Positions 1 to 51,115 of a DNA stretch of 51,115 nt are shown one piece after another. The position numbers and the translations under genes are program-made. A model generated the notes under the pieces. That model was not told the origin of the DNA and did not search any database. It saw nothing but the letters and a program-made list of their open reading frames with translations. Position 1 is the first letter of the stretch. The number at the start of each line of letters is the position of its first letter. Source of the stretch: Deltaproteobacteria bacterium (GTDB lineage: Bacteria; Desulfobacterota; Desulfarculia; Adiutricales; Adiutricaceae); the NCBI GenBank assembly GCA_031279515.1, contig JAITII010000024.1:1-51115 (forward strand), given 5' to 3'.

Positions 1-1
1 C

Positions 2-367
2 TGGTCTATAGCTAGACTTGAGGCCTTAACCGCAGGATTCAACCTGGCCCAAGACGATATTAGCCAGCGCAAAGCTTATGAGCCGGCACCCCCCTCCAAT
101 CTACTAAAAGTTGCTGGTATTGACCTTATAGCTTCTGGGGACATAGACCCAGAAGAAAAACTCCCCTTTGCTGAGTATGAGACCCCGGAAAGTTACCGCA
201 AAGTAGTAGTTAACTTGTCAGGGGTATTAGTAGGCTTTACTAACCTTGGCACCACTAAAGGCAATAAGGAATTGGGCTTAGCCTTAGGCAAAAAGACCAT
301 ACCGCAAGATATTTTGGAAGACCTAAAAAGGCCTGACTTTGATTTCAAGAGACTAGAAAGTCTTTAA
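2..367 (+). CDS. NAD(P)/FAD-dependent oxidoreductase, C-terminal part (5' end outside window)
   Basis: An open frame runs from the window edge to a TAA at 365-367 and gives about 121 residues. It opens with the WSIARLEALTAGFNLA stretch and continues with SNLLKVAGIDLIASGDID. This is the pattern seen at the end of the FAD domain and in the C-terminal domain of pyridine-nucleotide disulfide oxidoreductase-fold enzymes of the rubredoxin-reductase/NirB-like group. The reaction cannot be told because the FAD and NAD binding motifs lie outside the window. It converges on the O-antigen ligase gene. The family call is fairly secure; the substrate is unknown. Confidence 0.6.
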   Translation, partial: WSIARLEALTAGFNLAQDDISQRKAYEPAPPSNLLKVAGIDLIASGDIDPEEKLPFAEYETPESYRKVVVNLSGVLVGFTNLGTTKGNKELGLALGKKTIPQDILEDLKRPDFDFKRLESL

Positions 368-401
368 CCTTAAATTACCAACAAAATTACTTAAAGCTGT
401 C

Positions 402-424
402 TACAAATTGCAACTCAATTTGTA
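402..424. terminator. Hairpin between convergent genes
   Basis: TACAAATTG and CAATTTGTA form a perfect 9-bp stem around a 5-base loop. It lies between the stops of the oxidoreductase (plus) and the O-antigen ligase (minus). It is a probable weak bidirectional terminator; a short T run follows about 14 bases later on the plus side. Confidence 0.4.
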
Positions 425-470
425 AGACCTTAGGGGCTTTTTCTATTCTCTTCTTCACTTAATGGCTTTT

Positions 471-1754
471 TTACGCAAAGTTTCTTGGCTTTAAAGGTAT
501 AGGTTTAGCTAAAAGCTCTTTATTTTTTCTAGTTAAGACGCAAAAAGCCGTGGCAGTAGTGGTCCAATAGATATACAAAACGGCTTTAGTACTAAAGACA
601 TAGTCTGTTAGGCCGTTTAAAAAGAGCTGCAAAAAAACCGCCAAGCTGCACCAACACCAAAAACGGACTAATGCATCGTCCATTTTTAGCCCAGGCCATA
701 AATACCACAGGGGCACTATGTGGAGAAGCAAAAAGCCTATGAGTCCCAAGACTCCACTCTCAGCTAAGATAGTTATAAAGAGCTGATGGGAATGATAATA
801 TTCGGGTTGATTTTCGCAATCCCTCTCTTCAACGGCTATTTTCATGCAAGGCACGTTGAGGATAGAAATTGGCCCCACCCCAAAGACAGGATTTTCCTTC
901 CAGACCTCTATCCCGTTCTTCCAGCGAGTGTAACGCACCTCATTAGAAGCAACTGTGCCAGAGGTATCGAACATGGGCTTAAACCTATCAATTATTTTCT
1001 TGTCCATAAGGATAGTAACCGAGCATATCAAGAGCACCAACACAAATATCAAGGTGAGGACCTTCCCGAAATACTTGCGAAATGCAAAAAACATCATGAT
1101 GCCCAAGACTGGAACGACTAAGAGGGCCATGCGGGTACAGTTGTTGCGCAGGGCAACATAAGCTCCTAAGAGAACAAGTAAAAAAAAGATGGCGCTTTTT
1201 TTATTGTCTCTGCCAAAGACAGCCAGAGCAGCTACCATCATGGGAGAAAGTTGGGACAATACCACACTCAAGGGTATGATCCCCATGTGTGCCGGTGCCC
1301 GGGTACAGCTTAAAGTAAAGTGCGCCTCCTGGAAAGTTATAAAGCTCGCCACCAGGATTCCCGCCCCGTAACAATATGGAAGGATCCTAACTGAGGATTC
1401 TGGCATCTGGGATATAGCCAAGCAAGTTGCGGGAAATACAAGTAAAACGTAAAAGGTTACTCCCACATACATGAGGCTTCTTGGGATATTTTCACCCAAT
1501 AAAGAGGTTAAGATGAGGATGGCAAAATAAATGGCAAAGCCGTAAAACAAGCCCCTAGGTAATGGGGGGATCCTATTGGCATGAAAGAAAGACCTAAAAT
1601 AGTACAATATTATAGCCCAGATAATAAGCAGAGCGGCAGCGATATTGACTATCCCCCGGGCGAATACTCCAGAAAAGGCCATGATAAAGAGGAAAACTGG
1701 TCCCGCTAAGCGAAAATATTTCCCTTGTTCTACGATATTGTCGATTTTAAGCAT
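471..1754 (-). CDS. O-antigen ligase / Wzy-type polymerase family membrane protein
   Basis: This 427-residue protein has about ten to twelve hydrophobic segments and one large loop between the late segments, as in the WaaL/Wzy_C family. Around residues 270-290 it has the family signature RWKNGIEVWKENPVFGVGP, followed by HSHQLFITILAESGVLG. Members join O-antigen or similar polysaccharide to lipid A-core, or polymerise it, at the periplasmic face of the inner membrane. The ATG start has a weak GAGGCA upstream. No other glycan genes are adjacent. Ligase and polymerase cannot be separated from sequence alone. Confidence 0.75.
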   Translation of the reverse strand: MLKIDNIVEQGKYFRLAGPVFLFIMAFSGVFARGIVNIAAALLIIWAIILYYFRSFFHANRIPPLPRGLFYGFAIYFAILILTSLLGENIPRSLMYVGVTFYVLLVFPATCLAISQMPESSVRILPYCYGAGILVASFITFQEAHFTLSCTRAPAHMGIIPLSVVLSQLSPMMVAALAVFGRDNKKSAIFFLLVLLGAYVALRNNCTRMALLVVPVLGIMMFFAFRKYFGKVLTLIFVLVLLICSVTILMDKKIIDRFKPMFDTSGTVASNEVRYTRWKNGIEVWKENPVFGVGPISILNVPCMKIAVEERDCENQPEYYHSHQLFITILAESGVLGLIGFLLLHIVPLWYLWPGLKMDDALVRFWCWCSLAVFLQLFLNGLTDYVFSTKAVLYIYWTTTATAFCVLTRKNKELLAKPIPLKPRNFA

Positions 1755-2584
1755 GAATGTGCCTCAAAATAACTATAAAGTATATAACTATTACTTATTA
1801 TTTTTATTTATCTAGCAAATATTTCAATAATAAAATATAAAGATATATAGATTATTTTATTATATATAACTAATTTCATGATAAAAATAAAATATTTATA
1901 TGTAATAAGAACTTATTGATATATTTTTATGCTAAAATATAATTAAATAGATGTATATAGCATTATTTATATTAATTAAATCAAGTGGGATGGAATCTTG
2001 CCTTTTTAAAAGGACAGGGGGGCTTACATACTTAGCGCAGGCTTGTATCTAAGGCCCTATCAGACATTCCAAACCAAGGAATTGCCCGCGTTTTGACATT
2101 CGGCAGTACATATATCACAGAATATGTATTAGGGTAAAGGAAAAATACTGTAAAAAATTGTTCTTTTGTAATATTACCTATTGACAGGAGAATGTACATA
2201 AAATATAATTACCAAATAATTACTCTGTAAAGTTCCTCTCAAGATACAAAGTTCAATAGGGATCCTGGAAAGTACATCATATAATAAGATAATATATGTT
2301 TATGTCGTATAATTTATAATAATTGATTTCAATAAAGTATTATCTGTTTGACCGGCTTGGAGCTAACATAGAAAATATCCTTTAGTTATTTTTTGAGCCG
2401 ACCTATGCACTATATTGGATAAACCTAGACATGTTACAACTAAATATTGTAGTATACTCATACTTTTTAGGAAAGGTCATCTTTAAGTGCATCATACATT
2501 AATCCTCTATGTTTTGCTCTTTCTGCTTGTCCAAATAACTTTACGATGCTCCTTTACAGTTACTAAAGCCACAAGGAAAACAAA
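1755..2584. other. AT-rich intergenic spacer, divergent promoter region
   Basis: About 830 bases lie between the divergent O-antigen ligase and alanine racemase genes. The first half is extremely AT-rich. No open frame of convincing length, RNA gene or clear repeat was seen. It presumably carries promoters for both genes, but no single -35/-10 pair stands out. Confidence 0.4.
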
Positions 2585-3793
2585 ATGCCTCTTGTAACCC
2601 GCAGCGAAGATTTCAACGATGTTGTAATTAATCTTTCCAATTTAGTTAACAACTACAAAGTATTAAGTGAATTCGCCCAGCGACCTTTAATGTGCGTCAT
2701 CAAGGGCGATGCGTACGGTCATGGACTAGTGGATTGCGCCAGAGCCCTTGTAGATGCCGGGGCCACCTCATTTGGTGTCCTGGATGTAACCGAGGGCGAG
2801 ACCCTCCGCAAGGCAGGAATCAGAAACCCGGAAATTTATGTGCTCTCAGGGCTGGACACGGAACTTATGGTGGCAAGGGCTATTAACAATAGGCTTACCA
2901 TCTATTCCTACAGCATGGATGAGCTGGCTCTTTTAGGTAGCCAAGCCCGCAGGTCCTCCTCTCCCTTAAATGTGGTCCTAAAGATTGATTCCGGCATGGG
3001 CCGCTTGGGAGTTCCCTGGCACCAAGCCGATGATTTTATCAAAAAAGCCCTGGAATTTTCTTCCCTCAAGGTAGTTGGCTTGGCAACCCATTTGGCCACT
3101 GTGGGGGATAAGGAATCGGTAACTCAGCTGGAGCATTTCTGGGACTTCTGCACCAAGGCTGAATACCTTTTAAATACCCCGCTGCAAAATAGCGCCTTAT
3201 CAGGGGCAGGCATCTTAGCCCATCCCAGGTATCCAGACGGACTTTCAAGGCCTGGGTTGATCCTCTATGGAGTACCCCCCTTGGTGGATTTAGATCGCAC
3301 CTATCTGCTGCCCGCACCTTGGCTCAACAGCCCCAAAGCCCCTGTTTTCCGCGTTAGCTCCGAAAAGGTGGCTCAGGTCCTCTCATCCTTAAAGCCTGTG
3401 ATGCGGGTCACTTCCAGAGTAATCCAGGTCAAATCCTTGCGCAAAGGCGATACTGTGAGCTACGAGCGCACCTATACCGCTCCCAATACCACCAAGATTG
3501 CTATTGTGCCTTTTGGCTTTGTCCACGGCTTCGATATCAACCTTTCCGGCAGGACCCATGCCCTTATTAGGGGCCAGTTTGCCAGACAAATTGGTAAGAT
3601 CTGCATGAACCTTTCGGTCTTTGAGGTAAAGGATATCCCCGGAGTGGCAACTGGAGACGAAGTGGTCTTCTTAGGTTCCCAGAAAGATAAAAACTTAGAT
3701 GCCTATCTTGAGTTTGAGGGCCGCACGGAACACCCCCATCAAGTCTTGTGTCTGTATGGCCGCTTAAACGTTAGGCGCTGCATCCGCTCATAG
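2585..3793 (+). CDS. alr: Alanine racemase
   Basis: This enzyme interconverts L- and D-alanine with pyridoxal phosphate to supply peptidoglycan precursors in the cytoplasm. The PLP lysine is in VIKGDAYGHG (about residue 39; most homologues have K-A-N-A-Y). The second catalytic residue, tyrosine, is in VSYERTY near residue 292. Other landmarks are KIDSGMGRLG, GLATHLA, RPGLILYG and KICMNLSV. At 402 residues it is slightly longer than usual, with an insertion rich in Pro/Ser around 235-265. AAGGA precedes the ATG by about 7 bases. It lies 57 bases before argS. The stop is TAG with an in-frame TAA five codons later, relevant because this genome decodes some UAG as pyrrolysine. Confidence 0.9.
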   Translation: MPLVTRSEDFNDVVINLSNLVNNYKVLSEFAQRPLMCVIKGDAYGHGLVDCARALVDAGATSFGVLDVTEGETLRKAGIRNPEIYVLSGLDTELMVARAINNRLTIYSYSMDELALLGSQARRSSSPLNVVLKIDSGMGRLGVPWHQADDFIKKALEFSSLKVVGLATHLATVGDKESVTQLEHFWDFCTKAEYLLNTPLQNSALSGAGILAHPRYPDGLSRPGLILYGVPPLVDLDRTYLLPAPWLNSPKAPVFRVSSEKVAQVLSSLKPVMRVTSRVIQVKSLRKGDTVSYERTYTAPNTTKIAIVPFGFVHGFDINLSGRTHALIRGQFARQIGKICMNLSVFEVKDIPGVATGDEVVFLGSQKDKNLDAYLEFEGRTEHPHQVLCLYGRLNVRRCIRS

Positions 3794-3850
3794 TTTTCCC
3801 TTGTTTAACAATTTTCTCCCTACAACATTATCAGGAAATTTATACAGTTC

Positions 3851-5530
3851 ATGCTCAAAGATAGGATAAAAGACTTGGTGAGCGCCGCCTTGGAAAATGT
3901 TCTCGTAAAAAAAGACCTTAAGGGTAAAGTAAAGGAAAAGGTCTTTGTGGTGGAAAAACCTGCCAATGCGAGCTTTGGACATTTTTCCACCAACGTTGCC
4001 ATGGTCTATTCCAAAGACTTCAAAGACCTTTACAAGGGTAAAAGTAGCGCTTACGGGCTAGCTTCTGAGCTTATAGAAGATCTTAAGGCCAATAAAGACC
4101 TCTTTGACTCGGTTGAAATAGCGGGCCCTGGTTTTATCAACTTCAGAGTCACAAATAGTGAGTGGTACAAGATCTTAGCCTTGATCCGCCAAGCTGACCA
4201 AAACTGGGGCAAAGAGGGCCCCAAGGATAAAAAGATACAGGTGGAATTTGTCTCTTCCAACCCCACAGGCCCCCTCCACGTTGGCCACGGCAGGGGAGCG
4301 GCCTGGGGAGATGCCACTAGTAACATACTTTCCTTTTTAGGCTACTCAGTCCAAAGGGAATACTATATTAATGATGCCGGTAATCAGATAAATAGCCTAG
4401 GCGCCTCGGTGCTGTTTCGCCTCAAAAATGCCCCGGATACGCCTATGCCAGATGGCCTTTATAAAGGGAGCTATATCCTCGAGATAGCAAATACCTTAAG
4501 TCAGAAGCACACAGAAGATTACTTCAAGCTCCCAGCATCTGAACTTATAGCCGACCTTAGCCGCGAGGCTGCGAACATCATCTTAGAGGACATGAAAAAT
4601 GACCTGGACAACTTTGGGGTGACCTTTGACAATTGGTTTTCTGAACGCTCTTTATACGAAAACGGCGAAGTAGAGCGCTCAATAAACACCCTTAAGGAAA
4701 AAGGCTATACCTATGAAAAGGATGGGGCACTCTTTTTCCGCTCTACGGACTTTGGTGACGACAAGGACAGGGTGCTCATAAAGTCCGACGGAGACACCAC
4801 TTATTTTGCCTCGGACGTTGCCTATCATGCCAACAAGTTTCAGAGGGGCTTTGACTTAGCAATAGATGTCCTGGGAGCGGACCACGGAGGCTACCAGGGA
4901 CGCATCGCCGCGGTGGTGGAAGCCTTAGGCTATTCCCGCGACAGGGTTAAGATAGTTTTGTACCAGCTGGTAAAGCTTATGAGGGGCAAAGAAATTGTCA
5001 AGATGAGCACTAGGGCCGGGGAATTTATACCCCTAAAAGTGGTCCTAGATGAGGTAACCCCTGATGCTGCCCGCTTTATGTATCTCTCCCAGAGCCACGA
5101 TTCCGCACTGGACTTCGACCTGGAGCTGGCCAAGGCCAAGAATAATGATAACCCGGTCTTCTATGTGCAATACTTATGCGCCCGGATCTTCCAGCTGTGC
5201 AAAAAGGCCCAACCTATCCTTCAAGGGGACAGTAGCCAGCCCGACTTTTCCCTCCTATCCGAAGACGTGGAATTGAGCCTTATCCAGCAGCTGGAGACCT
5301 TTCCCTACATGCTCCGTTCTTCAGGCACTAATTTGGCGCCCCACTTGGTGACGGTCTGGCTCATGGAAACATCTAAACTGTTTCACCATTACTATGGAGA
5401 GCACCGCATGATATTGGAAAAAGACCTAGCTCTCACCAGGGCCAGGGTAGCTTTGGCGGCAACAGTGCGCCAGGTGGTGGGTCTGGGACTTACACTTTTG
5501 GGGATAAGTGTTCCAGAACATATGGAATAA
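3851..5530 (+). CDS. argS: Arginyl-tRNA synthetase
   Basis: This class I aminoacyl-tRNA synthetase charges tRNA-Arg. Its 559 residues match the family length. The N-terminal additional domain occupies about residues 1-110. The HIGH-type motif is NPTGPLHVGHG near residue 136, and the KMSKS equivalent is KMSTRAGEF near 383. The DALR anticodon-binding domain fills the last 130 residues, including SALDFDLELA and NPVFYVQYLCAR. It follows alr and precedes the SPOR protein with short gaps, so co-transcription is likely. The stop is TAA. Confidence 0.93.
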   Translation: MLKDRIKDLVSAALENVLVKKDLKGKVKEKVFVVEKPANASFGHFSTNVAMVYSKDFKDLYKGKSSAYGLASELIEDLKANKDLFDSVEIAGPGFINFRVTNSEWYKILALIRQADQNWGKEGPKDKKIQVEFVSSNPTGPLHVGHGRGAAWGDATSNILSFLGYSVQREYYINDAGNQINSLGASVLFRLKNAPDTPMPDGLYKGSYILEIANTLSQKHTEDYFKLPASELIADLSREAANIILEDMKNDLDNFGVTFDNWFSERSLYENGEVERSINTLKEKGYTYEKDGALFFRSTDFGDDKDRVLIKSDGDTTYFASDVAYHANKFQRGFDLAIDVLGADHGGYQGRIAAVVEALGYSRDRVKIVLYQLVKLMRGKEIVKMSTRAGEFIPLKVVLDEVTPDAARFMYLSQSHDSALDFDLELAKAKNNDNPVFYVQYLCARIFQLCKKAQPILQGDSSQPDFSLLSEDVELSLIQQLETFPYMLRSSGTNLAPHLVTVWLMETSKLFHHYYGEHRMILEKDLALTRARVALAATVRQVVGLGLTLLGISVPEHME

Positions 5531-5560
5531 CAGTACTTTTTAACTTTAAGGAGAATATTG

Positions 5561-6778
5561 ATGCTTAAAAACCACTCCAAAGAGACTTACGCATCAGAGA
5601 GCTCCTGGCGGCCTGTAACACCGCCTAGGGCCCGCAACCCTAGGCCAGTTACTACGGTACCTAAGTTGCCCCTTCCGCCAGCTGCCAAGGGTGGTTGGGA
5701 GCCGCAAAAAACCTACTACGAGCACTTAAAGGTAAAAAGCCTGGGAGGAGATACAAAAACTAACGGCGGAGCTAAGACGCCCACGATCCCCCTTCCCTCT
5801 TACTTAATGGAGCGCAAACCTCTACCTAAGATAAAAAGGACTGCAAAACGCAAAGGAGAGGAAAAAACTCCCTCTGTCCAGGAAGAGCAAGAAAAGCCTC
5901 CCGTCCAAAAAGCTCAAAATGAGCAATTATCTTTAGAGGTAAACCCCCCTACAAAAGAAGATGTAGATGGCCCCCTTCAAGAAAAAATCGTCTCCAATGG
6001 TCCCGAAGAAAACACGTGGATCCTAACCTTAAAATGGGTAACCAAGCTCTTACTGTCAGCGGTCTTTCTGGTATGGATCTTCGTCTTGGGCGTTCTAGTG
6101 GGCCGTGGCTCAGTCATGCCAAAGTCTGCCCAGGTTCTTGAAACGCCTAAGATACGCCAAACTCAGGCAGCATTTTCCGTGGGACCAGGTACTAGTGAGG
6201 CGCAGGATGAAGAGGTTTATCAAGAGGCGTACAATCCAGTAGTAGGTACCGGCGGTCAGTTGTCGGGGGCCTATGCCCCCCTGGAACGCAGGGGCTATGA
6301 TTTCAGGGATAATCTAGAGCCAGATACCCAACCAGGGGCTATCACCCAGGCTCCCAGCTCTCCGCCGCAAGAGGCAGATATTAGTACCCCAAGCCCAGAA
6401 GCAGCAATTACTCCAGATAGTGCCCCAAGCCCAGAGGAGACAAGGGTTGCTAATAATAGCGATCTAGGGAACAACCCTAGCCCTCAAATCGCCTCCACCC
6501 CTGTAGCAGAAATAGACCCTGGCTATTGGCCTGCAGAGCCCCAGGGAACAGGGGCCTACACCGTCCAGGTGGGAGCCCCCACTTCCCCAGATGATGCCAA
6601 AGCAATGGTGGAAAAATATCGGGACAAAGGTTTTGACGCCTATTATTACTTCAACGGGAGAGGTCGCTATCCCACCAGAGTTGGCCGCTATGAAACCATG
6701 GCCCAGGCACAAGAGGCCAGAAACAGCCTAGAGAAAGCCGGAGCTAGAGAGCCTTATGTCTCAAAGCTAAATGTTTAA
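5561..6778 (+). CDS. SPOR-domain membrane protein, septal peptidoglycan binding
   Basis: This is a bitopic inner-membrane protein of about 405 residues. Residues 1-160 are basic, proline-rich and probably disordered in the cytoplasm. One membrane segment lies around 163-184 (LSAVFLVWIFVLGVLVGRG). A Pro/Ser/Thr-rich periplasmic linker leads to a C-terminal SPOR domain (about 328-405, starting GAYTVQVGAP and containing YPTRVGRY). SPOR domains bind denuded glycan strands at the division site. The ATG at 5561 is chosen because AAGGAG sits 7 bases upstream; an adjacent TTG at 5558 is too close. Linkage to argS is common in deltaproteobacteria. Confidence 0.8.
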   Translation: MLKNHSKETYASESSWRPVTPPRARNPRPVTTVPKLPLPPAAKGGWEPQKTYYEHLKVKSLGGDTKTNGGAKTPTIPLPSYLMERKPLPKIKRTAKRKGEEKTPSVQEEQEKPPVQKAQNEQLSLEVNPPTKEDVDGPLQEKIVSNGPEENTWILTLKWVTKLLLSAVFLVWIFVLGVLVGRGSVMPKSAQVLETPKIRQTQAAFSVGPGTSEAQDEEVYQEAYNPVVGTGGQLSGAYAPLERRGYDFRDNLEPDTQPGAITQAPSSPPQEADISTPSPEAAITPDSAPSPEETRVANNSDLGNNPSPQIASTPVAEIDPGYWPAEPQGTGAYTVQVGAPTSPDDAKAMVEKYRDKGFDAYYYFNGRGRYPTRVGRYETMAQAQEARNSLEKAGAREPYVSKLNV

Positions 6779-6803
6779 AAAGCTATAGATTTTAGCTTTT
6801 TTT
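6777..6803 (+). terminator. Rho-independent terminator of alr-argS-SPOR unit
   Basis: AAAAAGCTA pairs with TAGCTTTTT around a 7-base loop and runs into a T tract. The structure starts inside the SPOR gene stop codon. Confidence 0.7.
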
Positions 6804-7038
6804 GCTGTGCAGATTAGATACTCTAGTGTTGTGGGTATTGTGATACTTTTTTAGTCAGCTGGCAATCTTTCTAAAGACAGCATCATAAGGGGTACAAATG
6901 AAATGTGCTCCTCATTATGATTGACTTCTCGCTTACAGCTGCTCACCATTATAGAACTCAGTGAAAAATGCCAATTGCAATTCATTTGACTGGAATGCTG
7001 TAGCTAAGCTGCCAGGAAAGTTAATGATCATTTAAGGT

Positions 7039-7074
7039 AAACCAAAGACCCGCCTTAAGGCGGGTCTTTGGTTT
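7039..7074. terminator. Strong perfect hairpin, bidirectional terminator
   Basis: A perfect 16-bp inverted repeat (AAACCAAAGACCCGCC and its complement) with a TTAA loop lies between the convergent SPOR and P-type ATPase genes. The rest of the 6804-7133 spacer holds nothing recognisable. Confidence 0.75.
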
Positions 7075-7133
7075 GTATGCTTATTATGTTGGTTGTTCCC
7101 ATTAGGCATTAAGTGAGCCTAGTGAGCTTATAC

Positions 7134-9335
7134 TCAATGTTTAATAGCTACGCTCTCCCCTTCCCTTGTCTCGCTCTCCTGGCCTATGAGCTCATCTTCT
7201 TGGCCTTCTAAGGGCATAAGCTTCTCATTGGGCTTAAGAAAGGGCTTGGCGGCTCTTAAGGCTACGTAGACAGTTGTGGCGTTGTGTGCAAAGGATGTTA
7301 GACCTGCTCCTGTCACTCCCATGAATCCCAAAAATAGGTAGAAGGTGTTTAGGATAACTATGAGCCAGTAGTTTTCCTTTGTGCGATGCATGGCTTTTTT
7401 GGAAAGGAGCCTGGCTACAGGGAGGGCATCTATTCGTCCGTTCATGAGCTGGACGTTGGCGACATCTTTGGCCAAAGCCGAGCCGTCGGAAAGGGCTACT
7501 CCCACGCTGGCAAGTGAGAGGGCGGCTGAATCATTGAGGCCGTCTCCCACCATCATGACCCGCAAGCCTTCTTCTTCGGTTTTGCTCACATAAGCTGCCT
7601 TGTCGTCAGGGAGAAGCTGGGCCCTGTATTCATCAAAGCCTATCCGGTTGGAAATGGTCTTGGCGGTGCTGTCTAAATCCCCTGTCAGCATGATGGCTTT
7701 CGTTATGCCCTGCTCCCTCAGTTCTTCCAAGGTCTCCTTTGCCCTGAAACGGATCTTGTCAGTGATGGCTATGATGGCCTTTAAGACGCCTCCTATGGCC
7801 AGATAGATCATGCTGTCGCCATTTTCGGCGATCCTTTCTGAAGCGGATATGGCCTCTTTAGTCATGGGCACCTTTTCATCGTCTGTTATGAACTGGTAGC
7901 TTCCCAAGATAACCTTTTCTCCGTCTATGGTGGACGATATGCCCCTGGCCACCACGTAGTTGACCTTGGTGTGCCTTTCCTCTTCGTGGTTTAAGCCTTC
8001 AGCATATGCCTGGGCTACTATCGCCCTGCCGACAGGATGGGGAAAATGCTCTTCCAGGCAGGCTGCCAAGGTCAATGCCTCATCCCTTGAAAGAGGTTTC
8101 TCTCCGGAATCTGTGATAGCCACCACCTCAGCGACTCTTGGCTTGGCCTCAGTCAAAGTGCCTGTCTTATCAAAGACGCAGGTATCAGCCTCGGCCATCT
8201 CTTCAAGGTATCTTCCTCCCTTTATCAAAAAGCCCGACTCGTTACCCTCTTTCATGGCAGACAAGACAACTACAGGGGTGGAGAGCCTAATGACGCAGGA
8301 GTAATGGACAAGAAGGGCGTTTCCAGCCTTGGCTATGTCTCTAGTTATCAAAAAGGTCACAAGCATAAGCAAAAAGTTAAAAGGCACGATGGAGTCAGCC
8401 AGACGCTCCGCCCTTCCCTGGAGTCCAGACTTGGATGCCTCAGACTCCTTTATATATTCAATTATGGATCTGATCCTGGTATTCCTGCCCACCTTTACGG
8501 CCTTTATGGTTATCTCGCCTTCTTCCACTGCGGTGCCGGCAAAGACAGATCCCCCTTGGATCTTCCGGACTGGAAGCGGCTCGCCTGTCATAGTGGCCTG
8601 GTTCACCATGGCTTCGCCATCAGAGACTATGCCGTCGACTGGTATCAGGCCCCCTGCCAACACTATGACCTCTGACCCAATCTCAATTTCGGATTCCTTG
8701 ACCTGTATCCTTTTGCCATCAGAGCTTTTAACCCAGACCTTTTCCTCTGTGCCTTTGAGGCTGTGGAACAGGCTAAGGATGCTTTTTCTCTTGGTCCAGT
8801 CTTCCAGCCACTCTGAAAGGGCATAAAAAAACAAAAGGGTGGAAGCAGAACCATAGTCTTTTCTGGCATAACACACTGTAAGAGCGGCCCCGTCTAGAAG
8901 CTCCACATCCAAGCTCCTCTCCCAAAGGAGGGACTTTAAGGCCCTTATGACATAGGGGATGGTCATCGCCACCTCCCACACAAACCTTATGGGGCTGGGC
9001 AAGATGAACCTCCTAAACAAAGCCCCGTAAATGGGATTTGGGTCCATGGGAGACTCCTCTCCCATCTCATAGCTCTTTTCATCCAAATAAGAGACAGTAG
9101 ACCTTTCTCCAGCATCGAAAGAGAGGATGGCCTCCATAATGGAAAGCCTCATTTTCTCTCCCCTTTCGTACAGAATAAAAAGACTCCCAGTGACCTTCGA
9201 AAAGGAGAGATATTTGACCTCCCCGCTCCTCATGAGCTCCTCTCCTAGTCTCTCGAAGCTCTCTTTAACAAGCTCCCCTGGATCAAAGCGGATCCGGAGC
9301 CTTCCTTTTGTGTCCGAGATGATGATTCCGTTCAT
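7134..9335 (-). CDS. P1B-type heavy-metal ATPase with YSC membrane motif and N-terminal HMA_2-like domain
   Basis: This 733-residue ATP-driven metal exporter has DKTGT with the phosphorylated Asp at 389, TGE at 250-252, and MVGDGLNDS in the hinge region. In the metal-binding helix the usual CPC is replaced by YSCVIRLSTP (about 345-354), so the substrate is not predicted by the Cu/Zn rules. The first 75 residues (GRLRIRF, TGSLFILYE) form an HMA_2-like domain with no CxxC, closely resembling the N-terminus of the 187-residue protein upstream. AAGGGA precedes the ATG by 6 bases. Neighbouring Znu-type genes suggest zinc or manganese; this is inference. Confidence 0.88.
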   Translation of the reverse strand: MNGIIISDTKGRLRIRFDPGELVKESFERLGEELMRSGEVKYLSFSKVTGSLFILYERGEKMRLSIMEAILSFDAGERSTVSYLDEKSYEMGEESPMDPNPIYGALFRRFILPSPIRFVWEVAMTIPYVIRALKSLLWERSLDVELLDGAALTVCYARKDYGSASTLLFFYALSEWLEDWTKRKSILSLFHSLKGTEEKVWVKSSDGKRIQVKESEIEIGSEVIVLAGGLIPVDGIVSDGEAMVNQATMTGEPLPVRKIQGGSVFAGTAVEEGEITIKAVKVGRNTRIRSIIEYIKESEASKSGLQGRAERLADSIVPFNFLLMLVTFLITRDIAKAGNALLVHYSCVIRLSTPVVVLSAMKEGNESGFLIKGGRYLEEMAEADTCVFDKTGTLTEAKPRVAEVVAITDSGEKPLSRDEALTLAACLEEHFPHPVGRAIVAQAYAEGLNHEEERHTKVNYVVARGISSTIDGEKVILGSYQFITDDEKVPMTKEAISASERIAENGDSMIYLAIGGVLKAIIAITDKIRFRAKETLEELREQGITKAIMLTGDLDSTAKTISNRIGFDEYRAQLLPDDKAAYVSKTEEEGLRVMMVGDGLNDSAALSLASVGVALSDGSALAKDVANVQLMNGRIDALPVARLLSKKAMHRTKENYWLIVILNTFYLFLGFMGVTGAGLTSFAHNATTVYVALRAAKPFLKPNEKLMPLEGQEDELIGQESETREGESVAIKH

Positions 9336-9368
9336 AAGTCGTCCCTTTTAAAGTAAATGCCTTGGGCT

Positions 9369-9400
9369 AAAGGCGCTATGCTAAGAAGCATAGCGCCTTT
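9369..9400. other. Perfect 14-bp hairpin inside the ATPase operon
   Basis: AAAGGCGCTATGCT and its exact complement enclose an AAGA loop. It sits in the 111-base gap between the small membrane protein and the ATPase. There is no long T tract on the minus strand, so it may be an mRNA processing or attenuation element rather than a full terminator. Confidence 0.55.
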
Positions 9401-9446
9401 GTAGCAAGCCATATCATAGAAAAGCGCCATAGAGCTTTTCTACCTT

Positions 9447-9749
9447 TCAGTTGATGTCCTTCTTGGAAGGGACTGCATCCTTGAGTTCGCATCCCTTCTT
9501 GCTCTTAAGCTCGCCGCGCTCTTCGCGTTCTTCGCGCTTCTCTTCGGACTCTGCCACGAGGTCGCCAACGCCCTCTTTCATAAGCTCAGCGGCTTTTTCG
9601 ATCTTATGCTTTAAGGAAAGACCGTAGCTCACGACAGATGTCGCTGCGTTCCGGATCATTGATGGTTTTCCGGAAAATAGGCTCGCGGCGCTTAGCCCCG
9701 CTGCAAACCCTAACCCAAAATAAAGGTACTTCCACTTGTTACTGGTCAT
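9447..9749 (-). CDS. Small single-pass membrane protein, P1B ATPase accessory
   Basis: This 100-residue protein has one N-terminal membrane segment (YFGLGFAAGLSAASLFSG) followed by an amphipathic and then strongly charged tail (EEKREEREERGELKSKKG). It resembles YtxH-like small proteins often found beside HMA_2/ATPase pairs, but has no enzymatic motif. AAGGAG lies 8 bases before the ATG. It is probably co-transcribed with the HMA_2 protein upstream and the ATPase downstream. Its function is unknown; scaffolding of the transporter is a guess. Confidence 0.7.
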   Translation of the reverse strand: MTSNKWKYLYFGLGFAAGLSAASLFSGKPSMIRNAATSVVSYGLSLKHKIEKAAELMKEGVGDLVAESEEKREEREERGELKSKKGCELKDAVPSKKDIN

Positions 9750-9993
9750 CTAAAGGACTCCTTTTTGTGTCTTGTCAGATGTTTATTATGATGTTTAGAT
9801 GTGTCGCCTTATCCAAAAAGGGAGGCTAAAATAGCTTAAAAAAACGCTTAAAGCATTAGGCCCCTTATGAGCCTTCACTTTAAAATCTAAATGTCTCTTT
9901 CATAAGGCTAGCTTTCTTTTAGTCATAAGGCTAATCTTTCTAAAGAGCCAAAAAAAGACTTAAGCTTAAGTTTTAAAAGCCGTGGAGATAAAA

Positions 9994-10557
9994 TCAGCAT
10001 GAATGCCCATGCACCTTGGAAAGCTCTGTTATGCCGTCAAAGATCTTCTTAAAGGCCCCGGCTGCCCCTATAATTGCTCCGATCTTTGTGGCCTTTGGGA
10101 TTAAAATGCCCATCAAGATCTTCCTTATCATAGGGTTTAAGGAAAAGCGGCTATCTGTTTTTCCCCACGCTTTTCCGTTTTGGGTGCTAAAAGCCCAAAA
10201 TCCATCTTTGAAGTAAAAGCTGCTTTCCCCGTGCACGATAGGGGCATTCTCTAAGGCCTCTAAGGCCTCAGAAGGCAAAAACGTGTTCTTTGATTCTGTT
10301 ACTTCATCCAATGACTCAAGGTCTTTCTCTGATGGCTCAAAGGCAATGATCTTGGAAAGGATCCGCCTTCTTAAAGCCTCATCTTTTTCGTAAATGACTA
10401 AAAGGCTCCCCGTCAGGCAGTTAAAAGAGACGGACTTGACATCCCCGCCTTTTGCTAACAAAGCAGAAAGCCTTTGATAAGCCAGAGGGTCCAGCTCTTC
10501 TGGTCTTAGCCTTAAGCGGAGCCTTCCTTTTATATCTAAGACAACATTTAAATTCAT
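9994..10557 (-). CDS. HMA_2-like domain protein, paralogue of the ATPase N-terminus
   Basis: In this 187-residue protein, residues 1-75 (GRLRLRLRPEEL, TGSLLVIYEKDE) match the N-terminus of the downstream P-type ATPase in length, order and motif. This points to a duplicated heavy-metal-associated type 2 domain. Neither copy has the CxxC of classical metal-binding domains. The second half has a glycine/alanine-rich hydrophobic stretch near 155-172 (KATKIGAIIGAAGAFKKI) and ends HGHSC, a possible metal-binding tail. AGAGGT precedes the ATG. It lies between the znuB-like gene and the ATPase, supporting a role in metal export. The exact role is unknown. Confidence 0.7.
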   Translation of the reverse strand: MNLNVVLDIKGRLRLRLRPEELDPLAYQRLSALLAKGGDVKSVSFNCLTGSLLVIYEKDEALRRRILSKIIAFEPSEKDLESLDEVTESKNTFLPSEALEALENAPIVHGESSFYFKDGFWAFSTQNGKAWGKTDSRFSLNPMIRKILMGILIPKATKIGAIIGAAGAFKKIFDGITELSKVHGHSC

Positions 10558-10805
10558 ACAAATACCTCTTTTAAGGGAGAGCCCTTAATCTATTCAAAGC
10601 CTAATGGCATCCTGGCTATTTAGCTAGAATTTATCTAACTAATGGGCGAGGGCTATTTATTTCAAAGCTGCAAGTTTTTTTTAGTTGCCTTTCATTTAGT
10701 GCTGTAAATTAATCTAAAAAATCAATCTGCTAGCATATGCATGCGACTAAGGTCACATCTAGCTCTAATATCCATAAAGAACAGGTCTTATTAGGACATT
10801 TAAAC

Positions 10806-11666
10806 TTACTGGTTATGGATGAGTTCTTTCTTGGAAAGGGAAGCAACTATCCTTTTCCCTAAGACTGAAAGCCCAAAGATCACGATGGCTATAAAGACCA
10901 CAGTTGCCCCTGGGGTGGTATTCACCTCAGGCTGGCAGGCCGCTAATAGCCCTAGTTGCCCAGAGAATACCGAGACAAGGAGGGTGATCCAGAACATCCA
11001 CCTCCCAGTGGGGGCTAGTACCCTGCCTGCTGCTGCAGGGGCTATCAAAAGGGCAGTCACCAAAAGGACTCCCACCACTTGGACGGCTATGACCACCACA
11101 AAGGCTAAAAAGCCTCCAAAGAGGTACTCTGGAAGCACGGTTTTTAAGTAATTGGCTGGACTCACGCAGGAGAGCATGAGGCGGTTATACAGTAGGACAA
11201 AGAAAATGATAGAGACTATGGCCAGGACAAAGAGGAGGATTATCTCATTGTCATTGACAGTCAATATGTCTCCTAGAAAGTAGCGGTTAATTCTGCCTTG
11301 GGCCTGAGGATAGCGGCTCACCAGCGCCAGACCGAAGGCTACACCTCCTGAAAAGATAAGCCCTATCACCGTATCTGAGGCAAGATTGCTGTGTCTTACT
11401 ACGTAGATGATCAAAAGGCCTATGAAGACCCCGAAAAAGAGCACCACAAGGTCAACCTGAAGCCCAAAGATAAGCGCTAGGGCCAGGCCTCCAAAGATAG
11501 TGTGTCCCACTGCATCCGGGAAAAAAGCCATACGCCGGCTCACCACCAATACTCCTGTCCCAGAGGCTGCTATGGACAAGAGTAAAAGTGCCAAGCTAGC
11601 CCTCTGCATGAAGCTTTCCTCATAAAGGAGGCCAGTTATATTATAAAAAGGTTCTAGAAATTCCAT
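10806..11666 (-). CDS. znuB: Metal ABC transporter permease, ZnuB/TroC family
   Basis: This 286-residue inner-membrane protein has about eight hydrophobic segments typical of ABC-3 family permeases for zinc or manganese. Signatures include FPDAVGHTIFGGLALA near residue 50 and VVGVLLVTALLIAPAAAGR in the second half. AGGGAAG lies upstream of the ATG. It pairs with the ZnuC-like ATPase 283 bases upstream and the ZnuA-like binding protein further upstream. The gap to znuC contains an inverted repeat but no gene. Zinc versus manganese cannot be decided. Confidence 0.88.
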   Translation of the reverse strand: MEFLEPFYNITGLLYEESFMQRASLALLLLSIAASGTGVLVVSRRMAFFPDAVGHTIFGGLALALIFGLQVDLVVLFFGVFIGLLIIYVVRHSNLASDTVIGLIFSGGVAFGLALVSRYPQAQGRINRYFLGDILTVNDNEIILLFVLAIVSIIFFVLLYNRLMLSCVSPANYLKTVLPEYLFGGFLAFVVVIAVQVVGVLLVTALLIAPAAAGRVLAPTGRWMFWITLLVSVFSGQLGLLAACQPEVNTTPGATVVFIAIVIFGLSVLGKRIVASLSKKELIHNQ

Positions 11667-11791
11667 GTGTCTTCCCTAAGGGGTTGGAGACGCCCTTTTA
11701 AGTAAATAATATCTTATGGCTTAATAGCGGTGTTAAATGGAGAAAAGCCCTTATTATAGGGCCCTAAGCTCTTTTCGTCTGTATAGTTTTT

Positions 11792-11810
11792 TTCGATTCG
11801 TCTAATCGAA
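11792..11810. promoter_or_regulatory. Inverted repeat between znuC-like and znuB-like genes
   Basis: TTCGATT and AATCGAA enclose five bases. It could be a repressor operator or a small mRNA hairpin in the spacer. It does not match a Zur box that I can vouch for. Confidence 0.35.
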
Positions 11811-11949
11811 GCCAGATAAGCTTAAAAGTCTTTTGACGGCTTTTGGCAAGGTGGCAAAAGTATCTTTCTAAACTTTCAAATTCTAAAAAATGGCTAAAAC
11901 CTGATGGCTCAATTAGTTAACTAACAAAGAAAAGATCTTTTGCCTTGCA

Positions 11950-12711
11950 TCAAGCATACCCCGCATCCGCCTCCAGGCTGTCAAGATCCAGGCCAAAGGC
12001 CTTAGTGATTACTTCAGTGCGGAAGATTTTCTCTGGAGGACCTGCCGAGACCACGGTCCTATTGAGGCAGATGATCCAGTCTCCGTGGTTCTTAGCGGAC
12101 TTAAGGTCGTGGGAGACCATTACTATGGTGAACTCCCTCTTGAAAGTGTCAAGTATCTCACTTAAAAGCTGTTCCCCGTAAACGTCCACCCCGGCAGCTG
12201 GCTCGTCTAATACCAATAGATCTGGGTCATCCATAAGAGCCCGAGCCAAGAAGACCCTCTGGGTCTCTCCCCCTGAAAGAGAGCCTAAAGGCCTTTTGGC
12301 AAGGTTTTGCGCCTTTACTAGCTCTAGGTATTCCATGTTCTTTTGTACGAGTTTTTTAGGGCATCTTAGCCACACAGGCCACCTTGTGCGTCCCAAGGAC
12401 ATGAATTCCGCCACCGTCAAAGGCAAATGCCTATCAAAGTCCAAGCGTTGGGGGATATATCCTAAGACAGGGCTAGTTTTGAAAAACTCTATGGATCCAG
12501 TGTGAGGAACAGCTCCCAAGATAGCCAAGACCAGCGTGCTCTTGCCTGCCCCATTGGGGCCTATAATAACTGTCTGCTTTTTCTCGGGTATTGTGGCCGT
12601 CACGTCTCGCAAGATGTCAAAGCTCCCATAGGAGACCCCCATATCTTTGATGACCACTGCATTATCCTCATAAGAGTCAACATATATTTCAGGAGTGTTT
12701 TTGTTTAACAT
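11950..12711 (-). CDS. znuC: Metal ABC transporter ATP-binding protein, ZnuC family
   Basis: This ABC ATPase would energise the ZnuB-type permease. It has Walker A GPNGAGKST, the signature LSGGETQRV, Walker B DLLVLDEPAAGVD and a switch histidine in MVSHDL. The frame stays open upstream to 12855, but the extra 48 residues are unlike the family, and starting at the ATG at 12711 gives 253 residues, the usual size. The ribosome-binding site there is poor, so the start is uncertain. It is separated from the binding-protein gene by about 610 bases. Confidence 0.88.
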   Translation of the reverse strand: MLNKNTPEIYVDSYEDNAVVIKDMGVSYGSFDILRDVTATIPEKKQTVIIGPNGAGKSTLVLAILGAVPHTGSIEFFKTSPVLGYIPQRLDFDRHLPLTVAEFMSLGRTRWPVWLRCPKKLVQKNMEYLELVKAQNLAKRPLGSLSGGETQRVFLARALMDDPDLLVLDEPAAGVDVYGEQLLSEILDTFKREFTIVMVSHDLKSAKNHGDWIICLNRTVVSAGPPEKIFRTEVITKAFGLDLDSLEADAGYA

Positions 12712-13323
12712 AGGCTCATCGTTTCTTTGGCATTTTAGCCTAAATGAAAAGTATTCTGATAGTTCTAAGCCGTAAATTAGAACGACTTTTATTAGCGATC
12801 CCATTTTAAACTTGGAAAGATCCAAGCAAATAGGGGGGGTTAGCCCTAGCTTCAAGGGCTTTTATTGGCTTATTTTCGGCTTTGGCTATAACCTTGCCTT
12901 TGACTTTACCTTAGCCTTATTATTGGCCTTTTACTGGTATAAAATCAGCCTCAAGGCAAAAGTGTCTTTATGTTTGTCCCATGAAATACAACTTAGGGAT
13001 CTGTGTTTTAACAGATCGAAATTTAGACATCCATCTATGAGCTTTAAAACCATTAAACCGAGAAAGGCTCTAAATCCTAATAATCCTATAAGACATAACA
13101 GCCCTAAACCCTATAAGACATAAAAGCCCTAAAAGCATAAGAAAATAAAAGCTGTCTTGATATTTCGACAAAGGCTATAGACAATTAAGTTGCCTATTTT
13201 TATCCAGCCCATCTCTCCATGGGCTTTCATAAAGCATCTAAACCATTTGAAGAATCAGAAGATTTGTCTAAAATTTCGAAAGGCTCTCTAAATCTTCTTA
13301 CGGCCTAGAATCATCCGAGATTC
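12712..13323. other. Intergenic spacer with a 25-bp tandem duplication and hairpins
   Basis: This spacer between the znuA-like and znuC-like genes has no convincing gene. It holds two adjacent copies of CCTATAAGACATAA(C/A)AGCCCTAAA (13085-13108 and 13110-13133). It also has a 7-bp hairpin with arms AGCCCAT/ATGGGCT at 13206-13225. A 103-codon plus-strand frame at 12812-13123 has no recognisable domain and is probably chance. Confidence 0.5.
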
Positions 13324-14307
13324 TCATTTGCCAGGAACATTCACCGGCAAAATCTTATTGAGCTTTTCAATGTCGCTCATTAAGACTTGCTGAAAGTAGT
13401 CCTCAGGCGGATCCGCACTTCCAGCTGTGGCTGGGTCTATGACTTCCACAGGCGCCCCTGTCTCTCTTCCAAGGGTGTTTGCCTGGTTTATGTCAGCCTC
13501 AGGTTCTAAGAGGATGGCAGAGACTTTCTCTTCGCGGATTATCCGGGTAAGGTCCTTGAGCCTGGCTGGGGACGGGCTTACGTCTGGTTCAGGCTCAATG
13601 TCCGCCAAGACCACAAGTCCTAGCTCGTCAGTGAAATAGTCAATAAAGTTGTGGCTAGCAACCACCTTGTAACCTTGATGCGAGTCTTTGAACTCCTGCA
13701 TCTTTTTTTTGATAGGCTCTAAGGATTCCTTGAAGAGCTTTAGCCTCTCATTATAGTGGCTCTCTCCCTCAGGGTCTTTCTCAATTAAGCCCTTGGCTAT
13801 GTTTTCTGCCATGATGGCAGCGTTTTCTGCTGAGAAAAAGACGTGTGGGTTAGGATCCGTGTTTGCACTTGTTGGGTCTCCAATCACTTTCACCCTTTGG
13901 CGGTCGTTGGGAAGGGTCGGAACGCCCACTGAGGCATCTATTATAAAAATTTTCTCATTGGCAGCGTTTAAGGCCCTGTCCAGGTAGATTTCCAGATTAA
14001 GACCGTTTTTGACCAAGATTTCAGACTCAAAAAGCCTTTTTAAATCTTCTGGCCTTGGATTGAACTCATGGGGGCAGCCAGTACCTGGGCTGGTTAAGAG
14101 CTCAACATCAAAATGGTTCCTCCCTTGATTTAGGTAACGAGTAAAAAGATATACCGGATAACTTGCCGCGATCACTCTTTCTTCATCGGCAAATGCCATG
14201 GAAGCGCTAAAAGGCGCAGCTAGGCAGAATGCCAAGAAAAAAACGGCTAGAGCTTGTTGAGCATTTAAGCAAGGCCTAAGGAAATACTTGGAAATGATAC
14301 TAGACAT
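13324..14307 (-). CDS. znuA: Metal ABC transporter substrate-binding protein, ZnuA/TroA family
   Basis: This periplasmic metal-binding protein has a signal sequence (QALAVFFLAFCLAAPFSASMAFA) and predicted metal ligands in GCPHEFNPRP, NPHVFFS, SHNFIDYF and EPEADINQ. It lacks the histidine-rich loop typical of high-affinity ZnuA. The frame is open upstream to 14436, but the ATG at 14307 puts the signal peptide at the N-terminus and gives about 327 residues, near family length. It is first in the metal-uptake block. Zinc, manganese or another divalent metal remain possible. Confidence 0.82.
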   Translation of the reverse strand: MSSIISKYFLRPCLNAQQALAVFFLAFCLAAPFSASMAFADEERVIAASYPVYLFTRYLNQGRNHFDVELLTSPGTGCPHEFNPRPEDLKRLFESEILVKNGLNLEIYLDRALNAANEKIFIIDASVGVPTLPNDRQRVKVIGDPTSANTDPNPHVFFSAENAAIMAENIAKGLIEKDPEGESHYNERLKLFKESLEPIKKKMQEFKDSHQGYKVVASHNFIDYFTDELGLVVLADIEPEPDVSPSPARLKDLTRIIREEKVSAILLEPEADINQANTLGRETGAPVEVIDPATAGSADPPEDYFQQVLMSDIEKLNKILPVNVPGK

Positions 14308-15349
14308 TGCAAAAAACTTGGGAAAAAGCTTAAAACGTAAACTGGTTAAGCATTTAGTCACAGAGCACCTCCGGAACGATAAGGAAAGAGAATACCCCCT
14401 CTCCCATTCCAAAAACGAAGTATCTCCTGCCCCCAAAACCAGCTAAAAACCCTTTAAAAGGAATTTATGCAACAGTATAGTATAGCTTTATGAAATGTCA
14501 AGTTATTTTTAGCTCGCCTACAAACCATTTAGCCTGTTAAGTATCCTCTGGACTCATTAATTAGTATGCTATAATATAAATATGGCTATATGTAGTATCT
14601 TTGCCTGGATAGGGAAAAAATATTGCTCTCTTTTTTTTCTAAGACTTTTGGGGCCAAGGTTTTGCTAGGGTTAAGGCTCAAGGCTTTTTCCTAAGGCCAG
14701 GGCCTCAGGCCTTTTGGCTTGATGAAAGCCGTTTTCGCTTTTTTGGGGATCGACTTTCCTTAGGCCTCACTGAGCCCCTTTCCGCCCTTCTGGTAAACTC
14801 CACAAGCTTTAGCCGCTTTGCGAAAGACAAAATGCCCCAAAAAGATCCTAAGTCATAGTGTCCATGACAAACCGATTCAATATTGGGCTTACTATGGGGA
14901 AAAGAGGCGAAGAGGCTTCCAGGTGAAAGCTATTATATGCATAGCAGCATAAAGGCCCACCAAAGGTCTTAGGGCTTTTAGAAGAATTTTTCTTTGAAAG
15001 TGCTTAAAATCAATTCATTGTACATATTTTAGATTTTTATCTAATATCTAGTAGTAAAACAGAATCTTTTGGAAAACAGTGGGGTTTTAGCACTTTTATC
15101 ATTTTTTTATGCCATAGCTATCAAAGGAGATGTAGACGGAGAAACAGACATCTTTATATGAGGTAATTAGCAATAATTAAAATCAAAAAAAACCAGGAAA
15201 TAGGTTTACTTGCGATTATGGCAACATTTAAAGCTTCTTGTGAGTGGAAGAGTCAAAGGGTTCTAGTTCTAATTTTTCGTAACCAAAGATAACAAAAATT
15301 ATATCTCTAACTATTAAGACGAATAAGAGTGATGAAGCTTAATAATATT
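14308..15349. other. Intergenic spacer between metal-uptake and restriction loci
   Basis: About one kilobase holds no convincing gene. The first part would carry the promoter of the znuA-like gene. The middle (14650-14960) is richer in GC and contains short open stretches on the minus strand interrupted by stops, which may be the remains of a gene I could not identify. Confidence 0.35.
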
Positions 15350-18300
15350 TCAAGATAAAAGACCAAAAAATTTATCAAAAAAAAGTTTAAGTTTATCGAT
15401 AACTCTTTCTTTCATTGCTGCTCTGTTAGCATCTTCGCTAAACCTAGAGACAGGAGGAAGCAGACTGTCAATTTCAGTACCTGTCATTCTTAGATTTCCA
15501 TCCTGAATAGAATTTTCGATAAATTGGTGGGTTTCTTTATCTTTAAGATTTTCTTGTTTAATTATGGCAGAAATATCTTTTTCAAAGTTTTCTTTGATAA
15601 ACATTTCCCACTGAAAATCAACATCTTGAACTGGATCAATTATTTCTATAAATTTTTCGATCAAATATTTTATTCTGCGAAGTTGAGTGCTTGAGTCAAC
15701 AGCTTTCTGAATAGTTTCAAGTATTTCTTTATCCTCGCAGTGTCCTTGGTGATATCGAGCTACCAGCAATAAAATGTAATCAATAGTTACTTCAACATGT
15801 TTTATTAATTCTATTTCGAAAATAATGTCATCGTGAACTGTCTGAGTACATTTTTCGTGTTTTCCACTAAATTTATCATATAAGTCAAGATATCTACTTT
15901 GGTAGTCTTGAAATTCTCTTTCTGACAATATTTCATTTCCACGAAACTCATCAAAAGCATGCAGTATATTTTTTAAGCGAAGTATTGAACCGTAAAGATT
16001 GATAAAGTCTTTTTCGTTTTGTTCTCCAAGTATTGGAGAATTTAGAGGAAATTGATTCTTTAAATCGTCTATGAGCTCTTGGTAGCCATTTACATGGTTA
16101 CCATTTTTATCATTATAACCATAATAATAATCGTTGTAGGGTCTTAAAAGAAGTATTCCACCTGCGTCCTTGTTACCAAAAAGTGCAAGTGCGACATCCA
16201 TTTCCTTTTTGATATCACGAAAACATACGATATTTCCAAATGTCTTAACAGAATTTAAAATACGATTTGTTCGTGAAAATGCTTGCATTAGCCCATGAGA
16301 TGACAAGTTCTTATCAACCCAGAGTGTGTTCAATGTAGTTGCATCAAATCCTGTTAAAAACATGTTTACAACTATTAACAAATCAAGCTCTCGTTTTTTT
16401 ACTCTATCGGAAATATCTTTGTAATAATTTTGAAAATTGTCACCTTTAGTACTAAAAGATGTATTGAACATCCTATTATAGTTACTGATTGCGTTATCTA
16501 GAAATTCTTGTGAAGTCTTATCAAGCTTGTCTAAGTTGTCAGGGTCAAGTCCCTCTTCAAGAATTCCTTCTTCTGGGTCGTCTTCGTTTGCACTGTAGCT
16601 GAAAATAATGCCAATTTTAAGGTCTTTACTATTTTCTTGGATCTGTCGCATTAGTTCAGAATAAAATTTTTTAGCCATGTCAATGGAAGATACTGCAAAA
16701 ATTGAATTGAAGCCATATTGTCGTTTGCCTTGAATACTATACGAACTATTCCTACTAGTTTTTTGATCAAAGTGCTCTAGGATATATTCTGCCACAAGTT
16801 TGATTCTTTGCGGCGCTCCTAATGCAGCTTTATAGTTATTGACGTTAACTTTTGATTCATCATCTGGACGTTTAATTGTGTTTAAAAATTCTACTCTGAA
16901 AGGAAGTACATTTTGATCATCAATGGCATTAACAACAGTGTAGGTATGTAGTTTATCACCAAAAATCTGGTCAGTGGTAGTGAGATCAACATCACCTTTA
17001 CCTTTGGCATTTGCTACAAAAATAGGTGTACCTGTAAAACCAAAAATATGGTATTTTTTAAATGATTTGACGATATTAGCTCGCATTTGTCCAAACTGAG
17101 AACGATGACACTCATCAAATATTAAAACTAGATGACTTTTGTAAATTTCGTGATTTACATTGTGTGTTATGAATCTGTCTAATTTTTGGATAGTAGTAAC
17201 AATAATCTTGGCATTTGGGTCTTCAAGTTGTTTTCGTAGTTTGTTGGTTGATGTGTTGCTGTTCGCAGCACCTTTTTCAAACTTATCATACTCTTTCATT
17301 GTCTGATAGTCTAGATCTCTTCTATCAACAACAAAGATAACCTTATCTATTGGAACTTTAGTTTGAAGCTCACACGCTAATTGTGAAGCCTTAAATGAAG
17401 TTAAGGTCTTGCCTGAACCAGTAGTGTGCCATATATATCCGCCAGCTTCAGTAGTCCCTAATTTTTTGTCATAGCTTGAAGATATTTTTATACGATTGAG
17501 AATTCGTTCTGTAGCTGCAATCTGGTAAGGACGCATTACTATAAGAATGTTTTCTGTTGTAAAGACGCAATAACGAGTCAATATGGCAAGCAAAGTGTGC
17601 TTGCTGAAAAAAGTCTTGGTGAAATCAACAAGGTCAGGAATACGGTTATTGTTAGCGTCTGCCCAATAACTGGTGAATTCAAAGCTATTGCTGGTTTTTT
17701 TGCTCTTGCTCCTACCTCCTGCATCTTGTTCTTTGATGTGACTTTCACGTGTAGTATTGGAGTAATATTTGGTTTCAGTTCCATTGGAGATGACAAAGAG
17801 TTGCACATAGTCAAAAAGTGATGCTCCAGCCCAAAAACTGTCACGTTGGTAACGTTTTATTTGGTTAAAAGCCTCTTTGAGAGCGACACCTCTACGTTTA
17901 AGTTCCACGTGCACTAATGGCAGTCCATTAACGAGAATGGTAACATCATATCGATTTTGACGGGTTCCTGTCTGCTCGTATTGATTAATAACCTGAAGGC
18001 TATTTTCGTGTATTTCTTTCTTATTGATTAGTCTGATATTCTTAGTAGTTCCATCATCTCGTCTTAGAAGTTGAACAAAATCTTCTTGAATTTTTTTTGT
18101 CTTTTCTACTATACCTTCATTCTGATTTGAAATAACTTCTTTAAAAAAATGCTCCCATTCGTTTTTAGAAAAAGTTAAGCCATTCAGACGTTCTAATTGC
18201 TCTCGCAGGTTTTGTTTAAGATCCGTTTCATTATTGATGTTTAAGTATTGATAACCTTGTTCTGTTAAGTGGGCAATAAAATCTTGTTCAAGCTCATATT

Positions 18301-18391
18301 CACTTTGATAAGAACCAGATTTATCTTTAATTGGTGTATACTCAGAAACAACAGTTTCCTCATCAGTTTGTATGATGATGTTGTAGCTCAT
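15350..18391 (-). CDS. hsdR: Type I restriction enzyme R subunit (HsdR)
   Basis: This 1013-residue motor/endonuclease subunit has an N-terminal nuclease region with LVHVELKRRG (about residue 165). Walker A is WHTTGSGKT (about 320-332), the DEAD-type box is LIFDECHRSQFG (about 422), and helicase motif III is FGFTGTP. Late helicase motifs include FLTGFDATTLNTLWVDK and QAFSRTNRI. Its start overlaps the end of the hsdS remnant as ATGA. Composition is clearly more AT-rich than the metabolic genes around it, suggesting horizontal acquisition. Without a working HsdS the complex cannot recognise DNA unless HsdS is supplied from elsewhere. Confidence 0.92.
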   Translation of the reverse strand: MSYNIIIQTDEETVVSEYTPIKDKSGSYQSEYELEQDFIAHLTEQGYQYLNINNETDLKQNLREQLERLNGLTFSKNEWEHFFKEVISNQNEGIVEKTKKIQEDFVQLLRRDDGTTKNIRLINKKEIHENSLQVINQYEQTGTRQNRYDVTILVNGLPLVHVELKRRGVALKEAFNQIKRYQRDSFWAGASLFDYVQLFVISNGTETKYYSNTTRESHIKEQDAGGRSKSKKTSNSFEFTSYWADANNNRIPDLVDFTKTFFSKHTLLAILTRYCVFTTENILIVMRPYQIAATERILNRIKISSSYDKKLGTTEAGGYIWHTTGSGKTLTSFKASQLACELQTKVPIDKVIFVVDRRDLDYQTMKEYDKFEKGAANSNTSTNKLRKQLEDPNAKIIVTTIQKLDRFITHNVNHEIYKSHLVLIFDECHRSQFGQMRANIVKSFKKYHIFGFTGTPIFVANAKGKGDVDLTTTDQIFGDKLHTYTVVNAIDDQNVLPFRVEFLNTIKRPDDESKVNVNNYKAALGAPQRIKLVAEYILEHFDQKTSRNSSYSIQGKRQYGFNSIFAVSSIDMAKKFYSELMRQIQENSKDLKIGIIFSYSANEDDPEEGILEEGLDPDNLDKLDKTSQEFLDNAISNYNRMFNTSFSTKGDNFQNYYKDISDRVKKRELDLLIVVNMFLTGFDATTLNTLWVDKNLSSHGLMQAFSRTNRILNSVKTFGNIVCFRDIKKEMDVALALFGNKDAGGILLLRPYNDYYYGYNDKNGNHVNGYQELIDDLKNQFPLNSPILGEQNEKDFINLYGSILRLKNILHAFDEFRGNEILSEREFQDYQSRYLDLYDKFSGKHEKCTQTVHDDIIFEIELIKHVEVTIDYILLLVARYHQGHCEDKEILETIQKAVDSSTQLRRIKYLIEKFIEIIDPVQDVDFQWEMFIKENFEKDISAIIKQENLKDKETHQFIENSIQDGNLRMTGTEIDSLLPPVSRFSEDANRAAMKERVIDKLKLFFDKFFGLLS

Positions 18392-18756
18392 TGTGCCCTC
18401 CTGAAGATAAGCAACTTGTCTCGATAGTATTCGTATTGCTTGCGTCTAGCATTTATATCAGCTGGTACTTCTGAAGTGAGGTCTGTTGTTAAGGTATCGA
18501 AAATGTCAAAAATTAAAACGATTATGTTTTGTTCACGGTGAGGATACTGAAATAGATTAGTTTTTAACCACCTCTGGATTCAAATCACAACGCGCACCAT
18601 TTCCAAGTGCTTTAAACTTTTGATATCGGTAAAAATACCGAAATAAGTGTATATTTGGCCAAAATGAATACATCATACACCACTTTCTTCATCTAGTAGT
18701 AAATATTTTACAACCGTAGGACTTAACTCTTGTATAAGACTATCAACTGCTTTCAT
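18388..18756 (-). pseudogene. hsdS: hsdS remnant: specificity subunit with both target-recognition domains lost
   Basis: The remnant starts with ATG overlapping the hsdM stop (ATGA) and reads [20 protein letters not shown], the usual HsdS N-terminus, then stops after 28 codons. The last 150 bases, in a frame opened after a TGA, read HREQNIIV, then FDIFDTLTTDLTSEVPADI and NARRKQYEYYRDKLL, the conserved C-terminal spacer of HsdS. It ends with a TGA overlapping the hsdR start. About 370 bases remain of a gene normally near 1.2 kb; the target-recognition domains are missing and frames are broken. Confidence 0.85.
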
Positions 18757-20324
18757 GGATGTACACCTTCAATCTCTGAGATAATCTTATCAATTTCTAC
18801 TCTTAGTAAATTCTCTCGCTGAACAATCTTTTCTATTTCTGCGTTCAAAGCCTTGATATTGACAACTTGACGTGTATCTTTCTGTTCCACATAAGAACTT
18901 ACAGTTAAGTTATAATCTTTAGCTGCAACTTCACTATTTGCAACTAGTTTACAAAAGTGGTCAATATTTTGTCTTTCAGTAAATACTTTTAAAATGTTGG
19001 CAATATTACCATCTGTTAGTTTGTTGTTGTTTGTTACTTTAATAAATTCCGCGCTGGCATCAATAAAAAAAGTACTGTTTCCACGTTTAGACTTCTTAAG
19101 AACCATAATACAAGTTGTTATACTTGTACCAAAGAATAAATTTGCAGGAAGTAAAATCACACAATCCACAAAGTTGTTGTCAACTAAATACTTACGAATT
19201 TTCTGCTCTGCTCCACTCCGATATAAAATACCAGGAAAACAGACAATAGCTGCCGTGCCGTTAGTTGCAAGCCATGATAAGCTGTGCATGATGAATGCAA
19301 GATCAGCTTTGGATTTTGGAGCTAAAATTCCTGCTGGAGAAAACCTTGTATCATTGATCAACAATGGATTATCGCTGCCTTCCCATTTAATACTATAGGG
19401 AGGATTTGAAACTATGGCTTCAAAAGGTGCATCATCCCAATGTTGAGGGTCAGTTAGAGTGTCTCCATGTGTTATATTGAACTTGTCATAATTTATGTCA
19501 TGAAGAAACATGTTGATACGGCATAGGTTATAAGTAGTGATATTGATTTCTTGACCAAAAAAACCCTGACGGACTTTATTTTGACCAAGTATTTTGGCGA
19601 ATTTGAGAAGTAATGATCCAGAACCACATGCTGGATCGTAGACCTTATTGACTTTAGTCTTGCCAACAAGAGTTAACCTTGTCAAAAGCTCAGACACTTC
19701 TTGAGGTGTGTAGAATTCGCCTCCTGATTTACCAGCATTACTTGCATACATGCTCATAAGGTATTCATAGGCATCGCCGAAAGCATCAATGGTGTTGTCC
19801 TGGTAATCACCCAGTTTCATTTCACTTATGCCATTCATGAGCTTCACAAGGCGTTCATTCCGTTTTGCTACTGTACTTCCTAATTTATTGCTGTTGACAT
19901 CAATATCTGCAAAAAGTCCGTCAAAGTCATGTTCACTTTCATAACCTCTAGCAGATGATTCAATGTTTTTAAAGACTCGTTCAAGAGTTTCATTTAAATT
20001 ATCATCATTATGGGCTTGTTTTAACACATTTTCAAACAACTCACTGGGAAGAATGAAAAAACCTTTGGTTTCAACTATTTCTTTTTTAGCTTTTTTAGCA
20101 GCACTGTTTGACAATTTTGTATAATCAAATTTTGTGTCACCAGCTTCATGTTCTCCTGAATTTATGTAATTTGTAAGGTTTTCCGAAATGAACCTATAAA
20201 ACAACATTCCAAGAACATATTGTTTAAAATCCCAGCCATCTACACTTCCACGCAAATCATTGGCAATAGACCATATTGTTCGGTGAAGTTCAGCTCGTTC
20301 CAATTCTTTTTTGTTATCTTTCAT
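18753..20324 (-). CDS. hsdM: Type I restriction enzyme M subunit (HsdM)
   Basis: This is an N6-adenine DNA methyltransferase subunit of about 523 residues. An N-terminal HsdM helical domain (about 10-140) precedes the N6_Mtase domain. The SAM-binding motif is [15 protein letters not shown], and the catalytic motif is SNPPYS near residue 308. A TTG at 20339 would add five residues, but the ATG at 20324 is preferred. Its stop overlaps the hsdS remnant start. With HsdS destroyed, it is probably inactive on its own, though many free-standing HsdM need only an HsdS in trans. Confidence 0.92.
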
Positions 20325-20339
20325 GTGGTTATGTCCCAA

Positions 20340-21583
20340 TAATTATTAGGGTTGATTAACTTGCGTTACAAATTTTGCTGGAGTCAAAAAAATACCAAAT
20401 ATTGGTTAGTTTTGTTTCGATAGGGTTGAATTTCCTGCGGAGAAGTCTGAGAATACAAAAAACCCTCTATTGTTGTCTTTCAAAAATGGTTTTAACTATG
20501 TTGATTCTCTTATCAAAATTAATATATTAATTGAGCTTTGTCAAGCGATGTAGCAACAATGAAGAATATCTCACTCTAGGAGGCTCTAATCATATCCCCT
20601 AAGGGGGTGCCTAAGAATGGTAAAAGTTTTATAATATGATTACTTTAAAAACTTATTATTTTTAATTCATATTACTTATCGAATATTTTAAGTATTTAAC
20701 CATATTTTCACTTGAATTTGACCTTAAAGTCTGCAGTCAATCTCTGCCACGCAAGTACCTTGGAGCGCTTTATGACCGCTTTTCGCGCTTCCGGTCCAGA
20801 CCTATCCGCCTGGATACTGAAAGATAGCATTTAAGTTTCTGCCCACCAAGCCTCTGTTGTGCTTGGATAGAAAAATCTTTTCCAAGAACTTATTGGCCGG
20901 ATCAATCCGGTGATATTTTCAAAAGTAAACCTTGGACTTGGCGCGCCCGGAACGCGCCAACCCTTTTTTACGCACCTTAGCTTAGGGCACGCTTTGCTTT
21001 TATGAGCTTTGTACCGCATTTATCCAAGCCCCTAGGAATTGGAACACTCAAGAGATTTTATGTCCACAGGATGGCCATGACACTAGATATAGCGGATGAA
21101 ACAGTCCAGGATCACTACCATTAAATCTCCTTACTAGAACCTGACGTAAAGAGTCTCGTTTCCTCTACGATTGATATCAAGTAATCCAGTGAGAGTTCCG
21201 GTTCAAAGAAGTTGTGCCCGCTAGTATCTATTTGGCTTGCAGCTTCTTTGTGTTCCCAGAGGTGCTACTTAGGCCATTAACCGCCTTAGCATCTCAGAGC
21301 TGAGCTTTAGAGCGTGAACCTTTTAGCGCTTCAGCAGCAATGTTGGGTCCGAAATCGTAGAGGTCTTCAGAAAGTATCTTTTAAGTCTTTCTATGAGTTT
21401 CCCCTTGGTCTTGTTTTCCAAGGATTTAGTTGGCACCCGGTGGAACAAAGGTTTCAAGAGACCTTTACCCTAAGGCAGAGACAGTCAAAAAATTTAGAAA
21501 AATGCCCCTATGCTATAGTAGTAGTATTTATTTTACAATTATAAGTCCATAGGTACTTTCCGCTAGCTGAAAAAGAGCTATCT
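20340..21583. other. Gene-poor region with probable decayed coding remnants
   Basis: About 1.24 kb has no intact gene. The first 350 bases are AT-rich and upstream of hsdM. From about 20730 to 21500 the composition returns to that of coding DNA, and short frames on the minus strand (for example 21019-20831) are interrupted by stops. This fits a decayed gene or insertion element that I could not assign. Confidence 0.4.
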
Positions 21584-22360
21584 TTATTTTTTTCTCATTG
21601 AGTGCAATAGACGACGGAGGATATTACGCCTCTTATAAGGGTCACATTTCATTAGCTCCATCTCTAAGGCAGCACCCATTTGTCTTCCACTTTTACAGTA
21701 ACTGCATGTTTTTTTGCTGGAAAGACAATTATCACAATCTTTTGCTGATAATGATTCCTGTTTGTTAGTAACCAGAAAAAATCCTGCGTAGCTTTTAACT
21801 GGAATCATAAGCCCCCCTGGTCTTATGGTGGCTCCTATCTTGTCAGCCTCCAAGACCTCAAAAAATTTCAAAGTATCAGAGCCGGGCATTCCGAAAAACC
21901 CTGGTCCAAAGGTGTCTGAGATGGCAAAAGTCTCATAAGAAATGGTTTTTGTAATGTGCTCTTGCAATAAATCTCTGGCAACGTCAACAAATGCCGTCTG
22001 CCACATGTCTTGGTATACTTGATACAAAACTCTTTCGTTAGTTGGTTTTATGTCACCAATTGTTAACAAATAAATGATTATTTCTAAAATATCTTGGCTT
22101 GGAATCGTGGAAATGATAGGACAAGTAAAAGTTACATTGTCTAGAATTAGTTTATCACCCTTTATACAATTCCAGTCATATCTTGAAAAGATTGCATTTA
22201 TATCAATATGCTCGTAAATATCTTCTAAAGTGGTAAGGCTTTCCTCCAAAAGACGCGGGCTAATATCCTTGCGCCTATATAGGCCGCAAATATCCATAAA
22301 ATATTCCTTGGCTTTGGCCTCTCCATCATTTTTATCCAAATGAACTACAATATTTTTCAT
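21584..22360 (-). CDS. Corrinoid-reactivation-like protein (methionine synthase activation domain family)
   Basis: This 258-residue protein resembles the activation domain of cobalamin-dependent methionine synthase. The core SDTFGPGFFGMPG, then IGATIRPGGLMIPVKSYAGF, matches the family pattern (PGY-G ... IG-LT-S-MM-P-KS-SG). A C-terminal C-x2-C-x6-C-x2-C cluster (DCDNC then CSYC) could hold a metal or Fe-S centre. Free-standing members occur with corrinoid methyltransferases and are thought to re-reduce inactive Co(II). Here it follows mtmB by 288 bases on the same strand, so reactivation of MtmC is a reasonable inference. It is not the RamA iron-sulfur protein of methanogens. TAA stop. Confidence 0.65.
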   Translation of the reverse strand: MKNIVVHLDKNDGEAKAKEYFMDICGLYRRKDISPRLLEESLTTLEDIYEHIDINAIFSRYDWNCIKGDKLILDNVTFTCPIISTIPSQDILEIIIYLLTIGDIKPTNERVLYQVYQDMWQTAFVDVARDLLQEHITKTISYETFAISDTFGPGFFGMPGSDTLKFFEVLEADKIGATIRPGGLMIPVKSYAGFFLVTNKQESLSAKDCDNCLSSKKTCSYCKSGRQMGAALEMELMKCDPYKRRNILRRLLHSMRKK

Positions 22361-22561
22361 GAACTATGCCCATAGGAGTTTGTTTATTTTTATGAGCTTT
22401 CATATAAAAACGACCTAAAGCGCTTTGGCCAACACCTTTGGCCATTCCTATTGGTAAGTGCTAACCAATATATGAGTTTGTGGCTAAAATCTTAAAGTAA
22501 AGAGCATGCTCTTTAAGGCGCTTAAAAAAAATCAAGCCTATAAAATAATCTAGCTTTAAAT

Positions 22562-22594
22562 GCTGCAACCTGGGCTTAAAACCCAGGCTGCAAC
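22562..22594 (-). terminator. Hairpin after mtmB
   Basis: On the minus strand a 13-bp stem (GTTGCAGCCTGGG pairing with CCCAGGTTGCAGC, two G-U wobbles) encloses seven bases, 55 bases past the mtmB stop. The wobbles are only valid on the minus-strand RNA. No T run follows, so it may protect the mtmCB transcript or partly terminate it. Confidence 0.55.
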
Positions 22595-22648
22595 AATAGT
22601 AAATAGGCAAGTAAACATTTAAGCCTAGTATTTACCTAAGACTTTAAA

Positions 22649-24037
22649 TTACTTCCAGTAGTTAAGCCCCAGATCAGTCATGATCTTTATGGCTTCGTTG
22701 TAAACTCCAACGTATTCTTCGGTGGGGATCAAGGTAACTGGGTCATAGCACTCGTCGAAGGGTTTTCCCTCGGGTGCTGTCTTGTACTTACCTTCGTACA
22801 AGGATACCAGTTTGTCCAACATAATGTTCACCTGGTGGAGATCCATGCCGGCGACTCCGTGGGCTACTTCGCCCATGAAGCGAGCTTCCATGGCGGTGAA
22901 CATATCGGTTAAGACGCCCTTGGCAGAGGCGACGCCGGAGAGGACTTCGCGTCCGCTGGCGGTGTCAGTTATGCTCTGGGCAGCTGTCTCTAAGAGACAC
23001 ATAACCGTGCAGGGTCCGGCCAGGGTGTAGTACTGGTTGCCGGACAAGATGTGGGTATTTTCTTCGACTGCTCTTCCCGCGTGGCCTGCTACCGCCAGAG
23101 CCTCTCTGGCTGTAGTGATGCCCCAACGGACGTGAACAGGACCATCTAAATGCCAGGTCCCTTGCATCATAACAAAGGTGTTCAGGGTAGTAGCCACGTC
23201 CACGATCGCCGTCTCTTCCAGACCTCCGGAATAACCGCCGAAAATGGGCATTTGCTCGACCATGACACACTGTCCCGATAATGCGTAGTAGCCACCTACG
23301 ATCAACGCACCTACGTCGATCTTGAGCTCATTTAGCTGGGACACCTCATGGGAGTCGGAAGGCCTCATGCCTCCTAAGAAGTCCGAGGCGATGACGCCAG
23401 CCGGACTTAAAGAAGTCTCGCTGCCCTACAATCCCATGCCGGCCCGGCCAGCTCTGCTCATGGCTTCACGCACCTGCAAGAGTTCCGAACGGACCGCCAT
23501 AATCTCCCAAGGAGACTCAGGCACAGGATCCTTGCCTAACACTGTCTGGAGGACGCCGTTGACTATGGTGTCGCAGATGGGCTCCTGGGCATAGGACTGA
23601 TGGATGGCTAAAAAGTATTTCTCAGAGCAAGGAGAGCCTGTGGGGCCTCCCTGGATGACCGGAGGCAGAGGGCTGTTGTAAGGACGCTCCACCACGTTAA
23701 TGGCCTCTTGGTCTTCCCCAAAGGTGAAATGCCTGGGGGCGTTCTTAATAGCCGTCAGGACTTCGTCCCTGGTGTACTTGATAACCCTATTGGTATCGAT
23801 GCAGTAAACGCCGCATTCCACCAACATGTCCACTCCAGCTTGGAAAAGAGTGTCGATGAGGGTCTTGTCCTCAGGGATCATGACCTTGGGGTCCATTTTG
23901 ATTTTGTATTTTTCTTTGAGCTTCTTGGCGACAGTGGGGATCACCCCAAAATCCCAATCGGCTTCAGCCATTTCGGGCCCGGATTTGGCCCGGTCATAGA
24001 CGTCAAAGACGGAAACCGGTTTGGCAATAGCTTGCAT
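22649..24037 (-). CDS. mtmB: Monomethylamine:corrinoid methyltransferase with pyrrolysine (UAG) at residue 204
   Basis: It moves the methyl group of monomethylamine to the cobalt of MtmC. The reading frame is split by one in-frame TAG (23426-23428). The two halves (203 and 258 residues) join into a 462-residue protein that matches methanogen MtmB end to end (458 residues). Around the amber, RAGRAGMGL-UAG-GSETSLS matches the archaeal RPGMGV-O-GPETSLS. Other conserved stretches are QGGPTGSP, DSHEVSQLNELKID, EQMPIFGGY, WHLDGPVHVRWG and LSGNQYY. The start ATG lies one base after the mtmC stop. A hairpin follows the amber by 17 bases. The real stop is TAA. Confidence 0.95.
23379..23408 (-). promoter_or_regulatory. 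Hairpin downstream of the mtmB amber codon (PYLIS-like candidate)
   Basis: In the mRNA, AAGUCCG pairs with CGGACUU, and inside this GGCG pairs with CGCC around a UCAU tetraloop. It begins 17 bases after the UAG. A stem-loop at this place was described in methanogen mtmB and called PYLIS. Whether it is needed for pyrrolysine insertion is disputed, and the sequence also encodes conserved protein. Confidence 0.5.
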
Positions 24038-24038
24038 G

Positions 24039-24698
<660 letters not shown>

Positions 24699-24937
24699 AT
24701 TGAAGTACCTCCTTAAATACTCGACTTGCAAATGGGGTTCATGGATCATTGGCGAGGCCAAAAAGAGCTCAATGGGAAAACCAGCTTGGTTTTATTGGGC
24801 CTCTTTAAAGCCTCTCATTTTTCACATTTTTTTCTTTCGGCTCTCGATAAGCTCTTTGGTAAGATCTTGCGAGTTTTTTGAAAGTCTTGCTTTTTACTTA
24901 AGAGTGGTAATCTTAAGTAAATTGCTAATTGTTATCT

Positions 24938-24953
24938 AGCAAGATTCGAGCCA
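24938..24953 (-). promoter_or_regulatory. Sigma-54 (-24/-12) promoter candidate for mtmCB
   Basis: The minus strand reads TGGCTCGAATCTTGCT. It matches the TGGCACG-N4-TTGCW consensus at every fixed base but one, with the essential GG and GC at correct spacing. It points at mtmC, leaving an untranslated leader of roughly 230 bases. Confidence 0.6.
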
Positions 24954-25042
24954 ATCCTAAATTCTCAAAAGCTATTTATTATGGGGCATGAGGTCGGCCA
25001 AGCTGGGTTAAAAATGAAACAAAACACCCCAACAGTTTGGGC

Positions 25043-25062
25043 TTGTATCATTTTTAATACAA
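25043..25062. repeat. Small inverted repeat upstream of mtmC
   Basis: TTGTAT and ATACAA are separated by eight bases. It lies between the sigma-54-type promoter and the large palindrome and may be an accessory binding site. Confidence 0.3.
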
Positions 25063-25108
25063 TAAAAGTCCTTGTGTATTTGCCATTTTTAAGAATTACT
25101 GTTGGTTT

Positions 25109-25139
25109 TGTAACAAAAATGACAAACATTTTTGTTACA
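25109..25139. promoter_or_regulatory. Perfect palindrome, candidate activator site (UAS)
   Basis: TGTAACAAAAATG and its exact complement flank five bases (13-bp arms). It lies about 160-200 bases upstream of the sigma-54-type promoter of mtmC, the usual place for an enhancer-binding activator. A cognate regulator is not in the window. Confidence 0.55.
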
Positions 25140-25140
25140 T

Positions 25141-25155
25141 GTTCGAAGTGCGAAC
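25141..25155. promoter_or_regulatory. Second inverted repeat next to the UAS candidate
   Basis: GTTCG-AAGTG-CGAAC begins one base after the large palindrome. Its different sequence suggests a second protein, or a spacer element in the same control region. Confidence 0.35.
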
Positions 25156-25690
25156 TTATTTTGAGCTAGATCAAATGTTCATTCGTCCATAATTTAGAAT
25201 TAATGTTTCTATATATTGTAGATAATTTTTTTTGAATGACTAAATATCCTAGATGCCAAAATATGATTAGGTTAATTATTATATTTTAGCTATATAAAGT
25301 CTTAACAAGAATTAAAGTTAATTATAAAGATTTTATATCGATATTTAAAGCTTGGAATGAAACTATTATACTAAAAATATTTATAAAAACAAATTAGAAA
25401 GTTATTATACTTATAAAATAATAATTTTATAAGTTAATGTGGTCCATGCGCCTTAGAAACTATTATATATACATTTTTTTTAGAAGACCTCGTTTAGAGA
25501 CTATTTTTTCAAAAAATGCAAGTAGCTACAAGAGTTTTCACTAAATACCCTCTAAAAGGAATCCTTAAGCTTCCGGGTTGGCTAAGGAACTAAAGGTCTT
25601 GAAAAACCCTTTAAAAAGGCTTGTATATTATGCTTTTTGATAGACCCCGGGGTAAGCGCTAATTCTTTTAAATAGCCATCTTTACGGCCT

Positions 25691-25706
25691 TGGCATATGT
25701 TTTGCT
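25691..25706 (+). promoter_or_regulatory. Sigma-54-like box pointing towards pylD
   Basis: TGGCATATGTTTTGCT keeps GG and GC at the right spacing and differs from the consensus at two fixed bases. It is more than 1 kb from pylD, so a link to that gene is doubtful. Confidence 0.25.
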
Positions 25707-25937
25707 TACTTTTTAGCTCAGCCTGAAAGGCCCAGAGCAACCTGGGCTGTCAAGTTGATTTTTTAGCAGAGAAAAAAAGGCAAAAAAGATTTTTGCATGA
25801 AAAAAACTTTTTTGCGCTTGAACTTCCATTTTCTTGAGCCTAGAAATCTTTTTTTCTAACCTTGAAGCCGACTTTTCGGGTAGCTTCAGAGGCTTTTTTA
25901 GGGTTCAGATTGTCTTTTTTGCTAATTTTGCCTTTTT

Positions 25938-26080
25938 AAGATCAAAACGTAGAAAGTCCCAGGCTTTATTATTTTTTAATAATACTTAGGATACTTCGGT
26001 AATTGTCTAATTAACTTTGGTATTTTATAGCTTACATGGGGACATAATCAGACAGTCCCGATTTTCTACGTTTTGATCTT
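25938..26080. repeat. 143-bp element with 18-bp terminal inverted repeats (MITE-like)
   Basis: AAGATCAAAACGTAGAAA at the left end is repeated exactly in inverse orientation at the right end (26063-26080). The interior is AT-rich and non-coding. The size and ends fit a miniature inverted-repeat element or internally deleted insertion sequence; target duplications are not obvious. Confidence 0.5.
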
Positions 26081-26098
26081 TTTTGAATTTCAGAGTGC

Positions 26099-26114
26099 TT
26101 TGACATATGTCAAA
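26099..26114. promoter_or_regulatory. Perfect 16-bp palindrome upstream of pylD
   Basis: TTTGACATATGTCAAA is fully self-complementary without a spacer. It is a plausible dimeric regulator site; the regulator is unknown. Confidence 0.35.
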
Positions 26115-26319
26115 ACCCTGGAAGCTATCGGGATACATTTACCGGGTTGTTGTTGCCATCATTTCTCCTTTCAATGGTTGTGAGTTCACAATCCCGGTTT
26201 ATCTACCTTAGATTTTATCCTGATAGATTGGCTCTCTTTTCAGATGATATGATTCATTTTAAGTTTTTGACTGGAACTTAAAGTGATGCCTTCACGGCAT
26301 GAAAAAACCTTTGTGGGTT

Positions 26320-26358
26320 AAAGTTCTCCCCGTTGGCACCATCTTCAGGGAGAACTTT
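26320..26358. terminator. Hairpin in the spacer upstream of pylD
   Basis: AAAGTTCTCCC and GGGAGAACTTT pair perfectly over 11 bp around a 17-base loop. No adjacent gene explains it. It may be a terminator of a lost gene or of a small transcript. Confidence 0.45.
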
Positions 26359-26739
26359 AGCCATTAACTCACCTTAAGATTGTCAAGGTGATTTTATGAA
26401 GATTTTACACTCCGTAGAAATATATTAATTTAATGGGAATTTTCAATCTTGTAATAGGGAACTGTGATGATCTTGTAGACAATTTTTAGCTTTTTGTGGG
26501 CATTACTTATGTAAATAGAGCCCAATATTAAGTTGACCCATTAAACCCTTTCAATGCCAATGAGGTACTTAAAGAGGCTTTTAAAGCCTTTAGACTTTGG
26601 CGACGACTCTATGACCTCCCTTCTATGGGAGTAACAATTGTATCTCAATTGTAAATATGCGTTCATTTGTCGAGTCTTGGCTTCAATTTGGAACGCTTAT
26701 CCAGGGGGCGTATTACTTACCTCCCTTAGGAGCCTTGCC

Positions 26740-26764
26740 TGAAAGTTTTCATTCCAACTTTCAA
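26740..26764 (+). promoter_or_regulatory. Hairpin just before the pylD ribosome-binding site
   Basis: TGAAAGTT and AACTTTCA pair over 8 bp and end a few bases before the AAGGAG that serves pylD. It could influence translation initiation or stability. Confidence 0.35.
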
Positions 26765-26778
26765 ATTAAGGAGCTCTT

Positions 26779-27669
26779 ATGACTTGCCTTAGATCCCAAG
26801 ACTTAAAAACAACTTTATCATCCCAGGATATCAGCAATTATTTGTCTCATTACTTGAACTGCGACATCTTCACTTTGTCTGGAAGGGCATGGGATATGGA
26901 CGCTGAATTTTTGGAGCAAAAGCTGAGCGGACAAAAGTTAGCAGTTATCAAGATCACTTCCGACGATGACTCTAATGATGCTTTTTTAGAAATTTTAGCA
27001 AGCGTTGGAAAGATCATGGGAGTTGATGCGAAAGTCATGGATCAAATTGGTGATGATGGCTTCAAACAAGCAGAACAATGGGGTGCAGATATTTATACGT
27101 TTTCCAATGATTCTGATTTTGTGGCTCGAAATTTGAACGCCGACCGCGTAATCCACAGTAATCCAGCATCATCCCGTATTTTTGTGGCAGCGTTGGAGAT
27201 GTTAAATGGAGGAAGTCTTAAAGGAGAACAGGTCTTAGTCTTAGGCCTTGGTCCAGTTGGGTATTTTGCCACAGAAAGGCTTTTAGAGCTGGGCGCCCAC
27301 CCTGTGGTTTATGATATCAGCCAAGCGCGAAGTATTTCCCTTTATAAAATACTCCCTGAAGTGGATATCTTGCTGAAAGACACAGATTTAGAAAAAACTC
27401 TTTTGCATAATCGTGATCTTCTTATTTTCGAATCAGTGCCACAAAAGAACATCCTTTCCGAGGAGACCATGCAAAACATATTTTGCCAGGTTACTCCCAT
27501 TGTTTCTGCCCCTGGAGTCCCTCTGTCCTGGCCAGAAAATTGGTTGTGGAATGAAACACCACCCAGGCTTTTTCATGAACCTTTAATGATGGGTACGGCA
27601 TCTATGTTAGCTGGACTTTGCAACGAAGATTACGACCAAAGATATGCTTTATCGTACCCTTTACCTTAA
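26779..27669 (+). CDS. pylD: Pyrrolysine biosynthesis dehydrogenase PylD
   Basis: PylD oxidises the terminal amine of (3R)-3-methylornithyl-N6-lysine, which then cyclises to pyrrolysine. The 296-residue protein has a Rossmann core with VLGLGPVGYFATERLLELG near residue 155 for NAD binding and the family tail LFHEPLMMGTASMLAGLC. It is somewhat longer than methanogen PylD (about 260). AAGGAG sits 7 bases before the ATG. It is the first gene of a pylD-tRNA-pylSn-pylB unit. pylC, which makes its substrate, is not in the window. Stop TAA, no internal amber. Confidence 0.88.
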   Translation: MTCLRSQDLKTTLSSQDISNYLSHYLNCDIFTLSGRAWDMDAEFLEQKLSGQKLAVIKITSDDDSNDAFLEILASVGKIMGVDAKVMDQIGDDGFKQAEQWGADIYTFSNDSDFVARNLNADRVIHSNPASSRIFVAALEMLNGGSLKGEQVLVLGLGPVGYFATERLLELGAHPVVYDISQARSISLYKILPEVDILLKDTDLEKTLLHNRDLLIFESVPQKNILSEETMQNIFCQVTPIVSAPGVPLSWPENWLWNETPPRLFHEPLMMGTASMLAGLCNEDYDQRYALSYPLP

Positions 27670-27723
27670 ACTCCAGGTTTACGTTTTTAAGTTGTTATTT
27701 ATCGTTTGTTTTATTCACTATAT

Positions 27724-27797
27724 GGAGAGCGGATCGCTAATTGATCACGCAGACTCTAAATCTGCGCAGCCGGGCGGGACACCCGGGCTCTCCGCCA
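27724..27797 (+). tRNA. pylT: tRNA-Pyl, anticodon CUA (amber-decoding)
   Basis: The 74-base gene folds as follows: acceptor GGAGAGC/GCTCTCC; D stem GATC/GATC; anticodon stem GCAGA/TCTGC with loop CTCTAAA (anticodon CTA); three-base variable loop GCA; T stem CCGGG/CCCGG; discriminator G and an encoded CCA. Only one base separates the acceptor and D stems, a hallmark of tRNA-Pyl. The anticodon loop and the GCAGCCGGG stretch closely match the methanogen tRNA. It lies between pylD and pylSn and may be processed from the same transcript. Confidence 0.96.
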
Positions 27798-27898
27798 ATT
27801 TTGATTATTCGTGTTATAACTCTTCGCGTCATTGCCTATGATAGTTTAAAGCTAGATTCAACGGCGCATATTTAATTTTCCACTAACATGAGGGTAGT

Positions 27899-28264
27899 AT
27901 GGTCGAAAATATTAATACCAAGAGGGTAGCCAAAAGATACTACCGCAAGAAAAATACTCTTTTCTCTTTATTGGATAAGATTAAGCTCTGGCCCTCCAGA
28001 ACCGGTAGGCTACACGGACTCAAAACCATCGAGCTCAAAGGTGAAATAGCTACTCTTACGACTCATTGCGGAGAAACATACAGCATTCGTAACTCGCGCA
28101 ACAGTAGAGCAGCCAGATGGCTCCGCAATAAGTTTTACAGCTGCACCTGTTCCAAGTGCCGCATACCGGACTGGAAATTAGAAAAATACGGGCAGACTTT
28201 TTTTAGTCGGGCATACGGTAGTTTCCTCAAAAAATCAACCAGAGAGGAATACTATGCGCCCTAG
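27899..28264 (+). CDS. pylSn: Pyrrolysyl-tRNA synthetase N-terminal subunit PylSn
   Basis: In bacteria the pyrrolysyl-tRNA synthetase is split. This 121-residue subunit binds tRNA-Pyl and assists the catalytic subunit PylSc. Family landmarks are RYYRKKNTLFSLLDKIKLWPSR (residues 13-34), THCGETY and SRNSRAARWLRNKFY (66-80). Zinc-binding His/Cys residues lie in THC (55-57) and CTCSKC (82-87). It overlaps pylB by 11 bases, which implies coupled translation. The catalytic pylSc gene is not in the window. The protein is about 10-20 residues longer than typical PylSn. Confidence 0.93.
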   Translation: MVENINTKRVAKRYYRKKNTLFSLLDKIKLWPSRTGRLHGLKTIELKGEIATLTTHCGETYSIRNSRNSRAARWLRNKFYSCTCSKCRIPDWKLEKYGQTFFSRAYGSFLKKSTREEYYAP

Positions 28265-29315
28265 ATATACAGAGCTATTGTGCAAATCCCTAAATCAGGA
28301 TTCCTTAGTATCCAATGAGATTGAATATCTTCTCACTCCATACTCGCAAGATGAAAGAGAAGCATTATACAAATCCGCTCAAATAATGAGGGAGCAATAT
28401 TCCGGCAATCTAATTTATACTTATGGATTTGTCTATTTATCGACCATCTGCCGAAATGATTGTCTCTTTTGCGCTTGGCGCCGGTCAAATCCAAATTCTG
28501 TAAGATACCGCAAGACAAACGCTGAGATTGTGAGTGCTGCCCAAACCCTTGTAGACCAAGGAGTGAACCTCATAGATCTTACCATGGGAGAGGATCCTGA
28601 TGTGGATAAGAGGAGTTACTTGGAAAGCACAGCTGAGCTCATATTGGATGTTCGGAAAAGGACGGGCGTCCCAGTCATGATCTCCCCCGGCTTGGTTCCT
28701 TCCTATGGTTTGGCCCTTTTCCGCGAAGCCGGAGCCTTATGGTATGCCTGCTACCAGGAGACTCACAGCCCGTTTCTTTTCGCTCAACTCCGCAGCGGTC
28801 AGAGTTATGAAAACCGCTGGCAGGCAAAATTGGAAGCTAAAAAGACCGGACTTTTAGTTGAAGAAGGAGTCCTTTGTGGTGTCGGTGAAAGTGCCAAGGA
28901 CCTGGCCAATTCCATTTTAGCTATGAAGGAGTTGGCGGCTCCCCAGGTTCGGGCCATGGCTTTTGTGCCTCCCCCTAGTAGTCCCAAGTGGATGCCTGAA
29001 AAGCCATCCGAACTTGCCAGACAAAGGGAACTGGATATGATTGCAGTCTTAAGGCTTTCATTTCCTCATACCCTTATACCTGCCTCATTGGATGTAGAGG
29101 GGTTATCAGGTTTATCTGACCGTTTAACTGCCGGAGCAAACCTTATAACCTCCTTTGTGCCCAGTGACAAGGGTTTAGCTGGCGTGGCCCAAAATGATTT
29201 AGATATTGGCAATGAAGGGCGCTCAGTTCAAGCAGTCCTGCCCATCCTGGAAGAGATGGGTTTAACCCAGGCAACTAACGCCGATTACCTTGAGAAAGTA
29301 ATGGCCTATGCCTAA
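28254..29315 (+). CDS. pylB: Methylornithine synthase PylB (radical SAM)
   Basis: PylB is a radical S-adenosylmethionine mutase that rearranges lysine to (3R)-3-methylornithine, the first step of pyrrolysine synthesis. The 4Fe-4S cluster cysteines are C66, C70 and C73 in ICRNDCLFCAWRRSN. Further landmarks are LIDLTMGEDPDVD, MISPGLVP, YQETHSPFLFAQLR and VPPPSSPKW. At 353 residues it matches the family. The gene overlaps pylSn and is followed after 79 bases by the Rh-type channel gene. TAA stop. Confidence 0.93.
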   Translation: MRPRYTELLCKSLNQDSLVSNEIEYLLTPYSQDEREALYKSAQIMREQYSGNLIYTYGFVYLSTICRNDCLFCAWRRSNPNSVRYRKTNAEIVSAAQTLVDQGVNLIDLTMGEDPDVDKRSYLESTAELILDVRKRTGVPVMISPGLVPSYGLALFREAGALWYACYQETHSPFLFAQLRSGQSYENRWQAKLEAKKTGLLVEEGVLCGVGESAKDLANSILAMKELAAPQVRAMAFVPPPSSPKWMPEKPSELARQRELDMIAVLRLSFPHTLIPASLDVEGLSGLSDRLTAGANLITSFVPSDKGLAGVAQNDLDIGNEGRSVQAVLPILEEMGLTQATNADYLEKVMAYA

Positions 29316-29394
29316 CAATATCAAAAGTCACACCGCAAAACGACGTTCCTTCTTTTGGAAAAACCTCAAAGCTAGTTAAGGATAGGTTTCAATA

Positions 29395-30606
29395 ATGCTA
29401 AAAAAATCTCTTTTCATTATGGCGTTCTGTATGACCGCCCTCATCTCCACAGTCGCCTTAGGTGCCGAAGTTTTAGGATCTCCTATGGATACCGCAATGC
29501 ATAATAAAAACCAAAATATTTGGTTTATGCTTATGCTTGTGGCATTTTTAATGATCTTTATCCGGAAGTTTGAATGGGGGGTGTGTTTAGCTACTATTTT
29601 ATGCTCCGCCTCTACATTTCTGGTGTACATGGCACTTCAGGAATTCATTATCCTACGCAATCCAGCCGAGGCCTGGTCTCAAAATATCATGATAGCTGGG
29701 GTAGTTTGCGCCATTACCTTAGTTATTGCCATCGGGGTGTTCGTTGGCACCCTCCAGTCCTGGCTCTATATACCACTGGGCATTCTTTTTGCCCCTTGCT
29801 ATATAGGGATGGAATATATTCTTTTTACCGGTATCCCCAACCTGGCACATGGTCCAGTAACCGATCCCGGCGGCGGCATCTTAGTCCACCTTTTCGCCGC
29901 TTACTGGGGTTTGGGGATAGCCTTGGCCATCCGAGAAAAGCGTGTCTTTGATGAGCCTATGTTTACCAGTAAACATAGTGTTACTTTCGCCTTTCTTGCG
30001 GCAATGCTACTATTTATCTTATGGCCCTCTTTCGTTACAGCCACCATGTCTTTGGAAGAATCCACATCTGTTATGGCAAACTGCTACATGTCGGGTTTTG
30101 GCTCTATGTTGGCGGCCTTCGTAACATGCCGTCTCGTGGGCAAAAAGATAAATCCCTTGGTCTATATGTATGCCATGTTGGCAGGTCCCGTAGGAAGTAG
30201 CTCCAGTCTACTTTTGACAGGGCCCTGGGGATCCTTGGTAATTGGCATTGTGGCAGGTAGCCTTAGCGCTTTGGCTTTTACTTACCTCCAGCCACTTATG
30301 AGCAAAAAACTTGGAGTCGTCGATGTCATGGGCGTTCACCAGCTCCATGGAGTTGGAGGTTGGGTGTCGCTTGTGGGCGGGGCCATTTTAGTCGGTAGTG
30401 GAATCAATATCTTGGCGGGCTTTGCAACTGTTGTCTGGGGAATCATAACCGGCCTTATTGCTGGTTATGTGATTAAGGTTATGCGCGGACATATGGAGGT
30501 CATCTTTAGCGATGAGGCTGAATTTGATGGGCATTGTCCGGACCCCAACCCAGAGGTTGCGGACACCAGTAAAGCGAATGTCTACGGTTTAAATACCGAA
30601 TCCTAA
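29395..30606 (+). CDS. Ammonium/methylammonium channel, Amt/Rh family (Rh-like)
   Basis: This 403-residue protein has a cleavable-looking N-terminal signal (LFIMAFCMTALISTVALGA) and about eleven membrane segments. The first pore histidine is in GILVHLFAAYWGLGIAL near residue 164, where Rh proteins have the VH-x-FAAYFGL pattern. The second is in VMGVHQLHGVGG near 317, again the Rh form VH-x-LHG. Amt/Rh channels carry ammonia and also methylamine. Sitting 79 bases after pylB and opposite mtmCB, it probably imports monomethylamine or handles the ammonium released from it; this is inference. GGATAGG precedes the ATG. Confidence 0.82.
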   Translation: MLKKSLFIMAFCMTALISTVALGAEVLGSPMDTAMHNKNQNIWFMLMLVAFLMIFIRKFEWGVCLATILCSASTFLVYMALQEFIILRNPAEAWSQNIMIAGVVCAITLVIAIGVFVGTLQSWLYIPLGILFAPCYIGMEYILFTGIPNLAHGPVTDPGGGILVHLFAAYWGLGIALAIREKRVFDEPMFTSKHSVTFAFLAAMLLFILWPSFVTATMSLEESTSVMANCYMSGFGSMLAAFVTCRLVGKKINPLVYMYAMLAGPVGSSSSLLLTGPWGSLVIGIVAGSLSALAFTYLQPLMSKKLGVVDVMGVHQLHGVGGWVSLVGGAILVGSGINILAGFATVVWGIITGLIAGYVIKVMRGHMEVIFSDEAEFDGHCPDPNPEVADTSKANVYGLNTES

Positions 30607-30670
30607 AGATTTTCCCTTTTACCTTTTATTTAACCCCTACTATTAGGGTCTATTTAATTAATACCTCAAT

Positions 30671-30794
30671 TATCTTGGCGGTTGTTAATAAAAGTAGTAG
30701 CTTTTATCAGTATGCGGTTTTCACTCCGCCGTCCATATTCAAAGCACGCATGCTTTTTTGCAAACTTAATACTTGTATAATAGCCGCCAAGATA
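30671..30794 (+). ncRNA. Candidate structured RNA with closing 17-bp stem and internal hairpins
   Basis: TATCTTGGCGGTTGTTA (30671-30687) pairs along its whole length with 30778-30794, using two G-U wobbles that are valid only in a plus-strand RNA. Directly stacked inside are ATAAAAG/CTTTTAT (30688-30707), GCGG/CCGC (30714-30729) with a possible outer TATG/CATA, and AAAGCA/TGCTTT (30741-30756). This gives a multi-branch junction. A terminator follows 12 bases later. It does not fit a tRNA or any class I recognise. It could be a stand-alone small RNA or a structured 3' UTR of the channel gene. Confidence 0.5.
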
Positions 30795-30805
30795 AATTAC
30801 CTTTA

Positions 30806-30853
30806 AAATATAAAAGCCGCCATTAAGCATAGGCTAAGGCGGCTTTTATATTT
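30806..30853. terminator. Strong bidirectional terminator
   Basis: AAATATAAAAGCCGCC pairs with GGCGGCTTTTATATTT (16 bp) around a 16-base loop. It has T-rich flanks on both strands and lies between the convergent channel/RNA unit and the hybrid kinase gene. Confidence 0.8.
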
Positions 30854-30958
30854 AGTATTTGAGCTTTTGGGCCTAAGTATTTATTCCAATGAGATATATT
30901 TAGCTGGTAAAATGATAAAGGCTTTGGCCAGAAGGCAAGCTCTAAGCTTTGCTTGTAA

Positions 30959-32866
30959 CTAATGCTTGGCACTTACCATCTGTTGAGATTTTTCCTTTAC
31001 CCAACGGATGAGCTCTTCATCCAGTTGCACCAGATCAATGGGCTTGGAGATAAAGGAATTGAAGCCGTTTTTTAGAAACATCTCCTTGGAGCCTGCGATG
31101 GCATTGGCAGTCAAGGCCACTATGGGGACATTTTTCGCGTAATCGGAGTGCAAATTATTTCGAATGATGTTGGTGGCCTCGATGCCGTCCATATTGGGCA
31201 TCATATGGTCCATGAAGATGATGTCGTATTTCTGGTCCTCAGGACCGTTTTCCACAGCTTTTATCTTCTCTATGGCCTCCATGCCGCTTATGGCAGTGTC
31301 TATTTGAAGGCCGTAGTGCTTTAAAAGGCCTTTGGCCACAAGCAGGTTCACGTCTAGATCGTCCACTACAAGGACCCTACCTGGGGGTAACTTGGAGCGG
31401 GAGAAATTAGTTTTTTTGCTCAACTTGCTTTTTTTCGAGCCGTAATGGAGGGATTCCAGTTCCCCGGCTACTTCTTTGCCTAGGGTAGCTGTTCCCACCA
31501 TCTTCAAGGGAATTTCTACGGTGAAGATAGAGCCCTTGCCATACTCGCTTTCCACAGTGATATTCCCGTCCATCAAGGAGATGAGCTTTTTGGTGATGGA
31601 AAGGCCAAGGCCTGTTCCCTCTATATTGCGGTTGGCCTTGGAGTCCAGCTGGGCATATTCGTTAAAGAGCCTGCTTAAGTCCTTAGGTTTAATGCCTATA
31701 CCACTGTCAGTTACAGAAAAATAACAATTTGCTATCTCATTATCAATAATTGACCATATTTTTAATTCAACTGTGCCTTCTTTTGTATATTTAAATGCAT
31801 TAGAAAGAAGATTAGATACAATTTGACGAATTCTAATTTCATCTCCGTGGAGTTCCATGGGAAAGTCCTCACTTATATTGAGAGAGAACTTGATGATTTT
31901 AGAGCCGATGCGCATGATATTTTGCTGCACAACATCGTCTATAAAGGAAGAAACTTCGAAGTCCACGAGGACTATTTTAAAGGCCCCGGCCTCAATTTTG
32001 GAGATGTCCAGGATATCATTTATGATGGAAAGGAGGCTGACCCCGGATTTGTGGATCTTTTCTAGGCTTTCCCGGGAGTCCTCTGGGAGATCCTTTTGCA
32101 ACTCTATGTCAGACAGGCCGATAACGGCGTTTAAAGGGGTGCGGATCTCATGGGACATGTTGGCCAGAAACTGGCTTTTGGAGATATTGGCGGACTCGGA
32201 CTGCCTGGCCTTGCGGTTGTACAAATAGAGGCCCAAGCAGCCGCTGGCAATGACTAGGAGCATGGAAACCACTAAAAGGATTACCGTGGTAGTTATCCTT
32301 TCCTGCATGAGCAGGACTGCTTCGTCTGTTATATCCACGCCGGCAATAGCCACCACATTGCCTTCTGGGTCAAAGACAGGGGCAAAGGAGGACAGAAGTC
32401 CACTGTAGCCCTCCGAATAATTGCCTAGCCCAGCTGTGGCAGCGATGCCATTAAAGGCGCTTTCAGGGCTTTCTTCTACGGGAATGGGCTCTGTGGAAAG
32501 GCCTACAGTGTCTTCACTTAGATCGTTATCAATGATGAACTGGCACAGTTGGCCGTCATCTGTAAGGCGCATGTAATAAACAAAGAGAATGTCCACCTCT
32601 TCGCCGAACTTTATGAGGCGCTCCTTTAACGCGGCATATTCCGGCTTTTCCATGTCCTGGGGGGTCCTTAGCTGGTCTAATTCTGCGCTAGTTACCTGTA
32701 CTGCAGCCAGCCGGGAGAGGGCAAGGAGCCTGGATTCTATATTATTTTCCAAAAAATCGCTGGTAGAATTCATCAAGGTGCGGATATAAAGGGATATCAA
32801 CAGCATAATCACTGCAGACACGAAAAATAAAGGCGTTGTGAGATGTTCCTTGACAAAAAATTTCAT
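30959..32866 (-). CDS. Hybrid sensor histidine kinase with receiver domain
   Basis: This 635-residue inner-membrane sensor has membrane segments near 12-30 and 192-215 flanking a periplasmic sensing domain (about 31-190, Cache/dCache-like, with VVAIAGVDITDEA). Then come HisKA with the phosphorylated His in ANMSHEIRTPLN (about residue 240), HATPase_c with DSGIGI and GTGLGLSI, and a C-terminal receiver (VVDDLDVN, phospho-acceptor in MDHMMPNMDG near 553). No partner regulator or HPt protein is adjacent. AGGGTA precedes the ATG. The stop is TAG; suppression would add roughly 25 or more residues. The signal is unknown. Its nearness to corrinoid uptake genes may be coincidental. Confidence 0.88.
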   Translation of the reverse strand: MKFFVKEHLTTPLFFVSAVIMLLISLYIRTLMNSTSDFLENNIESRLLALSRLAAVQVTSAELDQLRTPQDMEKPEYAALKERLIKFGEEVDILFVYYMRLTDDGQLCQFIIDNDLSEDTVGLSTEPIPVEESPESAFNGIAATAGLGNYSEGYSGLLSSFAPVFDPEGNVVAIAGVDITDEAVLLMQERITTTVILLVVSMLLVIASGCLGLYLYNRKARQSESANISKSQFLANMSHEIRTPLNAVIGLSDIELQKDLPEDSRESLEKIHKSGVSLLSIINDILDISKIEAGAFKIVLVDFEVSSFIDDVVQQNIMRIGSKIIKFSLNISEDFPMELHGDEIRIRQIVSNLLSNAFKYTKEGTVELKIWSIIDNEIANCYFSVTDSGIGIKPKDLSRLFNEYAQLDSKANRNIEGTGLGLSITKKLISLMDGNITVESEYGKGSIFTVEIPLKMVGTATLGKEVAGELESLHYGSKKSKLSKKTNFSRSKLPPGRVLVVDDLDVNLLVAKGLLKHYGLQIDTAISGMEAIEKIKAVENGPEDQKYDIIFMDHMMPNMDGIEATNIIRNNLHSDYAKNVPIVALTANAIAGSKEMFLKNGFNSFISKPIDLVQLDEELIRWVKEKSQQMVSAKH

Positions 32867-33224
32867 GTGCTACCCTAAAATGCAGTGGTTGCCCATATGT
32901 TGCGGTCAATTTATCAGTAATCCCTATATAAGCCAGGATATGTTCAAAATTTGCTTGTATATTCTTGTGAGCTATTTAATGGTTTCTAGCTCCTTGGAAC
33001 CTTTACGAGGGGGCTTATAGTTTTTAGTGTGGGGAATCTATTGGAACCATAGGTGAGGCGCCTTGGCTGTAGTGCATTAGCTTCAATGAGACAATTTTAC
33101 ATTCGTATAATACTACTATTGGGAAATAAGTATTATTTTAGCAGAAATAGCCCTTAAAGCCAAATGTTTAGACAGGGTGGCTAGTTCTTAGCACTTATCG
33201 GCCATAGCCAATAAGAGCTAAAAA

Positions 33225-33250
33225 AAGGCTTATCCCTTAGGATAAGCCTT
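33225..33250 (-). terminator. Terminator of the BtuF-CbiZ gene
   Basis: On the minus strand AAGGCTTATCC and GGATAAGCCTT form an 11-bp stem with a 4-base loop, followed by a T run, 25 bases past the stop at 33275. The rest of 32867-33224 shows nothing recognisable. Confidence 0.75.
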
Positions 33251-33274
33251 AAGAAAAGAGAAAATGAGCTAAGT

Positions 33275-35320
33275 TTAGTACTGTCGAGAGACCAGCCCCG
33301 TTGCCAGGGCATTTAAGGCCTTTTCCAAGAGGGGAGGTATGCCAGGGGCAGTAACTAGGTCTTGTATTGATCCAAGGTCCCTGGCTGCGATTTCAGAGGC
33401 TATTTTTAAACTTGCGCTGTCAAAAGAGCTTGTGTCATGAAAATTACCCATGCCTTGCGCATCGGAGAGAGCCAGGGCGGATTCTAGAAAGCCGGCGTAG
33501 CGGGGGTCCAAGAAAAGTAGTTCCATGTCGGTTGAAAGGTTAGGATATGCCCCGGAGCTAGAAAAAGCCGGACCTAATTCTTCTATAGTTATTCGCCTTT
33601 CATTAAGCCTCTCCCAGATGCTTCTATTTAAGGCTTTTCCATTTTGCTTTTTTAAGGCCTCGGTAACTCCGTCATAGACCACCCTGGCTATGAGCTCCCC
33701 GGCTTTACCGTGCCCTCCAGTGTAGTCTAAGGGGCTGCCATTGCCTCCGGTTACTACGATGATGTCATCAGTCCCGGTTCCTGTGGCTGGATTTTCCCTG
33801 GGGCTTTCGGTGGAACGGATATCCATGTCCCACAGGGCAGCTGTCTTGGCCTCGGTCACCACTATCATGGCGCTGGTGGCCCCTGCCGGAGAGAGCTTGC
33901 GGCTGGAAAGGATTATGATATTTATGGTCCCTGGGTCATACCAGTTGCCAGGATCCTTGCTGGTCCTTAGGGCATTGCCTTCGGCTCCGGCTGTGACCAG
34001 GGCTGTTATGTGCAGATCCTTGTAGCTGGCACTTTTGACCACCAGGTTCCGCATATCGGCCCCGGTGAAGATGAGGCTAGTATTGGCCCGGTCCAGCCCC
34101 AGGACTGTAAAGACATCATCTTCCGCGTCCTGCCAGCCTCCCTCGTGCTGGATACCCCAGACCATGGGAGGAGAGGAGGAATTGCCAATGTGGATAACCT
34201 CATGCCAGGCGCCTTCACCTGAGGTGACGACGTTTTGGGGGGAGGAAAAGTCAATTACTAAAGTTCTATGTATGAAGTCAAAGAGCCTATAGTCCACCAC
34301 CTCGGCGCTTTTTATATAGGGAATATTCTTTATGGTTAGCGGATGCCGGGCTAAAACCTCCTGGGGGAGGGCCTGATTGGCAGCCATTCCGTACTCCTTA
34401 GAGTAGATGGAACTGGCTAGCCAGGCCGCGGTATAGCCGCTATGGGCGGAAAGCCTGTTGGTCAAGGCGCAGGGAAAGTAGCTTATCGCCTTGTTTTTTA
34501 TCGCATCGGCCCTGGAGAAGGGGGATTTTTTACTGGCTGCCTCTATTGCGCTTCTATCTTCGGCGCAGGCATAAATAAACTGGGGGTTAAACCTTACAAA
34601 CTCCTCTCCAGTTAAAGCTACGATTCCTTCTCCTGGAATCTCTGGGGGGATGCCGCCGGCAGCCCGGATGAGACTGGTATCCATGGAATTTTCTGATCCC
34701 GTGGCAAGTCCCCCCTCTATTGCCCTCAGGCGCATGACCCTTTTCTGGGCCCCTTGTGGCAACTTCTGGGTCTTTAAAGATATGGTGTTTAAAAAATCAT
34801 TGCTTTCCCCCAGGGCCTCTAAAGCTTCCTTTTTCTTGCCAAAGATCTCCCCCATAGCCTCTATACGGCTATGTGCCTCTTCTACTGTCTGGGGGTTATC
34901 CCAGACTAAGATGGGGTATCTTTGGTTTTCTCTGGCAGCTAGGGCTCTTTCATACTCTTGTGGGGGAACTATTAAAAGGTCAGGTTTTAAAGAGTTTACC
35001 AGGGAGTAATTGGGCTTAGATGCCGGTCCCACGGCCGGAACTCCGATGAGACACTCGAAATAGCTGTCGTCCATTGTAATTCCAGCTAAGCTTTTATCCG
35101 CCTTAATGGCGCAGAGTGTTTCTGTGGCGCCTGGGACCAGGGATACCACCCTCTTGGGGGCTCTATTGATGTTTAGTGTCTGGCCTATATCGTCCACATA
35201 GGTGTAAGCGAGGACAGGAGCAATAAAAAATAAGAGGAAAAGGGAGATTAGTGCAAGTACCATAAAGGACTTGCAAAAACTCCCGGTGGATGACAAGCTG
35301 GTTTTAAAAGAGCGGGACAA
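33275..35320 (-). CDS. Exported fusion: BtuF-like corrinoid-binding domain plus CbiZ amidohydrolase
   Basis: This 681-residue protein starts with a signal peptide (FMVLALISLFLLFFIAPVLA). Residues about 40-310 form a TroA/BtuF-type binding domain (KRVVSLVPGATETLCAI, VPAVGPASKPNYSLV, LKPDLLIVP). Residues about 335-585 are CbiZ (LVTAGAEGNALR, VTEAKTAALWDMDIRS, ATGTGTDDIIVVTG, GGHGKAGELIARVV). CbiZ removes the lower-ligand loop of adenosyl-pseudocobalamin or adenosylcobinamide to give adenosylcobyric acid. The start is TTG, chosen because GGAGGT lies 5 bases before it. It follows the btuB-like gene on the same strand. Corrinoid remodelling in the periplasm is inferred. Confidence 0.87.
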   Translation of the reverse strand: MSRSFKTSLSSTGSFCKSFMVLALISLFLLFFIAPVLAYTYVDDIGQTLNINRAPKRVVSLVPGATETLCAIKADKSLAGITMDDSYFECLIGVPAVGPASKPNYSLVNSLKPDLLIVPPQEYERALAARENQRYPILVWDNPQTVEEAHSRIEAMGEIFGKKKEALEALGESNDFLNTISLKTQKLPQGAQKRVMRLRAIEGGLATGSENSMDTSLIRAAGGIPPEIPGEGIVALTGEEFVRFNPQFIYACAEDRSAIEAASKKSPFSRADAIKNKAISYFPCALTNRLSAHSGYTAAWLASSIYSKEYGMAANQALPQEVLARHPLTIKNIPYIKSAEVVDYRLFDFIHRTLVIDFSSPQNVVTSGEGAWHEVIHIGNSSSPPMVWGIQHEGGWQDAEDDVFTVLGLDRANTSLIFTGADMRNLVVKSASYKDLHITALVTAGAEGNALRTSKDPGNWYDPGTINIIILSSRKLSPAGATSAMIVVTEAKTAALWDMDIRSTESPRENPATGTGTDDIIVVTGGNGSPLDYTGGHGKAGELIARVVYDGVTEALKKQNGKALNRSIWERLNERRITIEELGPAFSSSGAYPNLSTDMELLFLDPRYAGFLESALALSDAQGMGNFHDTSSFDSASLKIASEIAARDLGSIQDLVTAPGIPPLLEKALNALATGLVSRQY

Positions 35321-35517
35321 AACATACCTCCATTGGTTTGCTACTTGACCATGACCGCTAATTAATTTACGGATTTAATGTTGCCAAAAGCCTAGGGTCA
35401 TCAAAAAAATTTTTTAAGCTCAGAGGCTTTGTTTTTTTAAATACAAATTATGAAATAAGGAAATACAAAAATAAGAAAAAAGTAACAACAAAAGAAAAAA
35501 ATAGTCTAAATATCAAA

Positions 35518-37365
35518 CTAGAAATTATACTTTAGCCCCAGGAAGAAGATCCGCGGGGGAGCCAAAAGCCCGTCTACATAAAAATATTCTTTATCCAGTA
35601 TATTAGAGATATCCAGAAAGGCCACTATGGAGCCGAAGCTTTGCTCGGCGCGCAGGGAGTAGAGGATTCTGGAGGGATTATAAGTGGTGTTATACCTATC
35701 ATTATATTCGCGGCTCTTGTAGTCAGCTTTCACCGCAGCCATGAACTCGTCTGTAGGTTTGAAGACCAGCTCTGCATTAAAGGAGTTTCTGGACCGGCTG
35801 GTTAAAAAGTGGTCTATGTCTTTATCCATGGCGTTTAGATAGGTATAGTTAACACTTACTTCAATAAGGTCAATGGGCTTGTAGGTAAATCCGAAATCCA
35901 CACCCTCATAGAGGGTCTTGCCTAAATTTTCGTACCGGCCTATAGGATAGTTAGCTGGGCGGATGTAGGAAATACGCCCCTCTAAGGTATTGTGGAAGAG
36001 GGTCACATGGAAATTTATCCAGTCGGTGGGGAACAAATTTACCGTGAGGCTTTGGTTAAGGGCCTTTTCTATTCCCAAAGAAGGATTCGGGTTAGTGGAG
36101 CTGGAACGGTTATAGCGCTGCTGGAAGGAAGGGAGATTGGTGCCCCTTGATATCTTGTATATGGCCTCCAAAAAGCTTGTTTGGTAGCTTAAGCTAAGTT
36201 CAGGATTTAAGGTGTTTTCAAAAGCCGAGTTTATGTTGTAGCGAGCTCCAGCCCGCAAAGTAAGGTTAGTTCTGGGGATCTTTAGGCTTTGGGCGAAAAA
36301 GAAATGTATTATGGACTCTTGGTGGTTTCCGAATTCAGAGGATCTGGCCATAATTCCCCGAAAGCCGGCACCTAAGGAGAGTTCCCCCGGGCCCAAGGGG
36401 AAGGTATAGGATAAGGAATCCCCGTAATCTATCACAGTAAGCTCTTGGTCAAGATTTCTCGAAAAATCGGTGTTCCTAACTTCACCGCGGTTGTAATAGA
36501 GATTGTTTACTAAGCCCTTCCAGGTGGTGGCGTGGGTGGCAGTAAGGTTTCCACTTTTTTGGCGAGAGTGGGGCGTGGGATAGGCCGGCAGTCCGGAGAA
36601 ACCCATTTTTTCTGTAAGGTAGTCCACAGAAAGGGTCATGGTTTTATCCTCGCCAAAGCGTCGGCTGACTTTAAAGCCTCCGCGGATGCGTACGCTATCG
36701 GTATTTATCTTATAGCCTTGGCTTCTCTCATAGCCGCCTTTTACGCCTATTCCCCAAAGCCCCCTATTGAACATGAGGTCCATATCCCCATGGTAGGTAT
36801 CATAATTGCCGCCCCACACGCGGATCTGACCTGAGTTATTAGAAGCACCGAAATTCTTAGTATGTATTAAGATGACTCCCCCAGTGGCATCCTGGCCATA
36901 GTGGAGGCCGCCGGCATCTTTTATGATTACTATCTTATCCACCGAGTTTAAAGAGATATGGTCAAGGTTAATGGCCCCATAGCTGGAGGTGGGATCGTTT
37001 AAGGGGGTGCCATCTAAAAGTACCCTTACCTTGTGTGAGCCGTGGATTGCCACCGAAGTTGAAGAAGCTGAGACCCCTGGGGCCTGATTTAAGACGTCTT
37101 CAATCTTATTGACCTTCATCTTGGCAATATCGTCAGCTGTGATAATTACCTGGGTGGTATTAGAACCCTCATCTTGTAATATGTCTATAACTTCAGTATT
37201 GTCTGTTGCATCCGGCACCTGTTCCTGGGCAAAGGCGGTAGCGTTACAGAACAAAAAGACTAAAAGCACCAAGAGGGTAAAAGAAGGTCTAAAGCATCTT
37301 ATGGCTTTCCAGGGCCAAAGATTTCTATGGTGCCACAGGCGCATGCTATAGGGCGAATATTTCAT
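35518..37365 (-). CDS. btuB: TonB-dependent outer-membrane receptor, BtuB-like
   Basis: This 615-residue receptor has a signal peptide (FTLLVLLVFLFCNATAFA), a TonB-box-like start (EVIDIL), a plug domain at about 65-180 (IEDVLNQAPGVSASS, VRVLLDGTPLNDP, IVIIKDAGGLHYG, ATGGVILIHTK) and a 22-strand barrel ending in YNF. Its size and its place directly upstream of the exported CbiZ fusion suggest uptake of cobalamin or other corrinoids. The gene ends in TAG right after the terminal Phe needed for barrel assembly, so this amber must act as a real stop. No cobalamin riboswitch was recognised in 37366-37901. Confidence 0.82.
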   Translation of the reverse strand: MKYSPYSMRLWHHRNLWPWKAIRCFRPSFTLLVLLVFLFCNATAFAQEQVPDATDNTEVIDILQDEGSNTTQVIITADDIAKMKVNKIEDVLNQAPGVSASSTSVAIHGSHKVRVLLDGTPLNDPTSSYGAINLDHISLNSVDKIVIIKDAGGLHYGQDATGGVILIHTKNFGASNNSGQIRVWGGNYDTYHGDMDLMFNRGLWGIGVKGGYERSQGYKINTDSVRIRGGFKVSRRFGEDKTMTLSVDYLTEKMGFSGLPAYPTPHSRQKSGNLTATHATTWKGLVNNLYYNRGEVRNTDFSRNLDQELTVIDYGDSLSYTFPLGPGELSLGAGFRGIMARSSEFGNHQESIIHFFFAQSLKIPRTNLTLRAGARYNINSAFENTLNPELSLSYQTSFLEAIYKISRGTNLPSFQQRYNRSSSTNPNPSLGIEKALNQSLTVNLFPTDWINFHVTLFHNTLEGRISYIRPANYPIGRYENLGKTLYEGVDFGFTYKPIDLIEVSVNYTYLNAMDKDIDHFLTSRSRNSFNAELVFKPTDEFMAAVKADYKSREYNDRYNTTYNPSRILYSLRAEQSFGSIVAFLDISNILDKEYFYVDGLLAPPRIFFLGLKYNF

Positions 37366-37901
37366 AGAAGTGATACCTAGGATGATAAAAGTCTTTTTCG
37401 GTTAGCTACTCTTTTTTGGTAAAGATAAGAATGCTAATTTAAAAGTACGCTTTGACCTTTCTATATATTACAGTATAAAGGCGCAAAAAGTTCTCTATCT
37501 ATTTTAAAGACTTAAGTGGAAACCTTTCTCATAAAGACTATGAAAAAAAGACGTTTTTTGTCAATAAGTTTTTTAGAAAAAGGGCCTCTAAGAGGAAAAA
37601 TAGAAAGATAAAAATTTTCGCAATCTTTTTTTGTTTAACTCTCCAGTTGACGGCTATAAATTAAGTATCCATTAGTTAGTTATCCGTTAGTTATCCCTAG
37701 CCTGCGCCTTAAAATTGCTAGTCTTTTTTAAAAATTTTACTGCTTATGGTTTAAGGCATAACTAATTTAAGCTAAATAAAGGAACTTAAAGTTTTATCAA
37801 GATGGTTATGAAAACTCGTCAATTTAACAATTAAAATACCGATTTTTGCCAAGATGGCACTGGAGTGAGTTGAAAATTAGTTATATTGAAGCTACAAGTT
37901 T
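37366..37901. other. AT-rich spacer upstream of the btuB-like gene
   Basis: It holds no open frame of interest. I looked for the conserved B12 box of cobalamin riboswitches on the minus strand and did not find it. Confidence 0.4.
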
Positions 37902-39407
37902 TTAACGAGATACCTCGTTAGTTTTAAAGATCACAGGAAAATCCACCCGGTCTTGGAAGCGCTTTACCCTTAGATCGCGCGTATCTATAGTGTAGCTCAA
38001 AACAGTTCCCTCAGGGCAGTTGGCGCCCCTTCCGGGGGAGTGCCCGTCTGGCACGAGACCTACAGCTGCTCCATTTTGGGCACAATAGGCTACAGCTAAC
38101 TGCTCAATGGGTCTCATGGAGACCAGAAAACGCTCTGTAGCCCCTATGCTTTCCTCTATGGCTATGAGGGCGTCTAAGCCCATCTTGGCCCCGCAAAGGG
38201 CGAGTTCAGGATGGATGAGGTCCCGGCCCCTTACCGGCATTATGTAGAGGGGTTTAAGGATGTCCAAAGATTTAGGGGGTTTGTTTGCCTCCATGGGAAT
38301 GAAGGTGGCCCCGTCTTTGTCCACCATAATGTGGGTCCTTAGGCCCTCTTCCTCTTTGGCAGTAAAAAAACGTACCCCAGCTGCTTTCGCCACCTCCCTT
38401 AAGGTATCTATGTCGTAGTCCTTATAGGGCCACAGTGGGAGAACTACGATGTTGCCATTGTAAAGACAGGACTGCTGGGCTAGGACAAAGTCAGTTGGGG
38501 TTTCCCTGCCAGGTGCCATGAGTTGGAGGTCAATGGCTGCTGCAGGCTCCATATTGAAGCTGGAGGTTAAATCCCTATGGAAGCTTAAGTTGGCGTAAAG
38601 CCGGTGATACATTTCCGGTTTGCGGCTCTCGAAGATCTTGCGTTTTCTGGCTCCTTGACCCAATTTTCCCTCATCCAAGGGGAGGTGCGCGTAAAGGATC
38701 TTGGATTCCTCGCTCTGTAGACGGTACAGGACGTTTCCCAAGGGGTCAATGACAAAGCTTTCTGCAGTACTGCAGTTAAAGTGCTGTCCGTCGGAGCCGG
38801 TGCGATTGACGGCTATTAAAAAGATCCCATTTTCCAGGGCCCGCATGCGCCAGATGTTTTCTGGGAAGAAGCTGCTGGGAGGCCAGTTGGCCGGTACCAA
38901 GACCAAATCCGCCCCTTTTAAGGCCGTGATGCGAATGGGCAGGCTATGGTAGGTATCGGCACAGATTAAAAGCCCCACCTTACCCCAGGGTGTAGTAAAG
39001 ACATTGTCCTGTACAGCAGGTCCCGGGCAGGCCCAGCGGGCCTCGGAATTAATCTTGCGATAGTGGCAGACTAAAGAGCCCTTGGGGTCATAGGCAAAGG
39101 CAGAGTTATAGAACATGTCGTCTTCGGCCCTTTCAGCCATGCCCACTATTAGGTAGATCTCCCTTTCTCTGGCGAAGGAGGAAAACTCTTTAGCTATTTT
39201 GTCATCTATTCTCTGGGTGTAGGGGGCTATTTCCGATCTGTCATCGAAAATATACCCTGAGAGGGACATCTCTGGGGCTATTATTATCTTAGCGCCATTA
39301 TCAGCTGCCTCTTGTGCGTGGGAGAGGATTTCCCTCTGGTTCTTTAAAGGGTCCTTGTAACTTACAGCCAAGTGTAAAATAGCTGTTAAAATTGTTTCTT
39401 CTGGCAT
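37902..39407 (-). CDS. Carbon-nitrogen hydrolase with degenerate second nitrilase-like half
   Basis: This 501-residue protein has an N-terminal nitrilase-superfamily domain (about 1-260) with an intact triad: Glu46 in APEMSLSG, Lys118 in HYRKIN and Cys149 in LLICADTYH. The second half repeats the fold pattern (FVLAQQSCLYNGNIVVLPLW, HIMVDKDGATFIPM, IAIEESIGATERFLVSMRPIEQLAVAYCAQNG) without a clear triad, so it looks like a non-catalytic duplicate. A GTG at 39434 is an alternative start. It follows the ABC-2 permease closely and shares its strand. The substrate (amide or nitrile) is unknown. TAA stop. Confidence 0.75.
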   Translation of the reverse strand: MPEETILTAILHLAVSYKDPLKNQREILSHAQEAADNGAKIIIAPEMSLSGYIFDDRSEIAPYTQRIDDKIAKEFSSFAREREIYLIVGMAERAEDDMFYNSAFAYDPKGSLVCHYRKINSEARWACPGPAVQDNVFTTPWGKVGLLICADTYHSLPIRITALKGADLVLVPANWPPSSFFPENIWRMRALENGIFLIAVNRTGSDGQHFNCSTAESFVIDPLGNVLYRLQSEESKILYAHLPLDEGKLGQGARKRKIFESRKPEMYHRLYANLSFHRDLTSSFNMEPAAAIDLQLMAPGRETPTDFVLAQQSCLYNGNIVVLPLWPYKDYDIDTLREVAKAAGVRFFTAKEEEGLRTHIMVDKDGATFIPMEANKPPKSLDILKPLYIMPVRGRDLIHPELALCGAKMGLDALIAIEESIGATERFLVSMRPIEQLAVAYCAQNGAAVGLVPDGHSPGRGANCPEGTVLSYTIDTRDLRVKRFQDRVDFPVIFKTNEVSR

Positions 39408-39451
39408 TGGAAAAATCCGGCGTGGCTCCGGCACGTTTTGTTAGATTGACC

Positions 39452-40189
39452 TTAGTCCCTGGCCTTGGAGACGGAGAAGATCGCCAGGGTGAAAAATACT
39501 ATACAGGCTCCAGCTAAGACCACAAAGGGGATTAGCTCAGGTGGCTGCCCAAGGGCATCGGCTCTTATAGCCTTGGACGCATGCGAAAGGGGCAAGATAT
39601 TTAAAATGGCCTGGGCCCAGGTAGGCAGCGAGTCTAAGGGAAAAAAGGTGCCGCCCAGAAAGGCCATGGGGGTGATGATAAAGTTGGATAAAAGCCCCTG
39701 GTCAGCATGAGATTTTACCAGCATGGCCATGGCAACCGCCAGGGAGGCGAAGGCAAAGCTATTGAGTAAGATGGCTGCGAAGAAATAGAACCCCAAATGG
39801 AGGCGCACGCCAAACAAAAACCCCAAGATAAGGACAATGGCAATGGAGAGGAGGGCTCTTGTAAGGCCGGCCAAGGTCTCACCTAGGACAAAGGACATGC
39901 GAGAGACAGGGGCTGCCTGGAATTCCTCGAAGGCATGGAAATAGAAGCGGGCTACATTAATGTCTGTGGCAATGGCGAAGGCCTGGGTCATGGAGGCCAT
40001 GGCAACTAAGCCTGGTATGAGAAACTCTAAGTAACTTACCCCGTCCAGATTCACCGAAGAGGCCAGGGCGCAGCCAAAGGTGAGCATGTACAGTAATGGA
40101 GAGACCGACATGCTGGCTATCTGGCGCTTAAATTTGTGCTTTAGGATAAGCATCTCTCTTAGATAGATGGCAAAGAAGGCGGACATCAC
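39452..40189 (-). CDS. ABC-2 type transporter permease
   Basis: This 245-residue protein has six membrane segments and the ABC-2 signature (YLEFLIPGLVAMASMTQAF in the middle; FIITPMAFLGGTFFPLDSLP near the end). It resembles NodJ/DrrB-type exporters. Its start overlaps the stop of the ATP-binding gene by four bases (ATGA), showing translational coupling. The exported compound is unknown; the nitrilase gene downstream may act on or protect against the same compound, which is inference. Confidence 0.85.
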   Translation of the reverse strand: MMSAFFAIYLREMLILKHKFKRQIASMSVSPLLYMLTFGCALASSVNLDGVSYLEFLIPGLVAMASMTQAFAIATDINVARFYFHAFEEFQAAPVSRMSFVLGETLAGLTRALLSIAIVLILGFLFGVRLHLGFYFFAAILLNSFAFASLAVAMAMLVKSHADQGLLSNFIITPMAFLGGTFFPLDSLPTWAQAILNILPLSHASKAIRADALGQPPELIPFVVLAGACIVFFTLAIFSVSKARD

Positions 40190-41022
40190 TTCACCCTTTT
40201 TCCTGTCAGCGTAACAAAGGCGTCTTCAAGATTCACTCTCCTTAAGGTGCCTCCCCCTTTTAGGGACTGGATATAATCCCCGGCTGCCTCCCTATCTGGG
40301 AAAAAGCCCGTGTGCATGTCTCCATTTTCAAAGGTGTCAACGGCCCAATACCCCAGGCGAGCCATGATGTCAGAGGGGACTCCGGTCTCCCTCAGCTTCC
40401 CTTCTAAGATAAAGGCCACCCTGTCGGCTAGGAACTCGGCCTCCTCGATATAGTGGGTTGTGAGAAAGATAGTGACACCTGCCTGGTTGATTTTCTTGAT
40501 AAGGCTCCAGATACGCCGCCTAATTGACGCGTCCAGGCCCACTGTGGGCTCGTCTAAAAAAAGGAGCTGGGGCTTATGTATTAGGGCCCTAGCTATCATG
40601 AGCCTGCGCTTTAAGCCCCCGGATAGGGTTTTGACAAAGCTCTGGCGGCGGTCGGCCATCTCTACATATTCCAAGAGCTCTAAAGAGCTGTCCAGCCTGT
40701 CCTTTTTACTCATGCCAAAGAGTCTCCCGTGGATGTCCAGGTTTTCCATGACAGTGAGTTCCCCATCCAGGTTGGTATGCTGGGCCACCATACCACAGAG
40801 CCGTTTGGCATCTAAAGGATTCTTGAGGATATCCACTCCTGCAATAAAGGCTTTGCCTGAATCCAGATAGGATAGGCCGTTTAAAATACGGATAGTAGTG
40901 GTCTTTCCGGCCCCATTGGGTCCTAAAAAGGCAAATAGCTCCCCTTTGGGCACAGACAAGGACAAGTCGTCCAATGCCACTGTTTTGCCGAAGGCCTTCT
41001 TGATGTGTTGCAACTCTATCAT
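40186..41022 (-). CDS. ABC transporter ATP-binding protein (NodI/DrrA type)
   Basis: This 278-residue ATPase has Walker A GPNGAGKTTT (about 35), signature LSGGLKRRLMIARA, Walker B LLFLDEPTVGLD and switch His in LTTHYIEEAE. The short C-terminal extension (about 215-278) is typical of drug or polysaccharide exporters of the DrrA/NodI group. It is the first gene of a three-gene unit with the permease and nitrilase genes. Confidence 0.88.
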   Translation of the reverse strand: MIELQHIKKAFGKTVALDDLSLSVPKGELFAFLGPNGAGKTTTIRILNGLSYLDSGKAFIAGVDILKNPLDAKRLCGMVAQHTNLDGELTVMENLDIHGRLFGMSKKDRLDSSLELLEYVEMADRRQSFVKTLSGGLKRRLMIARALIHKPQLLFLDEPTVGLDASIRRRIWSLIKKINQAGVTIFLTTHYIEEAEFLADRVAFILEGKLRETGVPSDIMARLGYWAVDTFENGDMHTGFFPDREAAGDYIQSLKGGGTLRRVNLEDAFVTLTGKRVK

Positions 41023-41094
41023 TTCATTTTCCGGGACTAAAGCAAGATAAATATAATATATTCATTAACCTGGCTTGTTTTGCCAAAAAAATAC

Positions 41095-41118
41095 CCCCGG
41101 CTGGGCACCCATCCGGGG
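41095..41118. other. GC-rich stacked hairpin in the divergent spacer
   Basis: CCCCGG-c-TGGG-CA-CCCA-t-CCGGGG forms a nearly perfect 10-bp stem with a two-base loop. A related GCGCCCTGT(A/G)GGG motif occurs twice just downstream (41117-41131 and 41165-41179). It may be a terminator, a repetitive palindrome or an insertion-sequence end. Confidence 0.4.
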
Positions 41119-41330
41119 CGCCCTGTAGGGAACCCCCTGTTTACGAAAAGCGCATAGCTTAAATAGCGCCCTGTGGGGAGTTTGCGGTTTATTTTGGCGG
41201 CAACGCTTTAATATACCTCATTTTGTAGTCATTTGCAAGGAATATTTTTTCTTTTCGTAAAAGGTTCGAAGATGTTCTTTTTCTTAAGAGCAAAATGTGC
41301 TAAAGTGGAAAAAACACATTGGAGTCAAGA

Positions 41331-41891
41331 ATGGATCAGATAACTATTGATGTAATGAAACCTAAGATAAACCCCGTGTATCTAGATTTTGAGAAAATCT
41401 ACGAGGTACCTTTTCCCATTTACATCCATAACATGGACTTTAGCAATGATAGTGGCAGAGTAGATATCCACTTGCTCTATCACAAGAGAGCCACCTTTAC
41501 CTGCCCCTGCGGAAAAGAGAACCTCAAAGTCCACTCTAAACTCCCTCGCATCTGGAGGGGCCTGGATATCGCCAAGTATGGCTGTTACATCCACCTAGAT
41601 GTCCCTAGGCTCATCTGCCCAGAATGTGGCGTAAGGACCTACCAGGTACCCTGGGCTCGTGACCACAGCCATCTGACGCATCTCATGGAACAGAACATAT
41701 TGACCCTTTCCAACTACATGCCCATCGGAATACTCGCCAAATTCTTAGGGGAAAGCGAAAACCGCGTCTCCAATGTTTTAACCCATTTTGCTATCTCTCC
41801 CAAGGTACCCGCCACTAGGGGAAGGAAAAAACGTACCAGCCCTGTAGAGAAAAGTGCCCCTAAAATGGTCCCAGCCGCAGAAGAAGAATGA
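41331..41891 (+). CDS. N-terminal part of an ISL3-family transposase, standing alone
   Basis: This 186-residue protein matches the DNA-binding front half of ISL3 transposases. The zinc-finger region has CPCGKEN, the conserved RIWRGLDIAKYGCYIHLDVPR core, then CPECGVRTYQVPWAR, followed by a helix-turn-helix region (MPIGILAKFLGESENRVSNVL). The catalytic DDE domain (normally another 200+ residues) is absent. The frame ends instead in a basic/Pro/Ala tail (RGRKKRTSPVEKSAP) and a clean TGA. GGAG lies 6 bases before the ATG. It is either an insertion-sequence remnant or a small DNA-binding protein derived from one. Confidence 0.65.
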   Translation: MDQITIDVMKPKINPVYLDFEKIYEVPFPIYIHNMDFSNDSGRVDIHLLYHKRATFTCPCGKENLKVHSKLPRIWRGLDIAKYGCYIHLDVPRLICPECGVRTYQVPWARDHSHLTHLMEQNILTLSNYMPIGILAKFLGESENRVSNVLTHFAISPKVPATRGRKKRTSPVEKSAPKMVPAAEEE

Positions 41892-43021
41892 AAGCCTTAT
41901 CTTTCTTGATTTTTATGCATTATGGGCTAGGGCTTTAAAGTCTTATAAGCCCATCAGGCAATTATTTACGCGAGCAGAAATATTTAAGAGCCCATTTAGT
42001 TTAAGATTACTGCCTTTTAAAATGTTTTATTATTTACCAAAGAGAGCGTCTTAATAAATTATCTTGCCCATAAAATTATCCTACTTTTAAAATATTTAAA
42101 ATCTAAGATAGCTTTTTGTGGCTAATAAAAAGCATTTTTAAAAGAAGTCCTATACAAAAATAGAATTTTCTTGCCTGTAAGAGTCTATTATAAATATTTT
42201 TTAGTAGATAAACAATCTCTTAAATCATATTTAGTAAAACTACAAGATAGCTAAGCTTTCTTTAAAGCTTAAGGGAAGTATCTTAAGGCTAGGCTAATGT
42301 CTATATATGGAGACTCTTTTAAAGACTAGCTTTTTAGGCAAAGATTATTTTTGCTTTTGTATCTTGGATAAAAAAATCCATTTTTACTTCAAGATCATAG
42401 CTTACTAGAAGCTTTAAAAGTCACTTTGGGGAAAAGGATATTTTTCTTAAAAATTTTTTGGCTCTTTTGGTAAAAAGTAAATCATAGAATCTTTCTAAAG
42501 GGCGCGGTACTTTTGGATTTAGCAAAGTAAGCATTTGCGTTTTTGTTATACTTGGGCTTCATAACTGGCAAGGGGAAATTTTTAGTCAAAAAAATCTTTT
42601 TTAGGCATTTTAATTTTTCCATTGACCTCTACTTGATCTTAACGCTAACTCCACTATGAGCAAAGAAAGCCACTCATAAATTTGTTATATAGAAAAAGAG
42701 GATAATATAAATGAAATATAGATAATTTAGAATAATTATTGAGCAGCTCTCGGATTTTCCCCTCTGTCAAAGGCTAGAGCCTTTAGTTTAATTGACAGGA
42801 CTTCTTGCAGGAACTATAATCTCTATATGATTTTTGCTCTTCCTAGGGCTAGATCCCCCTCACTCCAACAGCAATACGTTAACAAATTTTATTACTAAAG
42901 CGGAAGAGCTTACTACTTTTCCCATGTAATTCTGAAAAACCTTTAAGCCTTAGTTTTTTCATTGGTAATAATTTGCATCAATATTTATAACTTCTAATAA
43001 ATATAAGAGTCTGGAGTAAAC
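41892..43021. other. AT-rich non-coding spacer before cbiC
   Basis: More than 1.1 kb shows no convincing gene or RNA. A 66-codon frame at 41854-42054 overlaps the transposase fragment and has no features. No B12 box of a cobalamin riboswitch was seen before cbiC. Confidence 0.4.
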
Positions 43022-43672
43022 ATGGAACAGCCTTCCTGGAGCATACCACCTCAAGAGATTGAAAATAGAAGCTTTGCCATCATAGATGCCGAAGCTGGGG
43101 AACATAATTTTCCCCCCGATGCCTGGTCAATTGTCCGCAGACTTATTCATACTTCAGCGGACTTTGACTATGTCAAGGACACTGTCATAAGCCCAGGTGC
43201 CATAGAGTCCGGGGTAGCTGCCCTTAAAAAGGGAGCTCTAATCTTGACCGACACCAAGATGGCTTTAAATGGCATTAATCGAGGCAATTTAGCCCCCTAC
43301 GACACGACCATTTTGTGTCTGGTAGACGATCCCCGCACTGTAACTGTTGCCAAGGAAAAGGGACTCACAAGGAGCCAAGTGGCGGTGGACCTGGGTTTCA
43401 GTGATTATGTCCAAGAGGGACGGCCCACTATCTGGGTCATAGGCAATGCCCCCACTGCCCTCTACAGGCTAATGGAGAGGCTTAAAGACCCTTCTCTTCC
43501 CAAGCCGGCCCTGGTGGTGGGTTTGCCTGTGGGCTTTGTTAACGCCTTTGAGTCCAAAAGGGATCTAAGTAAATCCGGGATTCCTTACTTCATCACCAAT
43601 CTGAGCCGCAAAGGTGGATCCAATGTGGCAGCAGCCACCATTAATGCCCTGGCAAAGCTCATTCGCAAGTAG
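43022..43672 (+). CDS. cbiC: Precorrin-8X / cobalt-precorrin-8 methylmutase
   Basis: CbiC moves a methyl group from C11 to C12 of the corrin ring to make (cobalt-)hydrogenobyrinate. The 216-residue protein carries the catalytic His43 in LIHTSADFDY; other family stretches are GALILTDTKMALNGI, WVIGNAPTALYRL and GLPVGFVNAFESK. It precedes cbiA on the same strand. Its stop is TAG, backed by an in-frame TAA two codons later. An 18-base sequence covering the stop is repeated 30 bases downstream. Confidence 0.93.
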   Translation: MEQPSWSIPPQEIENRSFAIIDAEAGEHNFPPDAWSIVRRLIHTSADFDYVKDTVISPGAIESGVAALKKGALILTDTKMALNGINRGNLAPYDTTILCLVDDPRTVTVAKEKGLTRSQVAVDLGFSDYVQEGRPTIWVIGNAPTALYRLMERLKDPSLPKPALVVGLPVGFVNAFESKRDLSKSGIPYFITNLSRKGGSNVAAATINALAKLIRK

Positions 43673-43712
43673 AATTAATTTGAAACGCTCCATTGCAAGT
43701 AGAATTAATTTG
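43665..43712 (+). repeat. 18-bp direct repeat across the cbiC stop codon
   Basis: GCAAGTAGAATTAATTTG occurs at 43665-43682 and again at 43695-43712. The second copy looks like a small tandem duplication in the cbiC-cbiA spacer. Confidence 0.7.
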
Positions 43713-43771
43713 CCAGCAAAGCTTTTAGCTAAGCCTTTAGCCTTATTTCCAGCGCAGCGTGAGGAACAGAC

Positions 43772-45082
43772 TTGAAAGAAGAAGAAATCCGGCGTTGTCC
43801 GGCGATGCTCATCTCTGCCCCGTCCTCGGGGCAGGGAAAAACTACTGTGACAGCCGCTTTGGCACGTTTTCACCGCTCCCAGGGACGCAAGGTGCGGGTC
43901 TTTAAATGCGGTCCAGACTTTTTGGACCCTATGATCCTAGCTAGAGCCAGCGGGGCCCCTGTCTATCAACTGGATCTATGGATGGTGGGGGAAGATTGCT
44001 GTGATGCACTTTTATATGAGGCGGCGCAAGAGGCGGATATCATCATAGTGGAGGGGGTCATGGGGCTCTATGACGGCTCCCCCTCGGCAGCGGATTTGGC
44101 AATGCGTTTTGGTTTGCCGGTCTTGGCGGTGATAAATGCACAGGCCATGGCCCAGACCTTTCCAGCTATTGCCCATGGGCTTGCCACCTGGAGAAAGGGT
44201 CTTCCCTGGGCCGGGGTCCTGGCCAACAGGGTAGCCGGCGAAAGCCATGCGGCCATCTTAAAGGATTCTCTCCCACCTGACATGCCTTGGTTTGGGGCTC
44301 TGTACAGGGGCAGTGATGTGGAGCTCCCCAGTAGGCATCTGGGTCTGGTGCAAGCCTCAGAGCTGGCGGATTTAGATGCTCGCCTGGATAGGGCAGCGGA
44401 GCTTTTAGCCAGCCAAGAGATCTCGGCTATGCCGCCTGTAGCCGAGTTTAGCCGTAAAGGGATGGATTTTTCTCCCTTTAAAGGGAAGCTGAAAGGTGTC
44501 ACCATTGCCATTGCCAGAGATGATGCCTTTAGTTTCATTTACCAGGCCAATTTGGATCTTCTATCCCTTATGGGAGCCAAGCTCGTCTTTTTTTCTCCGG
44601 TAAATGAAAAAGATTTACCCCCTTCCGATGCCCTCTATCTGCCAGGCGGCTATCCGGAATTGCACCTCAAAGCCTTATCAGAAAATACTACGATGTTAGA
44701 CGCGGTCCGTAACCATCAAGAGGCTGGAAAACCCATCTTAGCCGAGTGCGGCGGCATGCTCTATCTCCTAGAGGAGCTGGGCCTGGACGACAACTTCGCC
44801 GCGATGGCCTCTCTCTTGCCGGGAAAAGCCGTTCTCACGGGGGGCTTAAGGGGCCTAGGGCTCATGAGCGCCCAGCTTCCGGAGGGCGTTTTGCGCGGAC
44901 ACTCCTTTCATCATTCGGCCCTAAAGATAGATTTGGAGCCTGTGGCCCAAGCCCGGCGCCAGGATGCCAGGCGTCAGGAAAGTGAAAATATCTACCGTTT
45001 AGGAAGGCTTACGGCCTCTTATATGCACTTTTATTTTGGCTCCAATCCTGAGGCAACAGCCCGTCTTTTTAGCCCCAGCTAA
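43772..45082 (+). CDS. cbiA: Cobyrinate a,c-diamide synthase
   Basis: It amidates the a and c side chains of cobyrinate using glutamine and ATP. The N-terminal ATPase domain has the P-loop SAPSSGQGKTT (residues about 15-25) and a dethiobiotin-synthetase-like fold. The C-terminal glutamine amidotransferase domain has Cys near 326 in AECGGMLYL and a late HSFHHS/SYMHFYF region. At 436 residues it matches CbiA. The start is TTG, supported by GAGGAAC a few bases upstream. It follows cbiC after about 100 bases and likely shares its transcript. Confidence 0.92.
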   Translation: MKEEEIRRCPAMLISAPSSGQGKTTVTAALARFHRSQGRKVRVFKCGPDFLDPMILARASGAPVYQLDLWMVGEDCCDALLYEAAQEADIIIVEGVMGLYDGSPSAADLAMRFGLPVLAVINAQAMAQTFPAIAHGLATWRKGLPWAGVLANRVAGESHAAILKDSLPPDMPWFGALYRGSDVELPSRHLGLVQASELADLDARLDRAAELLASQEISAMPPVAEFSRKGMDFSPFKGKLKGVTIAIARDDAFSFIYQANLDLLSLMGAKLVFFSPVNEKDLPPSDALYLPGGYPELHLKALSENTTMLDAVRNHQEAGKPILAECGGMLYLLEELGLDDNFAAMASLLPGKAVLTGGLRGLGLMSAQLPEGVLRGHSFHHSALKIDLEPVAQARRQDARRQESENIYRLGRLTASYMHFYFGSNPEATARLFSPS

Positions 45083-45290
45083 AAGTAAGCTGCGCCATTT
45101 ACATCTTTTTTTATACATTAAGGCGGCCAAAAGCTGTCTATACCCCAAAAATATAGAATATTTTTCCATTTTTAAAACCACCATTTAATATTACATTTTC
45201 TATCAACACCATTAAATTCTCTCTAAGACGAAAGAGCCCATTTAACAAAGTAAAAAAGCGTCAGAGAGAAAAAGAAAAAAAGGGTATTTT

Positions 45291-46487
45291 ATGCTCATTG
45301 GAAGCTACTACGAAGGAATGGAACTATACCGCGAAGACAAGATAGTCTTTGCCAAATTTTTAACGCCCCACAAGGTGCTTTCCACCTCCCGGGCAGCCGG
45401 GGGACTTAGGGACGATATCACAGTCCTCTTTAACCACCAGTCCTGCGAACCTGCTGGCCACGGCACTACCAAGGCCTCTAGGGGTTATACAGATCCCGCA
45501 GGTTATATGAAGGAAATCTGCCAGGAGCATTCTTTACCCTTTGAAAAGAGCGCACAGCTTTCCACTGCAGCTAATATGCACCTTATTGACGTAGAAGTGG
45601 AGAGCTATAAAGATTTAATTGTGGTAGCAGCAGTTACTGGTGGGGTGGAGGGAAATGGCGGCAGAGCCGGGGATCCCGCTTCTGGTTACGAGGGCAGGGA
45701 AGGTTATGAGGCTATACCCCGCAAAGGTCGGGGGGAAAGCGATCCCGCCTGGCCGCCCCACGGCACTATAAATACGATGCTCTTTATCAACCTCCCCTTG
45801 GCCCCAGGGGCCCTGGTGCGGACGGTTATGATGGCTACAGAGGCCAAGACTGCAGCCCTGCAAGAGCTCAATGTGAATTCCCGCTACTCGGATGGAAGGG
45901 CTACAGGTACTGGTACCGACCAGATAGGGGTAGCAGCTAAAGAAGTAGAGGACTATCCGCCTTTGACCAGTGCAGGCAAGCACTCTAAATTGGGCGAGCT
46001 CATAGGGGTGACGGTAAAAAGGGCCACCAAAGGGGTCCTCGTGCGGCAGAACGGCATGACCCCGGACAGGCAATGCTCAGTTAAGATCCTCTTGGAGCGG
46101 TTCTTTGTCAGAGACGGCTACCACCGCATCAGCGGAGAGGAACTGGCGGCCTATATGGCGACTTTCCTCAGCGGGTCTGAGGCAGATTCCTTTAAGCTAA
46201 ACCGCAAGCCCCTCTTTCATGACCCCGTGAACGTGGCTGCAACGGCGGCTATAGTTCACTTAAGGGATCAGTTTGCCTGGGGAATCTTGCCCCCCCTTAT
46301 TTGGCCAGAGGTTATGTCCTCCCAAGCAGCCCAGCTGAGTGCGGCAGTATCCGGTAAGTACGATAAGCTCCCCGCTTATAGGGACAGTTTCAAGCTTCTA
46401 TCTGCCGACAGGGACAATAAGGGCTTTATCAAGCTGGTGGCCCAGGCATTCACCATGGGCTATATGGATAAATGGGAAGAGGACTAA
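45291..46487 (+). CDS. cbiZ: Adenosylcobinamide amidohydrolase CbiZ, cytoplasmic paralogue
   Basis: This 398-residue protein has no signal peptide. The CbiZ domain covers about residues 15-250 (VLSTSRAAGGLRDDI, TEAKTAALQELNVNSRYSDG, RATGTGTDQIGV, GKHSKLGELIGVTVKRA). The remaining 140 residues are an extension seen in some CbiZ proteins, resembling the same part of the exported fusion. CbiZ lets cells salvage corrinoids with the wrong lower ligand by converting them to cobyric acid. AAGGGT precedes the ATG. It lies 208 bases after cbiA. Confidence 0.88.
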   Translation: MLIGSYYEGMELYREDKIVFAKFLTPHKVLSTSRAAGGLRDDITVLFNHQSCEPAGHGTTKASRGYTDPAGYMKEICQEHSLPFEKSAQLSTAANMHLIDVEVESYKDLIVVAAVTGGVEGNGGRAGDPASGYEGREGYEAIPRKGRGESDPAWPPHGTINTMLFINLPLAPGALVRTVMMATEAKTAALQELNVNSRYSDGRATGTGTDQIGVAAKEVEDYPPLTSAGKHSKLGELIGVTVKRATKGVLVRQNGMTPDRQCSVKILLERFFVRDGYHRISGEELAAYMATFLSGSEADSFKLNRKPLFHDPVNVAATAAIVHLRDQFAWGILPPLIWPEVMSSQAAQLSAAVSGKYDKLPAYRDSFKLLSADRDNKGFIKLVAQAFTMGYMDKWEED

Positions 46488-46654
46488 AGTCCCCTAGCCC
46501 GCTTTAAGCTCAAGCCCGCCAAAAATTTGCTATTTAGACATATTTTTTGTTTTTTCCAATTTTTGGTAAAAACCTGCCCTAAGACTTTAAGGGTTTGATA
46601 AATTATGCGATAATTAGTCACAAGAGACCGCGAAAGCTATCCTCCCATCGTAAT

Positions 46655-46690
46655 ATGGGCCCATAATAAGCTAACTATGGGCTTGCCATA
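46655..46690. promoter_or_regulatory. Palindromes before the CbiK-like gene
   Basis: ATGGGCCCAT is a perfect 10-bp palindrome near 46655, followed by CTATGG-gcttg-CCATAG. They lie within 60 bases of the start codon and could be operator sites. Confidence 0.3.
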
Positions 46691-46716
46691 GGTTTTTGTG
46701 GGCTAAGGAATGCATA

Positions 46717-47694
46717 ATGTTTTTACTAGTTATACTTTTTTTCACCACCCTTATTGCGCTCCTGTCTTTTGCAAAGCCTCTAGAGGCCGATGACCTCAAA
46801 GACAGGAACCCGGCTATAGTTCTGGCCACCCACGGGACAACAGATCCCGTGGATTTGGTGGATCTGTTAAGCCTGGAAAATCGCATTAAAGACGCCTTTC
46901 CGTGCTACGATATCCACATGTCCTTTATGAATAGGAAGATATTGCAAGTCTGGCGGGACAGGGCTAAGGACTCCAATTTTAAGAAGTATTTTCCCCAGGT
47001 CTCGGAAAGGTTTTACAACATAAAAAACCCCATAGCCACCTTGGGCCTCATCCAGGACCTAGGTCCTCGCCTGGTCCTCATGCAGCCCCTTCAGCTTATT
47101 GATGGCCCAGAGTATCACGATCTGGTCTCCATCGTGGAAAACTTAAGGAAGATCAAGTGCTTTGACCGCTATGACGTGCCTTTCCCCTGGATAGGTCTAG
47201 GGGGACCAGCCTTGGGTCTGGGGGATGGCCAGAAAGAAAACCTCTTTAGGGTAGCCAATGCCTTAGCCTATCTCTTTAACCAGGCCAAAGAGCTGAAGGC
47301 CGCTGTGGTGCTCATAGCTGACCTCAATGGCGGAGTGAACCCCGGAGTCTACAATCACCTTAAATTGGTTTTGCGCAACAATTATGACTGCGAGATCCAC
47401 GTGGGACTGCCAGAATCCCGCCAGGGTATCCGAGAGATCTTAGGGAAGCTGGAAAAAAAGCTCCCCCCACCAGGGCCTATCCTCATGGCGCCTTTAACCC
47501 TGGTTATGGGGCAAGAGTTGAGAGAGGATCTAAATGGTCCCCAGCCGGATAGTTGGGTCAACCTGATAAAAGCCTCTGGCTATTCTGTGGTCACCCACAT
47601 GGAAGGCCTGGGTTCCAATGAGATCTTCTCGGAGATCTTTGTGGAAACCTTAAAGCGCCTGGAAGAGGCTGTAAGCCGCAGATATACTGATTAA
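46717..47694 (+). CDS. CbiK-family chelatase-like exported protein lacking both catalytic histidines
   Basis: This 325-residue protein has an N-terminal membrane or signal segment (FLLVILFFTTLIALLSFA), like periplasmic CbiK of Desulfovibrio. The whole chain aligns with CbiK, including the metal-site Glu in LIDGPEYHDLV and the tail DSWVNLIKASG and GLGSNEIF. But where CbiK has His in GHGASHH this protein has ADLNGGVNPG, and where it has His in AGDHAIND it has MGQELRED. A His absent from Salmonella CbiK appears in the first strand (LATHGTT), as in CbiX. The ATG at 46717 has AAGGA 7 bases upstream. Chelatase activity is doubtful; a metal- or tetrapyrrole-binding role is possible. Confidence 0.75.
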   Translation: MFLLVILFFTTLIALLSFAKPLEADDLKDRNPAIVLATHGTTDPVDLVDLLSLENRIKDAFPCYDIHMSFMNRKILQVWRDRAKDSNFKKYFPQVSERFYNIKNPIATLGLIQDLGPRLVLMQPLQLIDGPEYHDLVSIVENLRKIKCFDRYDVPFPWIGLGGPALGLGDGQKENLFRVANALAYLFNQAKELKAAVVLIADLNGGVNPGVYNHLKLVLRNNYDCEIHVGLPESRQGIREILGKLEKKLPPPGPILMAPLTLVMGQELREDLNGPQPDSWVNLIKASGYSVVTHMEGLGSNEIFSEIFVETLKRLEEAVSRRYTD

Positions 47695-47818
47695 ATCCAG
47701 AAAGGACTAGTTAGCCTCTAAATTCTTGAAAGCTTATTATAAAAAATACGCCGCACTATCCTGCCTTGAGCCTAAAAGAAAAGTTAAATGTCCCCCTCTT
47801 AAGCGGCAAAAAGGTTTT

Positions 47819-48724
47819 ATGGGGACCATTTATTCTGATTTCCCCTCAAAAATTCTAGAGGTAATTTTAGCGTTTAAAATTTATATGCCTTTTCTAATCC
47901 CCTACCAACTTTTATCTGATGGCTATCTTAAAAGAGCGTGCTCTAGCCTATTAGTTTTTATCCTAGCTCTTATAGCTTTCCCCACCTTTTCCACGGGGAC
48001 GGCAAAGGCACAGGAGTACACGAACTCCATTGGAATGGAGTTCGTGCTCATACCTTCAGGGACCTTTATTATGGGCTCTAACCTAAGGCTGGAAGATGGC
48101 ATGCTCTCGGAAAGGCCTCGTCATTTGGTGAGGATTACCAAGCCTTTTTACCTCAGCAAATATGAAGTCACACAAGCCCAGTGGGAGGCCATAATGGGCA
48201 CAAATCCAAGCTTCACCAAAGGGGAAAGGCATCCTGTGGAATATGTCACCTGGTGGGAGACCATACTCTTTATCTATAAGCTGAACGCCAAGGAAAATAC
48301 TATCCGTTACCGACTTCCTTCTGAAGCCGAGTGGGAATACGCTGCCCGTGGCGGGAGCTCTAGCACATATTTTTTTGGGGATAATAAAGATGAGCTAGGA
48401 GACTATGCCTGGTATGAAGAGAACTCCGATGACTGCACCCATGAGGTGGGCCTCAAAAAACCTAATAGTTTTGGGCTCTACGATATCTATGGCAATGTAA
48501 GGGAGTGGGTCTATGACACCTACGGCACCAATTATTATGCCTCCAGTCCCACGATAGACCCTAAAGGACCCGAAGAAGGCGACTTTAGGGTGAGCAAGGG
48601 CTGCTCTTGGATAGGGAACTACTGGAATTGTCGCAGCGCCAGTAAGGAGCCTTCCCTTCCCAGCTACAGGTTCAATTATATGGGATTTCGGCTAGCTTTT
48701 TGGGAAAGTGAGCTGGGAAACTAA
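47819..48724 (+). CDS. Exported SUMF1/formylglycine-generating-enzyme family protein
   Basis: This protein has a signal peptide (SSLLVFILALIAFPTFSTGTAKA) and one FGE-sulfatase domain: NSIGMEFVLIPSGTFIMGS, YLSKYEVTQAQWEAIMG, YRLPSEAEWEYAARGG, FGLYDIYGNVREWVYD, then SKGCSW and GFRLAF. True formylglycine-generating enzymes use two cysteines in the C-terminal part; only one (GCSW) plus NCRS is seen here, so it may be a non-catalytic relative. The frame extends upstream to a TTG at 47726. The ATG at 47819 has a weak AAGG, and a later ATG at 47885 would also keep the signal. No sulfatase is nearby. Confidence 0.72.
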   Translation: MGTIYSDFPSKILEVILAFKIYMPFLIPYQLLSDGYLKRACSSLLVFILALIAFPTFSTGTAKAQEYTNSIGMEFVLIPSGTFIMGSNLRLEDGMLSERPRHLVRITKPFYLSKYEVTQAQWEAIMGTNPSFTKGERHPVEYVTWWETILFIYKLNAKENTIRYRLPSEAEWEYAARGGSSSTYFFGDNKDELGDYAWYEENSDDCTHEVGLKKPNSFGLYDIYGNVREWVYDTYGTNYYASSPTIDPKGPEEGDFRVSKGCSWIGNYWNCRSASKEPSLPSYRFNYMGFRLAFWESELGN

Positions 48725-48860
48725 TCAAAGCTAGCAAGGCCAAAAAATAGAAGATTTTCTACAATTGATGCGAGCCCTTTGTTTGTGCCTAGGTGGGGTT
48801 TTTTGCCTTAGAAGCAATTTCTTCTGTTTTTTAAGGAAGGCAATTTAAAATATATTTAAG

Positions 48861-51115
48861 CTACAACTTCTGTTGTTTTACGATAACAATTGTGCGGTCA
48901 TCGTGATAACCTGCGATATAGAAGTTTAGCCATTTTTTCAGGGCCTCTTCTTTTTCCTTTAAAGGTATATCTTGGAAGATTTCCGGGCACCCGCTGTTGT
49001 TTTTATCTCCATTTTTCAGGAAACCCTCATAGAATTGGTGCCAGTATTCATAATCTGTGAGGCTATTTTCTGATGGAAAAAGGGGATCTGTTACTCCGTC
49101 GGTTGCCAGTATCAAGGCTTCAAAGTCGTTGACAAAGGTAAAATGGGTCTTAGCCTGAATATTTTCCCAGCCTATTTCGGAATTCATGGTGATGAAACGG
49201 GTCTGTCCGGCATATTCGCCTGAATCAGGGGTGCCTAGAAGATTTACCACATCTTTATTATCTGGGCGGTATAATGCCATGGCGCCGTCTCCTATCCAAA
49301 AAGAGATGACTAAATAGCCAAAGAAAAATTCTTTAAAAGCTAAAAATAGTAATGTTGAGTGATAATCTTTGATGGAAACGTCTGCGGTCAAGTTATATTG
49401 GTCGCGTTTTTGTGTGTCATTATTTAACGATTTAGCTTCTTCGTATATATTTGTATATGTATCGCGAATTATGTGATTTATGTAATTGGTAAGATCATGT
49501 TTTATATCTAATATTGGAGAATACTTTTCATATTCATTCTTATCATTTGCTAGTTGTTTCCATTGATCTAGTACATAATTACGATCATCTATATATTTAA
49601 CAAAACGGGGAGAAGAAAAGTATTTAATACATGATTTGACTGATGTTTCACAGGAAATTTGCGATCCTTTGCGTGCGAACCTGGCGCGACCAGCACCATC
49701 GGAAACTGCTATAACATTCCAGCCAGATTCGGGGTTACAGACCATAAAAAAGTTATCGTCCCGCGGCCGAGCTTCATGGCTATGGGATCTACCTCTAATA
49801 CTTGCTGCCAAAATTTCCTTCTGGATGCCTGTAAGTGATTCTGAGGAAGTAGCTTCATTGGGTGTTGGATAAATTATATTTTCTGGAACAGGTAAATCTT
49901 TCCACATAGTTATAGGATCTGGGGCTATGTAAAAAGATTTTTTGTATATTTCATAATGTAATTCTGATCTAACTTCTATGATTGCAATAAGCGTTAACGG
50001 CTCATCTTCATTGTACCCTATTCTATTGGGTGTTCCTGTTATATGAAGATTATATTCAGTGCTAGAAATTTTTTTTCTTTCAACTGAAAGGCCAAGTTTT
50101 TGAGTAATAAAACTGTTTCCTTCACAAGATTCCAATTTAAAGGAGCCATCAATGGAGGCTTCTAATTCATAGCCAAATGGTTCGTTGTATTTCCCCGAAA
50201 TATTTGAGGCATTTTTAATAAGTATGCTGAACTCTGAAAATATTGTTTCATAATTTCCTGATGTAGAGGAAAGTGGTAACTTTATAATAGGTTTTTCTTG
50301 GTTAAATAGCTTGTCAATTTCTTCAAGTTGCTTCTTTTTTACTTCGGCATTCTGGGAATCAGCATCAGAAACTATTGGTGGCGATGGGTGAGGCGTAGTA
50401 GGTTGTGGTGATTGTTTAATTGGAGGTTTTTCTAATGTAATCTCAGGAGTTTCAGGTTGCTGAAATGTATATTTTTTCGGTGGATCAGTTTTTATGTTTG
50501 CGTTTTTTAGATGCTCTCCATTAGAAGCATCTTCTTTCGTCCTATTATCAGGAAGAGTATCATTAATTTTCCCCTTATTTTCTCTACAAAATTCTTCTGC
50601 TTTTTGTTTCTTTTCATCTTCCGTAAGAGGATTTTCTTTTTCACCTTCAGTGGATGAATGCTCAGGTTCAGATAACTGAGATGTTTTGGTTACAGAAGTA
50701 GGATGGAGAGCATGTTCATGGGTATTTTGCTGCTCTGTCTCATTAAATGCATTGGTCTTAGTTTCAGAGTTTTTTTCTAAGGTGGGTGAAGCAGGAGCTA
50801 TTTGGTCTTTCTCTCCAGTATCTTTTGATGAAGCTGGATTGTTATTTGTGGACTGGCTATCGCGGTGATGCATGTCAGTATCTGGGTCAGTTTTAAGGGA
50901 GTTAGATTTATCTTCACAATAATCTATTGTATCTTTTAAAACTATTTCAAACAATTCCATTAAAGCACTAAAAGTATCATCTGGTGTATCTTTAGTATTT
51001 TCAAACTCTTCCAAATACTTTAAAACTGAAGAATATTCTGAGCTCTTTTTTAATAATTGTATTGTTTCATATTTTGTAGCATACAAAACATCTTTGTAAT
51101 AACCAAGAGTTTGCT
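48861..51115 (-). CDS. PP2C-type phosphatase domain protein with long disordered region (5' end outside window)
   Basis: The frame is open to the window edge (upstream residues QTLGYYKDVL), so the start is not included. At least 750 residues remain. A short helical start is followed by about 200 residues rich in Thr, Asn, Glu and Pro, probably disordered. A beta-rich domain (about 280-400) precedes a PP2C-like domain in the last 280 residues: ARPRDDNFFMV, AVSDGAGRARFARKGSQ, FWIGDGAMALY, LATDGVTDPLF and HDDRTIVIV keep the metal-binding aspartates. Such proteins accompany TerY/vWA and kinase genes, but the neighbours are outside the window. It is AT-rich and ends in TAG. Confidence 0.75.
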   Translation of the reverse strand, partial: QTLGYYKDVLYATKYETIQLLKKSSEYSSVLKYLEEFENTKDTPDDTFSALMELFEIVLKDTIDYCEDKSNSLKTDPDTDMHHRDSQSTNNNPASSKDTGEKDQIAPASPTLEKNSETKTNAFNETEQQNTHEHALHPTSVTKTSQLSEPEHSSTEGEKENPLTEDEKKQKAEEFCRENKGKINDTLPDNRTKEDASNGEHLKNANIKTDPPKKYTFQQPETPEITLEKPPIKQSPQPTTPHPSPPIVSDADSQNAEVKKKQLEEIDKLFNQEKPIIKLPLSSTSGNYETIFSEFSILIKNASNISGKYNEPFGYELEASIDGSFKLESCEGNSFITQKLGLSVERKKISSTEYNLHITGTPNRIGYNEDEPLTLIAIIEVRSELHYEIYKKSFYIAPDPITMWKDLPVPENIIYPTPNEATSSESLTGIQKEILAASIRGRSHSHEARPRDDNFFMVCNPESGWNVIAVSDGAGRARFARKGSQISCETSVKSCIKYFSSPRFVKYIDDRNYVLDQWKQLANDKNEYEKYSPILDIKHDLTNYINHIIRDTYTNIYEEAKSLNNDTQKRDQYNLTADVSIKDYHSTLLFLAFKEFFFGYLVISFWIGDGAMALYRPDNKDVVNLLGTPDSGEYAGQTRFITMNSEIGWENIQAKTHFTFVNDFEALILATDGVTDPLFPSENSLTDYEYWHQFYEGFLKNGDKNNSGCPEIFQDIPLKEKEEALKKWLNFYIAGYHDDRTIVIVKQQKL

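Follow-up and report, generated by a model that had tools for sequence, protein, structure and literature searches.

Does the in-frame amber codon of a bacterial monomethylamine:corrinoid methyltransferase gene (mtmB) end the protein, or is it translated as pyrrolysine (Pyl)? The question is raised by a Desulfarculia-class bacterium, in a 51,115-nucleotide contig that we call the window. An earlier reading made from the letters alone (the sequence-only reading) had correctly placed mtmB at 22649–24037, without stating the strand, which is minus, and had described a single TAG within an otherwise intact MtmB, a description that we can confirm. With TAG read as sense, mtmB is a single frame of 462 codons that runs from an ATG to a TAA (24037 to 22649). 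The only in-frame stop inside it is the TAG at 23426–23428 (minus strand, read 23428 to 23426), which is codon 204, and there is no other lesion. The protein matches the Pfam MtmB family (PF05369) over positions 1–450 of 450 (697 bits; E = 1.4e-209) and the Methanosarcina barkeri MtmB1 structures 1tv2 and 1l2q (E about 1e-168). In the alignment with M. barkeri MtmB1, the TAG faces residue X (pyrrolysine) of 1l2q and 1nth, and thus lies at the methanogen Pyl position, as had been claimed. We take E229, E259 and Q333 to be active-site residues of M. barkeri MtmB1; their counterparts in the window protein are aligned and conserved, as is their neighborhood.

We found the same codon in distant homologues, and selection that continues past it. 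A scan for close relatives, keeping one genome per species, yielded six bacterial mtmB loci in MAGs labelled Coriobacteriales, Coriobacteriia, Peptococcaceae (two) and Synergistaceae (two), which belong to three phyla other than that of the window. All six proteins are 65–81% identical to window MtmB, and the single in-frame stop of each gene is a TAG that aligns with codon 204 (TAG in 7/7 sequences of the codon alignment, counting the window). Between the window gene and one of these homologues (L010), pN was 0.22 before the TAG and 0.16 after it, with pS of 0.71 and then 0.73, and third-position changes predominate on either side. In the codon alignment, synonymous sites are near saturation while amino-acid-changing sites are constrained, after the TAG as much as before it or more. 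Since the constraint beyond the TAG is at least as strong as that before it, neither a decayed tail nor a sequencing error can yield this pattern. The nearest MtmB relatives presumably come from termite-gut samples, judging by isolate names, which suggests, no more firmly than as a guess, that the window organism belongs to a gut-associated family such as Adiutricaceae. We also noted that mtmB in two of the homologous loci (L010, about 3319–3339; L011, about 2310–2321) appears to terminate in TAG too, with another stop a few codons on, so that TAG would there appear to serve as both sense and stop codon within one gene.

Within the phylum of the window, an MtmB-family match was present in 13 of 395 sampled genomes, and a TAG-bearing gene only in the window genome and in one other (G403), where the TAG lies in the same mtmB context, though the gene is split in two pieces. 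MtmB homologues from the window's own order (G006, G020 and G038) were considered as Pyl proteins and rejected, as they have no TAG; those of G006 and G020 are only about 30% identical to window MtmB. No TAG-bearing mtmB was found among the other relatives searched in the Desulfarculia-class lineage, and pylSn was present in 17 of 118 related genomes sampled. The class was assigned through G024, a genome of the same class that encodes a protein 100% identical to a superoxide reductase sequence matching PDB 2ji1, the enzyme of Desulfarculus baarsii; on that basis the window falls in Desulfarculia.

TAG is an ordinary stop codon in this genome, where it terminates 31 of 123 other sampled long ORFs. 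Because about a quarter of other genes end in TAG, UAG has not been reassigned wholesale, and some truncation of MtmB at codon 203 is to be expected. In this ORF sample, mtmB and mttB were the sole readthrough candidates. Three further ORFs with long extensions past a TAG (L088, L093 and L094) were rejected: that of L093 enters the next gene in frame, and those of L088 and L094 run into sequence that looks non-coding. Downstream of the mtmB TAG, an Rfam search for a PYLIS-type element (RF01982) gave no match. The single-sequence fold in this region is modestly stable (z −2.2), and a consensus fold of seven sequences gave no support for conserved RNA structure (covariation term −0.04; 1 of 19 pairs compensatory). 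PYLIS is held to be helpful but not essential (PMC3639795).

The gene mtmB is adjoined by mtmC (24039–24698, minus strand), which encodes the cognate corrinoid protein, with a DxHxxG motif and a match to TIGR02370 (pyl_corrinoid) of 234 bits against a cut-off of 215. The sequence-only reading had further proposed that tRNA-Pyl and pyl genes lie nearby; this holds for pylT, pylD, pylSn and pylB, all on the plus strand of the window, but pylSc and pylC are absent from it. The genes pylD (26779–27669), pylSn (27899–28264; TIGR03912, 123 bits, cut-off 51) and pylB (28254–29315; TIGR03910, 390 bits, cut-off 348) are each second copies in the genome; pylSn encodes the half of the split pyrrolysyl-tRNA synthetase that binds the tRNA, and pylB a methylornithine synthase with its CxxxCxxC motif. 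PylD (TIGR03911, E = 4.6e-35) scores 121 bits against an equivalog cut-off of 150, and both genome copies, which are 46% identical, fall below that cut-off; the E-value of about 1e-35, the PylD_N domain and the cluster context identify it despite the score. In a Peptococcaceae MAG (L014, 7196–7879), we saw two stops inside the pylD frame.

Other genes around mtmB were also identified. A probable (methyl)ammonium carrier of the Amt family is encoded at 29395–30606 (plus strand; PF00909, E = 3.6e-29), and Amt homologues sit just upstream of mtmCB in the two Synergistaceae loci (L013 and L015). Directly downstream of mtmB, at 21584–22360 (minus strand), is a gene for a 258-amino-acid protein with a Cys-rich CxxC...CxxC tail that matches no family above threshold; a 60% identical copy on contig C125 likewise lies 3′ of a second mtmB, and the protein is possibly a corrinoid-protein helper. 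The 2 kb between mtmC and pylD (24762–26778) are partly AT-rich and hold no convincing gene; they may contain divergent regulatory regions. Farther away (15350–20339) lie large helicase-like and N6-DNA-methyltransferase-like genes that by eye resemble HsdR and HsdM of type I restriction-modification systems.

The tRNA-Pyl gene of the window, pylT (27724–27797, plus strand), was located by hand from its sequence and cloverleaf. It has a CUA anticodon, a 6-bp anticodon stem, a 3-nt variable loop and an encoded CCA; all 22 of 22 pairs of the tRNA-Pyl pattern are formed, and the predicted cloverleaf has a folding energy of −32.9 kcal/mol (z −3.0). ARAGORN and Rfam with default settings reported no tRNA-Pyl in the window, nor did ARAGORN with laxer thresholds. 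Among 22 tRNA-Pyl genes that we collected, the acceptor and anticodon stems vary by compensatory changes. A search of the genome for the exact tRNA-Pyl pattern returned two copies. In a related genome (L078, 5397–6003; G040), a tandem pair of tRNA-Pyl genes lies about 0.5 kb apart, with differing anticodon stems.

The missing genes, pylSc (261 bits) and pylC (296 bits), both above their cut-offs, lie elsewhere in the genome, on contig C31. This contig carries a complete cluster in the order mttB(TAG)-pylSc-pylD-pylT-pylSn-pylB-pylC (L023, 5843–12004). Its mttB has one in-frame TAG, at a position common to four related genomes, and matches TIGR02369 (trimeth_pyl) with 653 bits (cut-off 525). 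The gene order recurs in relatives L068, L069, L071, L072 and L078, although pylC of L071 is cut by a contig end and L068 holds only the end of mttB. Genome-wide, then, every part of the bacterial Pyl system (pylB, C, D, T, Sn and Sc) is present, with two copies each of pylT, pylSn, pylB and pylD and one each of pylSc and pylC.

In the pylB tree, the two copies group as sisters (support 94/89) within the clade of their own family, and the duplication therefore most likely occurred within the lineage of the window; the pylSn tree gives no resolution on its origin. Between copies, pS is about 0.8 and pN 0.22–0.40 in all three duplicated protein genes, and with synonymous sites saturated and fewer protein changes, both copies are old and maintained. 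Since pylSc and pylC are found only on C31, the window genes pylD-pylT-pylSn-pylB must cooperate with that locus. By these comparisons, the window set is a partial, old and selectively maintained duplicate that relies on C31. The co-occurrence of the two loci rests on the binning of an assembly that is 94% complete and in 148 contigs. A mis-binned window contig was considered and is argued against by three observations: it carries the genome's sole argS, which is closest to those of same-family genomes; its G+C content is 43.8%, similar to the 44–48% of other sampled contigs; and the pylB copies are sisters.

Assembly also bears on the TAG itself, which could in principle stem from faulty sequencing or assembly, or from the collapse of two mtmB copies into a chimera. 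A second mtmC-mtmB copy does exist, in pieces that lie at contig ends, on C25 (L024) and C125 (L025), and it breaks around a missing middle that corresponds to window positions 22862–23619 and includes the TAG; this interval may be a collapsed consensus of the two copies. The assembled flanks of the second copy, however, agree with the window (99% amino acid identity in the 5′ part of mtmB), and an error that falls on a Pyl codon also present in independent assemblies is not credible. A sequencing error, which the sequence-only reading had named as a refuter, is thus very unlikely given homologues with the same TAG, and to an artifact of either kind we assign next to no probability. Upstream of the second mtmCB copy, C25 carries a RACo-type corrinoid activator gene with one internal TAA.

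The TAG might instead be a true stop, in which case mtmB would be a decayed pseudogene or the source of a 203-amino-acid fragment. TAG is, after all, a common stop here, and decayed relatives do exist in the genome, as an mttB remnant with one TAG and three TAA codons demonstrates. Nevertheless, the absence of a second lesion across 462 codons, the strong purifying selection past the TAG, the identical TAG in homologues from four other lineages and the complete pyl machinery in the genome all speak for a decoded codon, and we consider a true stop highly improbable. It is slightly more improbable still that UAG is read with a different residue, by a near-cognate or an ordinary amber suppressor tRNA, given that a tRNA gene bearing every hallmark of tRNA-Pyl lies at a distance of 4 kb together with its cognate pylSn, that the genome has pylB, C, D, Sn and Sc, and that the site is the known Pyl position. 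Readthrough as pyrrolysine, as the sequence-only reading had it, is the best reading because homologues share the TAG at the Pyl site, purifying selection continues downstream and the genome holds a full pyl gene set. Thus, as judged from these comparisons, we are strongly confident that mtmB is functional and that its UAG codon 204 encodes pyrrolysine.

From the position of the TAG, the constraint around it, the gene and tRNA content and the two loci, we infer charging, readthrough, enzyme activity and transport along the following route. PylB, PylC and PylD would convert lysine to pyrrolysine, which the split synthetase PylSn plus PylSc would load onto tRNA-Pyl(CUA). Competing with release factor, the charged tRNA would decode the UAG of mtmB and likewise that of mttB, encoded elsewhere in the genome. 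MtmB would then demethylate monomethylamine, with MtmC, the corrinoid protein encoded beside it, as methyl acceptor, and the neighboring Amt-type carrier may import the substrate. More tentatively, the second, ancient pylD-pylT-pylSn-pylB set might be dedicated to the monomethylamine locus, with one PylSc common to two PylSn and two tRNA-Pyl and with UAG decoding tuned separately for MtmB and MttB; we regard this as a possibility with the odds against it.

The window system resembles that of M. barkeri MtmB1 (1l2q, 1nth, 1tv2) in its full-length homology, the aligned Pyl, the conserved active-site acids and Gln, and the adjoining gene for the corrinoid partner; it differs in being bacterial, with a split PylSn/PylSc in place of the single-chain PylS of the archaeon. 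Pyl-containing bacterial MtmB is known from Acetohalobium arabaticum and Desulfotomaculum acetoxidans (PMC3941956), which share with the window an mtmB with an in-frame amber codon and a split PylRS; those species, however, are Firmicutes, whereas the window is from Desulfarculia and its pyl set is partly duplicated. Bilophila wadsworthia (PMC7593587) is likewise deltaproteobacterial in the older sense and, presumably like the window organism, from the gut, with a full pyl set and Pyl in its trimethylamine methyltransferase. Bilophila MtmB, though, has been published as lacking an in-frame TAG (PMC7593587; PMC3941956), so that the comparison with Bilophila-type MtmB suggested by the sequence-only reading was mistaken for this gene; in the window genome, mtmB and mttB alike carry the TAG. 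Marine Deltaproteobacteria with a dual code expansion also use Pyl and share the machinery, but mtmB goes unmentioned in the main text of that report (PMC8318568). More than one pyl set per genome has been seen in Methanomassiliicoccus luminyensis, with two pyl clusters (PMC3941956), and in one archaeon with two PylRS/tRNA pairs (PMC9071458). In those archaea the synthetase is duplicated, whereas here pylT, pylSn, pylB and pylD are doubled and pylSc and pylC are single. We found no paper that describes this lineage in the literature outside subscription journals.

Pyl-containing MtmB in bacteria was thus already known, and what is unusual here is the partly duplicated layout over two genome sites; the least ordinary feature is the second pylT, pylSn, pylB and pylD set that uses a common pylSc and pylC. 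Standard annotation would cut mtmB and mttB into fragments and so hide the methylamine metabolism of this organism. The doubled pylT and pylSn with a lone pylSc amount to a natural experiment with the split synthetase, and the organism offers a natural case for how UAG divides between stop and pyrrolysine. Read in this way, the locus would extend pyrrolysine-dependent use of monomethylamine to a Desulfarculia-class lineage.
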